A stretch of DNA of 64,000 nt, from assembly GCF_024362525.1 (NCBI RefSeq), contig NZ_CP101458.1, positions 1,240,001 through 1,304,000 on the forward strand. Direction: 5' to 3'. Origin of the DNA: Natrononativus amylolyticus (GTDB lineage: Archaea > Halobacteriota > Halobacteria > Halobacteriales > Natrialbaceae). The notes under the pieces are model-generated. The model had not been told where the DNA came from, did not search any database, and saw only the letters and a list, made by a program, of their open reading frames with translations. This document shows, one piece after another, positions 1 to 64,000 of the stretch. A program made the translations under genes and the position numbers. The first letter of the stretch is position 1. Each line of letters begins with the position of its first letter.

Positions 1-1
1 C

Positions 2-580
2 CCGACGCTCGAGCCCTTCCCAGTTCAGGGCGGCTGCGTCGCCTGCGGCGGCCCCCTCCAGGCGAGCTACGCGGACGAGCATATCACGATCGAGTGTATC
101 GATTGTGGCCAGCAACACGGCGAGTACTCGTTTCCGCCGGGTGGGCTAAACGACCGCACGGCAGAGGAGATCGCCGACGCGTTCGACCAGCGAGTTCGTC
201 ACCTCCACTGTCTGGCCGCCGACGGCGTCTGCCCCGAGTGCAGCGGTCGGATGGAAACCCGCCTTGTGGAGAAGGGCGAGTGCTGTCTCGGCATCTCCGT
301 TCGCGTCGACCACGACTGCCTCCAGTGCGGCCACAGCCTCTGTTCTGCAGTAGGCCTCCGCCTGCTCGATCACTCCGCGGTCGTCAGCTTCCACCGCGAA
401 CGCGGCGTCCGCCTGGACGAGCGCCCCTACTGGACGCTGCCGTGGTGCGTCTCCGATCAGTACACGACCGTTCTCGAGCGCGACCCGGTTCGCCTCGAGG
501 TCACGATCCCCCTCGCGGGCGACGAACTGCGCGTGGTGATGGACGAGACGCTCGCGGTACTCGAGACGACGGTCGCCTGA
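2..580 (+). CDS. C-terminal part of a zinc-ribbon/winged-helix type regulator (DUF7351-like), 5' truncated by window edge
   Basis: The reading frame is open from the first complete codon of the window to a stop at 578-580, so the start lies upstream. The visible 192 residues contain four CxxC pairs (CVAC, CIDC, CPEC, CLQC), which should form two zinc ribbons. This resembles the C-terminal half of haloarchaeal ArsR-like proteins, where an N-terminal winged helix precedes a DUF7351-type zinc-binding region. The DNA-binding part is outside the window, so a regulatory role is inferred from family resemblance only. An internal ATG at 251 would split the Cys pairs and is not taken as the start. Confidence 0.7.
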   Translation, partial: PTLEPFPVQGGCVACGGPLQASYADEHITIECIDCGQQHGEYSFPPGGLNDRTAEEIADAFDQRVRHLHCLAADGVCPECSGRMETRLVEKGECCLGISVRVDHDCLQCGHSLCSAVGLRLLDHSAVVSFHRERGVRLDERPYWTLPWCVSDQYTTVLERDPVRLEVTIPLAGDELRVVMDETLAVLETTVA

Positions 581-734
581 CGAGCGCTGCCGACAGCTCA
601 GTTTTCGAGAAGTTCCGACTGGCGGGAGAACTCTCTCGCGGGCGGACTGAAGCGAATTTCAGTCCGTTTCGTTACAGAATTGTATTTCAGATTACATTTA
701 TCCCCATCGGGTGCCTCCGTTCAGGTGAGAACTC

Positions 735-1064
735 ATGACCAGACAACCACACCCCCACACGGTCGAACTGGCCGCGTCGGACCGGAGCGTCCTCGAGGAG
801 GCGATCGTCACGCTCGCGACGGTCGTCGTCCTCCTGGTCGCCTTCGGCGGCGCCGCCGCGACGGCCACCACCCTCGGTATCGGTACCGCGATCGGGCTGA
901 TCGCCGCGGCCGCCGTCGGCCTCGCGATCGCCGTCGCGATCCCGCTCGGAGCGACTGCGCTGGGCAGATCCCTCGCCCGCCGGCTCGAGGCGCGGGAAAC
1001 CCGCCGTCGCCGCGGACCCGACCCCGGCCCCGTCCGACCCGCCACCCGCCCGCGCGGGCGGTGA
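735..1064 (+). CDS. Small two-helix membrane protein, unknown function
   Basis: This 109-residue protein has a polar N-terminus, two hydrophobic Ala/Val/Ile-rich segments at about residues 23-47 and 49-76, and a basic Arg/Pro-rich C-terminus. The arrangement fits a small integral membrane protein with a positively charged cytoplasmic tail. An AT-rich patch around 690-705 (TTACATTTAT) could be its TATA element. It sits 40 bp before the DUF5787-like gene on the same strand. I do not recognise a named family. Confidence 0.6.
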   Translation: MTRQPHPHTVELAASDRSVLEEAIVTLATVVVLLVAFGGAAATATTLGIGTAIGLIAAAAVGLAIAVAIPLGATALGRSLARRLEARETRRRRGPDPGPVRPATRPRGR

Positions 1065-1104
1065 AACCCGCGGTCTTTTCTCTCCGGCGCCCCTCTCACC
1101 GACC

Positions 1105-2076
1105 GTGTCGGAGTTCGCCTTCGAACTCGCGCTGTGTGCCGCACTCGAGGAGCGACGCGACGGAATCATCGCGCGCCAGCTGGGCGGTAGCGTCGCGGAC
1201 CCCGGCGGCCGGATTCTGGACGTCGTCTGCGTCGAGCCCGGTCCCGCGTTCGACGAGCGCCGGCGGCTCACGGGCGAGACGATTCCCGACGCGGCCGTTC
1301 GGTCCGCGGTCGGTCCCGGCCGCTTTCGCTACTGGAAGGACGCCTTCGACTGTCACCCCGACCGGGCCCGTCGAGCGACCGAGCGCGCCGTCGAGGTCGG
1401 GTTCTTCGAGTCGAAGCGGCGCAACGGCCGGGAGTACGTCCGCCAGGTCGCCCGCTACCCCGACTGGTACGGTGCGATCACGGGAATCGAGAACAAACCC
1501 GATCTGGGCCGGCCGGGCGACCTCGAGTCTCAGCTCCGTACCGACGTGAGTCTCGGGCTGGTCGACGAGGCGATCCTCGCGACCGAGAGCTACGTCACCC
1601 GCGCCCACGTAAACCGCATCCCCGAGGCGGTCGGCGTCTGGCGGGTCCACCGGGAGGGCGAGGCGGTGACCGAGATCGAGGTCGTCCGCGAGCCGACGAC
1701 ACTCGCCGTCGACGAGCCGGGAATCGAGCCCCTCGCGTTCCACCCCGGACGGACCGACGTCGCGGTCGTCTCGAGCGCCCGGAAGGCCCGCGCCCGCCGG
1801 CGGCTGGCCGAGCGCGCCTACGGGAAGGGGTGGCGAACGTACGAGTTTCCGGACTGTGGCGCCTGCGAGCCGACCGCCGAGGCCGCGCTGCCGTTCTGTG
1901 CCTGGAAGGGCGACATCGTCGACGCGGCCGCGGAGTGTCGCCCCGCCTGCGGCGGCTACGAGCCCGCGGCGCCCGCAGACGTCGACCTCGCGGCCGAGCG
2001 CGAGCGGTGGACGCCGTGGCTCGCCGACCCCGACGGGAAGCGCCGGCGCCAGTCCGGGCTCGAGCGATTCTCGTGA
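1105..2076 (+). CDS. DUF5787-like protein, putative PD-(D/E)XK nuclease with a C-terminal cysteine cluster
   Basis: The start is a GTG codon giving a 323-residue protein of a type common in haloarchaea (DUF5787 from memory). About residues 128-155 read GITGIENKPDL followed by a Gln/Leu/Asp-rich helix, which looks like the ExK strand and following helix of a PD-(D/E)XK nuclease. An earlier strand, ILDVVCVEP at about residue 35, could give the acidic ligand. The C-terminal quarter has five cysteines (DCGAC, FCAW, AECR, PACGG), suggesting zinc or an Fe-S cluster as in Cas4/AddB-like nucleases. The nuclease role is inferred from these motifs. The gene converges with the MBL gene, and the two stops lie 1 bp apart. 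Confidence 0.75.
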   Translation: MSEFAFELALCAALEERRDGIIARQLGGSVADPGGRILDVVCVEPGPAFDERRRLTGETIPDAAVRSAVGPGRFRYWKDAFDCHPDRARRATERAVEVGFFESKRRNGREYVRQVARYPDWYGAITGIENKPDLGRPGDLESQLRTDVSLGLVDEAILATESYVTRAHVNRIPEAVGVWRVHREGEAVTEIEVVREPTTLAVDEPGIEPLAFHPGRTDVAVVSSARKARARRRLAERAYGKGWRTYEFPDCGACEPTAEAALPFCAWKGDIVDAAAECRPACGGYEPAAPADVDLAAERERWTPWLADPDGKRRRQSGLERFS

Positions 2077-2077
2077 G

Positions 2078-2902
2078 CTACAGCGAGTAGGTCTCGCCGT
2101 CGACGGCCAGGGGCTCCTCGAACGCCTCCTCGACGGGGTAGAAGTGAGCGGCGTGGACCAGCCGCGTCCGGGTCGCGTTCAGTTCGTCGGCCAGCTCGAG
2201 CGCGCCCTCGCGGGTCATGTGCTTGGTTCCGAACGTTCGAGCGACGCCCTCGCTGGTCTCGTGGCGGCCGCCGATCGGGTGGTAGTCCGCGAGGCTCGCG
2301 GGGACGATCGCGTCGGCCAGAAAGAGGTCGGGGTCGGCCAGCACCTCGCGCGAGCGCTCGGGAACGGCGTAGCTGGTGTCGCCCGACAGCGACAGCTTCG
2401 CCCCCGTCTCGGGGTCCTCGATCGCGAGGCCGTAACACACCAGCGGCGGGTGGTCGACGGGGACGAGGGTGACGTCGAACCCGCAGACCCGCACCGGCTC
2501 GAGCGGCGTCGTCGGACGAACCGTCACCGCGTCGAGGTAGTAGTAGTCCGAGGCGACGGTGTCGGCGACGCTCTGGCCGGTTTCGGGGTCGATCTCGTCG
2601 GCGGCGTACACCTCGAGGTCCTCGAGGACGCGAAAGACGTTGCCGAGGCCGTCGAGGTGATCGAAGTGGACGTGCGTGACGACGGCAGCGTCGGGCAGCG
2701 GCGGCTCGTCACGGAGGAACTGATACCGGAGGTCGGGGCTCGCGTCGACCAGCAGCGACTCGCCCGCGCGTTCGTTCTCGACGTGTACCGAAAACCGGGT
2801 GCGCTCGACGCCGCGCTCGCGGGCGGCCTCACAGGTTTCACAGCGACAGCCGACCGTCGGCGTGCCGGTCGTATCGCCGGTTCCGAGGAGGGTCACGCGC
2901 AT
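2078..2902 (-). CDS. MBL-fold metallo-hydrolase, PhnP/PqqB-like
   Basis: The 274-residue protein starts at ATG 2902 with MRVTLLGTGDTTGTP. A longer reading to 3025 adds 41 Arg/Gly-rich residues with no family support. The metallo-beta-lactamase ligands are visible: THVHFDHLDG (about residues 79-88), a later SGDTSYAVP Asp, and His residues in HMTREG and HAAHFYP. A GCRCETC cysteine cluster near residue 20 matches the zinc-binding loop of PhnP-like phosphodiesterases. PhnP cleaves cyclic phosphoribosyl phosphate, but no phosphonate genes are nearby, so the substrate is unknown. Confidence 0.85.
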   Translation of the reverse strand: MRVTLLGTGDTTGTPTVGCRCETCEAARERGVERTRFSVHVENERAGESLLVDASPDLRYQFLRDEPPLPDAAVVTHVHFDHLDGLGNVFRVLEDLEVYAADEIDPETGQSVADTVASDYYYLDAVTVRPTTPLEPVRVCGFDVTLVPVDHPPLVCYGLAIEDPETGAKLSLSGDTSYAVPERSREVLADPDLFLADAIVPASLADYHPIGGRHETSEGVARTFGTKHMTREGALELADELNATRTRLVHAAHFYPVEEAFEEPLAVDGETYSL

Positions 2903-3092
2903 CCTACCACCCCCTTCCGCTGGCGGGCCGGCGCGGCGGTCTCGCGGTCGCTGCCGGCCGGTCCTCCCGACGTGATCCGGGGCGATGGCCCACTCATTGG
3001 CGTGCGCTTCGGTCGCCGGCACCAAGGCTGTTACCCGCCTGGGATCGAGGGCGAGGACGCGAACCGGACGCGAGGCACTTCGGTACGGATGT

Positions 3093-3109
3093 CTCTCAGC
3101 GGCTGAGAG
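3093..3109. repeat. Perfect 8-bp-arm inverted repeat
   Basis: CTCTCAGC and GCTGAGAG flank a single G, in the gap between the MBL gene and the tRNA-like sequence at 3162. It could be a cruciform, a dimeric-regulator site or an RNA hairpin. Nothing else in the 2903-3375 gap looks coding. Confidence 0.5.
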
Positions 3110-3161
3110 CCGCCGGTGGACACATTATGAAAGGAGTCGAACACGTAACCGTCGCACTCGC

Positions 3162-3232
3162 GTCCGAGGTGGTCTAATGTCAAGATCGCCCCGGTACGGG
3201 GAGATACGCGGTTCAACTCCCGTCCTCGGACC
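3162..3232 (+). pseudogene. tRNA-like sequence with degenerate anticodon and T arms (tRNA remnant)
   Basis: GTCCGAGG (3162-3169) pairs perfectly with CCTCGGAC (3224-3231), like an acceptor stem. Next comes TGGTCTAATGTCAAGA, which matches the D-arm of the tRNA-Gly at 47905 at 15 of 16 positions. A TTCAACT loop stands in the T-loop position. The anticodon arm is not canonical: CCCCG-GTA-CGGGG leaves no 7-base loop and no T33, and the T stem is mispaired. The reading is a decayed or rearranged tRNA, possibly the scar of an integration site next to the polysaccharide gene group. A functional tRNA-like RNA cannot be excluded. Confidence 0.5.
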
Positions 3233-3335
3233 TTCTCACTTCGTGTCGCCGGCCGACAGCGACCGCCCTCGAGAAACGCCGAGTAGTCGTCGGCCGAAAC
3301 CCCAGTAGGCGCCCGGTACCGTCCCGTACACGGTG

Positions 3336-3346
3336 AATACTTTATT
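3336..3346 (+). promoter_or_regulatory. Candidate TATA box for the GNAT gene
   Basis: AATACTTTATT lies 30-40 bp before the ATG at 3376 in otherwise GC-rich sequence. This is the spacing expected for a leaderless haloarchaeal transcript. Confidence 0.4.
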
Positions 3347-3375
3347 CCGTTACAGTCATCGGTTCCGGACAGTAG

Positions 3376-4479
3376 ATGTCTCAAAAAACAGCGACCGTCG
3401 GAGACCTCCCTCGCAAATCGGCGGTCACCGACGAGTACCGAGTCGTTCGGCAGACGGAGTCGGGCCACGAGCTCCGCGTCCTCGAGTCGATCCGCGGAAT
3501 CGAGCGCGAGCGGTGGAACGCGGTCGTCGAGCGCTCGAGTCGGGGAAGCGTCTTCCACCGCTACGAGTGGCTCGAGGCGATCGAGGTGGGGATCGGCTCG
3601 ACGCCCAGACACCTCGTCGTCACGAAGGACGGGAACGTCATCGGACTGTTTCCGAACTTCGTCGTCGGCATCGGGGAGACGCCGTTTCGGCGGCTGGTCT
3701 CCTCGCACCCGGGCTTCGGCGGCCCGGTGCTGACGACCGACGTCAAGACGTCGCTCTCGCTCGCGACGGAGGCGATTCCGACGCTCTGTACGGGTCGGAC
3801 CGTCGCCCACGAGATCCGGGTGTGCGACCCGAACTACCTCCGGTACAACGCTCACCTCGAGTCGGCGGGCTACCGACCGACGCGGATGGGCGGGCGGTTC
3901 GTCCTCGACCTGACCGACGGCTACGAGGAGGTCCTCGCCGGGATGAGCAAGAGCAGGCGCAAGGACATCCGCCGTGGCCGGGAGGGCGACTACGAGATCG
4001 TCGAGGAGGAGCTGACGGGCGAGCGACTCGAGCGGTTCTACCGCGTCTACGAACGGCACGTGGATCGACTCGGGGGGGAGCGTCTCGCCTTCGAGTTCTT
4101 CGAACACCTCCTGACGATGGAATCCCGCGTGCTGTTGCTCACGCTCCGCGTCGACGGCGAGTACGCCGGCGGATTCCTCGAGTTACTCGACGAGGAGCAG
4201 TCCGCGGTTCACGGCTTCGTCGCTGCGGTCCCGCCGGAGTACTTCGAGCACCACGCCTCGGAGCTGCTGTACGACTACGTGCTCCGCTGGGCGATCGAGA
4301 ACGGCTACGAGCGCTACGACTTCGGCGGCTCGGGGGCGAACTTCGAGAGCGGTGTCTTCCGGTACAAGGAGGGATTCGGCGGCGACCTCGTCCCGAACGT
4401 CTACTGGGAGCGGGGCTGTAGCCCGCTCTGGAAACCGATCGAGGCGGGTCGCTCGTTCTACCTGCGCCACCTGGCGTGA
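3376..4479 (+). CDS. FemAB-like GNAT-family N-acyltransferase
   Basis: The 367-residue protein has two GNAT-like halves, as in the FemAB/BioF2-like family. The first half has a donor-site type segment with LVVTKDGNVIGLFPNF at about residue 80. The second contains KSRRKDIRRGR (about 195) and the family-typical C-terminal YDFGGSGANFESGVFRYKEGFG (about 315-336). Related proteins transfer amino acids or acyl groups to cell-surface precursors. Placement beside an epimerase, flippase and glycosyltransferase suggests modification of a surface glycan. No signal peptide is present. The acyl donor is unknown. Confidence 0.8.
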   Translation: MSQKTATVGDLPRKSAVTDEYRVVRQTESGHELRVLESIRGIERERWNAVVERSSRGSVFHRYEWLEAIEVGIGSTPRHLVVTKDGNVIGLFPNFVVGIGETPFRRLVSSHPGFGGPVLTTDVKTSLSLATEAIPTLCTGRTVAHEIRVCDPNYLRYNAHLESAGYRPTRMGGRFVLDLTDGYEEVLAGMSKSRRKDIRRGREGDYEIVEEELTGERLERFYRVYERHVDRLGGERLAFEFFEHLLTMESRVLLLTLRVDGEYAGGFLELLDEEQSAVHGFVAAVPPEYFEHHASELLYDYVLRWAIENGYERYDFGGSGANFESGVFRYKEGFGGDLVPNVYWERGCSPLWKPIEAGRSFYLRHLA

Positions 4480-4549
4480 GGCGAGGGCTCGAGTCGGCCG
4501 AAACGCGACGGGGTCGGTCGCGGTAGTCGGAGGCGGACCGCCTCTCGAG

Positions 4550-5542
4550 TTATTCCGCCGCCAGCCGTTCCGCCTCCCAGTCGAGGTACTCACACAGCCC
4601 GTCCTCGAGGGGACGGTGCTCCAGACCGAGTTCCGTCGTCGCCTTCGTGTTGTCCACCGGCCAGCGAGTCCCGGCGAACATTCTCACCCACTCGGCTTCG
4701 AACCCTTTCGGCGGCGTCACGGCCCGCTCGACGACGGACAGGGCGCCGGCGAGACCGCCGAACAGCTTCGGGGAGACGGCTCGTGGAGCGGGAACGCCCG
4801 TACACTCCTCGGCGAACGCGAGCACCTCCGTCAGCTCTCGCGGTTCGTTCGCGATGATGTAGACGTCGCCCGGTTCACCGCGGTCCATCGCCAGGACGTG
4901 CGCTCTGGCGGTGTCCTCCACGTGGTCGAGCGGCGCGTAGTATCCCTCTCGAGGACACAGCGGTACATTTCCCTGTAGATAATCCCGAAAGAACTGGCGG
5001 ACCGACCCGTGGCGCTTGTCACCGGGCCCGTAGACGATTCCCGGCTGGACGATTACGAGCGGGAGACCGTCGTCGATCATAGGTTGTGCCACCTCGTACT
5101 GTGCCTGCCACTTCGTTCGGACGTAGACGCTTCCGTCCGGGCGGTCCGGTGCGACGGATTCGTCGATGGTACCGCCCGCAGCGGGCGGGTAGACGCCGAT
5201 CGTACTCGTGTATACGCCCCTGGGAACGCCGAGTTCGCCCATCAGTTCGAGTACGTTTCGCGTCCCCTCGACGTTGATCCGCTCTGCGGTTTCGACGGCG
5301 CGCGGACCGGGGCCGACGTAGTACCACGCGGCGATGTGAAAGACGCCGTCGACGCCGGTCATCGCCGCTCGCATGCTCTCCTTCTCGGTGACGTCGCCCT
5401 CGACCACCGTCACGTCGGCCGGCAAGTGGCTCGCGTTCGAGCGCGAGCGCGTCAGCGCAACGACGTCGTGGCCGTCTTCGACGAGCCGTTCGGTTACGTG
5501 TGACCCGATCAGCCCGGTTGCCCCCGTGACGAAGTACTTCAT
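4550..5542 (-). CDS. NAD-dependent epimerase/dehydratase (extended SDR)
   Basis: The start at ATG 5542 gives MKYFVTGATGLIGSHV, the Rossmann glycine motif at residues 7-13. A longer reading to 5602 lacks family support. The Ser of YTSTIGVYPP (about 110) and the YVRTK Tyr/Lys pair (about 140) form the SDR catalytic triad. The 330-residue length fits extended SDRs that epimerise or dehydrate nucleotide sugars, though dihydroflavonol-reductase-like members look similar. Its neighbours suggest a nucleotide-sugar role. It is co-directional with the flippase, whose stop lies 73 bp before this start. Confidence 0.85.
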   Translation of the reverse strand: MKYFVTGATGLIGSHVTERLVEDGHDVVALTRSRSNASHLPADVTVVEGDVTEKESMRAAMTGVDGVFHIAAWYYVGPGPRAVETAERINVEGTRNVLELMGELGVPRGVYTSTIGVYPPAAGGTIDESVAPDRPDGSVYVRTKWQAQYEVAQPMIDDGLPLVIVQPGIVYGPGDKRHGSVRQFFRDYLQGNVPLCPREGYYAPLDHVEDTARAHVLAMDRGEPGDVYIIANEPRELTEVLAFAEECTGVPAPRAVSPKLFGGLAGALSVVERAVTPPKGFEAEWVRMFAGTRWPVDNTKATTELGLEHRPLEDGLCEYLDWEAERLAAE

Positions 5543-5614
5543 ACACTGGTAGACGGTAGCGATTAGCATAGAGGTGTACCACCGTCGAAGAACGGTACCC
5601 ACTGCCGGTCTCGG

Positions 5615-7081
5615 TCACTGAATCAGCGCCAGCGTCTCCCGGACGTCGACGGCGCCGCTGGCGACGACGAGGGCGCCCCAGACCGCGATCCCGAGGGCGA
5701 TCACGCCGGCGAGCGCGAGCAGACTCGAGGCGTAGGGGACCGCGAGCGACACCGCGAGGCCCATCCCCACCGAGATAGCCGTCGTGAGGCCGGCGAACCG
5801 AAGGATTCGCTCGAGGTCGAGCGAGAGCTCCTGGTGGATCACGTAGACGTTCGCGAGCGTGTAGATCCCGAAGGTGACGACGGTGGCGACGGCGGCGCCC
5901 GTCACGCCGTAGACGGGGATGAGGACGACGTTGAGCCCCACGTTGGCGACGGAGGTCGCCCCCTTGGCGACCGCGCGCGCGGTCGCCCGGCCGAGGTAGT
6001 CGAGGCTCTGGGTCGTGACGTCCGTGACCGCTGCGAAGACGACGAACACGCCGAGGACCTGCAAGACCGGCGCGGCGCCGGCGTACTCGGCGCCGAACAC
6101 CAGAGTGACCGCCGGCTCTGCCACGAGGATCATTCCGACCGCCGCGGGGATGTAGAGGACGAAGACGTACTCGAGCGAGCTCTCGTAGATCCGGGCGGCC
6201 CGCTCGAGGCCGTCCGTGGCCTTCTGCTCGCCGTAGGTCGGCGAGACCGAGACGCCGAGCGAGCCCGCCGGGACGAGGACGAACTCGGTGATCTGCTTGC
6301 TGAGGACGTAGTAGCTGACCGCGACGGGGTTCAGGAAGAACGCGACCAGGACGGTGTCGATCTGCTTGTCCAGCACGTTCGCCCCGTGGGAGGCCGTCAG
6401 GGGGACGCTGTACTTCAGCAGGCGCGTTCGCAGCGACCGGCTGCCGCCGTCGTCGTCGAACGCCGTGTAAAACCGGGTGTAGAGCAGCCAGAGTCCCAGC
6501 GCGCTGGCCAGCAACCCGCCGACGACGTAGCCGACCACGGCGCCGACGACGCCGAACCCGAGGACGGTGAGCAGGATCACGAACAGCAGGCGGGCGACGC
6601 TGTGTACGACCTCGACGAGCGAACTCAGTTGCACGCGGTTGAACCCCTGCAGGAGCGACGTCGCGTACGAGTACGTGGAGTTGAAGCCGAGATAGACCGC
6701 CCCGAGGACGAGGAGGGAGGCGAGTTCGGGCGTCTCGAGCACCAGCGCGATGAGGTCGCCGGCGCCGATCAGGATCGCCGCGACGAGGCCGAACAGCACC
6801 AGCCGGTAGGCGAGGGAAGTTCGCAGGATGAACGGAACCTTCCCGCCGTCCGTCTCCTTGTACTCGGAGACGTACCGGGCCGCCGAGCGACCGAGCCCGA
6901 GATCCGCGCCCAGCTGGGCGATCGCGACGATCGCGAGCAACAGGAACAGCAACCCGTACTCGTCGGGCGAGAGCAGCCACCGGGCGAGCACGAGCATGAG
7001 CAGCCCGTTCGCGATCGCCGTGACGAGGCGGGCCCCGAGCGCCGCCTTGAACCCCTCGACGATCCGCTCAACGGTGTCCAT
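5615..7081 (-). CDS. Oligosaccharide flippase (MOP/polysaccharide transporter family)
   Basis: This 488-residue protein has about 12-14 hydrophobic segments in the two-bundle MOP-superfamily pattern of Wzx/AglR-type flippases. I take ATG 7081 (MDTVERIVEGF), because the upstream 15 residues are basic and uncharacteristic. It would flip lipid-linked oligosaccharides across the membrane for surface polysaccharide or N-glycan assembly, and the adjacent epimerase, GT4 and GNAT genes fit this. The glycan itself cannot be named from sequence. Confidence 0.88.
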   Translation of the reverse strand: MDTVERIVEGFKAALGARLVTAIANGLLMLVLARWLLSPDEYGLLFLLLAIVAIAQLGADLGLGRSAARYVSEYKETDGGKVPFILRTSLAYRLVLFGLVAAILIGAGDLIALVLETPELASLLVLGAVYLGFNSTYSYATSLLQGFNRVQLSSLVEVVHSVARLLFVILLTVLGFGVVGAVVGYVVGGLLASALGLWLLYTRFYTAFDDDGGSRSLRTRLLKYSVPLTASHGANVLDKQIDTVLVAFFLNPVAVSYYVLSKQITEFVLVPAGSLGVSVSPTYGEQKATDGLERAARIYESSLEYVFVLYIPAAVGMILVAEPAVTLVFGAEYAGAAPVLQVLGVFVVFAAVTDVTTQSLDYLGRATARAVAKGATSVANVGLNVVLIPVYGVTGAAVATVVTFGIYTLANVYVIHQELSLDLERILRFAGLTTAISVGMGLAVSLAVPYASSLLALAGVIALGIAVWGALVVASGAVDVRETLALIQ

Positions 7082-7485
7082 CGGTTTCGGGTACAGGCGC
7101 CGGTTGCGGTCGTCGAGGCGTTCCACCGACGGCGCCCGCGCGGCGCCGTGCGAGCGTCGTCGGACACGGCCGGTACGTCCCCGTCGCTGTACCGAACACG
7201 CGGTGTCGACGGATCCCGTTCACTGGTGTTTCACAGCCGGGACGGGACGTTTGTTATGGGCGACGTACCGGCGGTCGGCCGCGCGTCGGGAAACCGCGAC
7301 GGCTCCGGAGCGATCGCGGGCGCACGCGACTCGGCAACCGCACCGCGCCAGTTCGAGCCGTCGGCCGAAACCGCCACGTGAACGCTCGAGCGGTCGCCCG
7401 AAACGACGGCGTGAACGCTCGAGTGGGACCCTGTAAGCGGGGTAGGCGGAAGATAACAAACGTGGTGTAATTCCGAGAACAGTGT
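7082..7485. other. Non-coding divergent region between flippase and glycosyltransferase
   Basis: This 404-bp stretch separates two divergent genes and should hold both promoters. I see no convincing gene. It contains a two-copy 33-bp imperfect tandem repeat (7358-7423), and AT-rich sequence at 7445-7480 (AGATAACAAACG and onward) is the likely promoter of the glycosyltransferase. Confidence 0.5.
7358..7423. repeat. Two tandem 33-bp imperfect direct repeats
   Basis: Units 7358-7390 and 7391-7423 both run CGGYC-type start, CCGAAAC core and end with GTGAACGCTCGAG. They lie about 60 bp before the glycosyltransferase start. They could be a repeated regulator site or a replication-slippage product. 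Confidence 0.6.
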
Positions 7486-8646
7486 ATGAACATCGGATTG
7501 TACCACGACGCCGTCGGCACCCGCCACGCCGGCGGCATCGCGGTGTACATCCAGCACGTTGCGGCCGAACTCGGGGCCTCGAACGACGTCTACGTCTACA
7601 CCCAGCGGGGTGAGACGACCGAACTGCTGGCGAACGCGGACGTGACCCTGGTCGAGACGCCGGCGTTCGCCGACCGAATTCCGGCGCTCGTCGACGGCGC
7701 GACGCCGCTGGGACGACAGGACTGGAGCAAGCTGTTGATGACGCAGTGGGCGGCCCGACACGGCGTCGTCGACCACATCGACGATCACGTCGACGTCCTG
7801 CTCACCTTCCAGTTTCTCGACGACCTGCTTCTCTCTCACCTGGTCGAGCCGCCGACGGTCTACGAGTACCACAGCCTCGAGCAGGTCGGCGTCGGCGCGA
7901 CGCTGCGCGAGCGGTTCTCCCGGACGGAGCACGTCCTCGCCAACGCCGACGACACCGCCCGGCGCGTCGCCGACGAGTTCGGCTACGACGTCGACGGCGT
8001 GATCTACCCCGGCGTCGACGCCGAGCGGTTCCGCCCCGACGGCGAACGGGCCTTCTCGAGCGACCGGCCGACGATCCTGTTCGTCGGGCGGTTCGTCGAG
8101 TCCAAGGGCGTGTTCGATCTGCTGTCTGCGGTCCGGCGCCTCGAGCGGCCGGTTCGGCTCCACCTCGTCGGCACCGGCGCGACCGCGCGCGTCGAGCAGC
8201 GGTGTCGCGAGCTGGGACTCGAGGAGGTCGTGACGATCCACGGCGAGATCCCCCACCTCGAGCTGCCGCGGTACTACCGGGCGGCGGACGTGTTCTGTCT
8301 GCCGACCCACGCCGAGAGCTTCGGCATGGTCAACGTCGAGGCGATGGCCTGTGGAACCCCCGTGGTGACGACCGACCTCGAGGGCACCCGCGCCTACGTG
8401 GACAACGGCGGGAACGGGCTGCTCGTGACGCCGCGCGATCCGATCGACCTGGCGGACAAACTCCGAATGCTGCTCGAGGCGCCCGGCCGCCGGGCGGAGA
8501 TGGGGCGGCTCGCGCGCGAACGCGCCCTGCAGTTCACGTGGGCCGAACAGGCCGCCCGGCTCGAGCGGGTGTGCGCCGACGTGATCGGCGCGAAAACCGG
8601 CGGACGGAGCGCGGACGGGCGCGTCTCGAGTGCGGTGGCGAACTGA
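7486..8646 (+). CDS. Glycosyltransferase family 4 (GT-B fold)
   Basis: The 386-residue protein begins MNIGLYHDAVGTRHAGGIAV, the acceptor-side N-terminal Rossmann start of GT4 enzymes. The donor-side domain shows FVGRFVESKGVFDLL (about 200) and the EX7E-type nucleotide-sugar motif within HAESFGMVNVEAMACGTPVV (about 275-294). GT4 enzymes are retaining transferases using UDP- or GDP-sugars. It has no membrane segment, so it acts in the cytoplasm on a membrane-bound acceptor. It is divergent from the flippase and convergent with the GINT1_N-like gene. Confidence 0.9.
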   Translation: MNIGLYHDAVGTRHAGGIAVYIQHVAAELGASNDVYVYTQRGETTELLANADVTLVETPAFADRIPALVDGATPLGRQDWSKLLMTQWAARHGVVDHIDDHVDVLLTFQFLDDLLLSHLVEPPTVYEYHSLEQVGVGATLRERFSRTEHVLANADDTARRVADEFGYDVDGVIYPGVDAERFRPDGERAFSSDRPTILFVGRFVESKGVFDLLSAVRRLERPVRLHLVGTGATARVEQRCRELGLEEVVTIHGEIPHLELPRYYRAADVFCLPTHAESFGMVNVEAMACGTPVVTTDLEGTRAYVDNGGNGLLVTPRDPIDLADKLRMLLEAPGRRAEMGRLARERALQFTWAEQAARLERVCADVIGAKTGGRSADGRVSSAVAN

Positions 8647-8730
8647 CTCGGCGCCGGCTCGAAGGGGTCGGAAACGCCGTCCCTCGAGCGGCGGCGGTCG
8701 CGACTCGAACGCGCTCGGCGCGCCAGAACG

Positions 8731-9885
8731 CTACTCGGCGGAGACGTACATCCCGATCGCCCAGTGCTGATCGGAGAGGACGCTGCGCCCGAAGCCGACG
8801 TTGCCGTCGACGGCACAGCGCCAGCCTTCTCCCGTGTACCAGGGGTCGACGTGGTGCATCGCGCCGGAGTTCCAGCCGAATCGGTCGCCGGTCCCCGCGA
8901 GCAGCGGCGCCTCGAGGCGCGGCCGGTCGACGTACGTCGTCGGGGAGAGGTCGGTGATCTCGAACGCGCGGACGGCGCCCCCGTACCGGTCGGTGCAGTC
9001 CTGGTAGAAGACGAGAATCCGGTCCTCGCGGACGATCGGGCGGCCGGCCGGGCGGGTCGCCGCCGGGCGATCGGTGACGACTGGGTTGCCCGCGTGGGGC
9101 GTCCAGTCGTCCGCCACCAGCGAGTCGCTGTGGTAGACGTGCAGCCGGTTCGCGTAGACGGAGTCGCCCACGATCGCCCACCAGCGGTCCTCCCACCGGA
9201 AGACGACGGTGTCGTCGGTGCCGTGGTCGCTCGAGACCGGCGTCGCCACGGGCCGCCAGCGCCGCGGGAACTCGACCGCCTCGTAGAGGGTGACCGTCGT
9301 GCCGTCGGGCCCGCCCGCCTCGGGGACCATGTAGTGGGTTCCGTTCCAGGCGAAAACGTACGGAAACGAGAGGTGCTCGTCGGTTTTGAGCACGATCCCG
9401 TCGTACTCCCAGTGCAGCCCGCCGTCGGGGCTCGTCGCGTGGCCGATCGCCGCGTCCGGCGTGGCCTCGCGGTTGAACACCTCGAAGAACATGTGCCACT
9501 CCTCGGCCCCCGTAACGTACAGGAACGGGTCTGCGACGTAGTCGACGGCGCCGTAGTCGGTGACGTCCGCGGCCGTCAACACCGGGTTCACACAACCCCC
9601 CGCGGGCTCGAGCGCCAGCGGCTCGTCAGGCGTCTCGGGGTACGGGTACGACGGGACCGCCGTCCCCCGGTGGTGGATCGCCGCCGCGTTCGACCGGGCG
9701 GCGGTTTCGGTACCTCCCGTCGCCCGCGCCCGCCGTCTGAGGGTCGGGTACGTGTGGTGTGCGAGTCGGCCGCTTCGCCACGCGAGGCGGCGAACGTAGG
9801 GGACGCGTTTTGCCGTCAGCCGAGCCCGATCGAACATCCGCGACGCTGTGGTAACCATTGGCGGTACTTCCGTCGAGTGCGACAT
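8731..9885 (-). CDS. GINT1_N-like beta-propeller protein (glucosamine inositolphosphorylceramide transferase N-terminal-like)
   Basis: The protein is 384 residues from ATG 9885, or 375 from ATG 9858; the two starts cannot be separated by eye. Its first 90 residues are basic and without clear homology. The rest holds a five-bladed-propeller-like series: DYVADPFLYVTGAEEWHMFF, HLSFPYVFAWNGTHYMVPE, and WWAIVGDSVYANRLHVYHSD. This pattern occurs in glycan-gene clusters as a GINT1 N-terminal-like domain and resembles family 43 glycosidase propellers. It is probably a glycan-processing or sugar-binding protein of the adjoining cluster. Catalysis is not demonstrated. Confidence 0.7.
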   Translation of the reverse strand: MSHSTEVPPMVTTASRMFDRARLTAKRVPYVRRLAWRSGRLAHHTYPTLRRRARATGGTETAARSNAAAIHHRGTAVPSYPYPETPDEPLALEPAGGCVNPVLTAADVTDYGAVDYVADPFLYVTGAEEWHMFFEVFNREATPDAAIGHATSPDGGLHWEYDGIVLKTDEHLSFPYVFAWNGTHYMVPEAGGPDGTTVTLYEAVEFPRRWRPVATPVSSDHGTDDTVVFRWEDRWWAIVGDSVYANRLHVYHSDSLVADDWTPHAGNPVVTDRPAATRPAGRPIVREDRILVFYQDCTDRYGGAVRAFEITDLSPTTYVDRPRLEAPLLAGTGDRFGWNSGAMHHVDPWYTGEGWRCAVDGNVGFGRSVLSDQHWAIGMYVSAE

Positions 9886-10047
9886 TGTTATCGAGCGGCT
9901 GAACGTCACGAGCGCGTGGTAGTCTCGGCTTTCTCGAGGCCGGCCGCACAGAGAGCGTACTCGCCGGAGCGTCGTATCACCCATCGAGAGTGTCATCTCG
10001 ATCGTACGTAACGGAAAACGTATACTGCTCGCGCGAGGATCGAGGGT

Positions 10048-11280
10048 ATGAGTCGCGTTCGAGCGGCGTTTTTCGGCTCGAAGTTACGAGCGCTCGCGAC
10101 GATTGGCGTGCTCCTCCTCGTCACCCTCGGCGGCGCGGTCGCGGGAGGCCTTCTCGGCGTGCCGTCGGTCGTGGGACTGGAGAACACGTTCGGCGAGGTC
10201 ACCGAGGACTCGACGGCCGTCGAGACGGAACTCGTCGTCTCGAATCCGAACCCGATCGGCGTCGACACCGACGACGTCTCCGTCTCGTACGCGCTCGCGA
10301 TGAACGACGTCGACATGGCCCGGGGCGAGCGCCGCGGCGTCACCGTCGGCACCGGCAACTCGACGGTTCCGCTGACGACGGATCTGGACAACGGCGCGAT
10401 TCCCGCGTGGTGGGTGAGCCACGTCGACGCCGGCGAGCGGACGACGGTCGCGGTCGACGCGACGGTGAGCTCCGACCGGCTGGGACGAGAGGGCGAACTC
10501 ACCCACGAACACGGGATCGAGACGGACGTCATCGGCGAGTTCAACTCGACGGAGACGCGGCCGGTGAACGCGAACCAGCCGTTGATCGACGATCCCGTCC
10601 TCTACGTCAACGAAACCACCGGCGAGTGGGGCGACGTCAGCGAGTCCGAGACGCCGATCGAGACCGCGTTCGTCGTCTACAATCCGAACGACGAACCGTA
10701 CGTGATCACCGAACTCGGCTACGAAATCACGATGAACGACGTCGACGTCGGTTCGGGGGCAACCCACGACACGCACGTGATCGGCGGCGGCGAGACCGAA
10801 ACCCTCGAGGCCACCACGGCGATCGACGCAACCCGCCTCGACGAGTGGTGGGTGACACACCTCGACGACGGCGTTCACGGCCACCAGGTCTCCGAGCTCC
10901 GGATCGAGTTCTACGCGGTCGTCGAGCTACCGACCGGCGAGGCGGTCACCGTTCCACTCGAGGAACTGACCCACGAGGACACCCTCGAGACCGACGTCTT
11001 CGACGAGGGACTCGGGACCGACCGAACCCCGTCCGACGGCGACTCGAGCGAAAGCGACGACGGTTCGAGCGACGGGGGCGACGCGAGCGACGACGACTCG
11101 GCGGCAGACGACGGCAACGACACCGCGGACGGAAGCGAGAACGAGACGGACGAGGGCGACACCGACGACGAGGACGATACTGACGACGTCGAGAGTGATG
11201 ACGACGATACTGACGACGAGGACGACGACGACGGGATTTCGATCCCGCTCCTATGGGCCGGCGGCGCCGGTCACTCGTAG
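10048..11280 (+). CDS. Exported/anchored protein with two WHy (LEA type 2) domains and an acidic tail
   Basis: The 410-residue protein has an N-terminal hydrophobic segment (about residues 12-38) serving as anchor or signal. Two homologous WHy-like repeats follow: [18 protein letters not shown] near 64 and [20 protein letters not shown] near 211. Each is followed by a WWV-(S/T)-H segment (near 120 and 266). The last 90 residues are an Asp/Glu/Ser/Gly linker ending [18 protein letters not shown]14-like WHy domains protect proteins under desiccation stress; an extracytoplasmic stress or adhesion role is inferred. Its end overlaps the convergent TFB gene by 10 bp. Confidence 0.75.
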
Positions 11281-12236
11281 ACGCCGATCGCCTCGATCTG
11301 CTCCTGGTAGCGGTTGCGGATCGTGACCTCGGTGACCTGGGCGACGTCCGCGACTTCGCGCTGGGTCTTCTTCTCGTTGCACAGCAGCGAGCCGGCGTAG
11401 ATCGCCGCCGCGGCGTACCCCGTGGGCGACTTCCCCGAGAGCAGCCCCTGCTCGGTCGTGATGTCGATGATCTCGTTGGCCTTCGACTGGACCTCCTCCG
11501 GCAAGCCGAGCTCCGAGCAGAACCGCGGGACGTACTTCTTCGGATCGACGGGCTCCATCTCGAGGCCGAGCTCCTGGGCGATGTACCGGTAGGTGCGCCC
11601 GATCTCCTTGCGGTCGACCCGCGAGACCGCCGACACCTCCTCGAGGCTGCGCGGGATGCCCTCCATCCGGCAGGCGGCGTACAGCGTACTGGTCGCGACA
11701 CCCTCGATGGACCGGCCGCGGATGAGGTCTTCCTCGAGCGCGCGCCGGTAGAGCACGCTCGCGACCTCCCGAACCGAGCGCGGCACGCCCAGCGCCGACG
11801 CCATCCGGTCGGTCTCGCTGAGCGCGAACTGCAGGTTGCGCTCGCCGGCGTCCTTGGTTCGGATGCGCTCTTGCCACTTGCGCAGGCGGCGCATCTGGCT
11901 GCGCTTGTCCGAGGAGAGCGACCGGCCGTAGGCGTCCTTGTCCTTCCAGTCGATCGTCGTCGTCAGCCCCTTGTCGTGCATCGTCTGGGTCGTCGGCGCG
12001 CCGACGCGGGACTTGCTCTGGCGTTCGGCGTGGTTGAACGCACGCCACTCCGGCCCGTGGTCGATCGACTCCTCCTCGAGGATCAGCCCGCAGAGCTCGC
12101 AGCTCAGTTCGCTTCCGTCCGCGCTTCTGGTGAGCGCGTCCGACTGGCACTCGGGACAGCTCCGGGCGCCCTCTCGTTCGTCCTCCTGGTGGTCCGTCTC
12201 TACAGTTCGCTCTCGCTCACGAGTCGGGCGCGTCAT
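11271..12236 (-). CDS. tfb: Transcription initiation factor IIB (TFB)
   Basis: The 321-residue protein has the full TFB architecture. An N-terminal zinc ribbon (SCPEC at about 26, CELCG at about 46) is followed by the B-finger/linker region. Two cyclin-fold repeats come next, recognisable by [20 protein letters not shown] (about 175-195) and [20 protein letters not shown] (about 265-285). TFB recruits RNA polymerase to TBP-bound promoters through the BRE. Haloarchaea encode several TFBs, so the paralogue number cannot be assigned. An AT-rich stretch at 12240-12280 upstream should carry its promoter. Confidence 0.97.
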
Positions 12237-12363
12237 TGATCGAGTAGAGAGAATATCCGAACGGAGATAAACGCTGTGAGCGATGGTGACAACAGTCGGG
12301 TCGGTCCGACCTGTTAGTTGTCGTGACTGTTCCGCCGATTAAACGGCCCGCTGACGGCGGCGC

Positions 12364-12801
12364 TCACCGCTCCTCGAGGTCCTCGGCGATCGCCGACAGG
12401 CTGTCCGCCGGCGGCTCTCGAGCCGTGTACACGGCGCTCTCGCCCGGTTTTCGGAGTCCGTACAGAAAGCCGGACTCGACGACGTCGACGAGTACGGAGC
12501 CGCCCGCCCGGACCCCCCGGTCGCTCACCCAGGCCGCGAGGCGGTCGACGCCCTCGCGCGGGTCGCGGGCCGCGCCGGGCGTCTCGTAGACGCCGGGGAT
12601 CGCCAGCTCCTCGCCGGTCAGCGCCCGCTCGACGCGGGCGAACAGCTCGTCGCCCTCGACGACGACCCGGACGACCTCGTCGACCTCGAACCGGTCGCGG
12701 TCGTCGGCGGGGATCTCGAGTTTGTACCCGGTGGTGGTCTCCGTGAGCGTCGCCCGGACGGTATGGACCGACGGGTGATCGCTCGAGACGTGGTCTGCCA
12801 T
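12364..12801 (-). CDS. Conserved haloarchaeal protein (DUF7112-like)
   Basis: This is a 145-residue acidic protein without membrane segments. Its first part has a beta-rich, AbrB-like flavour (ETTTGYKLEIPADDRDRF, about 22-39), followed by VDEVVRVVVEGDELFARV. From memory it matches the haloarchaeal DUF7112 family. It starts 14 bp downstream of the S6e stop on the same strand, so the two are probably cotranscribed and a translation- or RNA-linked role is possible. No function is established. Confidence 0.7.
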   Translation of the reverse strand: MADHVSSDHPSVHTVRATLTETTTGYKLEIPADDRDRFEVDEVVRVVVEGDELFARVERALTGEELAIPGVYETPGAARDPREGVDRLAAWVSDRGVRAGGSVLVDVVESGFLYGLRKPGESAVYTAREPPADSLSAIAEDLEER

Positions 12802-12815
12802 CGAAAGAGGAGGGG

Positions 12816-13208
12816 TTACTCGTCGTCCTCGCCGAGCAGGTCGTCGATCGACGTCTCGCCGTACTCGGCGACCGAGGTGTTGATCTGGGCGACGGCGTCG
12901 GAGACCTCGCGGCCGCGGACGGTGATGCGGCGGCGCTCGCCATCACGTCGGGGTTTGTATCCCGTCTGGCGCCCCTTCATCAGCACTTCCTTGAGGTTCG
13001 CGCCGGCGACGGTGCCGTTCAGCGGGCGCCCAGCGTCGTCGGAGCCGCCGGTGATCTCGAGCGTGTATCCGTCGAGGCCGACCGCGCTGCCGTCGACGAT
13101 GTCGCCGATCGACTTGCCGATGAACCGGTTCGCGTCCTGATCCTCCGCCTCGAACTGGTGTGACGCCCCCGATTCGGGGTCGCCAACGACGATAGTGAAA
13201 CTTGCCAT
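12816..13208 (-). CDS. rps6e: 30S ribosomal protein S6e (eS6)
   Basis: The 130-residue protein starts at ATG 13208 with [14 protein letters not shown]. An ATG nine codons upstream is not family-like. It carries the eS6 core with [17 protein letters not shown] (about 33-49) and the conserved tract [20 protein letters not shown] near 75. It belongs to the small ribosomal subunit and is archaea/eukaryote specific. It lacks the long phosphorylated tail of eukaryotic S6, as archaeal forms do. The nested palindrome at 13245-13327 lies just upstream of its start. Confidence 0.96.
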
Positions 13209-13244
13209 GGACGGGAGAAATCGTCCGGCGGTCAAAAATACGTC

Positions 13245-13327
13245 GATCGACCTTTTGTGCTGCGGTCTGGCGCGCTCGCGGTGGGATTCCCGCCGCGAGC
13301 GCGCTGTCCCTCGACAAAAGGTCGATC
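13245..13327. repeat. Nested palindrome: 14-bp outer arms enclosing a 12+3-bp inner hairpin
   Basis: GATCGACCTTTTGT (13245-13258) is exactly reverse-complementary to ACAAAAGGTCGATC (13314-13327). Inside lies a second perfect inverted repeat, GCGCGCTCGCGG (13270-13281) with CCGCGAGCGCGC (13293-13304). It extends through a T/G mismatch and GGG/CCC to a 3-base loop. It could form a two-tier cruciform or RNA hairpin, and lies 37 bp before the S6e start. It could be a leader structure, bidirectional terminator or palindromic mobile-element remnant. Confidence 0.8.
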
Positions 13328-13427
13328 AAAAGCCTCCTCCCTCCCCGACAGGCGCGCGACGCGCGGCTTCTGGGTCAGTCGTCGGCCCGCTCGCTCACTG
13401 GCTCACGGCTGGCGCCGTTCGCCGTCT

Positions 13428-13446
13428 CGCGGCACTTCGTGCCGCG
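13428..13446. repeat. 8-bp-arm hairpin (CGCGGCAC/GTGCCGCG)
   Basis: Perfect inverted repeat with a TTC loop in the same intergenic region as the nested palindrome. It is the second of three hairpins there, and no coding explains it. Confidence 0.6.
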
Positions 13447-13500
13447 CTATCGTTCGCTCGCGGTGATTGCGCCAGGCCCTGCCCTCCCCCGAGTCGTTCG

Positions 13501-13522
13501 GTCCGTCACGGACGTGACGGAC
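13501..13522. repeat. 9-bp-arm hairpin (GTCCGTCAC/GTGACGGAC)
   Basis: Perfect inverted repeat with a GGAC loop, third hairpin in the 13209-13626 gap. The gap shows no convincing reading frame. Together the three hairpins occupy roughly a third of it. Confidence 0.6.
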
Positions 13523-13626
13523 ACGAACTCCCGGCCACCGAATTCGGCTGGTGCGTGGAGTCATACGGTAACCTCGAGTCCGCCCGACCCGTCCGAACCA
13601 AGTACTTCCCACACCTACTCCCGCCC

Positions 13627-13905
13627 GTGAGCATCGACCCCGAGCCGCTCGAGGCACGCCTCCGCGAGGCCTTCGGCGGAACCGACGGCCAAGCCCGCGT
13701 CGTCGCCCGCCAGGCGGCCGACCTCGACGATTCGGGGCGGTACGCCGCCGACGTCGGGAGCGAACTGACGAACGCGGTCGTCCTCGAGGAGCTGACCGAC
13801 GCCCCCGACGGCGAGCCGGCCGACCGGTGGAACTGGTGGATAGGCTCGCTCGAGATCGCCTACGGCGGCTACGAACGCTTCGGCGTGCAGCGCTACCGTC
13901 GGTAG
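13627..13905 (+). CDS. Conserved haloarchaeal protein of 92 residues
   Basis: The gene starts at GTG 13627; a much longer upstream reading of the same frame has no protein-like composition. The 92 residues are acidic, with an N-terminal helix (EPLEARLREAFGG) and a C-terminal aromatic segment DRWNWWIGSLEIAYGGYERF. This composition and end motif recur in small conserved haloarchaeal proteins. No domain with known function is recognised. It is monocistronic, with no close neighbour upstream, and 101 bp from the TetR gene. Confidence 0.65.
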   Translation: MSIDPEPLEARLREAFGGTDGQARVVARQAADLDDSGRYAADVGSELTNAVVLEELTDAPDGEPADRWNWWIGSLEIAYGGYERFGVQRYRR

Positions 13906-13990
13906 CGAAACCTCCGATCGACTCGCGGGCCTGCGGTACGGTCACGTTCTCGAGAGAAGCCTTCGAAGCGAAACATCTTTGAGTTTCCTG

Positions 13991-14008
13991 ACTAACTAGT
14001 CAGTTAGT
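13991..14008. promoter_or_regulatory. Palindromic operator of the TetR-family regulator
   Basis: ACTAACT (13991-13997) and AGTTAGT (14002-14008) form a perfect 7-bp inverted repeat with an AGTC spacer. It overlaps the GTG start codon (14007) of the TetR gene. The position is ideal for autorepression of the TetR-MATE operon. TetR operators of this spaced-palindrome form are common. Confidence 0.75.
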
Positions 14009-14744
14009 GACCGATACGAGCGCCCGCGAAGCGATTATGACTGCGACCTACGAGGCCCTCTGCGAACACGGCTACACGGATCTCACGGCACAGAACATCG
14101 CCGACCGCACCGACAAGAGCAAGTCCCTGCTGTTCTACCACTACGACTCCAAGGAGGACCTCGTCGCCGACTTCATCGAGTACCTCCTGGAGCGCTTCGA
14201 CGAGCGCGTCGAGGAGAGCCGCGACCTGCCGCCGATCGAGCGGCTGGCGACGTTCGTCGACTGGTTCCTCTACAGCCCCGACGACGCCGAGCGCACCTCG
14301 TTTCACACCGCGTTACTCGAGTTGCGCACCCAGGCGCCGTACAACGAGCGCTACCGCGAACAGCTCCGAAAGAGCGACGACCGGCTCCGCGAAACCCTCG
14401 AGGAGATCCTCGAGGCGGGTATCGAGGCCGGCGACTTTCGCGACCACGACACGACGGAGATGGCGGCGCTGTTGATCGCCGCCTTCGACGGCGCGCGCAT
14501 CCGCCAGCTGACGATCGGCCGGGACGCCTACCTCGAGCAGGTCCGGTCGGCGGCGACCGCCGAGATCATCGACGATTTGCTGGTCGGAGAGACGACGCTG
14601 CCGGTCGACCTCACATCGGCTGGCGGCAGCGGCGGCGGGGCGAACGACGGCGGAAACGATCGCCGAGACGATGACGAACTGGCGGACGGCGACGAACGGG
14701 AATCGTCCGCGGCGGAGGGGGCGGGCGGTGACGCCGCCGAATGA
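14007..14744 (+). CDS. TetR/AcrR-family transcriptional regulator
   Basis: The 245-residue protein starts at GTG 14007, embedded in the operator. The N-terminal HTH is clear: HGYTDLTAQNIADRTDKSKS followed by LLFYHYDSKEDLV (about 20-53). The helical C-terminal ligand-binding domain runs to about residue 195. A 45-residue Gly/Asp/Glu-rich tail follows, longer than in typical TetR proteins. Its stop overlaps the MATE start by 4 bp (ATGA), so repressor and exporter are translationally coupled. Ligand-released repression of drug or metabolite efflux is inferred. Confidence 0.93.
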   Translation: MTDTSAREAIMTATYEALCEHGYTDLTAQNIADRTDKSKSLLFYHYDSKEDLVADFIEYLLERFDERVEESRDLPPIERLATFVDWFLYSPDDAERTSFHTALLELRTQAPYNERYREQLRKSDDRLRETLEEILEAGIEAGDFRDHDTTEMAALLIAAFDGARIRQLTIGRDAYLEQVRSAATAEIIDDLLVGETTLPVDLTSAGGSGGGANDGGNDRRDDDELADGDERESSAAEGAGGDAAE

Positions 14745-16213
14745 GCAAGAAGACGGACCGCTCGGTGAACGTCACCGACGGCGAACTGTTCACGCCACTG
14801 ATGGTGCTGTCGGCGCCGATCGTCCTCTCGCAGATGCTCCAGGTGGGGTACAACCTCGCCGACACCTACTGGGTCGGCCGGCTTGGCAGCGACGCGGTCG
14901 CCGCGCTGTCGTACTCCTGGGCGATCGTCTTCCTGATGGTCAGCGTCGGCGGCGGGCTGACCGTCGCCGGCACGGTCCTCGTCTCCCAGTACAAGGGCGC
15001 GAAGGATTTTACTCGATCGCACCACGTCGCCGGTCAGACGCTCTCGTTCGTCACGATCGTCGCGGTCGTGTTCGCCGCGATCGGCTACCTCACGTCGCCG
15101 TGGCTGATCCGGCTCGTGGGGGCCGAACCCGGCACCGACGCCTACGTCTACGCGGTCTCCTACACCCGGATCGTCTTCCTCGGCGTGAGCTTCATGTTCT
15201 GGTTTTTCATCTTCGACGCCCTCTCGCGGGGCTGGGGCGACACCCGAACGCCGCTGTACCTGATGGGGATCAGCGTCCTGCTCAACGTCGTCCTCGATCC
15301 GTTCCTGATCCTCGGCTTCAGCGAGAACCCCGTCTTCGCCTGGGTCGGCGCGACGGGCCTCGAGTCTTCGCTGTACGCCGCCACCGGCTTCGACGGCTAC
15401 GGCGTCGAGGGGGCGGCAATCGCGACGGTCTTCTCGCGCGGCGTCGCCGCGGTGGCCGGGATGTACCTGCTCTTTTCCGGCCGGGTCGGGCTCGAGCCCT
15501 CCCTGTCGGATCTGTGGCTCAAGCCCGAAACGGTCAGGAAGATCCTCGACATCGGCGCGCCCATCGCGACCGAGCAGGGCTTTCGGGCGTTCGGCATCAC
15601 CGTCCTCACGGCGCTGATCGCGCTCGCCGGCACGGAAGCCGTCGCGGCCTACGGCATCGTCAACCGGCTCTCCTCGCTGATGTTCCTGCCGGCGCTGGGG
15701 CTGGCCCGCGGGACCGAAACCGTCGTCGGCCAGAACCTCGGCGCGGAACAGGTCGACCGGGCCAAGCGGGCGGTCACGCTCAGTTCGATCGTCATCGTGG
15801 CCGTCTTCGCCGTCGTGGTCGCCGTCGCCTACCCGCTGGCCCACGAGATCACCGCCTTCTTCATCGAGGGCGAGGACTCGAGTCAGGTCGTCGAGTACGG
15901 CGCCGCCTACATCCTGATCGCCGGCCCCTCCTACGTCTTCCTCGGGGTGTTCCAGATGCTGCTGGGCGGGCTCAGAGGCAGCGGCTCGACCCGCGCGGCG
16001 ATGGTGCTCTCGATCCAGGAGCTGTGGGTGTACCGCATTCCCGTCGCCGCCGTCGGGATCGTCTACTTCGACATGGGCGTCTACGGCGTCTGGTACGCCA
16101 TCGCCATCTCCTACGTCCTCTCGGCGCTCACGACGGCGGCCTGGTTCCTGCGGGGAACCTGGACCGAGAACGTCGTCAGCGAGGACGTCCCCGCGCCGAC
16201 ACCAGGTGATTGA
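14741..16213 (+). CDS. MATE-family efflux transporter
   Basis: The 490-residue protein has twelve hydrophobic segments in two MatE repeats, starting LFTPLMVLSAPIVLSQML and repeating near residue 262 as KILDIGAPIATEQGFRAF. MATE proteins export cationic or polar compounds using the Na+ or H+ gradient; Na+ is likely in a halophile, but this is inference. It is coupled to the TetR gene upstream by a 4-bp overlap and followed by an overlapping small gene. The regulator and operator predict induction by its substrate. Confidence 0.93.
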   Translation: MSKKTDRSVNVTDGELFTPLMVLSAPIVLSQMLQVGYNLADTYWVGRLGSDAVAALSYSWAIVFLMVSVGGGLTVAGTVLVSQYKGAKDFTRSHHVAGQTLSFVTIVAVVFAAIGYLTSPWLIRLVGAEPGTDAYVYAVSYTRIVFLGVSFMFWFFIFDALSRGWGDTRTPLYLMGISVLLNVVLDPFLILGFSENPVFAWVGATGLESSLYAATGFDGYGVEGAAIATVFSRGVAAVAGMYLLFSGRVGLEPSLSDLWLKPETVRKILDIGAPIATEQGFRAFGITVLTALIALAGTEAVAAYGIVNRLSSLMFLPALGLARGTETVVGQNLGAEQVDRAKRAVTLSSIVIVAVFAVVVAVAYPLAHEITAFFIEGEDSSQVVEYGAAYILIAGPSYVFLGVFQMLLGGLRGSGSTRAAMVLSIQELWVYRIPVAAVGIVYFDMGVYGVWYAIAISYVLSALTTAAWFLRGTWTENVVSEDVPAPTPGD

Positions 16214-16505
16214 GATGCCAAAACACGACCTCCACGACGGTATCGCTCCCGCGAACCGGTCCTCGCCGGCGGTCAGCACGACCGTCACCGAGGCGCTCAC
16301 GCCCGCCGACCGGTCCCTCCCGGTCGCGCTGTGTCGCGCCACCACCGAGTTCGCTCGAGGCGAGTCCCCGGTCCCGACCGGCACCCTCGAGAGCGCGGTC
16401 AGCTCGCTCGAGGCGGTCAGCGACGAGACCGCTCTCGACGCCGACACGATCGCACGACTCAAGTACGTTACCGTACTCCCCACTCAGTACGAGGAACAGG
16501 AATGA
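16206..16505 (+). CDS. Small acidic protein of the MATE operon, unknown
   Basis: The frame opens with GTG 16206 overlapping the MATE stop, or ATG 16215 giving MPKHDLHDGIAPANRSSPAV. I favour 16215 for the protein but keep the coupled GTG as an alternative. The roughly 96 residues are helical and acidic, with no membrane segment and no cysteine. The stop overlaps the next start by 4 bp (ATGA), so it belongs to the TetR-MATE transcript. No family recognised. Confidence 0.6.
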   Translation: MIEMPKHDLHDGIAPANRSSPAVSTTVTEALTPADRSLPVALCRATTEFARGESPVPTGTLESAVSSLEAVSDETALDADTIARLKYVTVLPTQYEEQE

Positions 16506-16813
16506 GCGGCTCCACCCGACCGATCTGGCCCGCGTATCCGCTGTCGGTGCTGGTCGCCGGCGCCGGCCACTGCTATCTCGGATACTGGAAACGCGGGGCG
16601 ATCTGGTTCGGGCTCTACGTCCTCGCGATCGGCTTTCTGAGCGCGCGCTCGCTGTCGGGGGCGTTCGATCCCGGCTCGCCGTTCGTCGTCACCGCCCTCC
16701 AGTTCGACGCGGTGAACTACGCCGACGTGGCCGTCCCCCTCGCGGTCGTCCTCGTCTGCCTGCTCGACGTCTACCTGCTCGGCGTCGCCACTCGGCGGGG
16801 CGCGGACCGATGA
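16502..16813 (+). CDS. Small TM2-like membrane protein
   Basis: The 103-residue protein has three or four hydrophobic segments: WPAYPLSVLVAGAGHCYLGY, the following IWFGLYVLAIGFL, and a C-terminal AVPLAVVLVCLLDVYLLGVA. The GAGHCYLGYWKRG turn recalls the short loop of TM2-domain proteins. It starts within the stop of the preceding gene, so the four genes from TetR form one run. The function is unknown. Confidence 0.65.
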   Translation: MSGSTRPIWPAYPLSVLVAGAGHCYLGYWKRGAIWFGLYVLAIGFLSARSLSGAFDPGSPFVVTALQFDAVNYADVAVPLAVVLVCLLDVYLLGVATRRGADR

Positions 16814-16841
16814 ACGACCGGCGGACGAGCCGGCGGCGACG

Positions 16842-18080
16842 ATGAAACTCGAGTTCTGCGGCGGCGCGGGCGAGATCGGCCGCAGTGCGATCCTCGTCGA
16901 CGATTCGCTCCTGCTCGACTTCGGAATGGACTCCGGCAACCCGCCGGCGTTTCCGGTCGGCGACGTCGACCCCGACGCGGTCGTCGTCAGCCACGGCCAC
17001 CTCGACCACGTCGGCTCCCTGCCGACGCTCCTCTCGGGCGACGCCCGACCGCCCGTCCACTGGACGCCCCCGACGTACGACCTCGCGATGGTGCTGGCGC
17101 GGGACACCCTCGAGTTGCACGGCGGAACCTACAACTGCCCGTTCACCGAGGCCGAACTCGCCCGGCTCACCCAGGTGTCGGAAACTCACGGCTACGGCGA
17201 GCCCTTCACCGCCGCGGGCTACGAGGTGACGTTCTTCGACGCCGGCCACATCCCCGGCAGCGCCCACGTCCTCGTGAGCGACGGCGACACCCGCCTGCTG
17301 TACACCGGCGACTTTCACACCGAAGACCAACAGCTCGTCGCGGGAACGACGGCCCGTCCCGACGCCGATATCGTCGTCTGCGAGAGCACCTACGCCGAGA
17401 CGACCCGCCGTCCCCGCGCGGAGATCGAACGCGAGTTCGCCGAGAGCCTGCGAACGACCCTCTGGGAGGGCGGCACCGTCGTCGTCCCCGCCTTCGCCAT
17501 CGGCCGCACCCAGGAGATGCTCTGTCTCTGCGAGCGCCACGGCCTCGAGTGTTACGTCGACGGGATGGGAAAGCGGGTCACCGAACTGTTCTTGCGCCCG
17601 CGCAACCGGGGGTTCCTGCGCGACCCCGACCGCCTGCGACGGGCGAAGGGGAACGCCCGGTTCGTCGACGGTCGCGACGGCCAGCGCAAACGGATCGCCG
17701 AGCAGAACACCGTGATCGTCACGACCAGCGGGATGCTCCATGGCGGCCCCGCGATGACGTACGTCCCCGAGATCCGAACCAATCCGGTCAACAAGATCGC
17801 GCTGACGGGCTACCAGGTCGAGGGAACCCCCGGCCGCGAACTGCTCGAGACCGGCAGCGCCGAGATCGACGGCCGGGTGATGCCGATCAGCGCCCGGGTC
17901 GAGGCCTACGATTTTTCCGCGCACGCCGACCGGGCGGGCCTCGAGTCGTTCCTCGAGTCCTACCGGGACGCGACGATAGCGGTCGTCCACGGCGACCGCT
18001 GTGCGGCGTTCGCGGCGGCGCTGGCCGACGACGGCTACGCGGCGACAGCGCCGTCGCTCGGCGACGTCGTCCGGTACTGA
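16842..18080 (+). CDS. Beta-CASP MBL-fold ribonuclease-like protein (RNA specificity domain)
   Basis: This is a 412-residue metallo-beta-lactamase of the beta-CASP group. The HxHxDH motif is HGHLDHVG at about residue 50. Other ligands are FFDAGHIPGSAH (about 130), YTGDFHTED (about 148) and the beta-CASP CESTYAET (about 184). The C-terminal motifs GMLHGGPAMTYVPE and YDFSAHADRAGLESFL complete the set. Without N-terminal KH domains it resembles aCPSF2-like rather than aCPSF1 proteins. It would process or degrade RNA in the cytoplasm. It starts 28 bp after the small membrane protein. Confidence 0.9.
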   Translation: MKLEFCGGAGEIGRSAILVDDSLLLDFGMDSGNPPAFPVGDVDPDAVVVSHGHLDHVGSLPTLLSGDARPPVHWTPPTYDLAMVLARDTLELHGGTYNCPFTEAELARLTQVSETHGYGEPFTAAGYEVTFFDAGHIPGSAHVLVSDGDTRLLYTGDFHTEDQQLVAGTTARPDADIVVCESTYAETTRRPRAEIEREFAESLRTTLWEGGTVVVPAFAIGRTQEMLCLCERHGLECYVDGMGKRVTELFLRPRNRGFLRDPDRLRRAKGNARFVDGRDGQRKRIAEQNTVIVTTSGMLHGGPAMTYVPEIRTNPVNKIALTGYQVEGTPGRELLETGSAEIDGRVMPISARVEAYDFSAHADRAGLESFLESYRDATIAVVHGDRCAAFAAALADDGYAATAPSLGDVVRY

Positions 18081-18137
18081 CCGGGCGGCGAAAATCGGTT
18101 TCCGGAAGCGGGCTCGAGTCGGTCAGCGCCGCCGCGA

Positions 18138-18350
18138 TCACTCCGTCTGCCGATCCTCGAGCATCCGATCGACGCGGGAGCGGGCCGACACCCGCTTCTC
18201 GCCGATGGTCGCGCCGACCAGCGCGCCGACGGCGGCGCCGGTGCTCGCGGCGTTTCGACTGTACAGACCGCCGATCGCGGCGCCGATCCCCGCACCGATC
18301 GCGGCGTGACGGGCGCGACTGAGAGCGCGCTCGAGGCGTACCGATGACAT
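18138..18350 (-). CDS. Small glycine-zipper-like protein
   Basis: From ATG 18350 (MSSVRLERALS) this gives 70 residues. The central segment is Gly/Ala-rich with GxxxG spacing (AAIGAGIGAAIGGLY, then AAVGALVGATIG), like glycine-zipper membrane helices. Both ends are charged. This pattern is typical of small membrane-inserting proteins. Function unknown; it stands alone and converges with the beta-CASP gene. Confidence 0.6.
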   Translation of the reverse strand: MSSVRLERALSRARHAAIGAGIGAAIGGLYSRNAASTGAAVGALVGATIGEKRVSARSRVDRMLEDRQTE

Positions 18351-18455
18351 GTGCGCTGTCAACGACGTGCGTGCATAAATAAACTGCCACGGTCGAGGTG
18401 TTCGCGTTTCTCGACGGCCGACTGAAAACGGCGGCCAGCGGGGCCGATCCGCCTC

Positions 18456-19277
18456 TCACACCGGTTCCCGGCCGACGAATCGACCGCCGTCCCACCCCCG
18501 GAGTCGCGACCTGAGCGCCGCCTCGAGCGCCCAGACGGCGACGAGGACGACCGCGTAGGGGCCGAACAGGAGGATGTGCACCGGGCTATCGGTCGTGACG
18601 AACACTTCGACGGCGAGGAAGTACGGGACCAGCGCCGCGAACAGGGCGGCCGGCGCGAGCAGCCCCCTGGCGAGCAGCGCCGCGAGCGGAACGGCGGCGA
18701 CCGCGGTCGCGACGACGAAGACCACCAGTGCGGCCGCCGTCGGGCGGATTCCGGATCGAATCACCAGCGCCGTCGTCGCAGCGCCGACGAGCCCGGATGC
18801 TCCGAGGACGGTTCCGACGAGGGCGGGCCGCGAGAGCGGGAGCGCGGGCAGGTGTCGCAGTCGCCGGTCGCCGATCCCGTACCCGCGCCGGACCGCGAAC
18901 TCGACGGTTCCCGCGACCAGCAACAGCGCGAACCAGACGTACCACGTGTTCGCGTAGCTGGCGGCGTGGATCGGTCCCTCGACGATCACGTACTCGCCGA
19001 GTTCGCTCCACTCGGGCATCGGCGAGGTGAGTTCGAGGGACGTGGCGCCGGCGAGGGCGGCGAAAAAACCGAGCGCCGGGGAGACCAGCCGGGTGTGCGC
19101 CGAGACGAACAGCGCCGCGAACCCGAGGGCGAACGCCGTCGCCGCGAGGGACCCGATTTCAGCGATTGACTCGAGCGCCGGATACCCCCCGCGGGCGTAC
19201 AGCGCGAGGACGACGCCGGCGTTCGCGAGACCGCCGACCGCGCCCGCCGCGAGCGACGGTCCGGAAACACGGATCAT
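18456..19277 (-). CDS. Multi-pass membrane protein, unknown
   Basis: The start at ATG 19277 (MIRVSGPSLAAGAVGGL) gives 273 residues. The longer reading adds 73 basic residues without membrane character and is rejected. Seven or eight hydrophobic segments follow, with short Arg-rich loops on what should be the cytoplasmic side (RRGYGIGDRRLRH, RSRLRGWDGGR). No transporter or enzyme signature is visible. The gene is single, with no operon partner. Confidence 0.7.
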   Translation of the reverse strand: MIRVSGPSLAAGAVGGLANAGVVLALYARGGYPALESIAEIGSLAATAFALGFAALFVSAHTRLVSPALGFFAALAGATSLELTSPMPEWSELGEYVIVEGPIHAASYANTWYVWFALLLVAGTVEFAVRRGYGIGDRRLRHLPALPLSRPALVGTVLGASGLVGAATTALVIRSGIRPTAAALVVFVVATAVAAVPLAALLARGLLAPAALFAALVPYFLAVEVFVTTDSPVHILLFGPYAVVLVAVWALEAALRSRLRGWDGGRFVGREPV

Positions 19278-19534
19278 GCTCGAGACACGACACCGGAGAC
19301 ACATATAGCCGTGCCTCTCGCGTCGGCGACTGAAGCGGCGCCAGTACGCGTACTCGACCTCGGCGACCGCGTTCGGTGCGAACTCCGACGGATTACTCCG
19401 TGACTCGCGCGGACGACGAACGTCATTTCGGCCGACAGGGTCTCTCTGACGGGTGCGTGAATCGGCGCGCGTTGCCGGCCCGCGACGGTTCGTCACCGCC
19501 GCCGTTTATCACCGCCCTCGTGGTCGGTGCGCGT

Positions 19535-19942
19535 ATGGTGACCGATCCGGACGACCTCGAGTTGAGCGACGCCGAGGAAGCCGCGCTCCACGACCTCCAG
19601 CTAGGGACCGAGTACGTTCACCGCGCCCACGGGACCCTCCTCGCGTTCCACCACGAACTCGGCCACGCCATGGATCGGATCGCCGACGCGGAAGAGCGCC
19701 TCCGCGAGGCAGGCCACGAGGAGCGGGCCGACGCGCTGCGGGACGACCACCTCCCCGCGGGCGCGATCAGCGACCAGTGGACGTTCGAGCTGGTCGAGGA
19801 GTTCTCCGGGACGTTCCTCGAGGACGTCGTCGCCTTCGAAGCTGACGTGCGCGACGAGCTGGCCGACGGGCTCGATCACGTGAGCGAGCGACGGCAGAAA
19901 CGGCGGCTGCGCGAACGAGCGGCGCGCAAACGGGACCCGTGA
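19535..19942 (+). CDS. Conserved helical haloarchaeal protein
   Basis: From ATG 19535 this gives 135 residues, highly acidic and almost entirely predicted helical, with His-rich segments (EYVHRAHGTLLAFHHELGHAMD, about 25-46). The C-terminus is basic (RRQKRRLRERAARKRD). HHELGH looks superficially like a zincin HExxH but lacks the E at the needed spacing, so I do not call a protease. It ends 39 bp before the oxidase gene on the same strand and may be cotranscribed. Confidence 0.65.
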   Translation: MVTDPDDLELSDAEEAALHDLQLGTEYVHRAHGTLLAFHHELGHAMDRIADAEERLREAGHEERADALRDDHLPAGAISDQWTFELVEEFSGTFLEDVVAFEADVRDELADGLDHVSERRQKRRLRERAARKRDP

Positions 19943-19981
19943 GCGGGAAACGCTTTGGCGCCGGTCGACGTACCGGCGGTC

Positions 19982-21118
19982 ATGAGCGACCGGTACGACG
20001 TCATCGTCGTCGGCGTCGGCGGGATGGGCAGCGCGACCGTCGCCGAACTCGCCGACCGCGGGGTCGACGTCCTCGGCCTCGAGCGCTACGATGTCCCCCA
20101 CGGCTACGGCTCCTCGCACGGCATCACCCGGATCATTCGCCTGGCGTACTACGAAGGCCCGGATTACGTTCCGTTGCTCCGGCGCGCCTACGAGCGGTGG
20201 AACGACCTCGAGGCCGAGCACGACCGCAAACTGCTCTACCGGACGGGGTCGATCGACGCGGGACCGCCCGACGACCCGCTCGTGGACGGGTCAGAGCGCT
20301 CGTGTGAGGAACACGGTCTCGAGTACGAGCGCCTGACCGCCGCCGAGATCCGCGAGCGGTTTCCGGGCTACGACCTCCCCGAGGGGTACGAGGGGATTTA
20401 CCAGCCCGAGGGGGGCTTCCTCGTCCCCGAGCGGTGCATCGTCGCCCACGTCGACCGCGCCCACGACCGGGGGGCGACGATCCGGGCGCGAGAGCGCGTC
20501 CTCGAGTGGGAGTCGACGGCCGACGGCGTTCGCGTCGAGACCGACCGCGGGAGCTACGAGGCCGACTCGATCGTGTTCACCGCGGGCGCGTGGACCGGGC
20601 GGTTCGTCGACGACCTCGCTGACGTGCTCGTCCCCGAGCGGCAGGTGCTGGCGTGGCTCCAGCCCGAGGAACCGGCGCACTTCACGCCGGATAGCCACCC
20701 CGTCTGGAACCTGCAGGTCCCCGAGGGACGGTTTTACGGCTTCCCCGTCTACGGCGTCCCCGGCTTCAAGTTCGGGAAGTACCACCATCGCGAGGAGGCC
20801 GTCGACCCCGAGACCATGAACCGCGAGCCGACCCGCGAGGACGAGCGCGTCCTTCGCGAGTTCGCCGAGCGGTACTTCCCGACGGGGACGGGGCCGACGA
20901 TGCGCCTCAAGACGTGTCTCTTCACGAATACGCCCGACGAGCACTTCGTCGTCGACACGCTGCCCGACCGGCCGCGGGTCGTCGTCGGCGCCGGCTTCTC
21001 GGGACACGGGTTCAAGTTCGCCAGCGCGATGGGCGAGGTGCTGGCCGACCTCGCGCTCGAGGGCGAAACCGACCACGAGATCGGGATGTTCGCCTGCGAC
21101 CGGTTCGACCGGGAGTAA
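19982..21118 (+). CDS. solA: N-methyl-L-tryptophan oxidase / sarcosine oxidase-like flavoenzyme
   Basis: The 378-residue protein is a monomeric-sarcosine-oxidase-type flavoenzyme. The N-terminal FAD dinucleotide motif is VGVGGMGSATVAELADRG (about 10-27). The SSHGITRIIRLAYYEGPDY segment (about 45-63) is the family signature. A cysteine in MRLKTCLFTNTPDEHFVVD (about 312) matches the covalent FAD attachment site, and GAGFSGHGFKFA (about 338) is the C-terminal FAD contact. These enzymes demethylate N-methyl amino acids, producing formaldehyde and peroxide. The exact substrate is not fixed by sequence. Confidence 0.88.
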   Translation: MSDRYDVIVVGVGGMGSATVAELADRGVDVLGLERYDVPHGYGSSHGITRIIRLAYYEGPDYVPLLRRAYERWNDLEAEHDRKLLYRTGSIDAGPPDDPLVDGSERSCEEHGLEYERLTAAEIRERFPGYDLPEGYEGIYQPEGGFLVPERCIVAHVDRAHDRGATIRARERVLEWESTADGVRVETDRGSYEADSIVFTAGAWTGRFVDDLADVLVPERQVLAWLQPEEPAHFTPDSHPVWNLQVPEGRFYGFPVYGVPGFKFGKYHHREEAVDPETMNREPTREDERVLREFAERYFPTGTGPTMRLKTCLFTNTPDEHFVVDTLPDRPRVVVGAGFSGHGFKFASAMGEVLADLALEGETDHEIGMFACDRFDRE

Positions 21119-21133
21119 GGAGGAGGGACCGGC

Positions 21134-21481
21134 TCACTCACACCGCTCGGCGGCCGGTTCCAGGGGGACGGTCCGCCGGAGCACGTCGTAGACCGGTCCA
21201 ATCTCGCGGACGACGACGCGGTGGCTCGCCCGGTCGTACTCGATGACGCCCGCGTCCGCCATCTTGGGCAGGTGGAGGTGGTGGAGTTCGATCTCGAGGC
21301 GCTCGGCGGACGAGGGTGTGCGCGTCGCCGCCGCACCGTTCGAAACGCGACCGGCGAGAGCTGTCGCGAGGTCGTCGACTGCGATCGACCGCTCCTCGTA
21401 GTCGTGCAGGTGACGAACGAGGCGTCGACGCACCGGATGGGCCAGCACGTCGAACGCGGTCGTGGGGAGTGGATCCGCCAT
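21134..21481 (-). CDS. DUF7344-like winged-helix regulator
   Basis: From ATG 21481 (MADPLPTTAFDVLAHPVRRR) the protein has 115 residues. The first 30 residues match the AFDVLxxPxRRxxLxxLxxxE opening of haloarchaeal DUF7344 proteins. HHLHLPKMADAGVIEYDR (about 69-86) is the recognition helix and wing, as in ArsR-like folds. It is probably a small DNA-binding regulator. It lies between two other genes on both strands, and its target is unknown. Confidence 0.8.
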   Translation of the reverse strand: MADPLPTTAFDVLAHPVRRRLVRHLHDYEERSIAVDDLATALAGRVSNGAAATRTPSSAERLEIELHHLHLPKMADAGVIEYDRASHRVVVREIGPVYDVLRRTVPLEPAAERCE

Positions 21482-21607
21482 CAAAATCGCGTTCGGTCGG
21501 GAGACAGTTGCAACCTGTGGTGGGCATAACAACGAGTTTATGTGGTGTACACTCACGGGTGCCGGAAGTGAACGCCGTCAGTCACCCTCTCGAGCGCGCT
21601 CGAGGGG

Positions 21608-22279
21608 TTACCGGTACTCCGCCGGCGAGAGCAGCGACGTCCGGAGCACCTTGTCCGCCCCGCGCCTGATCCGTTTCGAGGTCGCCTGCTGGGAGATGCC
21701 GAGTTCGGCTGCGATCTCGCCGAGATCCGTCTCCCGGGGAACCTTGAAGTAGCCCTCGCGGACGGCGAGGACGAGCGCCTCCCGCTGATCCGGCGTCAGT
21801 TCGAACGCGCGTCCGGCCCGGGAGGCCTCGGTGAGCGTGTAGACCCGGCCGATAGTGATGGCGATCCCGTGGTCGGTACAGACGTTGTAGAACTGTCCAA
21901 GGAGGTCGTGGTTCGGGAACCGGACCCGGAAGTTCCACCGGTTGGCCTCGGCGTTCTCCTCGCTGTACGCCTCGAGAACGACCGCGCCCGTCTCGACGAG
22001 TGCCTCGAGCAGGCCGACGTCGTCGTGGTGCCAGTCGACCCGGTAGAGCGCGCTGTCGTCGATCCGGTCGAACTGCGTGATGGCGTCGATGTGCGGGTCG
22101 GCGAGGGCCCGCCGCTCGAACGCCTCGAGGTCCGCGCCGGTCGCCCAGAAGTACGGGATCGTCGTCGCGTCCGTCGGGATGATCTCCTCGAGCGAGACGG
22201 CGACGTCGCAGTTCGCCGTCAGCGTAGAGCCGAACAGGAACTCGTCGGTCGGAACCGTGAATTCGACGATGACGCTCAT
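21608..22279 (-). CDS. Bat-like (bacterio-opsin activator type) HTH regulator
   Basis: From ATG 22279 the 223-residue protein starts MSVIVEFTVPTDEFLFG, the usual opening of haloarchaeal Bat-family regulators. The first 155 residues form the ligand-sensing region. The C-terminal HTH_10 domain is complete, with FELTPDQREALVLAVREGYF (about 160) and LGEIAAELGISQQATSKRIRRG (about 188-209). Such proteins activate or repress metabolic genes. The aconitase gene next door is on the same strand 30 bp beyond an intergenic gap, but regulation of it is not shown. Confidence 0.88.
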   Translation of the reverse strand: MSVIVEFTVPTDEFLFGSTLTANCDVAVSLEEIIPTDATTIPYFWATGADLEAFERRALADPHIDAITQFDRIDDSALYRVDWHHDDVGLLEALVETGAVVLEAYSEENAEANRWNFRVRFPNHDLLGQFYNVCTDHGIAITIGRVYTLTEASRAGRAFELTPDQREALVLAVREGYFKVPRETDLGEIAAELGISQQATSKRIRRGADKVLRTSLLSPAEYR

Positions 22280-22427
22280 GGGTCGGTATTCGACCGGGTG
22301 ATGCTTGACACTTGGCTCACGAACCGATGGCGGACACGACCTCGGAAGAACGCAGACCGACGGTCGCGAGTCGGCGCCTCGAGGCGCCGACCACACCCGA
22401 AGCGAAAAACGCAGGGGACGAACGCGG

Positions 22428-24398
22428 CTAGTCGTCGGCGGTGGCGGCGCCGGAGTCCTCCGCCTGGTCTTTCGTCCAGGAGAGCTTGCCGCCCGCGGCG
22501 AGGATGTCGCGTTCGCGCTCGGAGGCGTTGAGCTGGGCCGTGATCTCGTAGTCGTCGTTGACGCGGACGGTGAACTCCTCGGCGCCGCTCGTGACGGCCT
22601 CGCGGACGTCGTCGACGATCTCGATCTCGTCACCCTGGTCGATGTTCTCGTAGGCCTCCTCGTCGATCGTCAGCGGGATGATCCCGAAGTTAAAGAGGTT
22701 CGCGCGGTGAATTCGGGCGAAGCTCTGGGCGAGAACGCCCTCGACGCCGAGGTACATCGGACAGAGCGCGGCGTGTTCGCGCGAGGAGCCCTGGCCGTAG
22801 TTCTCGCCGGCGACGAGGAAGCCGCCGTCGGCCTCGAGGGCGCGCTCGGCGAACGTCTCGTCGACGCGGGAGAGGGTGAACTCGCTCAGTTTGGGGACGT
22901 TCGACCGGTACATCAGGATGTCTTGGGTCGCGGGAATGATGTGGTCGGTCGTGATGTTGTCGCCCATCTTGAGCAGCGCCTCGCCGGCGAGGTCGCCCGC
23001 GAGCTGGTCGCGAAGCGGCACGTCGCCGATGTTGGGGCCCTTGACGAGCTCGTCGTCGACGGCCTCCTCGGGGCTGATGAGGTCGGCTTTCGAGCCGGTG
23101 TACTCGTCGGGAAGCTCGAAGCCAGGGTCCTCGAGGTCGCCGAGTTCGTCGGCCAGGTCGCGGGGGTCGACGATCTCGCCGGCCAGCGCCGCGGCGGCGG
23201 CGACCTCCGGCGAACAGAGGTAGACGTTGTCGTCCTCGATACCCGAGCGGCCCTCGAAGTTGCGGTTGAACGTCCGCAGCGAGACGGAGTTGGAGGCGGG
23301 GACGTGGCCGATGCCGATACACGCCCCGCAGGTGGCCTCGGAGAAGTTGACGCCGGCGGCCATCATCTCGGCGACCCACCCCTCGCGGGCGAGCATCTCG
23401 GAGGCCTGCTTGGAGCCCGGGGCGACGATCATCTCGGTCTTCTTGTCGACCTCGCGGCCCTCGAGCATCTTCGCGGCCGGGAGGATGTCCTCGTAGGCGC
23501 CGTTGGTACACGAGCCGATGATGACCTGCTCGACGTCGGTGCCGGCGACCTCGCGGACCGGGACGACGTTGTCGGGCATCGACGGCGTCGCGATCAGCGG
23601 CTCGAGGTCGTCTAAGTCGACGACGATCTGGTCGTCGTACTCGGCGTCGTCGTCGGGCTGGAGCTCGACGTACTCGTCGCCGCGGTCGACGCGCTCTAAG
23701 TAGTCCTCGGTCTGCTCGTCGGTGCCGAAGATCGAGCTCGTCGCGCCGAGCTCGGTGCCCATGTTGGTGATCGTCATCCGCTCGGGGGCGGTGAGGCTCT
23801 CGGCGCCGGGGCCGGTGTACTCGAGGATCTTGCCGACGCCGCCCTTGACGGAGAGCCGGCGCAGCATCTCGAGGATAACGTCCTTCGCGGTGGCCCATTC
23901 CGGGAGTTCGCCCTCCAGCCGTACTTCGACGACCTCGGGCATCTCGATGTAGTAAGGAGCGCCGCCCATCGCGACGGTGACGTCGATTCCGCCGGCGCCG
24001 ATGGCGAGCTGGCCGAGTCCGCCGGGCGTGGGTGTGTGGCTGTCGGAGCCGAGCAGCGTCTTACCGGGCGCGGCGAAGTTCTCGCGGTGGACGTTGTGAC
24101 AGATGCCGTTGCCGGGGCGCGAGAAGTGAGCGCCGTACGTGCCGGCGGCAGAACGAAGGAAGCGGTGGTCGTCGGTGTTCTTGAAGTCGAACTGGTAGGT
24201 CTGGTGGTCACAGTACTGGGCGGCGATCTCGGTCTGGACCTCGTCCAGTCCCATCGCCTCGAACTGGAGCCAGACCATCGTCCCCGTCGTGTCCTGGGTC
24301 AGTACCTGGTCGATCTCGATCCCGATCTCCTCGCCGGTTTCGAGCTCGCCTTCGACGAGGTGGTCCTCGAGAATTTTCTCCGTAAGCGTTTGTCCCAT
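22428..24398 (-). CDS. acn: Aconitate hydratase
   Basis: The start at ATG 24398 gives 656 residues beginning MGQTLTEKILEDHLVEGEL. A longer reading to 24824 adds non-conserved sequence. Fe-S ligands are in GSCTNGAYED (about 292) and ATCGACIGIGH (about 355). The C-terminal swivel domain carries NYGQGSSREHAALCPMYLG (about 535-553). It isomerises citrate and isocitrate in the TCA cycle. The DSHTPTPGGLGQLAIGAGG segment is typical of the mitochondrial/archaeal type. It is monocistronic and long enough to be complete. Confidence 0.97.
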   Translation of the reverse strand: MGQTLTEKILEDHLVEGELETGEEIGIEIDQVLTQDTTGTMVWLQFEAMGLDEVQTEIAAQYCDHQTYQFDFKNTDDHRFLRSAAGTYGAHFSRPGNGICHNVHRENFAAPGKTLLGSDSHTPTPGGLGQLAIGAGGIDVTVAMGGAPYYIEMPEVVEVRLEGELPEWATAKDVILEMLRRLSVKGGVGKILEYTGPGAESLTAPERMTITNMGTELGATSSIFGTDEQTEDYLERVDRGDEYVELQPDDDAEYDDQIVVDLDDLEPLIATPSMPDNVVPVREVAGTDVEQVIIGSCTNGAYEDILPAAKMLEGREVDKKTEMIVAPGSKQASEMLAREGWVAEMMAAGVNFSEATCGACIGIGHVPASNSVSLRTFNRNFEGRSGIEDDNVYLCSPEVAAAAALAGEIVDPRDLADELGDLEDPGFELPDEYTGSKADLISPEEAVDDELVKGPNIGDVPLRDQLAGDLAGEALLKMGDNITTDHIIPATQDILMYRSNVPKLSEFTLSRVDETFAERALEADGGFLVAGENYGQGSSREHAALCPMYLGVEGVLAQSFARIHRANLFNFGIIPLTIDEEAYENIDQGDEIEIVDDVREAVTSGAEEFTVRVNDDYEITAQLNASERERDILAAGGKLSWTKDQAEDSGAATADD

Positions 24399-24627
24399 AG
24401 CGTCCGGATATCGGCCGCCCCGAGTGATAAATCCAGCGTGTTCTGTCGCGGAAGACCATGTACATTCGTCCGAACCGGACGTTCTCGCGCAAGGATTGCG
24501 CCGGGATCGGACGAACGGCCACGTGGACCGGGGACCCGCACGGGCGCGACACGGTCGGACGTGCCAGCACCTCCCTCGGCCGCTCGAACGCGATACGCTT
24601 TTCCCGACTCCGCCGACTTCTCGGAAC

Positions 24628-25110
24628 ATGTACCGCTCCGGCGCCTTCGTCGCCGACCACGTCTCCCCGACCGCAGCCGACCAGGTCCAGCCCAACGGCG
24701 TCGACCTCACCCTCGACGTCGTCTTCGACCAGCTCGAGCCCGGCCGCATCACCGCCGACGGCACGGAGATCGGCGACCGGGTCGCCCGCCCGCTCGAGCA
24801 ACTCGACCGGAAAGCGCCCGACACCTACTACCTCCCCGAGGGCACCTACGTCGCCCGCTACCGCGAGCGGATCGCGATTCCGGAGGGACACGTCGGCTTC
24901 GTCTACCCCCGCTCGTCGCTGATGCGCAACTCCTGTATGCTCAACACCGCCGTCTGGGACGCCGGCTACGAGGGCCGCGGCGAGGGGCTGTTGCAGGTCC
25001 ACCACGACATCGAACTCGAGCGCGGCGCGAGGATCGCCCAGCTGGTGTTCGCCGAGGCCGACCACGAGGAAATCTACGACGGCAGCTACCAGGGCGAGAA
25101 CCTGGACTGA
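24628..25110 (+). CDS. dUTPase/dCTP deaminase family protein
   Basis: From ATG 24628 the protein has 160 residues, with the trimeric dUTPase-dCTP deaminase signature PRSSLMRNSCML (about 98-109). NTAVWDAGYEGRGEG (about 110-124) and RIAQLVF (about 138) follow. The N-terminal QPNGVDLTLD fits the dCTP deaminase side of the family. Haloarchaeal proteins of this type are usually annotated as dUTP nucleotidohydrolase. It keeps dUTP out of DNA or supplies dUMP. Which of the two activities it has cannot be settled here. Confidence 0.87.
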   Translation: MYRSGAFVADHVSPTAADQVQPNGVDLTLDVVFDQLEPGRITADGTEIGDRVARPLEQLDRKAPDTYYLPEGTYVARYRERIAIPEGHVGFVYPRSSLMRNSCMLNTAVWDAGYEGRGEGLLQVHHDIELERGARIAQLVFAEADHEEIYDGSYQGENLD

Positions 25111-25245
25111 TCTCGGAGAGCCGACCGATCCGAACCGGGGCTCGAGCCGTGCGAGACCGGTGGAGGTATCCGATCTCGAGTTAACTCCCGCCTAGACGGA
25201 ACGTGCAAGCACGAGACTATTCCCTCTCTCTGGTGCACGGAACGT

Positions 25246-25602
25246 ATGGTCGTCGCATCACTCGTCGTGTTCCTCGTGAGCCTGCTCATCGGCGCAGTCG
25301 GCATCTACGTCGGCGCGCGCGTAATTGTCGGCGCCGGCGACTACGATCACGCGATCGTCACCGCGCTGTTAGGGGCGATCATCTGGGCGATCGTCGGCTT
25401 CTTCGTGGGGTGGATCCCGCTGCTGGGGCCGCTGCTCGCCCTGCTCGCCTACATCGCGGTGATCAACTTCCGGTACCCCGCGGGGTGGACCGCCGCGGCG
25501 ATGATCGCCCTCGTCGCGTGGGTGACGGTGCTGATCGCGCTGTACCTGCTCGCGTTCGTCGGCCTCACCGAGTTCGGCGCGGTCGGCGTCCCCGGCGTCT
25601 AG
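25246..25602 (+). CDS. Small four-helix membrane protein
   Basis: The 118-residue protein has four hydrophobic segments separated by very short loops (about 1-22, 40-60, 63-78, 85-110). A GAGDYDH turn follows the first. ATG 25246 sits directly after a TATGG context. It has no cysteine, no charged active site and no signal peptide. Similar short membrane proteins are widespread in haloarchaea without assigned function. It lies between the dUTPase-like gene and another membrane protein, all on the + strand but with separate gaps. Confidence 0.7.
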   Translation: MVVASLVVFLVSLLIGAVGIYVGARVIVGAGDYDHAIVTALLGAIIWAIVGFFVGWIPLLGPLLALLAYIAVINFRYPAGWTAAAMIALVAWVTVLIALYLLAFVGLTEFGAVGVPGV

Positions 25603-25694
25603 CGGCCGGGACCGACGTGTACGCCGCGCCACGGTGACTCGAGCCCGGCGGCGAGACACCAAGTACTTAGCAGACTCGTAGAAAGGAGGGGCGT

Positions 25695-26264
25695 ATGTCC
25701 CCCAGATTCGACCGGACGACCGCCGGTGCCGGCGCACTCGGCGGGGCCGCCGCCTACGCGCTCGGCTACCTCCTCACCTACCTCACCCAGCGCGGGAGCG
25801 TCGACGAGCGCCTCGAGGCGTTCAACTTCGTCGCCGCGCTGTTCGGAGGCGAGCCGATCCCCTCCTGGCAAGCGGTCGGCTGGCTGTTCTACAACGCTCA
25901 CTTCGTCGACACCGAACTCCCCGCGCTCGCCGGAACGCGAACGCAGAACTTCGTTGCGAGCGCGGACGGCGGCTCGCTCGCGCTGTTGTACCTGCTGCCG
26001 CCGCTGGCGCTCCTCGGCGCGGGGTTCGCGGTTGCGACGGCCTCGAGCGCCAGAACCCTCGAAGACGGCGGGCTCCGCGGCGCGCTGGTCGTCCTCGGCT
26101 ACCTCCCGCTCGCGGTCCTCGGCGTGGTCGCGTTCGGATACGCGATCGGCGAGGGGACGGTCGCGCCGGACGCGATCACCGCGGTTGGAGTCGCCGGCGT
26201 CGTCTACCCGGTGGCGTTCGGCGGGATCGGCGGCGCGATCGCTGCGGTCATCGCCCGGCGGTGA
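25695..26264 (+). CDS. Multi-pass membrane protein (DUF7978-like)
   Basis: The 189-residue protein starts MSPRFDRTTAGAGALGGAAAYALGYLLTYLT. It has an extracytoplasmic middle section containing WLFYNAHFVDTELP (about 63-76), then four further hydrophobic segments. The N-terminal helix, the FYNAHFV segment and the Gly-rich final helix match a haloarchaeal family remembered as DUF7978. Function unknown. Confidence 0.7.
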   Translation: MSPRFDRTTAGAGALGGAAAYALGYLLTYLTQRGSVDERLEAFNFVAALFGGEPIPSWQAVGWLFYNAHFVDTELPALAGTRTQNFVASADGGSLALLYLLPPLALLGAGFAVATASSARTLEDGGLRGALVVLGYLPLAVLGVVAFGYAIGEGTVAPDAITAVGVAGVVYPVAFGGIGGAIAAVIARR

Positions 26265-26340
26265 CACGAGAACGTCGGCGGCGTCCGGCCGCGGACGGTG
26301 CGATTCGTCGTCGAATCGCGGCTGTCCGGTTCGCCTACCG

Positions 26341-26347
26341 TTTTTTT
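26341..26347 (+). terminator. Possible oligo-T terminator
   Basis: A run of seven T lies 77 bp after the DUF7978-like stop and 25 bp before the next start. Archaeal polymerase stops at T tracts. The tract may equally be part of the downstream gene's promoter region. Confidence 0.3.
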
Positions 26348-26371
26348 CCCTCGGCCGCGTAGAACGAACCC

Positions 26372-26926
26372 ATGATGGCGACGACCCACGCGTTCGCCGC
26401 GCTCGCGGTGGTCGCGCCGCTCGCGCACGTCTCGCCCGAACTCGCGGCGCCGCTGGCGGTCGGTGCACTCCTCGGGGGGATCGCCCCGGACCTCGACGTC
26501 GTCCTCACCCACCGGCGGACCCTCCACTTCCCCGTCCTCGGCGCCGCTCCGGCGGTGCTCGCGGCGGGGGTCGCCGCCGTCGCACCCTCGAGCACCTCCG
26601 TCGCCGTCGCCGCGTTTTTCGGCGCGGCGTGGCTCCACGCGGCGAGCGACGCCCTCGGCGGGGGCCTCGAGATGAACCCCTGGAGCAATCCCACCGAGCG
26701 GGCCGTCTATGACCACCTGCGAGGGCGGTGGATCCGTCCCCGGCGGTGGGTTCGGTACGACGGCGCGCCGGAGGACGCCGCGCTGGCCGTCGTCCTCGCG
26801 GTGCCCGCCCTCGTCGTCTTCGACGGGGTACTCGCCGCGGCGGTCGCGGGCGGGGTGGCCGTCTCGCTCGGCTACGCGCTGCTCCGCCGGCGCATCGCCG
26901 AGTGGTCGCCGGAGTGGCTCGAGTAG
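26372..26926 (+). CDS. YdjM-like membrane-bound metal-dependent hydrolase
   Basis: The 184-residue protein has the YdjM/LexA-binding-inner-membrane type pattern: an N-terminal THAFAALAVV His, GGIAPDLDVVLTHRRTLHFP (about 32-50) carrying the PDxD and THR-x-LHF residues, and LHAASDALGGG (about 90). Two starts, ATG 26372 and 26375, are equally possible. Four hydrophobic segments place it in the membrane. The family is called a hydrolase from the His/Asp motif, but its substrate is unknown. Confidence 0.82.
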   Translation: MMATTHAFAALAVVAPLAHVSPELAAPLAVGALLGGIAPDLDVVLTHRRTLHFPVLGAAPAVLAAGVAAVAPSSTSVAVAAFFGAAWLHAASDALGGGLEMNPWSNPTERAVYDHLRGRWIRPRRWVRYDGAPEDAALAVVLAVPALVVFDGVLAAAVAGGVAVSLGYALLRRRIAEWSPEWLE

Positions 26927-27039
26927 CCCACGGGAGCGCGACCCCTGCGCGGGTCCCACCTCACGCCGACCCTCGGTTCGGGAGGGCAGGATCGAAACGA
27001 GTCGCAAAGCTGATACCGACCGTCTCCGACGTGGCGCGT

Positions 27040-27528
27040 ATGATCGATCTCCTCGCCCACGTGCTGGCGCGAACCGCCCACCTGGTGTTCGCCGCGATCT
27101 GGGCCGGGAGCGTCTTCTACGTCGCGCTGGTCGTGTTGCCGCTGGCCCGGGACGGGGCGTTCAACACGACGAAGCCGCTCGAGACGCTCTCGAGCAAGCT
27201 GACAACGATCTCGCGGGCGAGCGCCGTCGTCCTGTTGCTGACAGGCGGACACATGGCGGGCACCGGCTACAGCATCGGCGGCGGCACCGGTCCGGACCTG
27301 TTCACGTCGCCGAACGGCCAGCTCGTCCTCCTGATGGTCGTCCTCTGGCTCGTGCTGGCCGCCCTCGTCGAGATCGGCGCGAGCCGCTTCGAGTCGGGGC
27401 TCAACGGGAAGAAGCTCCGCGAGCCCGCACACGAGGCGCTCCCGGTGTTTCGCGCGGCGGCCGTCGTCGCGGTCGGGCTGCTCGTCGTCGCGGGGCTGAT
27501 CACCACGAACGCGGCGTACCTGTTCTGA
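27040..27528 (+). CDS. CopD/DUF2269-like four-helix membrane protein
   Basis: From ATG 27040 this gives 162 residues with four membrane helices. The first contains RTAHLVFAAIWAGSVFYVALVVLP, the His-Trp-rich helix typical of CopD and related copper or haem-associated membrane proteins. TGGHMAGTGYS (about 68) supplies another His in helix 2, and the last helix ends GLITTNAAYLF. The family includes copper-resistance and protoporphyrinogen-oxidase-like proteins. Metal or haem binding is inferred. Confidence 0.72.
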   Translation: MIDLLAHVLARTAHLVFAAIWAGSVFYVALVVLPLARDGAFNTTKPLETLSSKLTTISRASAVVLLLTGGHMAGTGYSIGGGTGPDLFTSPNGQLVLLMVVLWLVLAALVEIGASRFESGLNGKKLREPAHEALPVFRAAAVVAVGLLVVAGLITTNAAYLF

Positions 27529-27647
27529 GCCGCGGACGTGCCAGATCCCTGTATAATCTTCACCGAGAAGACATTATACGACGGCGAAGTTCTCAGAATT
27601 GAATATTGTCGGGAAAGATACTTAGCCGATTACTGTAACGTGAACCC

Positions 27648-28076
27648 ATGGTGATCAAGGGCAAGGACGTTGCCATCTCGCTGCTCGTGGTGGGGACCGC
27701 GGCCGCAGCCGGATACGCACTCCAGTCCGGGCGCTCCCGCGACGCCGACGCGCGCTCGAGCGCCGACATCGGCGCCCGCATCGTCGAGGAGATCCCGCCG
27801 TCCGCGACCGTCATCGACGTCTCGAGCGAACAGCTGCGGGCGATCCCCGGCGCTCGGCGGGCGATCGACCGGGCGATCCGCGGCGACGCGCGCGAGGAGT
27901 GGGAGCACGTGACCCTCGAGGACGACGGCGCGTGGGAGATCGTCGACGTCATCCGCCGGTCGTTGCCGTACCACGACGCCGAGGAGGGGTACAACGGCGT
28001 CTACGTCAGGTACGACGACCGCGTCGTCGTTCTCGACGCGATCGGCTGGGCGCACGTCGAGGAGCCCCTGCAGTAA
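27648..28076 (+). CDS. Conserved haloarchaeal protein with N-terminal membrane anchor
   Basis: The 142-residue protein has an N-terminal hydrophobic segment (about residues 8-25, AISLLVVGTAAAAGYAL) and then a soluble acidic domain. The domain includes IVEEIPPSATVIDVSSEQLRAI and a C-terminal beta-rich part, GVYVRYDDRVVVLDAI. The AT-rich promoter region 27550-27630 (several TATA-like runs) is unusually long for this area. No known domain recognised. Confidence 0.65.
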   Translation: MVIKGKDVAISLLVVGTAAAAGYALQSGRSRDADARSSADIGARIVEEIPPSATVIDVSSEQLRAIPGARRAIDRAIRGDAREEWEHVTLEDDGAWEIVDVIRRSLPYHDAEEGYNGVYVRYDDRVVVLDAIGWAHVEEPLQ

Positions 28077-28178
28077 CCCGCCGGTCGGACCGACGGCCGC
28101 CCGCAGCGGCGGCCGCCTCTCTTCTCGAGCCGCCGCCGAATCACAACCACTACCTCACCTCCCCCCGCATCCGGGCGT

Positions 28179-29078
28179 ATGCAACTGGGCGTCATCGGAC
28201 TGGGACGGATGGGACAGATCGTGACACGGCGGGTGCTCGAGGCGGGCCACGACGTCGTCGCCTTCGACCTCGAGGCCGAGGCGGTCGCGACGGCCGCGGA
28301 CGCGGGCGCCGACCCCGCCGACTCGATCACGGATCTGGCCGAGCGGCTGGGCGAAAAGAAGCGCATCTGGCTGATGGTTCCCGCGGGCGCGCCGGTCGAC
28401 GCGACCCTCGAGGAGCTCGCGCCCCACCTCGACGACGACGACGTGGTGGTCGACGGCGGCAACTCCTACTTCCAGGACACGATCCGGCGGGCCGAGAGCT
28501 GTCCTGCTGCGTACCTCGACTGTGGCACCTCGGGCGGCCCCGCGGGCGCGGAGCTGGGCTTCTCGCTGATGGTCGGCGGCCCCGAATCCGCGTACGAGGA
28601 GATGACTCCCGCGTTCGACGCCGTCGCCACCGGTCCCGACGGCCACGCCCACATGGGCGAGGCGGGATCGGGCCACTACGTGAAGATGGTCCACAACGGC
28701 GTCGAGTACGCGCTGATGCAGGCCTACGGCGAGGGGTTCGAGCTGCTCCACGAGGGCCGCTACGACCTCGATCTCGAGGCCGTTTCGGGGGTGTGGAACA
28801 ACGGCGCGGTGATCCGCTCGTGGCTGCTCGAGCTCTGCGAGGAGGCGTTCCGCGAGGAGGGCTCCGACCTCGGGGACGTCGCGGATCGGATCGAGGGCGG
28901 CTCGACCGGCACCTGGACGGTCCAGGAGGGTCTCGAACAGGAGGTGCCGGTGCCGTTGATCTACACGGCACTTGCCGAGCGGTTCGGCTCGCGGGCCGAC
29001 GAGGGTCGGTTCTCGCGGCGGCTGGCGAACCGGCTGCGCTACGGTTTCGGTCGCCACGAGGTTCCCCGCCGGGAGTGA
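28179..29078 (+). CDS. gnd: 6-phosphogluconate dehydrogenase, decarboxylating (short NAD-type)
   Basis: The 299-residue protein begins MQLGVIGLGRMGQIVTRRV, the N-terminal Rossmann GxGxxG. The substrate motif VVDGGNSYFQDTIRR (about 88-102), CGTSGGPAGAELG (about 115-127) and the catalytic GHYVKMVHNGVEYALMQ (about 165-181) are complete. The length is that of the short archaeal/bacterial NAD+-linked form rather than the 470-residue NADP+ enzyme. It converts 6-phosphogluconate to ribulose 5-phosphate, supplying pentoses in haloarchaea. Confidence 0.95.
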   Translation: MQLGVIGLGRMGQIVTRRVLEAGHDVVAFDLEAEAVATAADAGADPADSITDLAERLGEKKRIWLMVPAGAPVDATLEELAPHLDDDDVVVDGGNSYFQDTIRRAESCPAAYLDCGTSGGPAGAELGFSLMVGGPESAYEEMTPAFDAVATGPDGHAHMGEAGSGHYVKMVHNGVEYALMQAYGEGFELLHEGRYDLDLEAVSGVWNNGAVIRSWLLELCEEAFREEGSDLGDVADRIEGGSTGTWTVQEGLEQEVPVPLIYTALAERFGSRADEGRFSRRLANRLRYGFGRHEVPRRE

Positions 29079-29151
29079 GCCCCGCTCGGAGCCGGTCCCG
29101 GATCGGTGGAAAGTCGGAACACCAAAGGCGGCGAACGAGGAGTCGACGGAC

Positions 29152-30666
29152 GTGAACGTACTGGTCGTCCTGGGTCATCCGCGAACGGACAGCCTCTGTG
29201 GCGGACTGGCCGAGGCGTACGCGGCGGGCGCCCGCGACGCCGGCCTCGAGGTTCGAGCGCTCGCCCTCGGCGAGTGCGAGTTCGACCGCGACGTCCACAC
29301 CGAGTGTCCGAGCGACCAGGCCCTCGAGCCGGATCTCGCGGCGGCCGAACGCGAGATCGAGTGGGCCGACCACCTCGTCTTCGTCTACCCGAACTGGTGG
29401 GCGACGATGCCGGCGCTCCTCAAGGGGTTTTTCGACCGACTGTTCAGGCCCGGCTTCGCGTTCTCGATGTACGAAGACGACGAGGGGGCGGGCCACGAGA
29501 AGCTGCTGTCGGGGAAGACCGCCGAGCTGGTCGTGACGATGGACATGCCGCCGTGGGTGTACCGGTGGATCTACCGCCAGCCGGGCACCAACGCCGTCAA
29601 GCGCGGCATTCTGGGCTACGCGGGCGTCGAAACGACTCGGACCACGGAGTTCGGCCCCGTCGAGGACTCGACTGCGAACGAACGGAGCGAGTGGCTCGAA
29701 CGGGCTGAAGAGCTGGGCCGACGCCTCGAGAGCGGCCCGAAGTCCGACCGACAGCGGGTGGTGGATCGAGCGACGACCTGGATCGGTGCCCTCCGCCTGC
29801 AGTTCTACCCGATGGCGTGGATCGCCTACACCGTCGGGGCGCTGGCCGCGGCCGGCTCTGGAGTGCTCACCTCGGCCGTCTACTGGCTCGGGTTCGCGTT
29901 CCTGTTCTGTCTCGAGGCCGCCACCGTGTTGAGCAACGAGTACGCCGACTACGAGACCGACCGGCAGAACACGTTCGCGGGACCGTTTACGGGCGGCTCT
30001 CGAGTGCTGGTCGAGGGAGACCTTTCGTTCGGGGACCTCAGGCGGGGAATCGGTATCGGGCTGGGGCTCGCGGGTGCGTTCGGGGCCGGTGTTCTCGCCG
30101 CCGGCGCCGGATCGTTGCCAGCCATGGCGGCCGCGATGGCGATACTCTCCGTGCTGGCGCTCGGCTACACGCTTGCGCCGCTGAAACTGGCCTACCGAAC
30201 CCTCGGGGAGTTGGACGTGGCCGTCACCCACAGCATCGGCGTGTTGCTCTGTGGCTACCTCTTCCTCGGGGGGACGTGGACCGACGCGGAGCCGTGGCTG
30301 CTCGGTCTCCCGTTCTTGCTCTCGATTCTTCCCGCGATCACGCTGGCGGGCGTCCCGGACTACGCTGCCGACCGCGCCGCTGGCAAGAAGACGCTCGCGG
30401 TCCGGTTCGGCGTCGGCGGCGCGGCCGCGGTCGCCGCCGGGACCGCTCTGCTCGCCGCGGCCGTCGGGAGCCTCTGGCAGTTCCTGGGGATCGTCGACGC
30501 CTACGGGCCGGCGATCTACCTCGGAATCCCGCACGCGTTGGTGCTCGTCTGGCTGTTACGGACGCGACTCGACCTCGAGACCCCGGGTCGAATCGACGTG
30601 CTGATGGTGGCATCGCTGAGCTACATCGTCTGGTTCGGCGTCGTCCCGCTGGTTGGTCTGCTGTGA
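29152..30666 (+). CDS. Fusion of NAD(P)H-quinone-oxidoreductase-like flavodoxin domain and UbiA prenyltransferase
   Basis: From GTG 29152 the protein has 504 residues in one open frame. Residues 1-190 are a flavodoxin-like NQO domain with LGHPRTDSLCGGLAEAYAA and VFYVYPNWW-type FMN contact (FVYPNWWATMPALLKGFFDR near 80). Residues 205-504 form a UbiA prenyltransferase with nine hydrophobic segments. Its prenyl-diphosphate motifs are NEYADYETD (about 262) and DYAADRAAGKKTLAV (about 402). The fusion suggests that a quinone or phenol ring is reduced and prenylated at the membrane. The substrate is not known. Confidence 0.87.
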   Translation: MNVLVVLGHPRTDSLCGGLAEAYAAGARDAGLEVRALALGECEFDRDVHTECPSDQALEPDLAAAEREIEWADHLVFVYPNWWATMPALLKGFFDRLFRPGFAFSMYEDDEGAGHEKLLSGKTAELVVTMDMPPWVYRWIYRQPGTNAVKRGILGYAGVETTRTTEFGPVEDSTANERSEWLERAEELGRRLESGPKSDRQRVVDRATTWIGALRLQFYPMAWIAYTVGALAAAGSGVLTSAVYWLGFAFLFCLEAATVLSNEYADYETDRQNTFAGPFTGGSRVLVEGDLSFGDLRRGIGIGLGLAGAFGAGVLAAGAGSLPAMAAAMAILSVLALGYTLAPLKLAYRTLGELDVAVTHSIGVLLCGYLFLGGTWTDAEPWLLGLPFLLSILPAITLAGVPDYAADRAAGKKTLAVRFGVGGAAAVAAGTALLAAAVGSLWQFLGIVDAYGPAIYLGIPHALVLVWLLRTRLDLETPGRIDVLMVASLSYIVWFGVVPLVGLL

Positions 30667-30723
30667 CCGCCGCCGCGGCGCGGTCGACTCCCACAGCCGC
30701 GAACCGCACGACGACCGAAAGGC

Positions 30724-30733
30724 AATACAGTTA
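30724..30733 (+). promoter_or_regulatory. Candidate TATA box of the membrane-anchored ferredoxin
   Basis: AATACAGTTA, preceded by a purine-rich CGAAAGG BRE-like stretch, ends 27 bp before the ATG at 30760. This fits a leaderless transcript. Confidence 0.4.
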
Positions 30734-30759
30734 AACCACCACACCCAAATCCCTCGCAT

Positions 30760-31344
30760 ATGGACTACAGCCAGATGGGGCTCATTCTCGGACTCGTGAT
30801 GACCCTGGGGGCCGTGGCCCTCCACTACCTCAAGGGAACACCGTGGACCCCCCGCGAGGACATCACGCAGGAGGTCCTCGAGCACCGCGCCAGCACCGTG
30901 CCCGAGACGGACTTCCCCGAACCGATGAACCGCGCCATCGGCGGTGGCGGCGCCGTCGCGGTCGGTGGCGGCGAAGCCGGCGGCGAACTCGAGGAGGGCG
31001 AAGACGGCGGTGGCGGCGGCGCTGCCTCCGGCCCCGGCGACATCCCCGAAGACGAGATCGAACACTACGAGATCGAGTTCGTCAAGGAGGGGGCGACGAT
31101 CGAAGTCGCCAACAACGAACCCCTGCTCGACCGCGGCGAGGAGGAGGGCTGGGACCTCCCCTACGCCTGCCGACAGGGTCAGTGTGTCTCCTGTGCCGGG
31201 AAGATTTCGGGCGACGCGAACGAACTGGTCGAACACGACGACCAGCAGATGTTAGACGAGAACGAGATGGGCGACGGCTACGTCCTCACCTGCGTCGCCT
31301 ACCCCCGCGGCGAGTTCTCCATCGAGACCAGCGAGACCCCCTGA
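30760..31344 (+). CDS. Membrane-anchored plant-type [2Fe-2S] ferredoxin
   Basis: The 194-residue protein starts with a hydrophobic anchor (about 6-23, MGLILGLVMTLGAVALHYL). A Gly/Glu-rich linker follows (about 62-95), with a run of glycines. The C-terminal plant-type ferredoxin domain has the C-x4-C-x2-C loop ACRQGQCVSCAGKI (about 142-155) and the fourth cysteine in VLTCVAYP (about 180). It would carry electrons at the inner membrane face. The anchor and glycine linker are unusual compared with the free haloarchaeal ferredoxin. It is followed by tRNA-Arg. Confidence 0.9.
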   Translation: MDYSQMGLILGLVMTLGAVALHYLKGTPWTPREDITQEVLEHRASTVPETDFPEPMNRAIGGGGAVAVGGGEAGGELEEGEDGGGGGAASGPGDIPEDEIEHYEIEFVKEGATIEVANNEPLLDRGEEEGWDLPYACRQGQCVSCAGKISGDANELVEHDDQQMLDENEMGDGYVLTCVAYPRGEFSIETSETP

Positions 31345-31464
31345 CGCGGTTTTCGACTCGACCCCAACACCGGTTTTCTCACGTTCGGAAGCAACGCCCG
31401 CACGGTGAGCGCCGAACACGGAGTTCACAACGGTTATACGGCTGTTCGGACAACGGTGACTCGA

Positions 31465-31537
31465 GGGCGCGTAGCTCAGTGGACAGAGTCCTTGGTTCCG
31501 GACCAAGATGTCGCGGGTTCAAATCCCGTCGCGCCCG
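31465..31537 (+). tRNA. tRNA-Arg(CCG)
   Basis: A complete 73-nt cloverleaf: acceptor GGGCGCG with CGCGCCC, discriminator G, anticodon stem CTTGG/CCAAG around TTCCGGA (anticodon CCG), and T arm GCGGG-TTCAAAT-CCCGT. It decodes CGG. It marks the left edge of the AT-rich island and is a plausible integration target, although no downstream copy of its 3' end was found in the window. Confidence 0.97.
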
Positions 31538-31552
31538 TTCGGTTTCCGAACG
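31536..31552 (+). repeat. Perfect hairpin immediately after tRNA-Arg
   Basis: CGTTCGG and CCGAACG flank a TTT loop, overlapping the last two bases of the tRNA. It could act in 3'-end processing or termination. Confidence 0.5.
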
Positions 31553-32105
31553 ATGCAAATCCGATAGACGGAGTCGAGCCACTTATAAATGACTCTACCG
31601 CGTAGTTTTGATTTCGTTTGATCAACGAACGTGGGTCGGTGCTGTCCCGCGATCCGTGTACATCCAAACGCAGGAGCGAAGGGCGTAATCATTGGCCCGT
31701 TGAGTATCAAGAGTATCATAATACGGGTCGCGTACCCTCTTTGAGACTGTCCCACAAACAGTGAGTATAAGTAGAGAACTAATCACCTCCAAATTGGAGG
31801 AATAGATGTTTGAAATTTATAATATCCGTCAAGGCCATCCAAATTCTGCACGGTTCTGAGCCAACGGGTTTGTGGGATACAACGTCTGTACCCCACATTT
31901 CGAGATTCCGATGGTGATCGAACCATGAGGCGCGCTTGGAGTTCATCCAGTTGTTATACGCAGGTCGCTGTCGTCGTGCCTTCTCTGATAACCGAGAGAC
32001 GTAGTAGCATAAACAATCGGTTATTGGGATCTCTGATCATAGATTTTGAGTTCAAGCAATATTGAGAAGGGTACCGTAGTGGCTGAAAATATCTCTTGAG
32101 TAGGT
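31538..32105. other. AT-rich non-coding left part of island with gene and IS remnants
   Basis: This 568-bp stretch is markedly more AT-rich than its surroundings and has no full gene. A strong TATA-like CTTATAAATG lies near 31583. TCCCACAAAC (near 31749) recurs inverted about 120 bp later as GTTTGTGGGA (31868-31878), a possible MITE or IS end pair. CCTCCAA-A-TTGGAGG (31786-31800) is a palindrome that also supplies a ribosome-site-like GGAGG before ATG 31806-31808. That start opens only 17 codons and looks like the stump of a lost gene. Confidence 0.45.
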
Positions 32106-32387
32106 TTGATAAAATTCTTTAAAGAGAACGTCGATAAACAGTTCGCATACCTATCCGGTAACTATTTGATAAGCGGTAAGTACATGTTGTGCAGTTACGG
32201 AAGTAGCGACCCATTTGTCCGAAATGTGTTAGAAGCTGCCTGCTGCATACAGAGGATGAGTGCAGCACGGCGACCTGCTTTATTTCGTGCGGTCGCCTCT
32301 GGGTCACCCGAAATAGAACCCCTGCTAATTGAACAGATGGTCAAAGAGATATTTGACCTTGGAGGAGACACGTATATGAATAGTTGA
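32106..32387 (+). CDS. Small unknown protein in AT-rich island
   Basis: The 93-residue frame begins at TTG 32106. Its composition is less acidic than the surrounding haloarchaeal proteins, with Lys, Phe, Tyr and Cys (AACCIQRMSAARRPALFR, about 44-61). Base composition is unlike the rest of the window. It ends 11 bp before the ATG of the lipoprotein pseudogene, so the two may have formed an operon. No homology recognised. Its reality rests on length, plausible amino-acid mix and spacing only. Confidence 0.4.
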   Translation: MIKFFKENVDKQFAYLSGNYLISGKYMLCSYGSSDPFVRNVLEAACCIQRMSAARRPALFRAVASGSPEIEPLLIEQMVKEIFDLGGDTYMNS

Positions 32388-32398
32388 CATTCTAGAAT

Positions 32399-32817
32399 AT
32401 GAATCGGCGTACTGTCCTCGCTGGTGCTGGAATTGCCCTTTCTACATCTCTTTCGGGTGTCTTCAAAGCGGTAGTAGCCTCGGAATAGGTGCTGGAAACG
32501 ATAATACCGCAGGAACCGATGTTACAGACCGGGTTAAAGAGTGCGAGCGCCATTACATTCAAACTCAAGTAGTAACCCGAGATGACGAAACGATAGATGA
32601 CCAACATCAGCCCGCCGTTATCGCTACTGAATCACGTTCAGAAGGCGATCTCGTCAAACTGAATACCGAATTCGGTGTTACTCGGGAAACCGACGGCGAA
32701 CCTGATGCACATCTGGATTATCAGGTGGAGGTATTGTATCTTATTTCTGGTGACGAGATGTATCGGACTGACGATACTGAGGGTAACCCGCGTGACGGAA
32801 CTTCAGTGAATTGCTGA
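32399..32817 (+). pseudogene. Lipoprotein gene with a one-base frameshift at the lipobox
   Basis: ATG 32399 opens MNRRTVLAGAGIALSTSLSG, a Tat-type twin-arginine lipoprotein signal. The frame then runs into a stop about 30 codons from the start. Shifting by one base at 32458 gives C-LQSGSSLGIGAGND, so the intact protein would read LSG-C, a classic lipobox. It then continues for about 119 codons to TGA 32815-32817. The mature domain is polar and unknown (includes VKECERHYIQTQVV, and ends DGTSVNC). One missing T (GGT[T]GT) explains it. It is either a recently inactivated gene, a sequencing error, or a frameshift switch. Confidence 0.75.
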
Positions 32818-33121
32818 TAATGAAGATAACAGTACGAATGGGCTCACAGCAACACAGATTGAGTAAACCGTTATATACCTCACCTGAACCTGACCGATCA
32901 CCACCTTCGCAGATCGCCTCTCAGTCTGTGCCACATTCGCGCCCTGTATTCAGCAGACCGTTTGTATCAATCGCTGAGGGTTTCAACAGAGTTGGTCTGT
33001 CGTAAGTCAGTACAGGTGCGACCGTGATCCGTCTGCGGCCGCACCGGTAAACAGTTACAGCAGACCGTCTCAACCGACCACCCCCTGGGTGTTTTATGTC
33101 CAGTATCCCGTACTACCGCGC
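32818..33121. other. Non-coding gap in the island
   Basis: This 304-bp stretch between two broken genes has mixed composition. AGCAGACCG occurs twice (near 32955 and 33059), the only structure I see. A 64-codon frame at 32811-33005 has no protein-like features. Confidence 0.35.
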
Positions 33122-33840
33122 ATGATCGGGAGGCGAACGGCCTTGGCGATCATCGCTGGAGGGGTTGGAACGAGTAGTCTTGCTGGGGTAACGGCACGCG
33201 AACGCGATTCGGTCGACCACGACCCGGACCCCGACGGTCCGGCGATCGTCGACCTCTCTCACGACCCCTCCGAGGGGCCGATCATCCCCGCGGAGGGGGT
33301 CACCGTGACCGCAAGGGCACAGGATCCCGAGGGGCAACTCGAGGAGATCGTCTTCGCCGAAGGACGCAACCACACGTTCGTTGACTCCGTCTCCGTCACC
33401 GGCGAGTCGGACACCGCGACGTACACGTACGACGAGGCGCCAAGACACATGCGCTCGGGATACGACTGTTTCGCGTGGGCGATCGCGGCGACGGCCGGGC
33501 CGGCGAACAGGTTCGCGCCACCGGCCCCGAGATCGCCGTTCCGGTGCGCGCGCGGTTCCTCGAGACGAACGATCCCGTCTCGGCCGGCGAGCGCCTCGAG
33601 GCGACGGTTTCGGTCGATCACATCGGCGAGATGGAGGACGTCGGTCCGGTTCCCGACCTCCACCTCGTCGTCGGCGACGAGGTCGTCGATTCGGTCACGC
33701 TCGACCTCGAGTGGAACGAGACGACCGAACGCACGATGGGCTACGAAACCTATCCCGTCAACCGGGACGGATCCTTCGAGGTTCGACTCGTCGCCGGCGA
33801 CACGGTTGCGGACCGCCACACGGTTACCGTCTCGGCGTGA
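33122..33840 (+). pseudogene. Tat-exported protein with a frameshift (CARDB-like C-terminal domain)
   Basis: ATG 33122 opens MIGRRTALAIIAGGVGTSS, a Tat-type signal, followed by an acidic beta-rich region through TATYTYDEAPRHMRSGYDC (about residue 118). Around 33470-33510 the coding sense moves to the -1 frame. There GDGRAGEQVRATGPEIAVPV and then RFLETNDPVSAGERLEATVSV continue as a CARDB-like immunoglobulin domain to the stop at 33840. One lost base accounts for the break. It would be an extracellular, probably cell-surface protein; now probably inactive. Confidence 0.7.
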
Positions 33841-34549
33841 GTCGATCCGGCGTCGTCGGGCGACTCCCGCGACGCCTGGACTAGACCTCTCTCCAAGTAC
33901 AGCATTCTGCTCATATGCCAGGTCAGGGGAACGGATACCCGGTGCGAGCGAGCGGATCGCACTCGATTTCCAGGCGATCTTCTCATCGGTCTCGAGAATC
34001 AACTCCAGTCGACGATAGCTGGATGAGTTTCTACTCGTCGAGCCGGGGGTTCTGGGAGGTATAAGGAGTTATACCGAGATTGTTGTTTCGGCAGTGTCGT
34101 GTTGGAACTCAGAGACCTCTCGAAAACTACGTTCCGTTGAGGACAGATTCGAAACCGACCGATACGGATCAAACAGGTGTGTTCAAACGATGACACCACT
34201 CCGAAAATAACGAATGAAATAGTTGCGTATAGAAGATTGTGTGTTAAATTTTCATAATTTAGAATTATATGAGCTTTTTCAGAAACATCTCTAACTCAAA
34301 TCCGATTCGATCCGTCCTGAACGCGAGCAAACCTCGACTCGACGACAGCTCGATCCGTCACTAGACCCGTTTACTGCGTGGTTTAGCTGAACGATCATGG
34401 TGTAGAAATTCGAGACGCTCGAGAGTCTGTGATTTCGGATCGGTACGTTTCAATTACTTTGGTTATTAGGCCATTGTACGTATCACAGATATTTGTATAT
34501 CAGTTGTCTATAAGCGAGCTATATCCATCTCGCAGACAAGGTGATATCC
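33841..34549. other. AT-rich intergenic region before the ABC importer operon
   Basis: This 709-bp stretch has no supportable gene. It contains the perfect inverted repeat GGTATAA-GGAG-TTATACC (34058-34075) and a very AT-rich segment (34220-34280). Several TATA-like runs near 34485-34525 are the likely promoter of the livH-type operon. The sharp drop in GC relative to both sides marks it as part of the island. Confidence 0.45.
34058..34075. repeat. 7-bp-arm inverted repeat GGTATAA/TTATACC
   Basis: Perfect arms around GGAG, about 475 bp before the importer operon. It could be a regulator site or overlap a promoter of a lost gene. Confidence 0.45.
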
Positions 34550-35656
34550 ATGGCACTTGCAGAGGGTCGACGGAACCTCTCGAAGGTACCGATGGAGCAG
34601 TGGTTCGGGGTGTTGCTTCTCTTGGGGTTGGGGGTGTTGTTGGTCGATCTCGTTCGTCGTCTCGCCGTTGGAGAACTCCGGACGGGGACGTTCTCGATTT
34701 TCCTCTGGCGTGGGCTCGTCGACGGGCTGATCATCGCCCTCGCGGCCGTCGGTCTCTCGATGACGTACGCCATCCTTCGGTTCGCGAACTTCTCGCACGG
34801 AGATCTCGTCACGACCGGCGCCTTCACCGGCTGGACGGCCGCCTACGTCGTCGGCGGGATCGGAATCGCCGAGATGGGATCGCGAATTCTGCTCAACGCC
34901 GACCGCGGGACCTCCGCCCGCGAACTGGACATGCACCTGTTCGGCGCGCCGCTGGCGATCGTCCTCGGGCTGGTGATCGCCGCGGTTGGCACGATCCTCG
35001 TGGCGCTCGCGATCGACCGGGTCGTCTACCGGCGAATGCGAAACGCCGGCGGCATTCCGCTGCTGATCGCGAGCGTCGGCATCGCACTCGCCCTGCGGTA
35101 CGTCATCGTCTTCTTCTACGGCGAACACACTCGCGGGGTGACGAGAAGTTCGCCGCGGTTCGAACACGACCTGGTCTTCTGGACGGAGTCGCTGCACGTC
35201 CACCAGTCGACCCTCGTCGTCGTCGGGCTAACCCTCATTTTCGGCCTTCACCTCCTGTTACAGTACACCAAATTGGGTAAGGCGATGCGAGCGATGGCCG
35301 ACAACCGCGACCTCGCGCTGATCACCGGTATCCCGACCGAACGGGTGATCCTGATGACCTGGATCATCGGGGCGGGACTCACCGGGATGGCCGGCTACCT
35401 GATCGTTTTAGAGCAGGAGACGCTCAGTTTCAACACCGGCTGGTTCCTGCTGCTGCTGATCTTCTCGGCGGTCATTCTCGGGGGTATCGGCTCAATCTAC
35501 GGCGCAATCGCCGGTGGCCTCATTATCGGTATCGCGACGAACGTCTCGCTCGTCTGGATTTCCGGCGACCTGACTGAGGTCGCCGCGTTCACGCTCATGA
35601 TCCTAATCCTGATTCTCCGGCCGTCGGGGATCTTCGGGGGGGTGGAGACGGCGTGA
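34550..35656 (+). CDS. livH: Branched-chain amino-acid type ABC transporter permease LivH
   Basis: From ATG 34550 (GTG 34541 also possible) the protein has 368 residues with eight to nine membrane helices. The family pattern is clear in LAAVGLSMTYAILRFANFSHGDLV (about 64-87) and the EAA-like loop GKAMRAMADNRDLALITGIP (about 242-261). Its first helix and an inserted loop after helix 2 (about 110-128) make it longer than E. coli LivH. It forms the importer channel with LivM, whose GTG start overlaps this stop by 4 bp. Confidence 0.93.
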   Translation: MALAEGRRNLSKVPMEQWFGVLLLLGLGVLLVDLVRRLAVGELRTGTFSIFLWRGLVDGLIIALAAVGLSMTYAILRFANFSHGDLVTTGAFTGWTAAYVVGGIGIAEMGSRILLNADRGTSARELDMHLFGAPLAIVLGLVIAAVGTILVALAIDRVVYRRMRNAGGIPLLIASVGIALALRYVIVFFYGEHTRGVTRSSPRFEHDLVFWTESLHVHQSTLVVVGLTLIFGLHLLLQYTKLGKAMRAMADNRDLALITGIPTERVILMTWIIGAGLTGMAGYLIVLEQETLSFNTGWFLLLLIFSAVILGGIGSIYGAIAGGLIIGIATNVSLVWISGDLTEVAAFTLMILILILRPSGIFGGVETA

Positions 35657-37041
35657 GCCACGACTCGACGCCCCCGCCCGAGGACACCGCCCCCGTCGAG
35701 CCCGAGGCCGCGAACGGACCTGATTCCGACCCCGACGGCCGTCCGCGGTGGCTCGAGGACGTGTTCATCATCGTCAAGGCGACGGTGCTGGTGTACGGAC
35801 TGTTCCTCGTCTTCGGGCTCGCGGCGGGGCTCGACTTCAACGGGATCGTCAGCACCCTTCAGTCGGTGACGCTGCTCGCGGCGTCGTTCGCACTGGTCGT
35901 CCTGGCGCTCAACCTTCACTGGGGGTACACCGGGCTGTTCAACATCGGCATTGCCGGCTTCATGGCCGTCGGCGCGTACACGATGGCGTTGACGACGGCG
36001 CCGACCGACGCCAGCTTCCCCGGCCTCGGGCTCCCGCTGTGGGTCGGCGTGATCGCGGGAACCGTCGCCGCGGCGATCGTCGGGTTCGTGGTGGCGCTAC
36101 CGGCGCTGCGGCTGCGGGCGGATTACTTCGCGATCGTTACCCTGGCGGCCGCCGAAGTGATTCGGCTGGTGTACAACTCGAGCGCCCTCCGCGAGTTCAG
36201 CGTGCTCGGCGTCGCCCTCGGGACCGGCGGCGGGCAGGGGATGTCGTTTCCGAACCTGCGGAACACGGTCTCGCGGTGGATCATGTACGCCGACGGCGAT
36301 CCGACCGCCGGTCCGACCGTCGTAGGGTCGGCGTTCCTGCGGGTGGGTGAGGTGCTCGAGGTCAGCCCCTCGGTCGTCGAGGGGTGGGTGTACACCCTCG
36401 TTCTGGTCGTGCTGGTCGCGTTCGTCTTCGTGGTGGTGACGCGGATCGGAAATTCGCCGTTCGGAAGGGTGCTGAAGGCGATAAGAGAGGACGAACTCGC
36501 GGCGCGGTCGCTCGGCAAGAACACCGACCACGTGAAGATCAAGGTGTTCATGCTCGGCTGTGCGTTCATGGGTCTCGCGGGGATCGTCTGGCAGGGTCGA
36601 CGCGGCTACGTCGATCCGAACCTGTTCCTGCCGATCATCACGTTCTACATCTTCATCGCGCTGATCATCGGCGGCTCGGGGTCGAACACCGGCAGCGTCG
36701 TCGGCGCGCTCCTGTTCGCCGGCTTGTTGTTCGAGGGGCCGCCGTTCGTCCAGCGCATCGTCGACGCCACGTTCGATCTCCCGCGGCCGCCGACGGCGTA
36801 CGAGGGGTTCGTCGCGCTCGGCGGTCTCGACCCGATGCCGTTGTTGGGATATGCGGTGGGCGAACTGCCGAACCTCCGGTTCGTTCTCTTCGGCGCCGTG
36901 CTGGTCGCGCTGATGATCTACCGGCCGGACGGGATGCTCGGCCACCGAAACGAGCCGGCGTCGCCGATCGACCTGACCAAGGCGCAACCGCCGCGCACGC
37001 GTGATGCGCCGGTGGCGGACGGGGGTGCGGACGATGAGTGA
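35653..37041 (+). CDS. livM: Branched-chain amino-acid type ABC transporter permease LivM
   Basis: The 462-residue protein starts at GTG 35653 within the livH stop. A 40-residue acidic N-terminal extension precedes the membrane domain. Recognisable parts are NLHWGYTGLFNIGIAGFMAVGAY (about 88-110) and GRVLKAIREDELAARSLGKN (about 272-291), the EAA loop. The C-terminal region carries an additional extracytoplasmic segment (RIVDATFDLPRPPTAYEGF, near 370) compared with bacterial LivM. It pairs with LivH, and its stop overlaps the ATPase start at 37034 by 8 bp. Confidence 0.92.
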   Translation: MSHDSTPPPEDTAPVEPEAANGPDSDPDGRPRWLEDVFIIVKATVLVYGLFLVFGLAAGLDFNGIVSTLQSVTLLAASFALVVLALNLHWGYTGLFNIGIAGFMAVGAYTMALTTAPTDASFPGLGLPLWVGVIAGTVAAAIVGFVVALPALRLRADYFAIVTLAAAEVIRLVYNSSALREFSVLGVALGTGGGQGMSFPNLRNTVSRWIMYADGDPTAGPTVVGSAFLRVGEVLEVSPSVVEGWVYTLVLVVLVAFVFVVVTRIGNSPFGRVLKAIREDELAARSLGKNTDHVKIKVFMLGCAFMGLAGIVWQGRRGYVDPNLFLPIITFYIFIALIIGGSGSNTGSVVGALLFAGLLFEGPPFVQRIVDATFDLPRPPTAYEGFVALGGLDPMPLLGYAVGELPNLRFVLFGAVLVALMIYRPDGMLGHRNEPASPIDLTKAQPPRTRDAPVADGGADDE

Positions 37042-37861
37042 TTCCGTCGCCGAAAGCGAGCCCAGACCCGAGTCGGTACCCGAGCGCACCGACGACGTTA
37101 TGCTCCGCGTTTCGGAACTCGAGAAGCGCTTCGGCGGGATCGTCGCGGTCGATGGCGCGAGCTTCGAGATCGAACGCGGGACGATCACGGGACTCATCGG
37201 GCCGAACGGCGCGGGGAAGTCGACGACGTTCAACCTGATCACCGGCGTCTACAGACCCGATGCCGGAAGCGTGACATTCGAGGGCGAGGACGTGACCGGG
37301 CTCAGACCCCACCAGCTCGTCGATCGCGGGCTCGTCCGGACCTTCCAGATCAGCCGCGAGCTCAGCGGGATGACCGTCCTCGAGAACATGCTGCTGGCGT
37401 TCGGCAACCAGCGCGGAGAGTCGCTCTGGCGGGCGGTTACTCCCGGCGTCCGTCGATCGACCATCGACCAGGAACGGGAACTGCTCGAGCGCGTCTGGGA
37501 GACCCTCGAGCTGTTCGAGATCGACCACCTGGCCCACGAGGACGCGGCGAACCTCTCCGGAGGCCAGCGAAAGCTCCTCGAACTCGCCCGCGCACTGCTG
37601 ACCGACCCCGACATGCTGATGCTCGACGAACCGATGGCAGGGGTCAATCCTACCCTCGAGAAGAAGCTGCTCGGGCGTGTTCACGAACTCCGCGAGCGGG
37701 GGTACACCTTCCTCATCGTCGAACACGACATGGACGTTATCATGAACAACTGCGAGACGGTGATCGTCATGCACCAGGGGCGGGTGCTCTCGCGGGGGCC
37801 GCCGGCGGCCATTCAGGAGGACGAACGCGTCATCGACGCCTACCTCGGGGGTAGGGTCTGA
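37034..37861 (+). CDS. livG: Branched-chain amino-acid type ABC transporter ATPase LivG
   Basis: From ATG 37034 the protein has 275 residues. Walker A is GPNGAGKSTT (about 55-64), the signature LSGGQRKLLELARAL is near 177-191, and Walker B LMLDEPMAGVNP follows (about 198-209). LivG-specific features include the RTFQISRELSGMTVLENML segment (about 100-118). A 20-residue acidic N-terminal extension precedes the ABC core. Its stop overlaps the LivF ATG by one base. It energises uptake with LivF on the cytoplasmic face. Confidence 0.95.
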   Translation: MSDSVAESEPRPESVPERTDDVMLRVSELEKRFGGIVAVDGASFEIERGTITGLIGPNGAGKSTTFNLITGVYRPDAGSVTFEGEDVTGLRPHQLVDRGLVRTFQISRELSGMTVLENMLLAFGNQRGESLWRAVTPGVRRSTIDQERELLERVWETLELFEIDHLAHEDAANLSGGQRKLLELARALLTDPDMLMLDEPMAGVNPTLEKKLLGRVHELRERGYTFLIVEHDMDVIMNNCETVIVMHQGRVLSRGPPAAIQEDERVIDAYLGGRV

Positions 37862-38559
37862 TGCTCGCCGTGGAGTCCCTCGACGCCGGCTACGGGGACC
37901 TCCAGATCCTCTACGGCGTCGACCTTTCGATCGACGAAGGGGAGTACGTGGTCGTCGTCGGACCCAACGGCGCGGGGAAATCCACCGTGATGAAATCGGT
38001 GTTCGGGCTCACCACTCACCTCGGCGGCCGGATCGAGTTCAACGGCGAGCGGATCGACGGCCGGCGGCCAGAGGAGATCATCACCCACGGCATCGGCTAC
38101 GTCCCGCAGACGGACAACGTCTTTCCGTCGCTCACCGTCGAGGAGAACCTCGAGATGGGGGCGTACATCCTAGACGAGGTGCCACAGGACGCGCTGGCGG
38201 CGGTGTTCGACCGGTTTCCAATCCTGGCCGAGCGCCGCGACCAGAAGGTCGGCAGCATGAGCGGCGGCCAACAGCAGATGGTCGCGATGGGCCGGGCGCT
38301 GATGCTCGATCCTGACCTGTTGCTGCTCGACGAGCCCTCGGCCGGGTTGGCCCCCGACCTCGTCGAGGACATGTTCGACCGTGTCGACGCGATCAACGAC
38401 GCCGGTACGGCGGTGTTGATCGTCGAGCAGAACGCCGCGGAGGCGCTTCGACGGTGCGATCGAGGGTACGTGCTGGTCCAGGGTCGAAACCGCTACGTCG
38501 ACTCCGGTGAAGCACTGCTCGCCGATCAGCAGGTTCGACAGGACTTCCTCGGCGGGTAG
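37861..38559 (+). CDS. livF: Branched-chain amino-acid type ABC transporter ATPase LivF
   Basis: The 232-residue protein starts in the last base of the livG stop. Walker A is GPNGAGKSTVMKS (about 37-49), the signature MSGGQQQMVAMGRAL lies near 134-148, and Walker B LLLLDEPSAGLAPDL follows (about 153-167). LivF-type GYVPQTDNVFPSLTVEENL lies in between. It completes the permease-ATPase set. The operon ends here, since the next gene is convergent. Confidence 0.95.
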   Translation: MLAVESLDAGYGDLQILYGVDLSIDEGEYVVVVGPNGAGKSTVMKSVFGLTTHLGGRIEFNGERIDGRRPEEIITHGIGYVPQTDNVFPSLTVEENLEMGAYILDEVPQDALAAVFDRFPILAERRDQKVGSMSGGQQQMVAMGRALMLDPDLLLLDEPSAGLAPDLVEDMFDRVDAINDAGTAVLIVEQNAAEALRRCDRGYVLVQGRNRYVDSGEALLADQQVRQDFLGG

Positions 38560-38587
38560 CGCCCGCAAAAAATGGTCGTTCGTCGGT

Positions 38588-39814
38588 TTACTCCTCCTCG
38601 AATTCGATCTGGTCCACCACGTCGAATTCGAAGTCGCCGAACTCGTAGATGTCGTAGGTGAACGAGACCGGGTCGCCGTTGTCGTCGAACTCGACCGTAC
38701 TCGAAGCGCCCTGATAGGTGATCTCCTCGCCGGCGGCGGCGAGTTCGACCGCCTCGGGGAAGTTCGACGGCCCGACCGCCTCGCCGTTCGGGTTGGCGAC
38801 CGCCCGCATCTCGTCGCGGATGGCGGGGCCGTCGTTGTCTCCCACCCGGGCGTTCGCCAGGATCATGACGGCGCTCGCGTCGTAGGCGTGAGCGTTGAAG
38901 ACGCCGGGAGACCTGCCGTACTCGTCGTCGTACAGTTCGTTGAAGGTGTCCACGTCGGGACCTTCGGCGGCCGGCGCGGTGCCCAGCACGTTGTCCATCG
39001 GGTTGTCGACGTCCACCGGGAGGTCGTCGTCGATCAGCCCGTCGGTGACGATGACGGGCAGGTCGGGGTCGAAATCCGTGTAGAAGTCCCGGAAGATCTG
39101 GACGCCGCTGACCGGGAACGCGATCACGAGCAGGAACTCGGGATCGTCCGCGAGCGCGCTCTCGAGGATCGAGGTGTACGACGGCTGCTCCGGTTCGAAC
39201 GCTTCGTTGGCCGTCACCTCGCCGCCGAGTTCCTCGAAACTCTCCTCGAATACGCCCGCGAGCGCCTGTCCGTAGGCGTCGTTCAGCGCGAGTATCGCTC
39301 CGTTGTCCCACTCCCGTTCCGTGAAGGCGAGTTCCGCGATGACGCCGCCTTGAAGCGCGTCGCTCGGGGCGGTTCGGAAGACGAACCCGTCGTCGTCGAG
39401 GTCGGTAATATCCGGGCTCGTACTCGCCGGCGAGCAGAGGACTACCTGATTCGGAATCGCGACCTCCTGGGCGACCGGGATCGTCACGTCCGACGCCGCG
39501 GCGCCGGTGATCATCGGGAAGCCGGCGTCGACGATCGACTGCGCGGCGCTGATCCCCGCCTCCGAGAGCGTCTGTGAGTCCTCGCGTTGGGTCTGGACGT
39601 CGAACTCGCTGCCAGCGTCGGCCAGCTGTATCGCGGGGAGCTGGGCGCCGTCGGCGATCGGCCCGCCGAGTTCGCCGAGATCGCCGGATTCGGGCTGGAG
39701 GATCCCCAGAAGGATCTCACGCCCGTCCTGTGCCGCACCGAGACCGCCCAGCACGGAGACCGCCCCCGCGCCGCCAATTCCCGCCAGTACACTGCGTCTG
39801 CTGATTCGAGACAT
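38588..39814 (-). CDS. ABC transporter substrate-binding protein, LivJ/LivK type, Tat-exported
   Basis: The 408-residue protein starts MSRISRRSVLAGIGGAGAV, a twin-arginine signal. The rest is a Peripla_BP_6-type leucine-binding fold with GILQPESGDLGELGGPIADGAQLP (about 36-59) and VDAGFPMITGAAASDVTIPV (about 90-109). No lipobox cysteine is visible; anchoring is unclear. It is encoded opposite to livHMGF, 28 bp beyond the livF stop, with its own promoter (AT-rich 39895-39912). Adjacency makes it the likely ligand-binding partner. The ligand (amino acid, amide, urea or other) cannot be read from sequence. Confidence 0.9.
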   Translation of the reverse strand: MSRISRRSVLAGIGGAGAVSVLGGLGAAQDGREILLGILQPESGDLGELGGPIADGAQLPAIQLADAGSEFDVQTQREDSQTLSEAGISAAQSIVDAGFPMITGAAASDVTIPVAQEVAIPNQVVLCSPASTSPDITDLDDDGFVFRTAPSDALQGGVIAELAFTEREWDNGAILALNDAYGQALAGVFEESFEELGGEVTANEAFEPEQPSYTSILESALADDPEFLLVIAFPVSGVQIFRDFYTDFDPDLPVIVTDGLIDDDLPVDVDNPMDNVLGTAPAAEGPDVDTFNELYDDEYGRSPGVFNAHAYDASAVMILANARVGDNDGPAIRDEMRAVANPNGEAVGPSNFPEAVELAAAGEEITYQGASSTVEFDDNGDPVSFTYDIYEFGDFEFDVVDQIEFEEE

Positions 39815-40217
39815 CGACCTCCGTTGGTCGTCGCCGACGAAAAGCTCCGTTCACCGTAACGACAGTAGTGAGAGGATGGTCGCGGATTCTGATATGACAA
39901 TACGTTATTGACGAAACGGTCGTGCTCGCCGATGCTACGGGGAGTCGCCGGTCGACCCCGCCGTCGTATCGGTCACCACCGATGCGCTCGAGCGGAAGCC
40001 TTTGTTCCTTCTCCGATACGGTTCGAGAGTCGCTCAATTTCTCATTGACGCCCACGAGACCGTGGATATCCGGTCGCTCGAGCGGCCCCCATCGGTTTCG
40101 ACTCGAGGTTCGGCGGGAGGCGACCGATCCGAGGTCCGGTGAGATGAGCGATCCGAGAGTCGGTGAACTCATTGATCCGGGTCGACGAGGGCGGAGCGAG
40201 CCGTCTACGGGCACCCG
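39815..40217. other. Intergenic region with a short tandem repeat
   Basis: This 403-bp stretch holds the promoter of the substrate-binding protein (AT-rich 39895-39912 on the minus strand) and no supportable gene. The only other structure is the tandem repeat at 40126-40173. Confidence 0.4.
40126..40173. repeat. Two 24-bp imperfect tandem repeats
   Basis: GATCCGAG-starting units at 40126-40149 and 40150-40173, followed by a third partial GATCCGG. About two thirds of positions match. Confidence 0.45.
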
Positions 40218-40580
40218 TTAGTCGGCGGTCTCCGCGACGACGCGAACGTTGTTGCCGGCGCCGGCGTCGTGGAAGTGGAAGCAGTCGTCGTGCTCGACGT
40301 ACTCGGGGCCCGAGAGGTTGACGACGGACCCGTTACGTTCGATGACGAGCGGCCCGTGTTCGTGTATCGGACTCTCCGGATCGGGCTGGGTCTCGGCTGC
40401 GGGTGCGTCTGCCCCGGAGCCGACGAACAGAATCGCGTAACCCGCGACGAACAGCAGGAGTGATTGATGTGCGAAGTCATAATCGTATTCTGTCGTGTCG
40501 TCGCCCCGGATGCCACTTACGACCACACGGGGTATACGGACGTTCGACTCCCGGGTACGGAGAGTGACGAACTGCGTCAT
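40218..40580 (-). CDS. Membrane-anchored His-rich small protein, unknown
   Basis: The 120-residue protein from ATG 40580 has a central hydrophobic segment (about 40-54, LLLFVAGYAILFVGSG). The outer C-terminal domain has several His residues (PIHEHGPLVIERNG, then EHDDCFHFHDAGAGN). The 35 residues before the anchor are Arg-rich and unusual, so a later start or N-terminal rearrangement is possible. The His/Cys cluster could bind metal. No family recognised. It is separated from the following Bat-like fragment by 165 bp. Confidence 0.5.
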   Translation of the reverse strand: MTQFVTLRTRESNVRIPRVVVSGIRGDDTTEYDYDFAHQSLLLFVAGYAILFVGSGADAPAAETQPDPESPIHEHGPLVIERNGSVVNLSGPEYVEHDDCFHFHDAGAGNNVRVVAETAD

Positions 40581-40745
40581 ACGTCACCAGTGGTCGTACT
40601 TTCTCGTCCCACCGTCGAGAGCGGCCCCCTATGTGAGTGATCTGGGAGGGCCTACGTCCATTGGCTCTTTAGGACGGCCCGGCTCGTAAAAAGTGCACAC
40701 CGAGATACATCCCCGGCAGGTAGCCGACACACGCCGTCAGAAGAG

Positions 40746-41138
40746 TCAGTCCGACAGGTCGGTGAAGAACGCCGAGAGGAGCTGCCAGGTCCCTTTCCGA
40801 AGGTGTTGGTGGAGCGTCGACGAGGAGATGCCGATCGAGTCGGCGAGCTCTTCGGCTGTGATCTCGCGGGGCCAGTCGTAGTATCCCGAGAAGTACGCCG
40901 ATTCGATCGCCGCCAGCTGCTTCTCCGAGAGCCGCTCGGCGACGGCGTCGCGGAACTCGTCGGCCGTGTGGACCGGACGATCGCGTTCTCGCTTCGAGCG
41001 CAGCGTCACCTGCGAGAACGTCGCCTCAACCAACTCGACGACCTTGCGGGCATCGACCGTCTGTGGCGCTTCGACGAGAATCCGCCCGGTTCCACTCTCC
41101 GCGACCGCTGACCGAAGTTCCCCGGTAACACACCGCAT
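40746..41138 (-). CDS. Truncated Bat-like HTH regulator (C-terminal domain only)
   Basis: The 130-residue frame matches only the last third of Bat-type regulators. The linker RILVEAPQTVDARKVVELVEATF is followed by the complete HTH_10, LSEKQLAAIESAYFSGYYDWP (about 70-90) and AEELADSIGISSSTLHQHLRKG (about 95-116). Full-length relatives carry sensor domains of 150-500 residues ahead of this. The upstream 66 bp up to the divergent DnaJ-ferredoxin gene cannot encode them. It is therefore a deletion remnant or a free-standing DNA-binding domain. Confidence 0.8.
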   Translation of the reverse strand: MRCVTGELRSAVAESGTGRILVEAPQTVDARKVVELVEATFSQVTLRSKRERDRPVHTADEFRDAVAERLSEKQLAAIESAYFSGYYDWPREITAEELADSIGISSSTLHQHLRKGTWQLLSAFFTDLSD

Positions 41139-41204
41139 ATCGCGTCCGCAGCAGATCTTGAGGGTTGGGAGAACGTTATTAGCCTGACCTCGCTAGCGAT
41201 AGGT

Positions 41205-41846
41205 GTGGAGTCCCCGTTCGACGTTCTACGGATAGCCCCCGATGCGGACAAAGCGGAGATCGAGCAGGCGTACAGACGGCGTGCGATGGAGACGCATCCG
41301 GATCAGGGCGGGTCTGCGACGGCGTTTCAGGCGGTCAAAGCCGCCTACGACGAACTCATCGAGGAGTACGAAGACGGCGGCCGCACGGAAGTCGAACCCG
41401 AAGCCCGTCAGGAGGACCGCCCGACGGGCTCTCGAGTCGAGTACCTCAACTACGAGGTGCTCGACGACCACGGCTGGACGCTCGAGGACGACGACCTCTT
41501 CGAGAAGGCGGCCGAGGCGAATCTCGCGCAGTCGGAGTACGGACGGCTCTGGGCCGAACCCGACGAGACGCTGCTCGAGGCAGCCGAGAAGAACGGGTTC
41601 ACCTGGCCGTTCGCCTGTCGCGGGGGCGCGTGTGCGAACTGTGCGGTGGCGGTCGTCGAGGGCGACCTGACGACCCCGGTCAACCACGTGCTGCCCCAGG
41701 AGATGATCGACCGCGGAATCCGGCTCTCCTGCGTCGGCGCGCCGGTGACCGACGACATGAAGGTCGTCTTCAACGTCAAACACCTCCCGTCGCTCGACGA
41801 CCTCCGGCTGCCGCCCCGACCGTTCGAGCAGGCCCAACTCGACTGA
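41205..41846 (+). CDS. DnaJ-domain plus [2Fe-2S] ferredoxin fusion
   Basis: From GTG 41205 the protein has 213 residues. Residues 1-52 form a J domain with the HPD motif at 31-33 (ETHPDQGGSATAFQAVKAAY). After an acidic linker, residues 85-195 form a plant-type ferredoxin with C-x4-C-x2-C in CRGGACANCAVAVV (about 140-153) and the fourth cysteine in RLSCVGAP. Such halophilic ferredoxins have an inserted acidic domain. The J domain may recruit DnaK for cluster assembly, or be a structural relic. It is divergent from the Bat-like fragment. Confidence 0.88.
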   Translation: MESPFDVLRIAPDADKAEIEQAYRRRAMETHPDQGGSATAFQAVKAAYDELIEEYEDGGRTEVEPEARQEDRPTGSRVEYLNYEVLDDHGWTLEDDDLFEKAAEANLAQSEYGRLWAEPDETLLEAAEKNGFTWPFACRGGACANCAVAVVEGDLTTPVNHVLPQEMIDRGIRLSCVGAPVTDDMKVVFNVKHLPSLDDLRLPPRPFEQAQLD

Positions 41847-41873
41847 GGCGGGACACTCGAGGGGCGGGCGGTT

Positions 41874-42677
41874 CTACCCGATAGTGTCACCGATTACGGC
41901 CGGCCCCTTCGGATGGGTCCGAGAGACGCGCATCGGACACGTCTCCGGCGCCTGGTCGGGGTCGGAGGACAGCATGTACTGGGGCCACTCGCGGTCGCCC
42001 TCGACGCCCCAATCGCCCAGGTCGGCGTGCGGGCAGACCCCGTCGTACTCCTCGAGGCGCCCCTGGATGAGTCGACGGGCGCGCTGGCCGGCCGCGGTGT
42101 CCGCGGTGATCCCCTCGAACAGCGCCCGCGGCTGGAAGGTGATCTCGAGGCCGACGGGACAGTACCGGCTCTTACGGGCGTCGTAGAATGGCGCCCGACA
42201 GGTCGGAAACATGGGCTCGCCGCCGAAGGAGAACTCCCAGCGCGCGTCGTCGGGGTCGGTCGGGATGTCGGCGGGCCACGGCTCGGGATCGTGGGCGTGA
42301 AGGACCTGAAGAACGTGCCAGAGCGCTTCGTGGTACTCGGCCTCCGAGAGCGGACGGGCGGGTGGGTTGAAGAAGGTGACCAGCGAGGCCCGCTCGCTGT
42401 GGTCGCGGTAGGTCTCGAGGTACTCGAGCAGCGTCTCGCCGAGCGAGAACAGCGCGTCCCTGTCGGTCATCGACGAACAGCAGGTGTAGAGGGGGTCGCC
42501 GCTTCGAACCGACTCGACGCCGAAGTGACAGGGAAACGGGCTCCCGGCCCGCTCTCCGAGGAGTCCGTCCGTGAAGCTCTCGTAGTGGTCGGCGACCCAC
42601 GCCGGCACGGCGCCGGATTCGACGCGGCGGGCGATGGTCGACTGGTCCATCAGCACCTCGACGCCGGGTTCGTTCAT
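41874..42677 (-). CDS. YqcI/YcgG family protein
   Basis: The 267-residue protein matches the YqcI/YcgG family in length and motifs: FPCHFGVESVRSGDPLYTCC (about 48-67), HALWHVLQVLHAHDPEPWP-type tract (about 122-140) and FSFGGEPMFPTCRAPFYDARKSRY (about 150-173). A start at ATG 42650 (MDQSTIARR) is equally plausible. The family is linked by its Cys residues to redox or haem-like chemistry in some reports, but no function is firmly known. It is a soluble protein with no operon partner. Confidence 0.8.
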   Translation of the reverse strand: MNEPGVEVLMDQSTIARRVESGAVPAWVADHYESFTDGLLGERAGSPFPCHFGVESVRSGDPLYTCCSSMTDRDALFSLGETLLEYLETYRDHSERASLVTFFNPPARPLSEAEYHEALWHVLQVLHAHDPEPWPADIPTDPDDARWEFSFGGEPMFPTCRAPFYDARKSRYCPVGLEITFQPRALFEGITADTAAGQRARRLIQGRLEEYDGVCPHADLGDWGVEGDREWPQYMLSSDPDQAPETCPMRVSRTHPKGPAVIGDTIG

Positions 42678-42951
42678 GGGTCAGCGTCGGAATTGGACGG
42701 AACTATGTGTTTCGCCTCACCGGGGCGCTTCGCTCGATTGTGGGGCCGCGTCGGCCGTCGGCCCGGGCGGGATAACGACTGGGTACCCTCGCTTGGCGGA
42801 CAGTACGGATTGCCTACCGGCGGGTAATCGAATCATATCTACATACGAGACTGTCGTCGACTCGAGCAAGTGGTTGCGCGACCGCGACGGGGTCCGGGCC
42901 GGAGCCCGGTCGACGAACGCCGTGCGTTCGCGGCCATCAGGAAACGAATCC

Positions 42952-43965
42952 ATGTTCGAGAGACACGAGCCAGAGGTGTATCGTGCGGTGGCCGGTGCGG
43001 TCGTCCTCGTACTCGCGAGCATCGCTGCGACGGGGTTCCTCGCGGGACCCGCGGCGGCGAGTACGCTGGACGCACCCGCCACGTACGCGAGTGTCGCCGA
43101 CCAGAACGTAACGATCGAAGACGAGTACGTGGAGCCGGTTCCCGAACGTGGCGACACCTACTTCGAGGCCGAAGATCCGGACGGCAACTGGATCAGCTAC
43201 ATCAATCCGCGCGACCGCTACCGGAGCCCGTACCTCGGGGACGGCTCCGGGAAGATCTGTGTCACCCTGCTGAACGAGGCCGGAGAGCACGTGGTCGGCG
43301 AGAGCGTGCCGAACACGACGGCGACGGTACCGACCGGCGACTCCCTCGAGTGGCACCCCGACGCCGATCCGATGGTCGTCGAGTTCCCGCTCACAGAACA
43401 CTACGACCGGCCGCTGGACGCCGACCAGTTCGGTACCACGTCGGATCTCCCGCAGGGCGACGGCTACCTCGACTCTCACTGTATCGAGATCCACGGCCTG
43501 CCCGAGGACGAAACCGTCGAGTACGGCGAGGTAGAGATCGACGGCGAGTACGCCGACTGGATCGAGGTCGTCGGCTACATCCAGGTGGAAAACGAGGCGT
43601 GGGACACCGACGTCGATCCGATCGCGGACGCGGTCCCCTACGAGGAAGCCGGCGGCTGGACCTACCACCCCGACGGCTCACACGGACAGGTCGTGATCGT
43701 GCTCCAGCTCGACCCACCCGAGGACGCCTACCCCGACACGACCGAGACCGACGACGACGCCGAAGGCGACGACGAGGCGGGAACCGACGACGAAACGGGA
43801 GCTGACGACACCGAGAGCGGCGACGGCGACGACGAGCAGGTACGGAGCGACGACGCCGGAGCGGACGACGCGACCGGCTCGGGAGCCGACCGCTCGCCAG
43901 GATTCGGCGTCGTCCTCGCGCTCGTCGCACTCGGCGGCGGCGCGCTCCTGCGAGCGCGCCGGTGA
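42952..43965 (+). CDS. PGF-CTERM surface protein
   Basis: The 337-residue protein starts at ATG 42952 with an N-terminal signal (about 10-38, ending GPAAAS). A polar beta-rich body has Cys pairs at about 103 and 178, and then a 60-residue Asp/Glu/Thr stalk. It ends SPGFGVVLALVALGGGALLRARR, a PGF motif, hydrophobic segment and basic tail typical of archaeosortase (ArtA) substrates. It would be lipid-anchored to the outer membrane face after processing. The body domain is not recognised. Confidence 0.85.
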   Translation: MFERHEPEVYRAVAGAVVLVLASIAATGFLAGPAAASTLDAPATYASVADQNVTIEDEYVEPVPERGDTYFEAEDPDGNWISYINPRDRYRSPYLGDGSGKICVTLLNEAGEHVVGESVPNTTATVPTGDSLEWHPDADPMVVEFPLTEHYDRPLDADQFGTTSDLPQGDGYLDSHCIEIHGLPEDETVEYGEVEIDGEYADWIEVVGYIQVENEAWDTDVDPIADAVPYEEAGGWTYHPDGSHGQVVIVLQLDPPEDAYPDTTETDDDAEGDDEAGTDDETGADDTESGDGDDEQVRSDDAGADDATGSGADRSPGFGVVLALVALGGGALLRARR

Positions 43966-43977
43966 GCCCGCTCGAGG

Positions 43978-44367
43978 TTACTCCGATCCGGCGTCGCGAT
44001 CCGCGGACTCGCCGGTCGAGATGTCGATGTGGTGGGGCTCCTCCCGGTCGGGCGTTCGCCCGCCGCCGCCGAGCGGAATTTTCGTCTGAATGCTGCTCGC
44101 GACGGACTCGACGCGATCCAGCAGCGTTTTGACCTCCTCGGCGAACTCGTCGACGGTCCGTTCGACGTGATACACCCGCTGGGCGGGGATGCGACGGACG
44201 ATGTCGCGACCCTGCTCGTCGGTTCCGGTCTTGACGATCCAGTGGTCCTGGAAGTAGGCGACGTGCTCGTTTGGCACCGTCTTCTCCGCCGTCTCCCCGT
44301 CGGGGGTTTCGTAGACGATCGTCGCCTCACCGATGTCCTCCTCGAGTTCGTAGTCTTCGTCGACCAT
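43978..44367 (-). CDS. Conserved haloarchaeal acidic protein
   Basis: The 129-residue protein from ATG 44367 (MVDEDYELEEDIGEATIVYE) is acidic and soluble. An N-terminal beta-rich part (TVPNEHVAYFQDHWIVKTG, about 30-48) precedes a helical stretch (VDEFAEEVKTLLDRVESVASSI, about 72-93) and a Gly/Pro tail. It converges with the PGF-CTERM gene, and the two stops are 12 bp apart. No domain recognised. Confidence 0.65.
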   Translation of the reverse strand: MVDEDYELEEDIGEATIVYETPDGETAEKTVPNEHVAYFQDHWIVKTGTDEQGRDIVRRIPAQRVYHVERTVDEFAEEVKTLLDRVESVASSIQTKIPLGGGGRTPDREEPHHIDISTGESADRDAGSE

Positions 44368-44479
44368 GTGACATGGTAGCCGGCCAGCGCAGGTATTCCC
44401 TCTGCTTGCCTATCGAAACGCCGCCGCGACGGCTGTGCGACACCTGACTCGCCGCTGGGTCGTCCCGGCGGGTAGTCGA

Positions 44480-44689
44480 TCACTCCGGTTCCCGCCACGT
44501 CGCCGTCGCAGTGACGCGGTCCTCGTCGACGTCGATCTCGCGCTTGTCGGCGGACGCGCCGAGTACCTCCTCGAGGGCCGCCCAGTCGACGTACGCGAAC
44601 TCGAGGGCGTCGTCCTCGAACGTAACCCCGTCGTTGGCTGTGACCTCGCCGTACCGTTTGGTGAGGTCCTCGAGGTGGAGGGTAGCCAT
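44480..44689 (-). CDS. Small protein whose first 24 residues resemble the start of an ABC ATPase
   Basis: The 69-residue protein begins MATLHLEDLTKRYGEVTAND, very like the beta-strand start of ABC transporter ATPases (LxxLTKRYGxVxAxD). The following sequence, AYVDWAALEEVLGASADKRE, is unrelated and lacks any Walker A. The remainder is acidic. It may be a remnant fused by deletion to other sequence, or a small conserved protein with a chance similarity. It has a plausible ATG and stop, and a promoter-size gap upstream. Confidence 0.55.
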   Translation of the reverse strand: MATLHLEDLTKRYGEVTANDGVTFEDDALEFAYVDWAALEEVLGASADKREIDVDEDRVTATATWREPE

Positions 44690-44882
44690 ACTCCGCGTAC
44701 GAGAACCGGCAGTTGAAATCGGGGGACGGTCTCATCCCGTAATCGACTGCTGCGGTCGCCGACGAACCGGGTGCCGAGAACCGCGACCGTCTCGCCCCTC
44801 GACACGGTTGAATCAACCTGAAGTTGGCAGGCAGGGTTGCCGTCGCAGACGCTCGCTCGTGGAGGAGAAACGAAGTGTCAAA

Positions 44883-44954
44883 AGCCTAGGCCGGGATTTG
44901 AACCCGGGCTCTCGTCCTTACCAAGGACGCGCTTTACCGCTAAGCTACCCAGGC
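44883..44954 (-). tRNA. tRNA-Thr(GGT)
   Basis: Read on the minus strand, acceptor GCCTGGG pairs with CCTAGGC (one mispair). The D arm is TAGCTTAGCGGTAAAGC. Anticodon stem CGTCC/GGACG encloses TTGGTAA (anticodon GGT), and the T arm is CCGGG-TTCAAAT-CCCGG with a 3' T discriminator. No intron is seen. It decodes ACC/ACU. Confidence 0.96.
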
Positions 44955-45041
44955 AGGCATGCTGTGATTGCCGCGAGTTGTCTTTATGGGTTTCGATTCC
45001 CGTCAGCGCGTGGGCCGGTGTGTCGTGGCGCCGTCTGCGAT

Positions 45042-45737
45042 CTACGGGTCGGTCGCCGAGGTCGCCTTGTCCGTCGGTATCCCATCACCCGGTGGCGTGG
45101 TCGTGTCGGTCGGCTCGAGCGCGGGCAGACACTCAGACGCGGGCGGAAAACCGGTGCCGACGGCATCGGCGATCTCGTTCGCCGTCGCGACCAGCGCGGG
45201 CGTCGGCGTCGAACCGACTGCGGCCGTGCCGGCGAGGACGGCGAGTTCGAGGACGTCGCGCTCGAGGTTCGCGTCCAGCGCGGCGCGGTCGGCGTCGGGT
45301 TGCTCGCGGAGCGTCTGGTCGCGACCGAACGCCTGGACGGTTCGGACGGCCTTGCCGGCGGCGTCGGTTCGAGCGAGGAGGTAGAAACCACGGGCGACCA
45401 GGATGTCCGCGGCGAGGATCTCGAGGTCGGCGTCGGCGGCTGCCGCCTCGTCGTCGCGGGCCCACGGCTCGTCGTGAGAGAGCGTCCGCGTCAGGCGCAG
45501 CCCCTCGTAAATCAGCTGAACGCCCGCCGCGTGGTGGGCGATCCCCTCGAGATCGCCTCCGGTGGCGTCGGTTGCGCTCTCACCGTCGCGGACGGCTGCT
45601 GCACTCTCGAGGACGAGTACACCGGGAGCCATCGAGGCGCCGTCGAGGGTAGCGGTAATGACGTCGTGCAGGTGCGGCGGATCGACGTCCGCGACGGCGT
45701 CGCGGGCGGCGCGCCGACAACAGTCGGCCCTGTCCAT
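45042..45737 (-). CDS. Conserved haloarchaeal protein (DUF7114-like)
   Basis: From ATG 45737 the protein has 231 residues, helical and Ala-rich. It starts MDRADCCRRAARDAVADVDP and includes GIAHHAAGVQLIYEGLRLTRTL (about 65-86), the most characteristic segment. The C-terminal third is rich in Pro/Thr/Asp. From memory it matches haloarchaeal DUF7114, which recalls a polyprenyl-synthase-like all-helical fold, though the DDxxD motifs are absent. It diverges from the enoyl-CoA hydratase-like gene across 60 bp. Confidence 0.65.
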   Translation of the reverse strand: MDRADCCRRAARDAVADVDPPHLHDVITATLDGASMAPGVLVLESAAAVRDGESATDATGGDLEGIAHHAAGVQLIYEGLRLTRTLSHDEPWARDDEAAAADADLEILAADILVARGFYLLARTDAAGKAVRTVQAFGRDQTLREQPDADRAALDANLERDVLELAVLAGTAAVGSTPTPALVATANEIADAVGTGFPPASECLPALEPTDTTTPPGDGIPTDKATSATDP

Positions 45738-45797
45738 CAATGGACGGTTACGGTGGGGGAGCCAAAGACCTTTGGAAACGCCGAGAGCACTCGGGAC

Positions 45798-46496
45798 ATG
45801 ATCGAACAGGAGGCGAGCGCGGACCTCCGGACGCTGAGGATCGACCGGCCGGCGGCCAGAAACGCGCTGACGACGGACGGACTGCGCGCGCTCGAGGCCG
45901 CCGTCGAAAAGGCGACCGAGCCGGTTCTCCTGCTGGAGGGGACCGGACCCGCCTTCTGTGCCGGCGCGGACCTCGACGAGGTCGCCGGATTGGACGCCGA
46001 CGGCGCGGCGGCGTTCGCGAAGCGAGGACAGCGGGTCGCGCGGGCGCTCGAGCGCTATCCGGGCGTCGTCGTCGCCGGGATCGACGGGGCGGCACGGGGC
46101 GGCGGCCTCGAGCTCGCGCTGGCCTGTGACGTCCGCGTCGCGACGCCGCGTTCGACGTTCGGCGAACCCGGCGTCACGTTCGGACTGTTCGGCGCCTGGG
46201 GTGGGACCGTGCGGCTGCCGCGAGTGCTCGGCGAGGGTGACGCCCTCGAGTTCGCCCTCTCCGGGCGGGTCGTCGACGCCGCAGAAGCGCGTCGGATGGG
46301 GCTCGTTTCGCGGATCGTCGACGAACCACGGCGCGTCGCCGAGGAAATCGCCGGGAACGCGACGGACGCGCTCGAGGTACTGAAACGGCGGCTGCGCGAC
46401 GATCGCGACCGGGAGAGCCAGGAGCGCCTCGAGGCCGAGGCGTTCGCCGAGTTGGTCGTGGCCCACGCCGACGACGTCGCTGCACGGCGCGAGTAG
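45798..46496 (+). CDS. Enoyl-CoA hydratase/isomerase family protein
   Basis: From ATG 45798 the protein has 232 residues, slightly short for the crotonase fold. The CoA-binding GTGPAFCAGADLDEV (about 49-63) and oxyanion-hole segment GAARGGGLELALACDVRVA (about 98-116) are present. The FGEPGVTFGLFGAWGGTVRLPR segment (about 121-142) follows, but the usual catalytic Glu pair is only partly evident (E123). A shortened N-terminus (LRIDRPAARNAL) is typical of some haloarchaeal paralogues. The substrate is unknown; no other beta-oxidation genes are nearby. Confidence 0.85.
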   Translation: MIEQEASADLRTLRIDRPAARNALTTDGLRALEAAVEKATEPVLLLEGTGPAFCAGADLDEVAGLDADGAAAFAKRGQRVARALERYPGVVVAGIDGAARGGGLELALACDVRVATPRSTFGEPGVTFGLFGAWGGTVRLPRVLGEGDALEFALSGRVVDAAEARRMGLVSRIVDEPRRVAEEIAGNATDALEVLKRRLRDDRDRESQERLEAEAFAELVVAHADDVAARRE

Positions 46497-46565
46497 CTGT
46501 CCGAGACGTAGAACACGAATCGTGTCAACACGAAATCCATATATTACAATAACGTAGGGAACGGT

Positions 46566-46754
46566 ATGCCTCTCCCAGGGTTCCCCGGTGGAATGGAAGC
46601 GTTACTCGTACTCCTGATTACCGTCCCGGTCGGTCTCGGCGCGATCGGCGGGCTGCTGTACCTCGTCACCGAGCGGCTGCAAGACAGTCGCGAGGATATC
46701 GACGCGCTCGAGTCCCGCATCGACACCCTGGAGCGGCGACTCGAGGAAAGCTAA
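46566..46754 (+). CDS. Small membrane protein with coiled-coil tail
   Basis: The 62-residue protein has one hydrophobic helix (about 10-34, MEALLVLLITVPVGLGAIGG). A heptad-like charged tail (DSREDIDALESRIDTLERRL, about 40-59) predicts a cytoplasmic coiled coil, probably oligomerising. An AT-rich upstream (46535-46550) fits a promoter. It converges with nadE, with 7 bp between stops. Unknown function. Confidence 0.65.
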   Translation: MPLPGFPGGMEALLVLLITVPVGLGAIGGLLYLVTERLQDSREDIDALESRIDTLERRLEES

Positions 46755-46761
46755 AGCTGGG

Positions 46762-47556
46762 TCAGGAGAGTGGCTCCGGTTCCGGCGGAGCGTCGCGCTT
46801 GTGGGCGCTCGACTCGTACATGCCGCGGACGGCCGCTACGGTTTCCTCGTCGACCTCGAGCAACCGGCACGTCGCGGCGACCGAGAGCGGGCCGTCGATG
46901 TGGGTCGCGAGGACCGAATCGAGGGTGTCGTAGTCCATTCCCATCTCCGTCTCGTCGGTCTGGTCGTCCCAGAGTTCCGCCGTCGGCGTCTTCTCCACGA
47001 GGTCGTCGGGAACGCCCACGTGACGGGCGAGCTGACGGACCTGCTGCTTGTAGAGGTTTCCGATCGGGTGGCAGTCGACGGCGCCGTCGCCGTACTTCGT
47101 GAAGTAGCCGACGGCGGCCTCGCTGCGGTTGCCAGTTCCCAGCACGAGGCGGCTCTCGTGGTTTGCGACGAGGTAGTTGAGCACGCCGCGAACCCGCGCC
47201 CGGGCGTTGCCGACCGCGAGGTGATCCCCTTCGGCTTCGGGGTAGGCCTCGAGCAGCGCGTCGACCATCGGTTCGACCTCGATGACGTCGAACGGCATCT
47301 CGAGGCGGCGGGCGACGCGTTCTGCGTCGCTCATGTTGGCCGCAGCGCTGACTCGAGCCGGGAGGACGAGGCCGCGGACGTTCTCGGCGCCGAGGGCTTC
47401 GACGGCCAAATGAGCGACGAGAGTGCTGTCGATCCCCCCGGAGAGGCCGAGAACGGCGCCGTCGGCGCCCGCGGCGTCGGTCCGCTCGCGGATGAAGTCC
47501 GTGATGTGCTCGCGGTGCAAGTCGAGTTCCGCGTCCGAAAAGCGAAGATCGAGCAT
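46762..47556 (-). CDS. nadE: NAD(+) synthase, ammonia-dependent type
   Basis: The 264-residue protein has the PP-loop ATP pyrophosphatase motif GLSGGIDSTLVAHLAVEAL (about 38-56). The NAD-synthase landmark GTGNRSEAAVGYFTKYGDGAVD (about 141-162) and NLYKQQVRQLARHVGVPDDL (about 167-186) follow. No glutaminase domain is present, so ammonia is the likely nitrogen source. It converts deamido-NAD to NAD. ATG 47556 gives a family-length product. Confidence 0.95.
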   Translation of the reverse strand: MLDLRFSDAELDLHREHITDFIRERTDAAGADGAVLGLSGGIDSTLVAHLAVEALGAENVRGLVLPARVSAAANMSDAERVARRLEMPFDVIEVEPMVDALLEAYPEAEGDHLAVGNARARVRGVLNYLVANHESRLVLGTGNRSEAAVGYFTKYGDGAVDCHPIGNLYKQQVRQLARHVGVPDDLVEKTPTAELWDDQTDETEMGMDYDTLDSVLATHIDGPLSVAATCRLLEVDEETVAAVRGMYESSAHKRDAPPEPEPLS

Positions 47557-47703
47557 CGTCGGTCACTAAACCCGGTATCTCCATATAGGCTCGCCCGGCG
47601 GCGAAAAAATGGACGCTCGTCGGGTTTACCGCGCGGCCTCGAGCCGTGCCGGAGCGCTACGTTCAAGTCCCGGCAGCGGAAAGATAGAGTGCGAACGAAG
47701 TGA

Positions 47704-47739
47704 GCGCCGGTGGTCTAGTGGCAGGACATGAGCTTCCCA
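47704..47739 (+). pseudogene. 5' half of a split tRNA-Gly(CCC)
   Basis: GCGCCGG TG GTCTAGTGGCAGGAC A TGAGC TTCCCA forms acceptor strand, D arm, anticodon 5' stem and loop up to position 37. It then stops being a tRNA. The 3' half, starting exactly at position 38, lies at 48917-48951. Together the halves give a canonical 71-nt tRNA with anticodon CCC. Confidence 0.85.
47729..47739 (+). repeat. Left junction repeat TGAGCTTCCCA
   Basis: Eleven bases inside the tRNA-Gly anticodon arm, matching TGAGTTTCCCA at 48906-48916 with one C/T difference. This is a candidate attachment core or duplicated target. Confidence 0.75.
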
Positions 47740-47904
47740 CCCTCTCCGAAGGGGTTCACGGAGGGTCGAATTGAGTTTACAAGCCTCTGCTCCCAAATAC
47801 GATCAAGTTCCTGTAGGAGAGCGTCAGACGGCTCTCAATCGTATGGGCTGATCACTAAGGCGGAGCGCTTATCACCGTCCAACGGAAACGCAATTTTGCC
47901 GAGA

Positions 47905-47975
47905 GCGCGGTTGGTCTAATGGCAAGACAGTTGCCTCCCACGCAACTAATCCGGGTTCGACTCCCGGATCGCGCA
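47905..47975 (+). tRNA. tRNA-Gly(CCC), intact, within the insertion
   Basis: A complete 71-nt cloverleaf. Acceptor GCGCGGT pairs with ATCGCGC, discriminator A. The D arm is GTCTAATGGCAAGAC. Anticodon stem GTTGC/GCAAC encloses CTCCCAC (anticodon CCC), and the T arm is CCGGG-TTCGACT-CCCGG. It has the same anticodon as the split gene but a different anticodon stem, so it lacks the full TGAGYTTCCCA target and can replace the lost tRNA. Confidence 0.95.
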
Positions 47976-48297
47976 CTTCTTGATCAGTTCTTCGAGAGCG
48001 CGCCAGTGTGGAGCGTGAGCCGTTCCGGTGATGCGCCCCCGCCTTCTTGCGTAATTGCTCAAAGAGCAGTGAACTTCCTCAGAGAACGCCGTGGAGTGGT
48101 ATCTTCGGGACACAACTGCGGTCAACGCCTTCGGAATCGGGTTCCGCAGTGAGCTTTCAGTCGGGAACGGGGAGCCGCGCAAGCCGGGTTGAGTCGATCA
48201 CGGCCACACTCCCCGCCTTCACGAACGACCGATTGTTCGGGAGAAGACAAACTCACGTCCGGAGGACATTTGGGAAATAGTCACAAACGACTCCAGT

Positions 48298-48758
48298 ATG
48301 GCAACGGTCTACACGGAAGCGGATTGTATAGCTTCTCTTCGAGAGGCGACTCGAGAGGTAGGCAAATCTCCTACTCAGGCAGAATATAGAGGGCTTGATT
48401 TTTCGCCGTGCGTGACCCATATTTGCGACATTGCAGGTGGATGGAATGATGCGAAGAAGGCCGCAGACATTGAGACGTACGATCAAGTGGGAGAAGCGTA
48501 CGACCACGTACCGCTCTATCCGGACTCAAGCGGCTATGAGCGGTGGTACATACGTACGAAGGGGAACAACACGAAGTTAGCGTCCATCGGCTCCTTGCGG
48601 TCGTTGAGTTCGGTATGGACGCAGTGAAGGATAAGCAAATACATCACGAAAAGCCGATCCCGTGGCTCAATACTCCCGACAATATCATAGCGCTGACTAA
48701 GCGACAATACCTTGCGCTACATATTCTCATGGAGGATTTTGACGTGACGCTCGAGTAA
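48298..48758 (+). pseudogene. HNH homing-endonuclease-like gene, frameshifted
   Basis: ATG 48298 starts a frame with a homing-endonuclease-associated repeat: GKSPTQAEYRGLDFSPCVTH then IAGGWNDAKKAADIE (about 22-58). Near 48550 the sense moves to the -1 frame, where EGEQHEVSVHRLLAVVEFGM is followed by DKQIHHEKPIPWLNTPDNII and ALH, a clear HNH core. It ends at the stop 48756-48758. One missing base between 48549 and 48556 restores a protein of about 153 residues. The family cuts DNA for intron or element homing. Here it appears inactive, unless frameshifting is programmed. Confidence 0.8.
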
Positions 48759-48905
48759 TAGTTAGAACAATGAGCGCATGGCTATCCGTCGTGGGTTTTG
48801 AAGTTCGTTAATCGTAGGGACGGATAGGGGACAAAATGAACGCGCTCAATTCCGGTCTATGGTACGGCAGAGTTGCCGTAGGCATTGCTGAGCGCGGAGC
48901 GCACC

Positions 48906-48916
48906 TGAGTTTCCCA
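48906..48916 (+). repeat. Right junction repeat TGAGTTTCCCA
   Basis: Matches the left repeat at 10 of 11 bases and directly precedes position 38 of the tRNA 3' half. Confidence 0.75.
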
Positions 48917-48951
48917 AGCTCATAGCCCGGGTTCGACTCCCGGTCGGCGCA
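48917..48951 (+). pseudogene. 3' half of the split tRNA-Gly(CCC)
   Basis: A GCTCA TAGC CCGGG TTCGACT CCCGG TCGGCGC A: anticodon 3' stem, variable loop, T arm and acceptor strand. GCTCA pairs with TGAGC of the left half at 47729-47733. The acceptor TCGGCGC pairs with GCGCCGG at 47704-47710 with one G-T pair. Without splicing or recombination it cannot make a tRNA. Confidence 0.85.
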
Positions 48952-49156
48952 TTGTCATCGTCTTGGGGTGACGTCGGCGACGAGCCAGGGCGACGGACGG
49001 TCGGTCGTTTTCGTCTCCGCACACGACGCTGCAACGAGGGTGACGTCCAGTTTTATTCCCAATAGTACATATTTACGTTATATCGATTACTTATAGCCAC
49101 AATTAGGACAGGTGAACGGATACAGTCATCCTATCCTGACTATCGTCTTGATTGAG

Positions 49157-50323
49157 ATGACACGCTGTTCGACACGCCGTCGGTTCCTCGCGACCGTCGG
49201 AGCCGCGACGGCTGCAGCATCGTTCCCCGCGGTCGGCACTGCAACCGCTCGTTCGCGACAGAGCGACGGTGCCGTGGTGTTCGTCTACGACGACGGCCCG
49301 ATCGAAGACTACACCCAGGCGTTTCCCGCCCACCAGGCCTTCGACGCCCCCGCCAGCACCGGCATCGTCACCGAGTGGATCGGCCGCGAGGACTTCATGG
49401 GCACCGACTGGATGGACCTCGAGCACCTCCGAGAACTCGAGGACGCCGGCTGGGAGATCCTCTCACACACCACCGAACACACCGCCCTGGGAACTTTCGC
49501 GCTCACGGCCGACGTCGAGCCATCCGACCGCCGCATCCACGTCGAGCGGAACCGCCACGGGTACTACCGCGGGAAGGACCTCGAGATCACCGACGGCGAT
49601 CATACCGTCCGGCGCACGGTCGTCGACTACGGCACCGACGACGTCGGCCAGTACATCGACCTCGACGAGCCGCTCGAGCGGGCGTTCGCCGCCGAGGAGA
49701 CCGTCGAGCGCTACCCCGCAGACCACATGGAGGAGTTCCTCCTCGAATCCAGACGCGAACTCGAGTCCTACGGCTTCGACGTCGACGGCATCCTCTGTCC
49801 GTACGACAGCTGCGACGACTGGACGCGGAAGTTCGTCCGCCAGTACTACGAGACCAACGCCAACGCCAACCACGGCTCGCCCGTCAACGATCCCGGCGAC
49901 TACGACCCTCACGAGACGAACCGCGACTACTTCATCGAGTTCACCACCCGCGAGGCCGTCAAAGCCGACCTCGACGAGATCGCCGCACGGGACGCCCTCG
50001 GCGTCATCGGCGCCCACACCTTCAAAGAGGAGGTGACTGAAGACCGCATCTACGAGACCCTCCAGTGGGTCGACGACCGCGGCCTCGAGGTCCTCACCCT
50101 CCGGGAGGCCGCCGAACGCTTCGGCGGGCAGAGCGAGGCCGACGAGAGCCGAGAGCGACGGTCCATCGGCTCCTCGCGACCCGGAGCCGTCCCCAGCCCG
50201 CGATCGGAGTCGGCGCTGCCGTCGGCCCGGAGCTCTTCACCCCGCTGGCGATGGTTCACCGGTACGGCCGACGTCGCGACCTGGCCGATGCGATTCTACT
50301 CGGGACTGTTCCGGCGCTGGTAG
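49157..50323 (+). CDS. Tat-exported polysaccharide deacetylase-family protein, copy 1
   Basis: From ATG 49157 the protein has 388 residues, starting MTRCSTRRRFLATVGAATAA, a Tat signal. The deacetylase (NodB-like) fold starts with VVFVYDDGPIEDY (about 39-51), whose DD pair supplies the metal Asp. SHTTEHTALGTF (about 100-111) supplies the His ligands. Residues 38-325 are nearly identical to copy 2. The final 60 residues are unique, basic and Ser/Pro-rich, unlike copy 2. A TATA-like CTTATAG lies at 49090-49096. It may trim acetyl groups from extracellular polysaccharide; activity is inferred. Confidence 0.85.
   Translation: MTRCSTRRRFLATVGAATAAASFPAVGTATARSRQSDGAVVFVYDDGPIEDYTQAFPAHQAFDAPASTGIVTEWIGREDFMGTDWMDLEHLRELEDAGWEILSHTTEHTALGTFALTADVEPSDRRIHVERNRHGYYRGKDLEITDGDHTVRRTVVDYGTDDVGQYIDLDEPLERAFAAEETVERYPADHMEEFLLESRRELESYGFDVDGILCPYDSCDDWTRKFVRQYYETNANANHGSPVNDPGDYDPHETNRDYFIEFTTREAVKADLDEIAARDALGVIGAHTFKEEVTEDRIYETLQWVDDRGLEVLTLREAAERFGGQSEADESRERRSIGSSRPGAVPSPRSESALPSARSSSPRWRWFTGTADVATWPMRFYSGLFRRW
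49268..50130 (+). repeat. Direct repeat unit A (about 0.86 kb), duplicated at 50543
   Basis: Nearly identical DNA at a constant offset of 1,275 bp, covering the mature deacetylase domain but not the signal peptide or tail. Recent tandem duplication or gene conversion. Confidence 0.9.
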
Positions 50324-50443
50324 GCGGGGACGGCCGGAACAGGGCGGTTAAGCCACCCACAAGCGAGGTTACGTCGACGCCAATCGGTCGTTATATTGGC
50401 GATAAGTAAATGATTTGGTAAAAATCTTTCATATGCAATAGTC

Positions 50444-51514
50444 ATGGGAACGAGTCTATCTCGCCGACACGTACTCGCAGCGATCGGCGCAGGGGGGATC
50501 GCACTGACGACGCCGGCGCAGGGACGCGCCGACTCGTCGGCCGGTGCCGTGGTGTTCGTCTACGACGACGGCCCGATCGAAGACTACACTCAGGCGTTTC
50601 CCGCCCACCAGGCCTTCGACGCCCCCGCCAGCACCGGCATCGTCACCGAGTGGATCGGCCGCGAAAACTTCATGGGTACCGACTGGATGGACCTCGAGCA
50701 CCTCCGCGAACTCGAGGACGCCGGCTGGGAGATCCTCTCACACACCACCGAACACACCGCCCTGGGAACTTTCGCGCTCACGGCCGACGTCGAGCCGTCC
50801 GACCGCCGCATCCACGTCGAGCGGAACCGCCACGGGTACTACCGCGGGAAGGACCTCGAGATCACCGACGGCGATCACACCGTCCGGCGCACCGTCGTCG
50901 ATTACGGCACCGACGACGTCGGCCAGTACATCGACCTCGACGAGCCGCTCGAGCGGGCGTTCGCCGCCGAGGAGACCGTCGAGCGCTACCCCGCAGACCA
51001 CATGGAGGAGTTCCTCCTCGAATCCAGACGCGAACTCGAGTCCTACGGCTTCGACGTCGACGGCATCCTCTGTCCGTACGACAGCTGCGACGACTGGACC
51101 GTCGAATTCGTCCGCCAGTACTACGAGACCAACGCCAACGCCAACCACGGCTCGCCCATTAACGATCCCGGCGACTACGACCCTCACGAGACGAACCGCG
51201 ACTACTTCATCGAGTTCACCACCCGCGAGGCCGTCAAAGCTGACCTCGACGAGATCGCCGCACGGGACGCCCTCGGCGTCATCGGCGCCCACACCTTCAA
51301 AGAGGAGGTGACTGAAGACCGCATCTACGAGACCCTCCAGTGGGTCGACGACCGCGGCCTCGAGGTCCTCACCCTCCGGGAGGCCGCCGAACGCTTCGGC
51401 GGGACGGCGGCCTCGGCTCGCTCGCAGCCGACCGGCAGGCTCACAGGTCCCGTCCGCGGGATGCCCCATCGGGATCGGTTCCCCGGCCCGGGTCGCGTCT
51501 GGTACCGTCCCTGA
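50444..51514 (+). CDS. Tat-exported polysaccharide deacetylase-family protein, copy 2
   Basis: The 356-residue protein starts MGTSLSRRHVLAAIGAGGIA, a Tat signal unrelated in sequence to that of copy 1. Residues 34-320 match copy 1 with only a handful of changes: ED to EN near the WIGREDFMG segment, RK to VE in DDWTRKFVRQ, and V to I in GSPVND. The C-terminal 35 residues differ and are shorter. All candidate metal ligands (VYDDGP, SHTTEH) are kept. It has its own AT-rich promoter region (50395-50440), so both copies may be expressed independently. Confidence 0.85.
   Translation: MGTSLSRRHVLAAIGAGGIALTTPAQGRADSSAGAVVFVYDDGPIEDYTQAFPAHQAFDAPASTGIVTEWIGRENFMGTDWMDLEHLRELEDAGWEILSHTTEHTALGTFALTADVEPSDRRIHVERNRHGYYRGKDLEITDGDHTVRRTVVDYGTDDVGQYIDLDEPLERAFAAEETVERYPADHMEEFLLESRRELESYGFDVDGILCPYDSCDDWTVEFVRQYYETNANANHGSPINDPGDYDPHETNRDYFIEFTTREAVKADLDEIAARDALGVIGAHTFKEEVTEDRIYETLQWVDDRGLEVLTLREAAERFGGTAASARSQPTGRLTGPVRGMPHRDRFPGPGRVWYRP
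50543..51405 (+). repeat. Direct repeat unit B, copy of 49268-50130
   Basis: Second member of the tandem pair; differences are mostly third-position changes plus about four amino-acid replacements. Confidence 0.9.
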
Positions 51515-51523
51515 CGGCGGTAC

Positions 51524-51769
51524 TCACAGCGTTCCGCGGAGTCTGACCGCGTCGTCGGTGATCTCCTCGATACTCCCCTCGTCGAGCGGATGCGCCTCGG
51601 CGGTGACGTCACCCCAGCCGAGTCTCGCCTTGATCGTCTCGAGGACGGTCGGATCCGCGACGACGTAGCCGCGGCCATCCGTCACCTCCACGATGCGGCC
51701 GACGGCCGTTCCGTCGACGTTCAGCACGCGTTTTCCCTCGTCAGCCTCGGTGAGGATTCTGTCGGTCAT
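51524..51769 (-). CDS. PRC-barrel-like small protein
   Basis: From ATG 51769 the protein has 81 residues. LTEADEGKRVLNVDGTAVGRI (about 5-25) and VTDGRGYVVADP match the PRC-barrel strand pattern (G-x-V-x-(D/N)xxGxxVGxI). The second half is a short acidic module (AEAHPLDEGSIEEITDDAVRL). Haloarchaea have many such single-barrel proteins that probably bind RNA or protein partners. Role unknown. Confidence 0.78.
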   Translation of the reverse strand: MTDRILTEADEGKRVLNVDGTAVGRIVEVTDGRGYVVADPTVLETIKARLGWGDVTAEAHPLDEGSIEEITDDAVRLRGTL

Positions 51770-52033
51770 GGGAAAGGGTCGGTTCGAACGGACGCCGGTG
51801 GCTCCGGAGCGGACGTGTGACTGGACGGGGGTACCCGGGAGTCGAGCATAAACCGCCGAAATCGTTTTCCGCTCCCACCTCGGGTTTCCAGCCCTGTAAC
51901 GACGAGTAACGAGAGATTGGCGTGAAACGGTCCGCTTCGGGCCGTTCCGGCCGGCTCTCGCCTTGGGTAAGTAGAGACTGACTCTATGAAACAGAAAGGT
52001 TATGGTGGTAGTCACGTACTTCCAGATGATTCA

Positions 52034-52765
52034 ATGGACGACGAACCCGTGTCGTTCGCCGCGTCGTTCGACGATCCCCGCATCACGGACCAGTTTTGCC
52101 GGCGCGTCGTCGACGACGGCGCCGTGACCCTCCTCGGTGTCGTTCACGACCACCCCGCAAGCATCGCCCGCGTCGAACTCGTCCTCGAGGCCGCCTCACC
52201 CGACGTGCTGGCCCTCGAGTTGCCGCCGGCGGCGATCCCGCTGTACCGGATGTACGCCAGGGATCCGTCGCCGGCACCCCGCTTCGGCGGCGAGATGGCC
52301 GCGGCGATCCGTGCGGCCGACGGCGTCGATCTCCGGGGGATCGACGCACCGAGCTGGTCGTTCCTCCGCCAGCTGGTCCACCGGCTCGTCGGCGAGCGCG
52401 TCGCACCCTCGACGGCCCGTCGGGTGCTCTCGAGCGTCGGGAGCGCGACGCGGACGGCGGTGACCTGCCGGCTGGCGGCGACGCTGACCCACGCGACGTC
52501 GATGACCGTCGCCTACGACGATCCGATCGAGTACGACTGCGATCACACCGACTCTCCGGAGCGCCAGGCGGCCCACGAACAGGCCCACGTCGCCGGCGTC
52601 CAGGCCCTGCTCGGCGGCGCCGACGCCAGCGCGGTCGCCTACCGCGACGAGACCAGAGAGCGATGTATGATCGACCGCCTCGAGGCCGCCCGGCGGCAGG
52701 GGTCGGTCGTCGCCGTCGTCGGCGTCGACCACCTCGAGGCGATCGAGACGGCGCTCTCCTCGTGA
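52034..52765 (+). CDS. TraB/GumN-like domain protein
   Basis: From ATG 52034 (MDDEPVSFAASFDD) this gives 243 residues; ATG 51986 would add 16 residues preceding it and is less likely. The core VTLLGVVHDHPASIARVELVL (about 30-50) and PDVLALELPPAAIPLY (about 54-69) match the TraB strand-helix start with GxxH and E motifs. A later VAVVGVDHLEAIETAL (about 226-241) supplies another GxxH. The fold is related to erythromycin-esterase/TIKI-like peptidases. The substrate is unknown, and no membrane segment is present. Confidence 0.75.
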   Translation: MDDEPVSFAASFDDPRITDQFCRRVVDDGAVTLLGVVHDHPASIARVELVLEAASPDVLALELPPAAIPLYRMYARDPSPAPRFGGEMAAAIRAADGVDLRGIDAPSWSFLRQLVHRLVGERVAPSTARRVLSSVGSATRTAVTCRLAATLTHATSMTVAYDDPIEYDCDHTDSPERQAAHEQAHVAGVQALLGGADASAVAYRDETRERCMIDRLEAARRQGSVVAVVGVDHLEAIETALSS

Positions 52766-52855
52766 AAAGGCCCCCCACGGATGTCCGTCCGCCAGTTGCA
52801 ACGCAGCCACGAACCGCCCCGCGGGCGCGCCGGGACATCGGTACAGCGGACCGTG

Positions 52856-53182
52856 TCAGTCGATGGCCGCGGGATCGATCCGAACGCCCCCGTCGGCGGA
52901 GACGGTGACCCGGTACCCGACGGCGACGAACGAGACCGTCCCGCCGCGGCGCGGGGTTCCGTCGTAGCGCGGCCGGAACAGCGCGTCGAGCGCCTCGGGG
53001 TCGATGCTGTCGTACAGCGAGTGCCAACAGGAGTCGGCGTCGACGTCCGGCCGACCGGCCAGCAGGGCGACGATCGTCGCGCTTGGCGACGGCGTTCCGG
53101 CCGGATCGTACCAGCCTCGAGTGCCGCGGAGGTCGTCGGGGCCGTCGGATCCCGGCGGATCGCCGGCGGTGTCGTCGTCCAT
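52856..53182 (-). CDS. HalOD1 output-domain protein
   Basis: The 108-residue protein consists of a Pro/Gly/Asp-rich N-terminus and one HalOD1 domain. TIVALLAGRPDVDADSCW (about 36-53), SLYDSIDPEALDALFRP (about 55-71) and a final beta hairpin (GTVSFVAVGYRVTVSADGGVRI) are the family pattern. Normally HalOD1 is the output domain of haloarchaeal signalling proteins; here it is free-standing. It may act as a partner of a receiver domain protein. Confidence 0.85.
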   Translation of the reverse strand: MDDDTAGDPPGSDGPDDLRGTRGWYDPAGTPSPSATIVALLAGRPDVDADSCWHSLYDSIDPEALDALFRPRYDGTPRRGGTVSFVAVGYRVTVSADGGVRIDPAAID

Positions 53183-53281
53183 AGAGTGCGCTACGTTTCC
53201 GCCTCGGGGTCAAAAGCGTACTCGTTAGTTCCCGGAACGATCGTTCAGGAGAGACGACCGGTCGCGCGACCGTCGCGGCGA

Positions 53282-53611
53282 TCACTGGCGCAGCGAGGAG
53301 ATACAGTTCCAGCAGTAGGTGAACGTCTGGTCGGCCTCGTTTCGCGCGCCGCAGTGGACACACCGGATCGTCTCGCCGTCGAACTCGAGGGTGCGCTCGA
53401 GCGTCGACGGGTCGTCCTCTTCGGGCCCGTCTCGCGGGCCGGAGTAGCCGTCGGCGCCCGAGGAGGGGTGGGAGCTGAAGTGGTTTCCGTCGGCGAACGA
53501 CGGGGCCGGCGCGCCGTCGCTGTTCTCGCGGCGGACGTAGACGTAGTACAGCACCAGGTGGAGGAGGGCGAACAGCGCCACGTAGCCGATGAGCCAGCCC
53601 CAGAGCTCCAT
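53282..53611 (-). CDS. Membrane-anchored zinc-ribbon protein (DUF7577-like)
   Basis: The 109-residue protein has an N-terminal membrane helix (about 3-26) and a low-complexity linker. The C-terminal ribbon is IRCVHCGARNEADQTFTYCWNC, with CVHC and CWNC pairs 15-20 residues apart. It ends ISSLRQ. This layout is common in haloarchaea (DUF7577 from memory). Zinc binding is certain in motif terms; function unknown. Confidence 0.8.
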   Translation of the reverse strand: MELWGWLIGYVALFALLHLVLYYVYVRRENSDGAPAPSFADGNHFSSHPSSGADGYSGPRDGPEEDDPSTLERTLEFDGETIRCVHCGARNEADQTFTYCWNCISSLRQ

Positions 53612-53712
53612 TGGTGTGACATACGGTCTCAGAGCACTTGGTTATTCCCCGGTCTATCGGGCGAGCTGACCGTCAGCACCTCGAGAACGACACGAAAGAG
53701 AGAGGGCGGAAC

Positions 53713-54612
53713 TCACCGGGGCGGCGACAGCTCCCGTCCGAACTCGTCGAAGACCTCGAGACCGTCGCCGAGTTCGTAGGCGAGGTGGCGCTCCTCCTGG
53801 CGGTTCTCGCCGGCCTCCTCGAGCGGGGTCGCGACGTCCTCCCAGCCGGGTTTGATCTTGACGCTCTTTGCGGGCATGCCGACGGCGATGTGGTGGGCGG
53901 GGACGTCGTTCTGAACGATCGCGCGGGCGCCGACGATCGCGTTCTCGCCGATCCGGTTCCCCGCCCGGATCATCGAGTCGTAGGTGAGGCGGACGTCGTC
54001 CTCGACGATCGTGTGGTAGTTTCTGACCTCGGTCTGGTCGACGACGTCGTGGTCGTGGCTGTAGACGTGGACGCCGTCCGAGATCGACACCCGATCGCCG
54101 ATCGTGAGCTTCCCCCGGTCGTCCAGGTGGACATCGTCGTGGACCACGGTGTTGTCACCGACGGTGATGTTGTGTCCGTAGGTGAACGTCACGCCCTTGA
54201 AAAAGCGGCAGTTCTCCCCGCAGTCTTCGAAGAGGTGGTCCGCGAGCATCGCCCGGAACCGCAGCGCGAACTCGACGTTGTCGGCGATCGGCAGGCTGTC
54301 GAACTGCCGCCAGAGCCACTGGAGGTGTTTCGAGCGCCGGAACGCCTCCTCGTCCTTCTCGGCGTAGTACTCGCTCTCGAGGGTGGTGTTACACGGATCG
54401 TAGCTCTGCAGTCGCACCCGCTCCGCCGGCGAGACGTCCGCCCCCGACCGCCACTGCTCGTACGCCTCCCGGTCGCCCGAGAGGTCGATCAGGACGTCCT
54501 CGACGACCGAACACGTGTCCTCGTCGCTCTCGAGTCGCCGGTCGACCTCCTCGACGAACTCGCGCATTCCCGCCTCGGCGTCCTCGGGCAGCGAGACGTA
54601 CCGCTTGGTCAT
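53713..54612 (-). CDS. Acyltransferase with left-handed beta helix (hexapeptide repeats)
   Basis: From ATG 54612 (MTKRYVSLPEDAEAG) the protein has 299 residues; ATG 54639 would add nine. The first 130 residues are helical and acidic, an unusually long extension. Hexapeptide repeats then run GVTFTYGHNITVGDNTVVHD, LTIGDRVSISDGVHVYSHDHD and RIGENAIVGARAIVQNDVPAH (about 155-260). They end in the family VGMPAKSVK. The catalytic His lies in YSHDHD. It is a CoA- or ACP-dependent O-acetyl or acyl transferase, perhaps for surface sugars. Confidence 0.85.
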   Translation of the reverse strand: MTKRYVSLPEDAEAGMREFVEEVDRRLESDEDTCSVVEDVLIDLSGDREAYEQWRSGADVSPAERVRLQSYDPCNTTLESEYYAEKDEEAFRRSKHLQWLWRQFDSLPIADNVEFALRFRAMLADHLFEDCGENCRFFKGVTFTYGHNITVGDNTVVHDDVHLDDRGKLTIGDRVSISDGVHVYSHDHDVVDQTEVRNYHTIVEDDVRLTYDSMIRAGNRIGENAIVGARAIVQNDVPAHHIAVGMPAKSVKIKPGWEDVATPLEEAGENRQEERHLAYELGDGLEVFDEFGRELSPPR

Positions 54613-54699
54613 ACGCCGACGTACTGCGTCGTCGGGCATAGGCGTTCGGTTGTGCGTTCCGTTTGCCCGGATCCAACCGACGAGCAACGGAATGCCTCG

Positions 54700-54936
54700 T
54701 CAGGAACGGGTGAAGACGTCGACCGACGCGGTTCGACGGAAGAGGGCGGCAACGAATACCCCGAGGAGGACGGCAACGAACACCGTCTCGGGTGGGAACC
54801 TGAGAACGAGCGGACTGATAAGTATCACGAGGATCACAGCGAGGGGGACGAGGACGTACTCGAGCAGCGTCTCGATGCGCTCGAGGCGGTCCGTGAGTTC
54901 CCGGTCTATCAGTGGTATAGACAGTTCTGTCGGCAA
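54700..54936 (-). CDS. Small two-helix membrane protein (start uncertain)
   Basis: The frame has no ATG near the protein part; a TTG at 54936 would give about 78 residues, LPTELSIPLIDRELTDRLER onward. Two hydrophobic segments (about 24-44 and 48-66) separated by RFPPET are convincing for a real membrane protein. The upstream extension to 55167 overlaps the aldo/keto reductase start region and is not protein-like. It ends FRRTASVDVFTRS. Confidence 0.5.
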   Translation of the reverse strand: MPTELSIPLIDRELTDRLERIETLLEYVLVPLAVILVILISPLVLRFPPETVFVAVLLGVFVAALFRRTASVDVFTRS

Positions 54937-55021
54937 CTCCGTCCGATTACCGCTGTCTTCCGTTCTCTCCCTTCGGAGCCGTTCCGCACGCCCTAAGTCA
55001 CCTCGCTCCCAACCACCGAGT

Positions 55022-56077
55022 ATGCAGTACCAGCAACTCGGTGACTCCGAGGTCGAGGTCAGCGAGGTCGGCTTCGGCGCGTGGGTCGTCGGCACCGACT
55101 GGTGGGGCGACCGCTCGGAAGAGGACGCCCTCGAGATGATCCAGTACGCCGTCGACCAGGGGATCACCTACTTCGACACCGGCGACGTCTACGGCCACGG
55201 CCGCAGCGAGAAACTCATCGGCCAGGCCCTCGCCGAGGTCCGCGAGGAGGTGACGATCGCCACCAAGGTCGGCTACGACTTCTACAACAACCCGCAGGCG
55301 GGCCACGGCGAGCTCCCGAAGGAGATGGACCCCGATTACCTGCGCGAGGCCGTCGAGAAGAGCACAGAGCGCCTCGACGTCGAGACGATCGACGTCCTCC
55401 AACTCCACAACGCGAACGTCGAGGAGATCACCCCGGAGGTGCTCGAACTCCTCGACGAACTCGAGGAGGAGGGGCTGATCCGCGCTCGCGGACTCGCGCT
55501 CGGCCCCTCGATCGGCTGGCTCGCGGAGGGCGACCTCGCCATCGAGGAAGAGTTCGACTCCCTCCAGCTGGTCTGGAACGTCTTAGAGCAGGAGGTCGGC
55601 AACCACTTCCTCGAGACGATCGGCCGGACGGATTCGAGCACGAGCCTCATCCCTCGCGTCCCTCACTCCTCGGGCATTCTCAACGAGCAGGTCACCCCCG
55701 AGACCGAACTCGAGGCGGGCGACCACCGCGGCTTCCGCCCCGACGAGTGGTACGAGACGGGCTGGGAGAAGCTCGAGGCGTTGCGTTTCCTCGAACGCGA
55801 TGGTGAAAGAACGATGGGACAGGCTTCCATCGCCTGGCTCCTGAGTCACGAGCCCGTCGCGAGCGTGACGCCGACGTTCCGGACGAGAGCCGACATCGAC
55901 GAGTGGGCGGCCGCGAGCGACGTTCCGAAGCTCACGGACGAAGAGCTGACTCGCGTGGCCGAACTGTACGCCAGCGGCTTCGACATCGACCGCGACGACG
56001 GCATGGACAGTCTGCGCTCGTCGGTCGACGGCGAGGACATCCGCTCGGCCGGCCTGGATAAGCTGGCGGCCGACTGA
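55022..56077 (+). CDS. Aldo/keto reductase
   Basis: From ATG 55022 (MQYQQLGDSEVEVSEVGFG) the protein has 351 residues. The catalytic Asp/Tyr are in TYFDTGDVYGHGRSEKLIGQA (about 46-66), Lys in VTIATKVGYDF (about 76-86) and His in IDVLQLHNANVEE (about 124-136). A C-terminal DREGER-like tract and EHL-free end are as in the AKR11-13 group. It reduces aldehydes or ketones with NAD(P)H. It lies between unrelated genes, so the substrate is open. Confidence 0.92.
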   Translation: MQYQQLGDSEVEVSEVGFGAWVVGTDWWGDRSEEDALEMIQYAVDQGITYFDTGDVYGHGRSEKLIGQALAEVREEVTIATKVGYDFYNNPQAGHGELPKEMDPDYLREAVEKSTERLDVETIDVLQLHNANVEEITPEVLELLDELEEEGLIRARGLALGPSIGWLAEGDLAIEEEFDSLQLVWNVLEQEVGNHFLETIGRTDSSTSLIPRVPHSSGILNEQVTPETELEAGDHRGFRPDEWYETGWEKLEALRFLERDGERTMGQASIAWLLSHEPVASVTPTFRTRADIDEWAAASDVPKLTDEELTRVAELYASGFDIDRDDGMDSLRSSVDGEDIRSAGLDKLAAD

Positions 56078-56085
56078 TCCTGTAA

Positions 56086-57555
56086 CTACTTCGAGAGCGC
56101 CCGCTCGACCGCGTTCGCCACCCCTCGAGCCTTCTCCGCGAGCGGTTCCGAAACCAACCCGTCGGCGACGGCCTCCTCGAGTTCGTCCCGGTCGACGATT
56201 TCGACCGAGCCGTCGGGCCGCCGGATCACGTCGACGTAGAGATCGACGTAGCGGGCGCAGTCGGGAAACAGCTCGACGGGCGTACAGACGTTGACGTAGG
56301 TTCCCTTCGTCTCACCCGAGGAATCGCGGTACGTGGTGGGGTACCACCACCGGCCCTCGCGGAGCTTCGTCACCGCGACGTCGCCGTCTTCTTTGGGGAC
56401 CTCGAGGGCGTCGTACGTCCCGCCGCCGCGCATCGACCGCTCGAGGGTGACGTTCCCCGCCGAATCCCAGTCGGTGACCTCGCCGCGACCCAGCGTGATG
56501 AGTCGGCCGTCGGGTTTCCCGTGGCCGAGCGCGATCCGATCGCCGCGCTGGGGGCCGAACTGGCGGGAGACGGCGGCGAACGGGAACTCGCGATCGTCCC
56601 CGTCGTCGGCCGGGTCGACGACGGCCTCCGCGAAGTCGACCGCCGCGCTCGCGGCCCGGTCGGCGGCCTTGGTGCGGTGGTGGCCGGGGATGGTCGTCTC
56701 GACCGCCCGCCGCAGGTCGTCGAGGGCGAACCGGGACTCGCGGCCGAACCAGAGCCACGCCGTCGCCTCCGGCGCTGCGAGTCGGCGGGGGTCTTCGGAT
56801 TCGTCGACGCCGTCGAGGTCGTCCTCGATCGCCCGCGCGCGCTCGCTCGCCCGCTCGAGCGCCGTGCCCATCGCCTCGAGATCCGCGTCGCGGGCGGCGC
56901 GCTGCCAGCGAACGCCCCAGCCGTCGGGGACGTCGACCGAGAGCAGGTCGGTCATGCCGACGAGTTCCGTTCCCCGTTCCCCCGACACGGCGGCGGAGAC
57001 GCCGCTGCGGGCTCGAGAGAGGGTCACGAGTCCGCCGCCGACCTCGAGGTTCGGCGCGACGAGCGGGCGGTCGTCGTCCCACGGCGGCGCTGGCTCGCGG
57101 ACCTGCACCCGGTAGCGGTTGCCGCTGTCGACGTAGCCGTCGACGTCCTCGTACCTGAGATAGCCGCGTCGGTCGTCGCCGAGGTTGACGACCGCACCGC
57201 TCCCGCCGTCGACCTCGATCACTTCGCCGTCGAAGACGGCCCCCTTCGGAACCACGGCCTCCCAGCGGAAGGTGTCGATGGCGAGGTCCTCGAGTTCGCT
57301 TGCGACCGCGTCGACTGCATCGGGCTCGCCCGAGACGGCGACGCCCTGACGGTCGCGGGTGGTCTCGACGGCGACGGCGGCCGGCTCGGATGGAAACGCG
57401 GCGTCGAAGCGGTCCCGGATCGGCTCGGACGCCTGAACGACCTCGAACTCGCGCTCCCGCAGGAGCCGAGTGATCGCCGTCGTGTAGATTCCCCGAACGC
57501 GAACCGGGGGCGTCGACCCGTCCGGTGGAGCCGTCGAGGCGTCGTCAGCCGTCAT
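56086..57555 (-). CDS. FAU-1-like ribonuclease (RNase E/G S1-like + DUF402)
   Basis: From ATG 57555 the protein has 489 residues. The N-terminal part (PVRVRGIYTTAITRLLRERE, about 17-36) matches RNase E/G-type FAU-1 proteins. An S1-like barrel follows (DGEVIEVDGGSGAVVNLGDDRRG, about 107-129). The C-terminal DUF402 domain contains RWWYPTTYRDSSGETKGTYV (about 404-423) and NVCTPVELFPDCARYVDLYV (about 424-443). FAU-1 proteins bind AU-rich RNA and contribute to rRNA processing. Its start overlaps the stop of the gene at 57552 by 4 bp, so the two are coupled. Confidence 0.88.
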   Translation of the reverse strand: MTADDASTAPPDGSTPPVRVRGIYTTAITRLLREREFEVVQASEPIRDRFDAAFPSEPAAVAVETTRDRQGVAVSGEPDAVDAVASELEDLAIDTFRWEAVVPKGAVFDGEVIEVDGGSGAVVNLGDDRRGYLRYEDVDGYVDSGNRYRVQVREPAPPWDDDRPLVAPNLEVGGGLVTLSRARSGVSAAVSGERGTELVGMTDLLSVDVPDGWGVRWQRAARDADLEAMGTALERASERARAIEDDLDGVDESEDPRRLAAPEATAWLWFGRESRFALDDLRRAVETTIPGHHRTKAADRAASAAVDFAEAVVDPADDGDDREFPFAAVSRQFGPQRGDRIALGHGKPDGRLITLGRGEVTDWDSAGNVTLERSMRGGGTYDALEVPKEDGDVAVTKLREGRWWYPTTYRDSSGETKGTYVNVCTPVELFPDCARYVDLYVDVIRRPDGSVEIVDRDELEEAVADGLVSEPLAEKARGVANAVERALSK

Positions 57556-57929
57556 CGAAGCGTCTCCCGGTCGGCCGCAAAGCGGACCCGGTCGTGGATC
57601 GTCGGCCCCAGCGTCAGTTCGACGTACTCCTCGCCCAGGATCCGGCCGTCCTCGACGTACACGCCCCAGGTGTCGAAGCGGAGCCAGCCGCGCATCTCGC
57701 CGCCGTGGGTCGTGATGTCGGCGTACTCGACGGCGTGTTCCGGAAACTCGGCGCTCGAGTGGGCCATCGCCATGTCGGAGTAGACGGTGTCGTGGTCGTC
57801 GAAGAAGGCCTCGAGGGCCGCGGCGTCCTCGGAGACGGCCTCGACGACGGCCGCCGAGGCGGCCGTCAGGGACTCGAGCGTGAGTCCCTGCTCGCGGAGT
57901 GCCTGCTGGGTTCGCTGGTCGAAGTGCAT
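57552..57929 (-). CDS. Conserved haloarchaeal protein (DUF7532-like), coupled to FAU-1
   Basis: The 125-residue protein starts MHFDQRTQQALREQGLTLES. A helical N-terminal half is followed by a beta-rich C-terminal half (YADITTHGGEMRGWLRFDTW, about 70-89, then RILGEEYVELTLGPTIHD). It is soluble and acidic. The stop overlaps the FAU-1 start (ATGA), which ties it to RNA processing by context. From memory the family is DUF7532. Confidence 0.72.
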   Translation of the reverse strand: MHFDQRTQQALREQGLTLESLTAASAAVVEAVSEDAAALEAFFDDHDTVYSDMAMAHSSAEFPEHAVEYADITTHGGEMRGWLRFDTWGVYVEDGRILGEEYVELTLGPTIHDRVRFAADRETLR

Positions 57930-57977
57930 ACGCGTCGCTTGGCGAGCGATCCCTTTGTGGATTCCGAGTCCGGAACG

Positions 57978-58163
57978 TCAGTCGTCTGCGGGGACGGAGC
58001 CGGTCCAGTTCGCCCGAGAATCGGTGGGCGTGGTGTCGTCGACGGTGGGCTCTTCGGGCGTCGGTTCGAGGTCTGTTCGTGTCTCCGTTCGTTTCGGATC
58101 GGTCGTCTCCTCGTCCTCGGCGGGCGGGGCCGAGTAGAGGATGCCGCGGCTTGCGCTGTACAT
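57978..58163 (-). CDS. Small Thr/Asp-rich protein, unknown
   Basis: The 61-residue frame starts MYSASRGILYSAPPAEDEET and is rich in Thr, Glu, Asp and Pro. It is disordered in appearance and has no Cys or hydrophobic segment. The position 49 bp upstream of the DUF7532-like gene on the same strand could make it the first gene of a three-gene unit. Reality rests on composition and a good start context only. Confidence 0.45.
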   Translation of the reverse strand: MYSASRGILYSAPPAEDEETTDPKRTETRTDLEPTPEEPTVDDTTPTDSRANWTGSVPADD

Positions 58164-58290
58164 CGCTTGCCACGGACTCGAGACTGTGAACCCTTAACTT
58201 CCCCCCTTATACATGTGTTGATATTAAATACCATACTAGGATCCTCGTATCGCCGAATCTATTTCTAAAGTGGAAGGTGTAGAGGCGGGT

Positions 58291-59307
58291 ATGTCGCGCC
58301 GGCGCGATCCCATCGAACGATCGGCCGAAGAGACGGACGACCTCTACGACGTCTCGACGTGGGAGCCGCGGTCGGTAGTGGACCGGTTCTCCTACGGGCT
58401 GTACTGGGGGATCAACGCCGGTTTGCACGTCATCGTATTGCTCGTCGCGCTCGTGATCACGGTGTACCTGTTCTTCTCGCCGGCGCTCGTCGTCGCCCAG
58501 GATCCGATCGTCAGCGCCTTCTTCGCGCTCTCGATCGTCCCCGCGCTGTTGCTCGCGGGCTACATCTGGTACGCCGACATCACGACGAACGAGCCGCTGG
58601 GGCTGCTCGTGGCGACGTTCGTGCTCGCGATGCTGTTCGCGACGTTCGCGGCGGTGCTCAACACGATCGGCGGGCTGGCGTTCGACACGGCCACGATCGT
58701 CGGGGCCGCGCTGTTCTTCTACCTCATCGTCGGCCCCGTCGAGGAGACGGTGAAGCTCCTCGCGGTCCGGGTGCTCGCCTACCGGAGCAAGACGTTCGAC
58801 GCCGTCATCGACGGCGCCGTCTACGGCGCCGTCGCGGGGCTCGGCTTCGCGGCGATCGAGAACGCGATGTACATCGCCAGCCACGTTGCGGAGGTCGACT
58901 CCGGTGCGAGCCTGCTGAGCGCCGCGACGGGCATCGCCACGGTGCGCGCGCTCGCCGGTCCCGGCCACGTCATCTACTCGGCGATCGCCGGCTACTACCT
59001 CGGGCTGGCGAAGTTCAACCCGCAGTACGCCGGCCCGCTGATCGTCAAGGGGTTGCTCATCGCCTCCGTGGTCCACGGCACCTACAACGTCACCGTCCAG
59101 ATCGTCCCCGGCTACCTCGCGGCGACCTACCCCATCAGCGGCGACGTCGCGTTCGTCGGCTACGTCATCGCGTTCGACCTCGCGATCGGCTACTACCTCT
59201 ACCGGAAGATCACCCGGTACCGCCGGACCTACCGCCGGATCAGAGCCGACGCCGACGGGGCGGACCACGCGCCCGAACTCACGGAGTTCGAGCCGTCACA
59301 GCGATAG
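58291..59307 (+). CDS. PrsW-family intramembrane metalloprotease
   Basis: From ATG 58291 the protein has 338 residues with eight membrane helices. The PrsW motifs are complete: PVEETVKLLAVRV with the EExxK glutamates (about 150), FAAIENAMYI with FxxxE (about 187), GPGHVIYSAIAGYYLG His (about 223) and VVHGTYN His (about 261). PrsW proteins cleave membrane substrates such as anti-sigma factors in bacteria. Archaeal targets are unknown. Its stop overlaps that of riboflavin synthase by 12 bp. Confidence 0.9.
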   Translation: MSRRRDPIERSAEETDDLYDVSTWEPRSVVDRFSYGLYWGINAGLHVIVLLVALVITVYLFFSPALVVAQDPIVSAFFALSIVPALLLAGYIWYADITTNEPLGLLVATFVLAMLFATFAAVLNTIGGLAFDTATIVGAALFFYLIVGPVEETVKLLAVRVLAYRSKTFDAVIDGAVYGAVAGLGFAAIENAMYIASHVAEVDSGASLLSAATGIATVRALAGPGHVIYSAIAGYYLGLAKFNPQYAGPLIVKGLLIASVVHGTYNVTVQIVPGYLAATYPISGDVAFVGYVIAFDLAIGYYLYRKITRYRRTYRRIRADADGADHAPELTEFEPSQR

Positions 59308-59958
59308 GTCGGGAACGTAGCCCTCGAGCAGCCGCTCGACGTACTTCGCGAGCACGTCGACCTCGAGGTGGACCGGATCGCCGGGCTCCTTTGCCGAGAG
59401 CGTCGTCAGCTCGTAGGTCGTCGGGATGATGGCGACCGTTACCCGGCCCGCTCCGGCGGTGTCACCGCCGTCGTTTCGGTGCGCCTGCGGCGCACCGCCC
59501 TCGGCGAGGTCGGCCACCGTGAGACTGATGCCGTCGAGCGTGATCGAACCCTTCTCGACCACGTAACGGTCGTACCCCTCGGGAAGCTGGAACTCGAAGA
59601 ACCAGTCCTCTTCGACCGATTCGATGCCGCTCACCGTCGCCACCGCGTCGACGTGGCCCTGGACGACGTGGCCGTCGAAGCGGCCGTCGGCGGGCATCGC
59701 CCGCTCGAGGTTGACCGCCTCGCCCTCCGAGAGCTCCCCGAGGTAGGTGCGCTCGACGGTTTCGCTGGCGAGAAACACCTCGAACCACGCGCCCTCCTCG
59801 AAGCGCTCGACGGTGAGGCAGGCGCCGCTGACGCTGATGCTCTGGCCGTGCTCGAGTCCCGTCGCGACCTCGTCGGCTGCGATCCGGAGGCGCAGCCCGT
59901 CCTCGGTTCGCGACCGGCCGACGATCTCGCCCGTCTCCTCGACGATCCCCGTGAACAT
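59296..59958 (-). CDS. ribE: Riboflavin synthase, alpha chain
   Basis: From ATG 59958 the protein has 220 residues beginning MFTGIVEETGEIV, the universal start. Two lumazine-binding repeats are visible: QSISVSGACLTVERF (about 40-54) and GSITLDGISLTVADLAE (about 135-151), with GHVVQGHVDAVATV in between. It dismutates two 6,7-dimethyl-8-ribityllumazine molecules to riboflavin. Bacterial-type riboflavin synthase in haloarchaea is expected, unlike the pentameric archaeal RibC of methanogens. A 12-residue loop (AEGGAPQAHRNDGG) lengthens the second domain. Confidence 0.95.
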   Translation of the reverse strand: MFTGIVEETGEIVGRSRTEDGLRLRIAADEVATGLEHGQSISVSGACLTVERFEEGAWFEVFLASETVERTYLGELSEGEAVNLERAMPADGRFDGHVVQGHVDAVATVSGIESVEEDWFFEFQLPEGYDRYVVEKGSITLDGISLTVADLAEGGAPQAHRNDGGDTAGAGRVTVAIIPTTYELTTLSAKEPGDPVHLEVDVLAKYVERLLEGYVPDLSL

Positions 59959-60070
59959 GCTCGAGGGTCGGGCCGTCACACGCAAAGCCGTTCCGATGGC
60001 GAAACGCGTTCCAGGTTCGGTATCGGGCCGAGCCACCGCGTTTTTACCGTTGTAGGGACTACGGCGAGCA

Positions 60071-60316
60071 ATGGCAGGCATCATCGACACGGTCAAACTC
60101 GCGGGGGTGCTCGTGCTCGCGATCCCCGCCGCGCTGGCGGGCCTCGAGTTCCTGTTCGTCCGCGGCGAGGCGCTCACCGGCGGAATACTGCTCGTGCTCG
60201 CCGTCGCGCTCGTGGCCGTCCAGCGGTACCTCACGCTGCCGGGCGACCTGCCCGGCGTTCTGGCGAAACGCGTCGCCGGCGGGGCCAGCGACGAGCCGGA
60301 CGAGCGAACCGACTAA
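60071..60316 (+). CDS. Small two-helix membrane protein (DUF7533-like)
   Basis: The 81-residue protein has two hydrophobic segments (about 7-31 and 34-52) around a short loop (FVRGEALTG). A hydrophilic tail with PGDLPGVLAKRVAGGASDE follows. From memory it matches a small haloarchaeal family (DUF7533). Its end overlaps the stop of the M24-like gene by 4 bp, convergently. Function unknown. Confidence 0.68.
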   Translation: MAGIIDTVKLAGVLVLAIPAALAGLEFLFVRGEALTGGILLVLAVALVAVQRYLTLPGDLPGVLAKRVAGGASDEPDERTD

Positions 60317-61428
60317 CCGACCAGCGCCGTCGCCTCGAGCGACCGCGAGAGTCCCTCCAGTCGGCGCGGGCGCTCTCGCGGCTCGTCCCCCGTCTCCGAA
60401 CCCTCGCCGTCGGCCGCCGGCCCGCACGCCAGCACGTCCGCGAGGCGGACCTCGTACTCGGAAGCCTCGAGACCGACCTCGAGTCGAACCACGCTTCCTC
60501 GTTCGATCGACTCTCCGCCGACCGGCCGCTCGGCCGGCTCGAGGCCGATGCCGGCGACGCGGGTCGAGATCCCCTCGTCGAAGCCGAACGCCCGAATCTC
60601 TGCCTCGAGGTCGGCTTCGACGGTTCCCACAGAGGCTGCCTCCGCGGTCAGCAGCGAGTGGGCCGACCGCAGCGCGTTCGTGAGCGCGACGTGGGCCCGG
60701 CGTTCGGGGCCGCCCTCGCCGTCGACGACGACGGTTCGGACGAGGTGGCCGTGGTAGCCGCCGGACTCGCGGGCGGTCGTCTCGAGGACGATCGGCTGGC
60801 CCGACCAGATCGGTTCGACAGCGACGGCGTCGTCGCGTCGCTCGCCGATTCCGACGGCGATCCGGGTGTCACCCGTCGGCAGCCCGCCGGCGGCGACGAT
60901 CCCCGAGTCGAGTTCGCGCCGAAGTCGGCGCGGAGTCAGCGCCTCGCCGCCGACCGCTAGCGCCCCGTCGGTCGCCCGCTCGGCGTCGGTCAGGGTGGCC
61001 GCAGCGCGCCGAATCCCCGCCGCGGCGGCGGCCTGGGCGTCCTCGAGTCGGTCGACCTCGGCGCCGGTTTTCCTCGCCCGCGCCCGCTCGAGCGCGTGGG
61101 TCGATTCGAGCGACAGCCCCGCCCGCTCGAGGTAGAGCGCCGCGTCGTGGGGGATCGTCCGCGGGGCCAGCGCGGCCGCCGGCCCGGCGAGGTCCGCGAG
61201 GAGCCCCTCGACCGGGTGAACGCGATCCGACGCGATCGGGCTCGAGCGAACGTGCCACTCGCTCCCGTCGAAGGCGACGGCGTAGTACTCGCCACGGGAC
61301 GGGGACGCCGAGAGACAGTACCGGATCGCCGGCTCGGAGGCGGGGCCGGCGTGGACGAACAGATCGGCGTCCCGGGACTCGAGGGCCGCACGGAGCGACC
61401 GCCGAACGTGATCCCGCTCGCCGGTCAC
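60313..61428 (-). CDS. M24-fold (aminopeptidase P/creatinase-like) protein lacking metal ligands
   Basis: The 371-residue protein has the two-domain layout of Xaa-Pro peptidases. An N-terminal creatinase-like domain (about 1-125) is followed by a pita-bread domain. The expected D...D pair becomes VLETTARESGGYHGHLVRT (about 214-232), with no Asp. The His ligand region reads VAGIGLEP (no GHGIGxxxH), and the last Glu positions are only partly kept (RLEVGLEASEYEVRLADV). Metal-dependent peptidase activity is therefore unlikely. It starts within the stop of the helicase gene (4-bp overlap) and may serve it or bind peptides. Confidence 0.82.
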   Translation of the reverse strand: MTGERDHVRRSLRAALESRDADLFVHAGPASEPAIRYCLSASPSRGEYYAVAFDGSEWHVRSSPIASDRVHPVEGLLADLAGPAAALAPRTIPHDAALYLERAGLSLESTHALERARARKTGAEVDRLEDAQAAAAAGIRRAAATLTDAERATDGALAVGGEALTPRRLRRELDSGIVAAGGLPTGDTRIAVGIGERRDDAVAVEPIWSGQPIVLETTARESGGYHGHLVRTVVVDGEGGPERRAHVALTNALRSAHSLLTAEAASVGTVEADLEAEIRAFGFDEGISTRVAGIGLEPAERPVGGESIERGSVVRLEVGLEASEYEVRLADVLACGPAADGEGSETGDEPRERPRRLEGLSRSLEATALVG

Positions 61429-63302
61429 GGCGCTTCCGCTTCGGGCTCCGTCTCGGGCTCGTCTTGGACCGGCGTCGGCGCCTGTGCCTGCTCGAGTAGC
61501 TCCTCCAAGGTGTCGTCGGTTCGGCGGTTGTGGAGCAGGACGTCGAGCGGCAGCGTGGGCGCGCCGTCGACGACGTTCTCGAGGAGGACGAGCCGTTCGC
61601 GGGCGCGGGACATGCCCACGTAGAAGACCCGCCGCTCGTTGTCGGTGAGAACGGGAACCGGCGACGTCGTCTTCGTGAACTCCTCACAACCGGGGACGTC
61701 GGTCGGGTCGTCGACGGTGGCGACCATCTGCTCGACGACCTTCTCGGTGAGGTCGGTCGCCATGAAGACGTGGTCGGCCTCGCGACCCTTCGCGGAGTGG
61801 ATCGTGCCGACGCGGACGCGGTCGGTATCCATTCGCTTGTACTCGCCGATGGCGAAGTACGCCTGGATGCTCTTCTTCTGGAAGTTCGTCACCTTCCGGA
61901 CCATGTCCGAGGCGGAATTCGGCCCCGGCATGAACGGGACGTGATCGTCGATGACGTCGGCGGGAACGGTGAGCTCCTCGAGGTCGTCGACCCCGGCGTC
62001 CTCCTGGAGATCGTCGATCGTATCGAAGAGGTCGCTGCGGTCGTTCGTGCCGAACGCCGACTCCATGAGCATGTCGGCGAGCCGGCGGGCCTGCAGGCCG
62101 TCGACGTCCTCGCCCTCCTCGAGGGCCTCGACGGCGCGGACGTACTGGGTCAGCCGGTCGGTCCACATCCGCTGGTCGGTGAGCGCGGTGAACGGGACGC
62201 CTTCGGTGATGAACTCGTCGATGAACTGGAACATCTGGTAGCGCGCCCGGAACAGCAGCATGATCGTCCCGTCGTCCTCGACCAGCGTGCGCCGGACCAT
62301 CCGGACCAGATCGAGCATCGACGGCCCGGAGTAGGCCTCGACGGTGCCGCCCTCCTTGCGGGGTTTGAGGTCCTTGTCCTGGCGCTGGTCGATGTGGCGG
62401 ATCTCCTGGTTGACCGCGTTCAGCACGTTCGAGGGCAGCCGGTAGGAGTTCGGCAGGATGATGTCCTCGTCAACCTCCTCGTCCAGCAGGAGTTTCGGAT
62501 CCGCGCCCTGCCAGGAGTAGACGACCTGGTCGTCGTCGCCCGCGATCAGCACCCGCTTCATGTGGGGTTTCCACTCCTGGTAGACGTCGTACTGCAGCGT
62601 CGTGATGTCCTGGAACTCGTCGATCACCAAGTAGTCGACGTTCGGGAGCAGCGAGCGCTGCTTGACCCGCTCGAGCATGTCCGCGAAGCCGATCTTCCCC
62701 TCGCGACCCTTGTAGGCCCGCCAGCCCCGGATCGACTCGGGAACGTCGATCCGGTCGTCGTCGCTCGGCCACGTCGGCGTGTACTTGTTGCCCTCCTGGG
62801 CGTTCGGATCGATCTCGGGCGGGAGGCGGACCTCCTCTTCGTTCCACTGGAAGGGGACGTCGTACCAGTCGGCGACCTCGCGGTTGGTCCGCTGGAGCCA
62901 CTGGCTCGTGGCGATGATCTTGTTTCCGATCGTCGTCGAGCGGGCGGTTCGTCGACCCGCGCCGCTGTACTCGTCCTCGAACTCGAGGCCGTACTCGTCG
63001 CAGAACTCCTCTTTGTCCTTCTCGCCGATGACGTCGCCGCGGGAGAGATCCAGCAGATCGTACGCCTTCGCGTGCATCGTACAGACGTTGCCCTGGAGCG
63101 CCCGGGGGCTCTCGTCGATCCGGTCGGCGAGTCGTTCGCGGATCTCCTGTGCCGCTGCCCGCGTGTACGAGACGACGAGGATGTCACGGAACGTGACGTC
63201 GTCCTGGTCGAGAATTTCCTCGACGTGGTCGAGAAGAGCCGTCGTCTTACCGCTCCCCGGCCCACCGAACAACCGGGTCACCTGCGTCTCCGTGGTAGCC
63301 AT
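61425..63302 (-). CDS. UvrD/Rep-family SF1 DNA helicase
   Basis: The 625-residue protein has all SF1A motifs: Walker A GGPGSGKTTALL (13-24), the SYTRAAAQEIRERLAD motif (about 45-60), DEFQDIT Walker B (about 221) and GDDDQVVYSWQGADP motif III (about 261-275). At the C-terminus are VGTIHSAKGREADHVF (about 495-510) and VFYVGMSRARERLVLL (about 560-575). It unwinds DNA in repair or replication restart. The charged acidic insertions are typical of halophiles. It is coupled to the M24-like gene by a 4-bp overlap. Confidence 0.95.
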   Translation of the reverse strand: MATTETQVTRLFGGPGSGKTTALLDHVEEILDQDDVTFRDILVVSYTRAAAQEIRERLADRIDESPRALQGNVCTMHAKAYDLLDLSRGDVIGEKDKEEFCDEYGLEFEDEYSGAGRRTARSTTIGNKIIATSQWLQRTNREVADWYDVPFQWNEEEVRLPPEIDPNAQEGNKYTPTWPSDDDRIDVPESIRGWRAYKGREGKIGFADMLERVKQRSLLPNVDYLVIDEFQDITTLQYDVYQEWKPHMKRVLIAGDDDQVVYSWQGADPKLLLDEEVDEDIILPNSYRLPSNVLNAVNQEIRHIDQRQDKDLKPRKEGGTVEAYSGPSMLDLVRMVRRTLVEDDGTIMLLFRARYQMFQFIDEFITEGVPFTALTDQRMWTDRLTQYVRAVEALEEGEDVDGLQARRLADMLMESAFGTNDRSDLFDTIDDLQEDAGVDDLEELTVPADVIDDHVPFMPGPNSASDMVRKVTNFQKKSIQAYFAIGEYKRMDTDRVRVGTIHSAKGREADHVFMATDLTEKVVEQMVATVDDPTDVPGCEEFTKTTSPVPVLTDNERRVFYVGMSRARERLVLLENVVDGAPTLPLDVLLHNRRTDDTLEELLEQAQAPTPVQDEPETEPEAEAP

Positions 63303-63370
63303 TATCCCTGTTCAGGGACGCGACACGCATAAGTGACGTGGGTTCTCTTCGCGGCCGCTGCCGGTGAGGA

Positions 63371-63526
63371 CTACCGCCGTGCGGACCGGGCCGCTCTGAC
63401 GTCGGCGCCGTCGCGAACCTTGTCGGGACACGCCGGACAGACTCGAGGATCGTCGATACCGGACGGTGCGAACACGCGAACGTACCGCTCCGTCACGAAG
63501 CCGCCGCAGTTCTGACAGGTCGGCAT
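63371..63526 (-). CDS. Very small zinc-ribbon protein (DUF7563-like)
   Basis: From ATG 63526 the protein has 51 residues, starting MPTCQNCGGFVTERYVRVFA. It has two CxxC pairs (CQNC at 4-7, CPAC at about 31-34) forming one zinc ribbon, and a basic C-terminus (RDGADVRAARSARR). From memory this is DUF7563, a haloarchaeal micro zinc-finger family. Role unknown. It sits between the helicase and another micro zinc-finger gene. Confidence 0.85.
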   Translation of the reverse strand: MPTCQNCGGFVTERYVRVFAPSGIDDPRVCPACPDKVRDGADVRAARSARR

Positions 63527-63607
63527 TGGACTCTCTACGCCCCAGTTAGAAATAATAACTGATATGTTTATCGACACGTCCTCGTCCGCGCCGCCGCGGA
63601 CGACGAC

Positions 63608-63790
63608 CTACCGCGGGTCCCACCCGCAGACGGAACACGAACTCGCTGCCGTGTCGTGAAGGCCACCACAGTCCGGACACTGCTTTTTGTTATAGTTTCG
63701 ATCCCACCCTGGTTGCTCTACTGCGTGGCCGCGGTCCGCCAGGAACTGATCAAAAGCCTCGTCGCCGGCACCGTTGGGTGAGGATGCCAT
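63608..63790 (-). CDS. HVO_0416-like micro zinc-finger protein
   Basis: From ATG 63790 (MASSPNGAGDEAFDQFLADR) the protein has 60 residues. Two cysteine pairs, CPDC (about 41-44) and CSVC (about 53-56), in KKQCPDCGGLHDTAASSCSV give a zinc ribbon. The FLADRGHAVEQPGWDRNYNKK segment matches the HVO_0416 zinc-finger family as remembered. The longer reading to 63928 adds unrelated residues and overlaps the divergent gene's promoter. Confidence 0.83.
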   Translation of the reverse strand: MASSPNGAGDEAFDQFLADRGHAVEQPGWDRNYNKKQCPDCGGLHDTAASSCSVCGWDPR

Positions 63791-63926
63791 AGGAATGCTA
63801 TAGCACACCACGATAATAAAGCGTTGGGTCGTGACAGTCGCTGCCACATCGCATCCGGTCGGCGAGCCGTCGCGGGTCGCCACCGGGACCCGCGGACTTT
63901 TCTCGCTCTCGACCCAATCTCTCCCC

Positions 63927-64000
63927 ATGAGCGACCTGCGCCTCGACGCGACCCAGCTCGACCGCTACTCGAGACACGTCATCATGGACGAGGTCGGGCC
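63927..64000 (+). CDS. ubaA: Start of a ThiF/MoeB/UbaA-type E1-like adenylyltransferase, cut by window edge
   Basis: From ATG 63927 only 24 complete codons are visible: MSDLRLDATQLDRYSRHVIM and then DEVG. The LxRYSRHxxxxExG start is the hallmark of MoeB/UbaA proteins. In haloarchaea UbaA activates the ubiquitin-like SAMPs and supports tRNA thiolation and molybdopterin synthesis. The ATP-binding and cysteine parts lie outside the window. Confidence 0.82.
   Translation, partial: MSDLRLDATQLDRYSRHVIMDEVG

Follow-up and report, generated by a model that had tools for sequence, protein, structure and literature searches.

A single gene joins a quinone reductase-like domain to a UbiA domain

The window analyzed in this study is a 64,000-nucleotide stretch of the genome of the haloarchaeon Natrononativus amylolyticus (contig NZ_CP101458.1, positions 1,240,001 to 1,304,000). 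Positions 29152-30666 of its forward strand form a single stop-free frame whose translation comprises 504 residues. The features of this gene are listed below with their window coordinates.

29152..30666, + strand: fusion gene, GTG start, 504 codons plus stop
29155..29709, + strand: Flavodoxin_2 / NQO-type NAD(P)H:quinone reductase domain, residues 2-186 (Pfam, solved match, model fold)
29173..29193, + strand: GHPR..S motif, residues 8-14 (conservation in relatives)
29386..29439, + strand: YPNWW.TMPA.LKGF.DR signature, residues 79-96 (conservation in relatives)
29710..29778, + strand: variable linker, residues 187-209 (alignment; mostly helical in the predicted model)
29821..30597, + strand: UbiA prenyltransferase domain, residues 224-482 (Pfam, model fold)
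29935..29961, + strand: first Asp motif, N262-x3-D266-x3-D270 (invariant in 28/28 aligned fusions)
30226..30231, + strand: T359-H360, subgroup-specific pair (alignment of fused with standalone UbiA)
30358..30393, + strand: second Asp motif, D403-x3-D407, with K412 and T414 (invariant in 28/28 aligned fusions)

An alternative in-frame start at 28972 would fall within the upstream gene, and alignment and ORF comparison reveal that the longest ORF of many relatives starts with M-N-V-L at the residue matching the window GTG. The length of the frame is no proof of coding by itself because an antisense ORF of 735 amino acids overlaps most of the same DNA. The codon-position GC values of the flavodoxin half (0.705/0.475/0.88) and of the UbiA half (0.688/0.507/0.875) both match those of the two flanking genes, whereas the values of the antisense frame (0.829/0.645/0.616) do not. 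In Pfam searches, PF02525 (Flavodoxin_2) matches residues 2-186 with 118.3 bits against a cut-off of 27 (4.7e-34), and PF01040 (UbiA) matches residues 224-482 with 74.7 bits against a cut-off of 34.2 (9e-21).

An earlier note on this DNA, made from the letters alone, had proposed that an NQO-like flavodoxin and a UbiA enzyme with both diphosphate motifs intact are carried on one polypeptide. The open frame, the Pfam domains, and the conservation bear out the single chain, and the invariance of N262-D266-D270 and D403-D407 agrees with the intact motifs. A missed stop between the domains, which that note saw as a possible flaw, is present neither in the window frame nor in any of 33 haloarchaeal matches. 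The fusion is a real, conserved polypeptide. It is no accident of assembly because the same fusion is found in 33 of 391 haloarchaeal genomes as well as in Pseudomonadota and Gemmatimonadota.

Distribution of the fusion

A total of 84,980 species genomes were scanned with the window protein via exact peptide patterns, and 80 of 134 relatives were kept, such that distant fusions may have been missed among the at least 79 loci recovered. Both halves lie within one frame at no fewer than 28 loci (L001-L028, of which L026 has an internal loss), whereas 50 loci (L030-L079) match the flavodoxin half only. Two further loci, L029 from a Rhodovibrio MAG and L125, run past contig ends (for L125, as inferred from the locus length) and are not counted as full fusions.

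Counts per genome, which may miss weaker or split relatives, were made with three candidates scored in each haloarchaeal genome, up to nine in the order of Litchfieldella, and six in the class of Lutibaculum and in Gemmatimonadota. The 33 haloarchaeal genomes (E <= 1e-20, own genome included) are spread over 11 of 86 genera; 32 of them, again including the own genome, belong to the family of the window's organism, and the remaining genome comes from a different family within its order. All 33 matches span at least residues 2-501 with no internal stop. Strong matches to the UbiA half occur in 2 of 244 genomes of the Litchfieldella order and in 2 of 385 of the Lutibaculum class, both fused in each case. 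In Gemmatimonadota the fusion is present in 4 of 249 genomes, with three copies at full length and one apparently cut by a contig end. Another full-length copy, carried by a Roseinatronobacter plasmid, is annotated merely as 'NAD(P)H-dependent oxidoreductase'. Natronococcus, Natrialba, Haloterrigena, Litchfieldella, and Roseinatronobacter are among the named hosts, many of which come from saline or alkaline places.

The search for other proteins with both domains, as the earlier note had suggested, therefore yielded examples in haloarchaea, Pseudomonadota, and Gemmatimonadota. Consistently split homologues, which would have spoken against a working pair, were not encountered: the UbiA profile matched none of the closed ORFs of at least 60 amino acids at the 50 flavodoxin-only loci, many of which lie on short contigs. 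Among 25 UbiA-half matches in the Litchfieldella-order search, 23 are weaker (1e-31 to 4e-11). Ten of these were examined and none has a flavodoxin half; the other 13 include open frames of 436 and 477 amino acids.

In Natronolimnohabitans sp. A-GB9 (L026, 6001-7182), ∼104 UbiA residues including the first Asp motif are missing from an in-frame product of 393 amino acids. Unless this is an assembly error, the UbiA half can therefore decay while the flavin half is kept. At one fusion locus of the Litchfieldella order (L110), a transposase-like gene pair at 2548-3707, which we take to be of the IS3 type, lies just downstream from the fusion and hints at mobility.

The reductase half resembles quinone reductases

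The flavodoxin half matches the solved quinone reductase 3lcm by sequence (6.3e-18). A structural model was predicted from an alignment of 28 fusions (A1, without L026 and L029) with a mean pLDDT of 89.4 and a pTM of 0.76. In fold comparisons, NQO1 and NQO2 align to this model at Z 19-21 across 183-189 model residues, and archaeal and bacterial quinone reductases also align to its N-terminal part at Z about 21. The fusion does not reach the NCBIfam cut-offs of the KefF model (34.8 versus 210) or of PRK09739 (68.1 versus 162).

The GHPR..S motif is presumably the start of the flavin-binding loop, a role that we assign from the family. Its residues H9, P10, and S14 are present in all 36 fused proteins and in 44, 49, and 50, respectively, of 50 standalone flavodoxin relatives. 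Similarly, Y79, P80, W82, W83, P87, K91, D95, and R96 are each found in at least 35 of the 36 fused proteins and in all 50 standalone ones. Given that the flavin-side residues are kept equally in both groups, the reductase half looks active as judged from its sequence.

Azoreductases and FMN reductases belong to the same fold family and appear among the weaker matches. It is thus conceivable that this half supplies something else, such as free reduced flavin or azo or nitro reduction, while the prenyl acceptor of the UbiA half is an unrelated phenol. However, quinone reductases are the solved proteins nearest to this half in both sequence and fold, and we consider such an arrangement very unlikely. 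The reading retained here is that the substrate of the N-terminal domain is a quinone.

The UbiA half forms a subgroup near MenA

None of the 19 NCBIfam models that match the fusion protein at E <= 0.1 reaches its cut-off. The MenA models (PRK06080) score 25-36 bits against cut-offs of 264-522 (best, 36.1 versus 346), PRK12884 scores 44.6 bits against 269, and ubiA_other scores 20.3 bits against 180.8. The 19 families include neither TIGR00751 (MenA) nor TIGR01474 (4-hydroxybenzoate UbiA). In the searches of the Litchfieldella order and the Lutibaculum class, fused UbiA halves match at E values of about 1e-104 or below, followed by matches at 1e-31 or weaker. MenA models score best on three of the next-best standalone UbiA proteins (L111, L112, and L119), one of which is over a cut-off.

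A profile constructed from 20 UbiA halves (alignment A2) has two solved matches, which are UBIAD1 (4.7e-7, spanning positions 2-289 of 297) and an archaeal DGGGP synthase (8.6e-5). The UbiA part of the model aligns to UbiA enzymes at Z 21.3-23.5, with 4od4 at 23.5 and UBIAD1 (8djk_B) at 23.4; the Aeropyrum and Archaeoglobus UbiA proteins and an archaeal DGGGP synthase tie with UBIAD1 in this comparison.

Individual residues were compared between 35 fused UbiA halves (L026 excluded) and 14 standalone rows. The latter consist of seven rows of a MenA group, where L084 and L119 pass a MenA cut-off and the remaining five are assigned by tree position, and seven others. The Asp residues of the motifs are identical in fused and standalone rows. 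Other positions set the fused halves apart. T359 is present in 35/35 and H360 in 34/35 fused rows, and this pair is absent from all 14 standalone rows, being replaced by F-F in the seven of the MenA group. Likewise, V259 is found in every fused row, whereas all standalone rows, including 7/7 of the MenA group, have Asn there. M221 and Y226 also distinguish the fused halves. By these sequence criteria, the UbiA half stands apart as a subgroup of its own, close to MenA.

With the Asp motifs invariant and the flavin-side residues kept, both halves look active. The remnant in L026, which retains the reductase half and an in-frame portion of the UbiA half without the first Asp motif, would be compatible with a UbiA half that is mainly a membrane anchor or regulator, in which case the protein would be a membrane-tethered quinone-detoxifying reductase. 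An anchor would not need the Asp motifs, K412, or T414, but all of these are invariant in the 28 archaeal and bacterial fusions. This possibility is therefore quite improbable.

The two halves appear to have descended together

In a quick tree of the flavodoxin half, one branch (SH-aLRT 99) separates 36 fused rows from 50 standalone ones. A careful tree of the UbiA half, which carries a long-branch warning, likewise splits 36 fused rows from 22 standalone rows by one branch (97/98). Duplicates (L086, L093-L101) were excluded from the trees, L029 has no row for want of a closed ORF, and L122-L125 lie outside the trees. The pairwise distances of the two halves, compared without L026, correlate with an r of 0.934 for 35 proteins and of 0.837 for the nine bacterial proteins alone; 0 of 2000 permutations was as high in either case. 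Because the fused rows are one-sided in both trees and the distances of the halves agree, the data probably reflect one old fusion that has spread between domains of life. In both trees, the haloarchaeal rows cluster with L018, a contig assigned to a Gemmatimonadota MAG, and the bacterial set next to this group is more diverse. For this reason a bacterial origin with subsequent transfer to haloarchaea is likely, although the trees are unrooted.

Most host genomes tested keep their own quinone pathways

The own genome has seven UbiA-family genes, which NCBIfam resolves into a heme o synthase, two DGGGP synthases, MenA, a PRK12875-type protein, the fusion, and one unlabelled member. MenA is over its cut-off, is separate from the fusion, and adjoins genes that we read as MenB and MenC. 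The PRK12875 protein, also over its cut-off, is presumably a LyeJ-type enzyme. The unlabelled protein (L087, 1231-2091) has 286 amino acids, meets no NCBIfam cut-off, and is MenA-like mainly in its C-terminal half. It forms one clade with L107 and L108 in the UbiA tree, a second haloarchaeal UbiA-like family without a label. The second DGGGP synthase over its cut-off (L083, 1423-2274) resides on a separate contig (C2) beside an ORF that we take to encode a cytochrome P450. The heme o synthase (L081, 1435-2868; 477 amino acids) appears to be a further UbiA-family fusion, since its N-terminal part resembles heme A synthase, CtaA.

Pathway markers were scored in 13 fusion genomes. MenD is over its cut-off in six (three haloarchaea and three Gemmatimonadota) and UbiA_proteo in another six, all Pseudomonadota; none has both, and one, a MAG, has neither. 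These figures cover MenD and UbiA_proteo only, with the futalosine route outside the test and some MAGs incomplete. Because a MenD or UbiA-type pathway of the host is present in 12 of the 13 genomes, the fusion is, on this evidence, an extra enzyme that replaces neither. Moreover, the hosts differ in their main quinone, which argues against DHNA or 4-hydroxybenzoate as a common substrate.

These data also bear on whether the fusion could take the place of MenA (DHNA prenyltransferase) or of 4-hydroxybenzoate UbiA in the main host pathway. MenA-type models are among its nearest NCBIfam matches, and MenA-like proteins among its nearest standalone rows. However, its scores for PRK06080 and PRK12884 are far under the cut-offs, and the own genome has the separate MenA. 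In addition, MenD over the cut-off is lacking from seven of the 13 fusion genomes, six of which have a proteobacterial UbiA, and only 33 of the 391 haloarchaeal genomes carry the fusion. We consider a role in the main pathway highly improbable, and favor that of an additional enzyme.

Many Natrialbales are reported to have no complex III (PMC8305020). A link between the fusion and the absence of this complex was considered and rejected, since the frequency of cytochrome b (PF00033) shows no association with the fusion: it was detected in 2 of 32 fusion genomes of the window's family versus 2 of the 20 fusion-free ones listed. It is also present in the sole fusion genome of another family. The own genome keeps cytochrome b (G000:C1:440549-441085), and 30 of the 32 fusion genomes of the family lack it at the same threshold.

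Gene neighborhoods vary by lineage

Neighboring genes were clustered across 29 loci (L001-L029), and 10 neighbor proteins were scanned. None of the seven window neighbors recurs at other fusion loci. A gene near the fusion in the window presumably encodes 6-phosphogluconate dehydrogenase. Directly downstream from the fusion and codirectional with it is a gene (30760-31344) for a 2Fe-2S ferredoxin (Pfam Fer2) with a hydrophobic N terminus, which has no counterpart at the other loci. In the Natronococcus/Natronorubrum/Natronolimnohabitans group, the surroundings of the fusion repeatedly include members of a cupin cluster (11 loci), a DEAD helicase, and a carbonic anhydrase, none of which was found at the bacterial loci L018 and L020-L025; this recurrence looks like inherited gene order. 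In 10 loci of the Natronococcus/Natronorubrum type, clustering places the cupin immediately ahead of the fusion and codirectional with it (L001, 5558-5923, where it was identified by Pfam), whereas at L004 a member of the cluster is downstream and reversed. Near the fusion in a Burkholderiaceae MAG are genes for a DctM transporter and for a LysR regulator. The neighborhood was rejected as a guide to the substrate, as neighbors vary by lineage and no quinone gene was recognised among them. The neighbors of other two-domain proteins, which the earlier note suggested searching, thus give no indication of a substrate.

On the Roseinatronobacter plasmid, genes for catalase, superoxide dismutase, a sigma-70 factor, and a ferritin-like protein are near the fusion. 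This proximity to oxidative-stress genes is what might be expected if the order of reactions were reversed, with the UbiA domain making a prenylated quinol and the reductase keeping this product or the quinone pool reduced, either as an antioxidant system or as an NADH:quinone oxidoreductase. NQO-type enzymes accept many quinones, which would permit such a role. In contrast, inspection by eye of two flanking genes per side, few of them scanned, revealed no stress neighborhood elsewhere, and the water-exposed NQO pocket is presumably better suited to small soluble quinones than to long-tailed ones. Reversed order is therefore unlikely, and reduction followed by prenylation remains our preferred sequence of events.

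A proposed reductase-prenyltransferase

A quinone ring must be reduced, and thereby electron-rich, to accept a prenyl group. On balance, we think it probable that the fusion is a bifunctional, membrane-bound quinone reductase-prenyltransferase, which reduces a free quinone and prenylates the resulting hydroquinone; the activities, their order, and the substrate are inferred. The N-terminal flavin domain, presumably on the cytosolic side, would take hydride from NAD(P)H and reduce a free, unprenylated quinone to the hydroquinone. This intermediate might then be handed over between the domains, and the C-terminal UbiA domain would add a polyprenyl chain to the electron-rich ring within the membrane. 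The product could be an additional or salvaged prenylquinone, and the host MenA or UbiA would not be replaced.

The idea in the earlier note that a ring is reduced and then prenylated fits both families and the rank of UBIAD1 as the best solved profile match, but it keeps the standing of a proposal, with the neighbors silent on the substrate. Published precedents are consistent with it. UBIAD1 prenylates menadiol, formed by reduction of menadione, and its assay in cell fractions supplies menadione, GGPP, and DTT (PMC10719312). A fungal UbiA enzyme is reported to prenylate a simple hydroquinone (PMC12790560). No report of activity for any fusion member was found in the open-access literature. 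Counting against the proposal are the loss in L026, the presence of V259 in place of Asn, the varied neighbors, and the tie of UBIAD1 with archaeal UbiA proteins in fold comparison.

A broader and more tentative hypothesis, to which we give somewhat less than even chances, is that these proteins represent an undescribed class of reductase-prenyltransferases that capture quinones from the environment or from side pathways and convert them to a novel membrane prenylquinone. Such a class would have moved between bacteria and haloarchaea, and would work in hosts that use menaquinone as well as in those that use ubiquinone.

Significance and comparison with known systems

A search of mainly open-access literature, judged by titles and abstract beginnings and covering for two of its queries the best 15 of 69 and 8 of 135 matches, found no description of the fusion. 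To our knowledge, the reduction and prenylation steps have been known only on separate proteins. The fusion brings two known families together in a new way, although neither the fold nor the chemistry is new. It would be striking if the predicted prenylation of free quinones proves true. A single-chain version, conserved in archaea as well as bacteria and fused in every strong match checked, would offer a direct system for hand-over from a soluble flavin site to an intramembrane prenyltransferase. If the proposal is true, some halophiles and some Pseudomonadota are predicted to contain an extra, unrecorded prenylquinone, and the enzyme might be put to use in producing vitamin K-type compounds from free quinones.

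NQO1/NQO2 and the Flavodoxin_2 quinone reductases (3lcm, 4r81) have the whole fold and the YP.WW..MPA.LKG..DR signature in common with the fusion. These reductases are soluble proteins, whereas in the fusion the domain shares a chain with a membrane enzyme and branches as a separate subgroup in the tree. MenA ranks close to the fusion both among NCBIfam models and among standalone rows, and its Asp positions in both motifs match those of the fusion. In contrast to MenA, the fusion has V259 rather than Asn, T359-H360 rather than F-F, and R349 rather than His.

UBIAD1, the MK-4 synthase, resembles the fusion in its overall UbiA fold (Z 23.4) and is the better of the two solved profile matches. 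However, in the alignment Asn replaces V259 in UBIAD1, Ser replaces N262, and Gly replaces D270, an Asp following two residues later. UBIAD1 is a stand-alone protein, and menadione reductase is its separate partner. The proposed action of the fusion would resemble that of the mammalian 'menadione reductase plus UBIAD1' pair, but with both steps assigned to a single protein.

Follow-up and report, generated by a model that had tools for sequence, protein, structure and literature searches.

How does a tRNA gene come to be cut in its anticodon loop by DNA that itself carries a complete gene for a tRNA with the same anticodon? The question is raised by the window, i.e. the whole 64,000-nucleotide stretch of the Natrononativus amylolyticus genome analysed here. 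In it the 5' half of a native tRNA-Gly(CCC) (tRNA positions 1-37; 47704..47739, + strand) and its 3' half (position 38 to the end; 48917..48951, + strand) are separated by an insert of 1,177 bp (47740..48916, + strand).

The interrupted gene and its empty sites

Joined, the two halves form a perfect 71-nt cloverleaf with anticodon CCC. Each half matches the tRNA of a relative (G089) at 100%, and the complete G089 tRNA-Gly(CCC) is identical to the joined halves, which bears out the split gene described in an earlier note on this DNA. The locus is fixed by a conserved neighbor outside the element, the NAD synthetase gene nadE (an ORF at 46762..47556, - strand), which adjoins tRNA-Gly(CCC) in every relative compared that has nadE in reach; the strand of the tRNA relative to nadE is different in genus g5 and in G017. 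At this locus the uninterrupted tRNA-Gly(CCC) that the earlier note expected in close relatives is present in both G016 and G089, which thus represent empty sites. Among 125 Natrialbaceae genomes covered by pattern surveys, the window alone has an orphan native 5' half.

Both junctions carry the motif TGAGYTTCCCA, as read directly from the DNA: an attL-like left copy, TGAGCTTCCCA (47729..47739, + strand), and an attR-like right copy, TGAGTTTCCCA (48906..48916, + strand), form a direct repeat of 11 bp in which 10/11 positions are identical. The chance of such an imperfect repeat at a given place is about 34/4^11 = 8e-6. The insert thus lies at a target site within a tRNA gene, for which relatives offer empty sites, and is bounded at both ends by a short direct repeat that would correspond to an att core. 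Since the motif is present at both ends, the breakpoint can be placed anywhere within the 11 bp; accordingly, of the earlier statement that the gene is broken exactly between positions 37 and 38, the joined halves and the 1,177-bp insert stand, while the exact position is not provable. The right end of the insert, which reads CACCTGAGTTTCCCAAGC, is homologous to the right end of the corresponding element in G121; G147 keeps an 11-nt trace of a right end, and the orphan 3' half in G133 reads CACCCTGAGCCTTCCAAGC. An extra tRNA called by ARAGORN at 48877-48950 is an artefact produced by the right-junction repeat, which rebuilds an anticodon arm, and Rfam lends it no support.

Repeats of hairpin form were also encountered beside native tRNA-Gly(CCC) genes. 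At L030 (1260-1328) they open with the tRNA's initial 11 nt (GCGCCGGTGGT), and their end resembles the tRNA acceptor strand; such repeats also flank the native gene in L108, L109, L116, L117, L121 and L158, and those of G014 track that genome's own altered acceptor (GCACCGG/CGGTGC). The tandem tRNA-Gly genes of G016 (L121) and G014 (L158) were considered as rescue copies and rejected, as some of them are acceptor-damaged pseudo-copies, with GTCCATCGGAAGT in place of the 5' acceptor strand.

A replacement tRNA with a recoded anticodon arm

Within the insert, both ARAGORN and Rfam (63 bits) call a complete tRNA-Gly(CCC) (47905..47975, + strand), in agreement with the note's expectation for a tRNA finder. 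Its anticodon arm is recoded (TTGCCTCCCACGCAA), with compensatory stem changes relative to G017 and G121, and no longer contains the core TGAGYTTCCCA. It is the sole intact tRNA-Gly(CCC) that a pattern search found in the genome. A tRNA-Gly(TCC) exists elsewhere in the same genome (L005), so that reading of GGG without a CCC anticodon is conceivable. The proposal that the insertion breaks a tRNA and compensates for it with a full copy is therefore directly visible as a split native gene enclosing a complete inner one, and the inner copy is presumably expressed and doing the work of the native tRNA. The native gene stays broken rather than being rebuilt by a 3' half brought by the element, a whole second tRNA being supplied instead; because the target is not rebuilt, we class the element as a variant of the tRNA-targeting elements. 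When the variant tRNA of G017 is compared to the native tRNA of genus g5 (G161), all 8 differences fall in the anticodon arm. Together with the changed core, this restriction of the differences to one arm is consistent with a rescue copy that would be immune to re-integration.

Distribution of the variant tRNA in Natrialbaceae

Nearly all tRNA-Gly(CCC) genes found in the 125 genomes have the loop TTCCCAA, whereas a variant with the loop CTCCCAC and a different stem is found in 8 of them, belonging to five genera, by pattern searches that miss diverged forms of the variant. In the seven variant genomes other than the window, no native copy was found. On a tree of nadE from 31 loci the tRNA type changes 8 times, gain and loss of the variant type not being distinguishable in this count, and grouping the variants as one clade is rejected (p-AU 1.6e-79). 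When the tree is built from the 100 nt preceding the tRNA, on the other hand, the variants form a single clade with support of 100/99. The leader has thus travelled with the variant tRNA, and the pair has entered this one locus repeatedly. Transfer is favored because the shared foreign leader sits inside otherwise native genera, and the phylogenies accordingly favor a recurrent movement of this leader and tRNA across genera into one locus.

A tyrosine recombinase relic before the variant tRNA

Between the left junction and the inner tRNA lies the 3'-end relic of a tyrosine-recombinase gene (47795..47851, + strand; KYDQVPVGERQTALNRMG followed by a stop), recovered by a short-region search (E 2.3e-7, 78% identity over 18 aa) and spanning the region of the catalytic tyrosine. 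At 47795-47848 the relic is faint, and the earlier note did not see it; in two relatives it is clear. It was initially a candidate for an unknown small gene; Pfam gave no match, and comparison with other genomes revealed it to be the end of an integrase gene. Longer relics occupy the same place in G121 (45 aa) and G133 (about 88 aa plus fragments), and in all three cases some 50-65 bp separate the end of the integrase relic from the variant tRNA (E 7e-22 in G121, 2e-16 in G133, 2e-7 in the window). The stretch matches the ends of 370-425-aa proteins from many haloarchaea, which are tyrosine recombinases. G017 has a probable relic at a like distance before its variant tRNA (E 1e-3), and nothing comparable was found upstream of the native tRNA-Gly(CCC) loci. 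At the remaining 4 of the 8 variant loci (G001, G060, G147 and G148) no integrase relic is seen, and recombination of the flanks may have produced them.

Members of the same integrase family occur in conventional islands. In G076 an intact integrase of the family directly follows a native tRNA-Gly(CCC), while in G059 an integrase N-terminus directly follows tRNA-Gly(CCC), with an orphan 3' half starting TTCCCAAGC 56 kb away. The family also adjoins tRNA-Gly(TCC) in G133, G118, G128 and G035, and in these islands the orphan 3' halves begin within the anticodon stem, on its 5' strand. Thus, the idea of a site-specific element, one of the two possibilities raised in the earlier note, is well supported by the integrase relic, the att-like repeats and conventional islands with like junctions. 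An intact integrase together with the variant tRNA was not found among the elements searched, nor was the unit found in the viruses or plasmids searched.

Across different haloarchaea the family adjoins tRNA-Gly(CCC), tRNA-Gly(TCC) and tRNA-Glu(CTC) (L201 of G076, and L197-L200), and it seems able to switch its target. In the genome of the window itself (L115; C1:2464000-2478000), an element near a tRNA-Ala(CGC) encodes both a tyrosine recombinase (2450-3481) and, further along, an HNH-repeat protein (4733-5185), and short stretches of it are similar to window positions 47996-48204.

The HNH gene of the insert

Downstream of the inner tRNA the insert contains an HNH endonuclease gene with an HNH_repeat domain (48298..48758, + strand; PF18780, with a weak match to PF13392). 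The note's claim of an HNH gene holds as to its presence, though not as to its integrity: the gene is frameshifted into ORFs 48298-48627 and 48543-48758, and from this disruption it is probably dead. Orthologs without stops, at 75-82% identity, are encoded by G159, G143, G121, G147 and G131, the last without an ATG start; the G017 gene is frameshifted as well. No relative of the protein was found in the PDB by sequence, and AlphaFold, given five sequences, produced a model of low quality (pLDDT 48). The gene is probably a cargo of the element.

A protein with homing-endonuclease-associated repeats also adjoins tRNA-Gln(CTG) in very many haloarchaea (L033-L055 and L168-L180), where it is perhaps domesticated. 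These HNH-repeat proteins were examined as candidate split-tRNA elements and rejected, since they look like a conserved neighbor of that tRNA.

Competing explanations and a proposed mechanism

A natural 'cleave and rescue' system could in principle generate such a locus by homing. The HNH enzyme would cut the native anticodon arm, the block of the carrier (leader, variant tRNA and HNH gene) would be copied in by repair, and the recoded tRNA would be immune. In keeping with this, all seven HNH genes (7/7) lie at the nadE locus, about 100-330 bp directly downstream of tRNA-Gly(CCC), the stop-free copies are under purifying selection (dN/dS 0.035-0.09), and all of the variant's differences from its closest native tRNA (8/8) are within the anticodon arm. 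The gene is moreover found in 4/8 variant genomes as against 3/about 97 native ones (Fisher p 5e-4, uncorrected for kinship); a paired test of its association with the variant tRNA was, however, not significant. In G131 (whose HNH gene lacks an ATG start), G143 and G159 the native tRNA next to the HNH gene is unbroken and retains its entire core, so that HNH alone fails to explain the variant tRNA. Because of these three genomes, homing by the HNH enzyme, the other possibility in the earlier note, becomes the weaker branch, and as integration better accounts for the integrase relic and the att-like repeat, the finding of the relic shifted our preference from homing, which we now regard as unlikely, to integration.

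Haloarchaea readily exchange DNA, and a foreign segment with the tRNA and the HNH gene might have entered by illegitimate or short-homology recombination, its recurrence then reflecting ordinary homologous exchange in which nadE and further flanking DNA served as the shared sequence. The element relic is indeed absent at four variant loci, and the identities of HNH and nadE are alike between carriers, their divergence showing no clear incongruence when used as a test of transfer. Against such ordinary transfer stand the core repeat, the integrase relic at four variant loci and the right junction that the window and G121 share in the same anticodon arm, which together render it quite improbable. 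Archaeal tRNA introns, for their part, are usually found at position 37/38, and both native halves are still perfect, which would suit a giant intron whose removal splices the halves together. The gene is, however, whole in relatives, the 3' end of the insert (GCACCTGAGTTTCCCA) has no GGG that could pair with the anticodon for a bulge-helix-bulge, and no such fold was seen at the exon-intron junctions; an intron is thus hardly credible. A group I or II intron was rejected, as no Rfam intron model matches in the window, where three tRNAs alone reach the gathering score.

Thus, the insert is probably the worn remnant of a site-specific integrase element that broke a tRNA and delivered an intact substitute recoded in its anticodon arm. 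The element would have been ordered attL, integrase, variant tRNA, HNH and attR. Strand exchange by its tyrosine recombinase would have taken place at the core TGAGYTTCCCA, within the anticodon loop of the native tRNA-Gly(CCC). Ordinary elements with this integrase family restore the tRNA that they enter; here, the attachment site having no 3' half, the host tRNA would have been left broken. The complete tRNA-Gly(CCC) that came with it, under its own leader and with the core gone from its recoded arm, would now work for the host and presumably be unusable for a further integration. Nearly all of the integrase gene, which would have stood between attL and the replacement tRNA, would since have been deleted; the HNH gene, between that tRNA and attR, is frameshifted. 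Both the insertion by the integrase and this order of events are inferred. Other lineages would go on to lose what is left of the native tRNA, the integrase and the HNH gene, until the foreign tRNA alone occupies the native position. G121 retains the order integrase relic, variant tRNA, HNH and orphan native 3' half, its 5' half being lost. Judged by its halves, the window is the freshest case, despite its nearly vanished integrase and broken HNH gene. Since the compact order of tRNA, HNH and right end recurs in two genera, and the halves in the window belong to its own lineage, this unit was itself probably mobile. A more tentative extension, which we consider possible though doubtful, is that a complete element of ~2.3 kb (integrase, recoded tRNA-Gly(CCC) and HNH) breaks the host tRNA, provides an immune substitute and spreads in the family by repeated allele replacement, with integrase and endonuclease cooperating in a natural replace-and-rescue system.

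Precedents and implications

The direct precedent, and the closest description found, is presented by the vTRX32-1-like prophages of Rhizobium leguminosarum, which carry a replacement tRNA-Leu without the 12-bp att motif and for which a prevention of re-integration has been proposed (PMC8631192). They share with the haloarchaeal element end repeats in a host tRNA (12 bp in their case), the interruption of that tRNA and a whole, motif-free replacement. They differ in being bacterial phages of 42-45 kb with full phage gene sets, as opposed to an archaeal remnant of 1.2 kb with an HNH gene, and it is the haloarchaeal case that provides evidence of repeated transfer of the replacement tRNA between genera. 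Conventional archaeal tRNA-targeting elements, like the one proposed here, use a tyrosine recombinase that acts within the anticodon loop, and they too have an orphan 3' half at their far end; after integration, however, they rebuild the target tRNA from their own 3' half (PMC8371274). In the window the destroyed gene is replaced by a complete second tRNA instead. The view in the earlier note that such an arrangement is unusual is upheld for archaea within the scope of the literature searches, which found no published account of such a replacement-tRNA element in haloarchaea, but has to be qualified in light of the Rhizobium prophages (PMC8631192).

Two endonuclease-based systems are partial parallels. 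In fungal mitochondrial mobile ORFs of the Allomyces atp6 type, an endonuclease gene likewise travels with a foreign replacement and the displaced native part is left downstream; these, however, concern mitochondrial protein genes, the replacement is partial and endonuclease-driven mobility has been demonstrated (PMC3630166), whereas such a role of the HNH gene here would be hypothetical. Free-standing endonucleases of phage T4, such as SegB in the tRNA region, are similarly encoded beside tRNA genes and co-convert linked alleles, but SegB is a GIY-YIG enzyme of phage genomes with demonstrated cleavage and no split tRNA (PMC2988022).

If the insert is indeed such an integrase element, a mobile element would have tied its host to a tRNA of foreign origin, and a native tRNA gene would be swappable at one fixed locus, repeatedly, in related lineages. 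Such swaps would account for the patchy occurrence of tRNA alleles in haloarchaea, and the element would allow target-site immunity to be tested where it forms part of a rescue gene.

Beyond the native 3' half, the window contains two adjoining and near-identical genes for exported proteins (49112-50323 and 50444-51514, starting MTRCSTRRRFLATVG and MGTSLSRRHVLAAIG, respectively), pointing to a recent tandem duplication.
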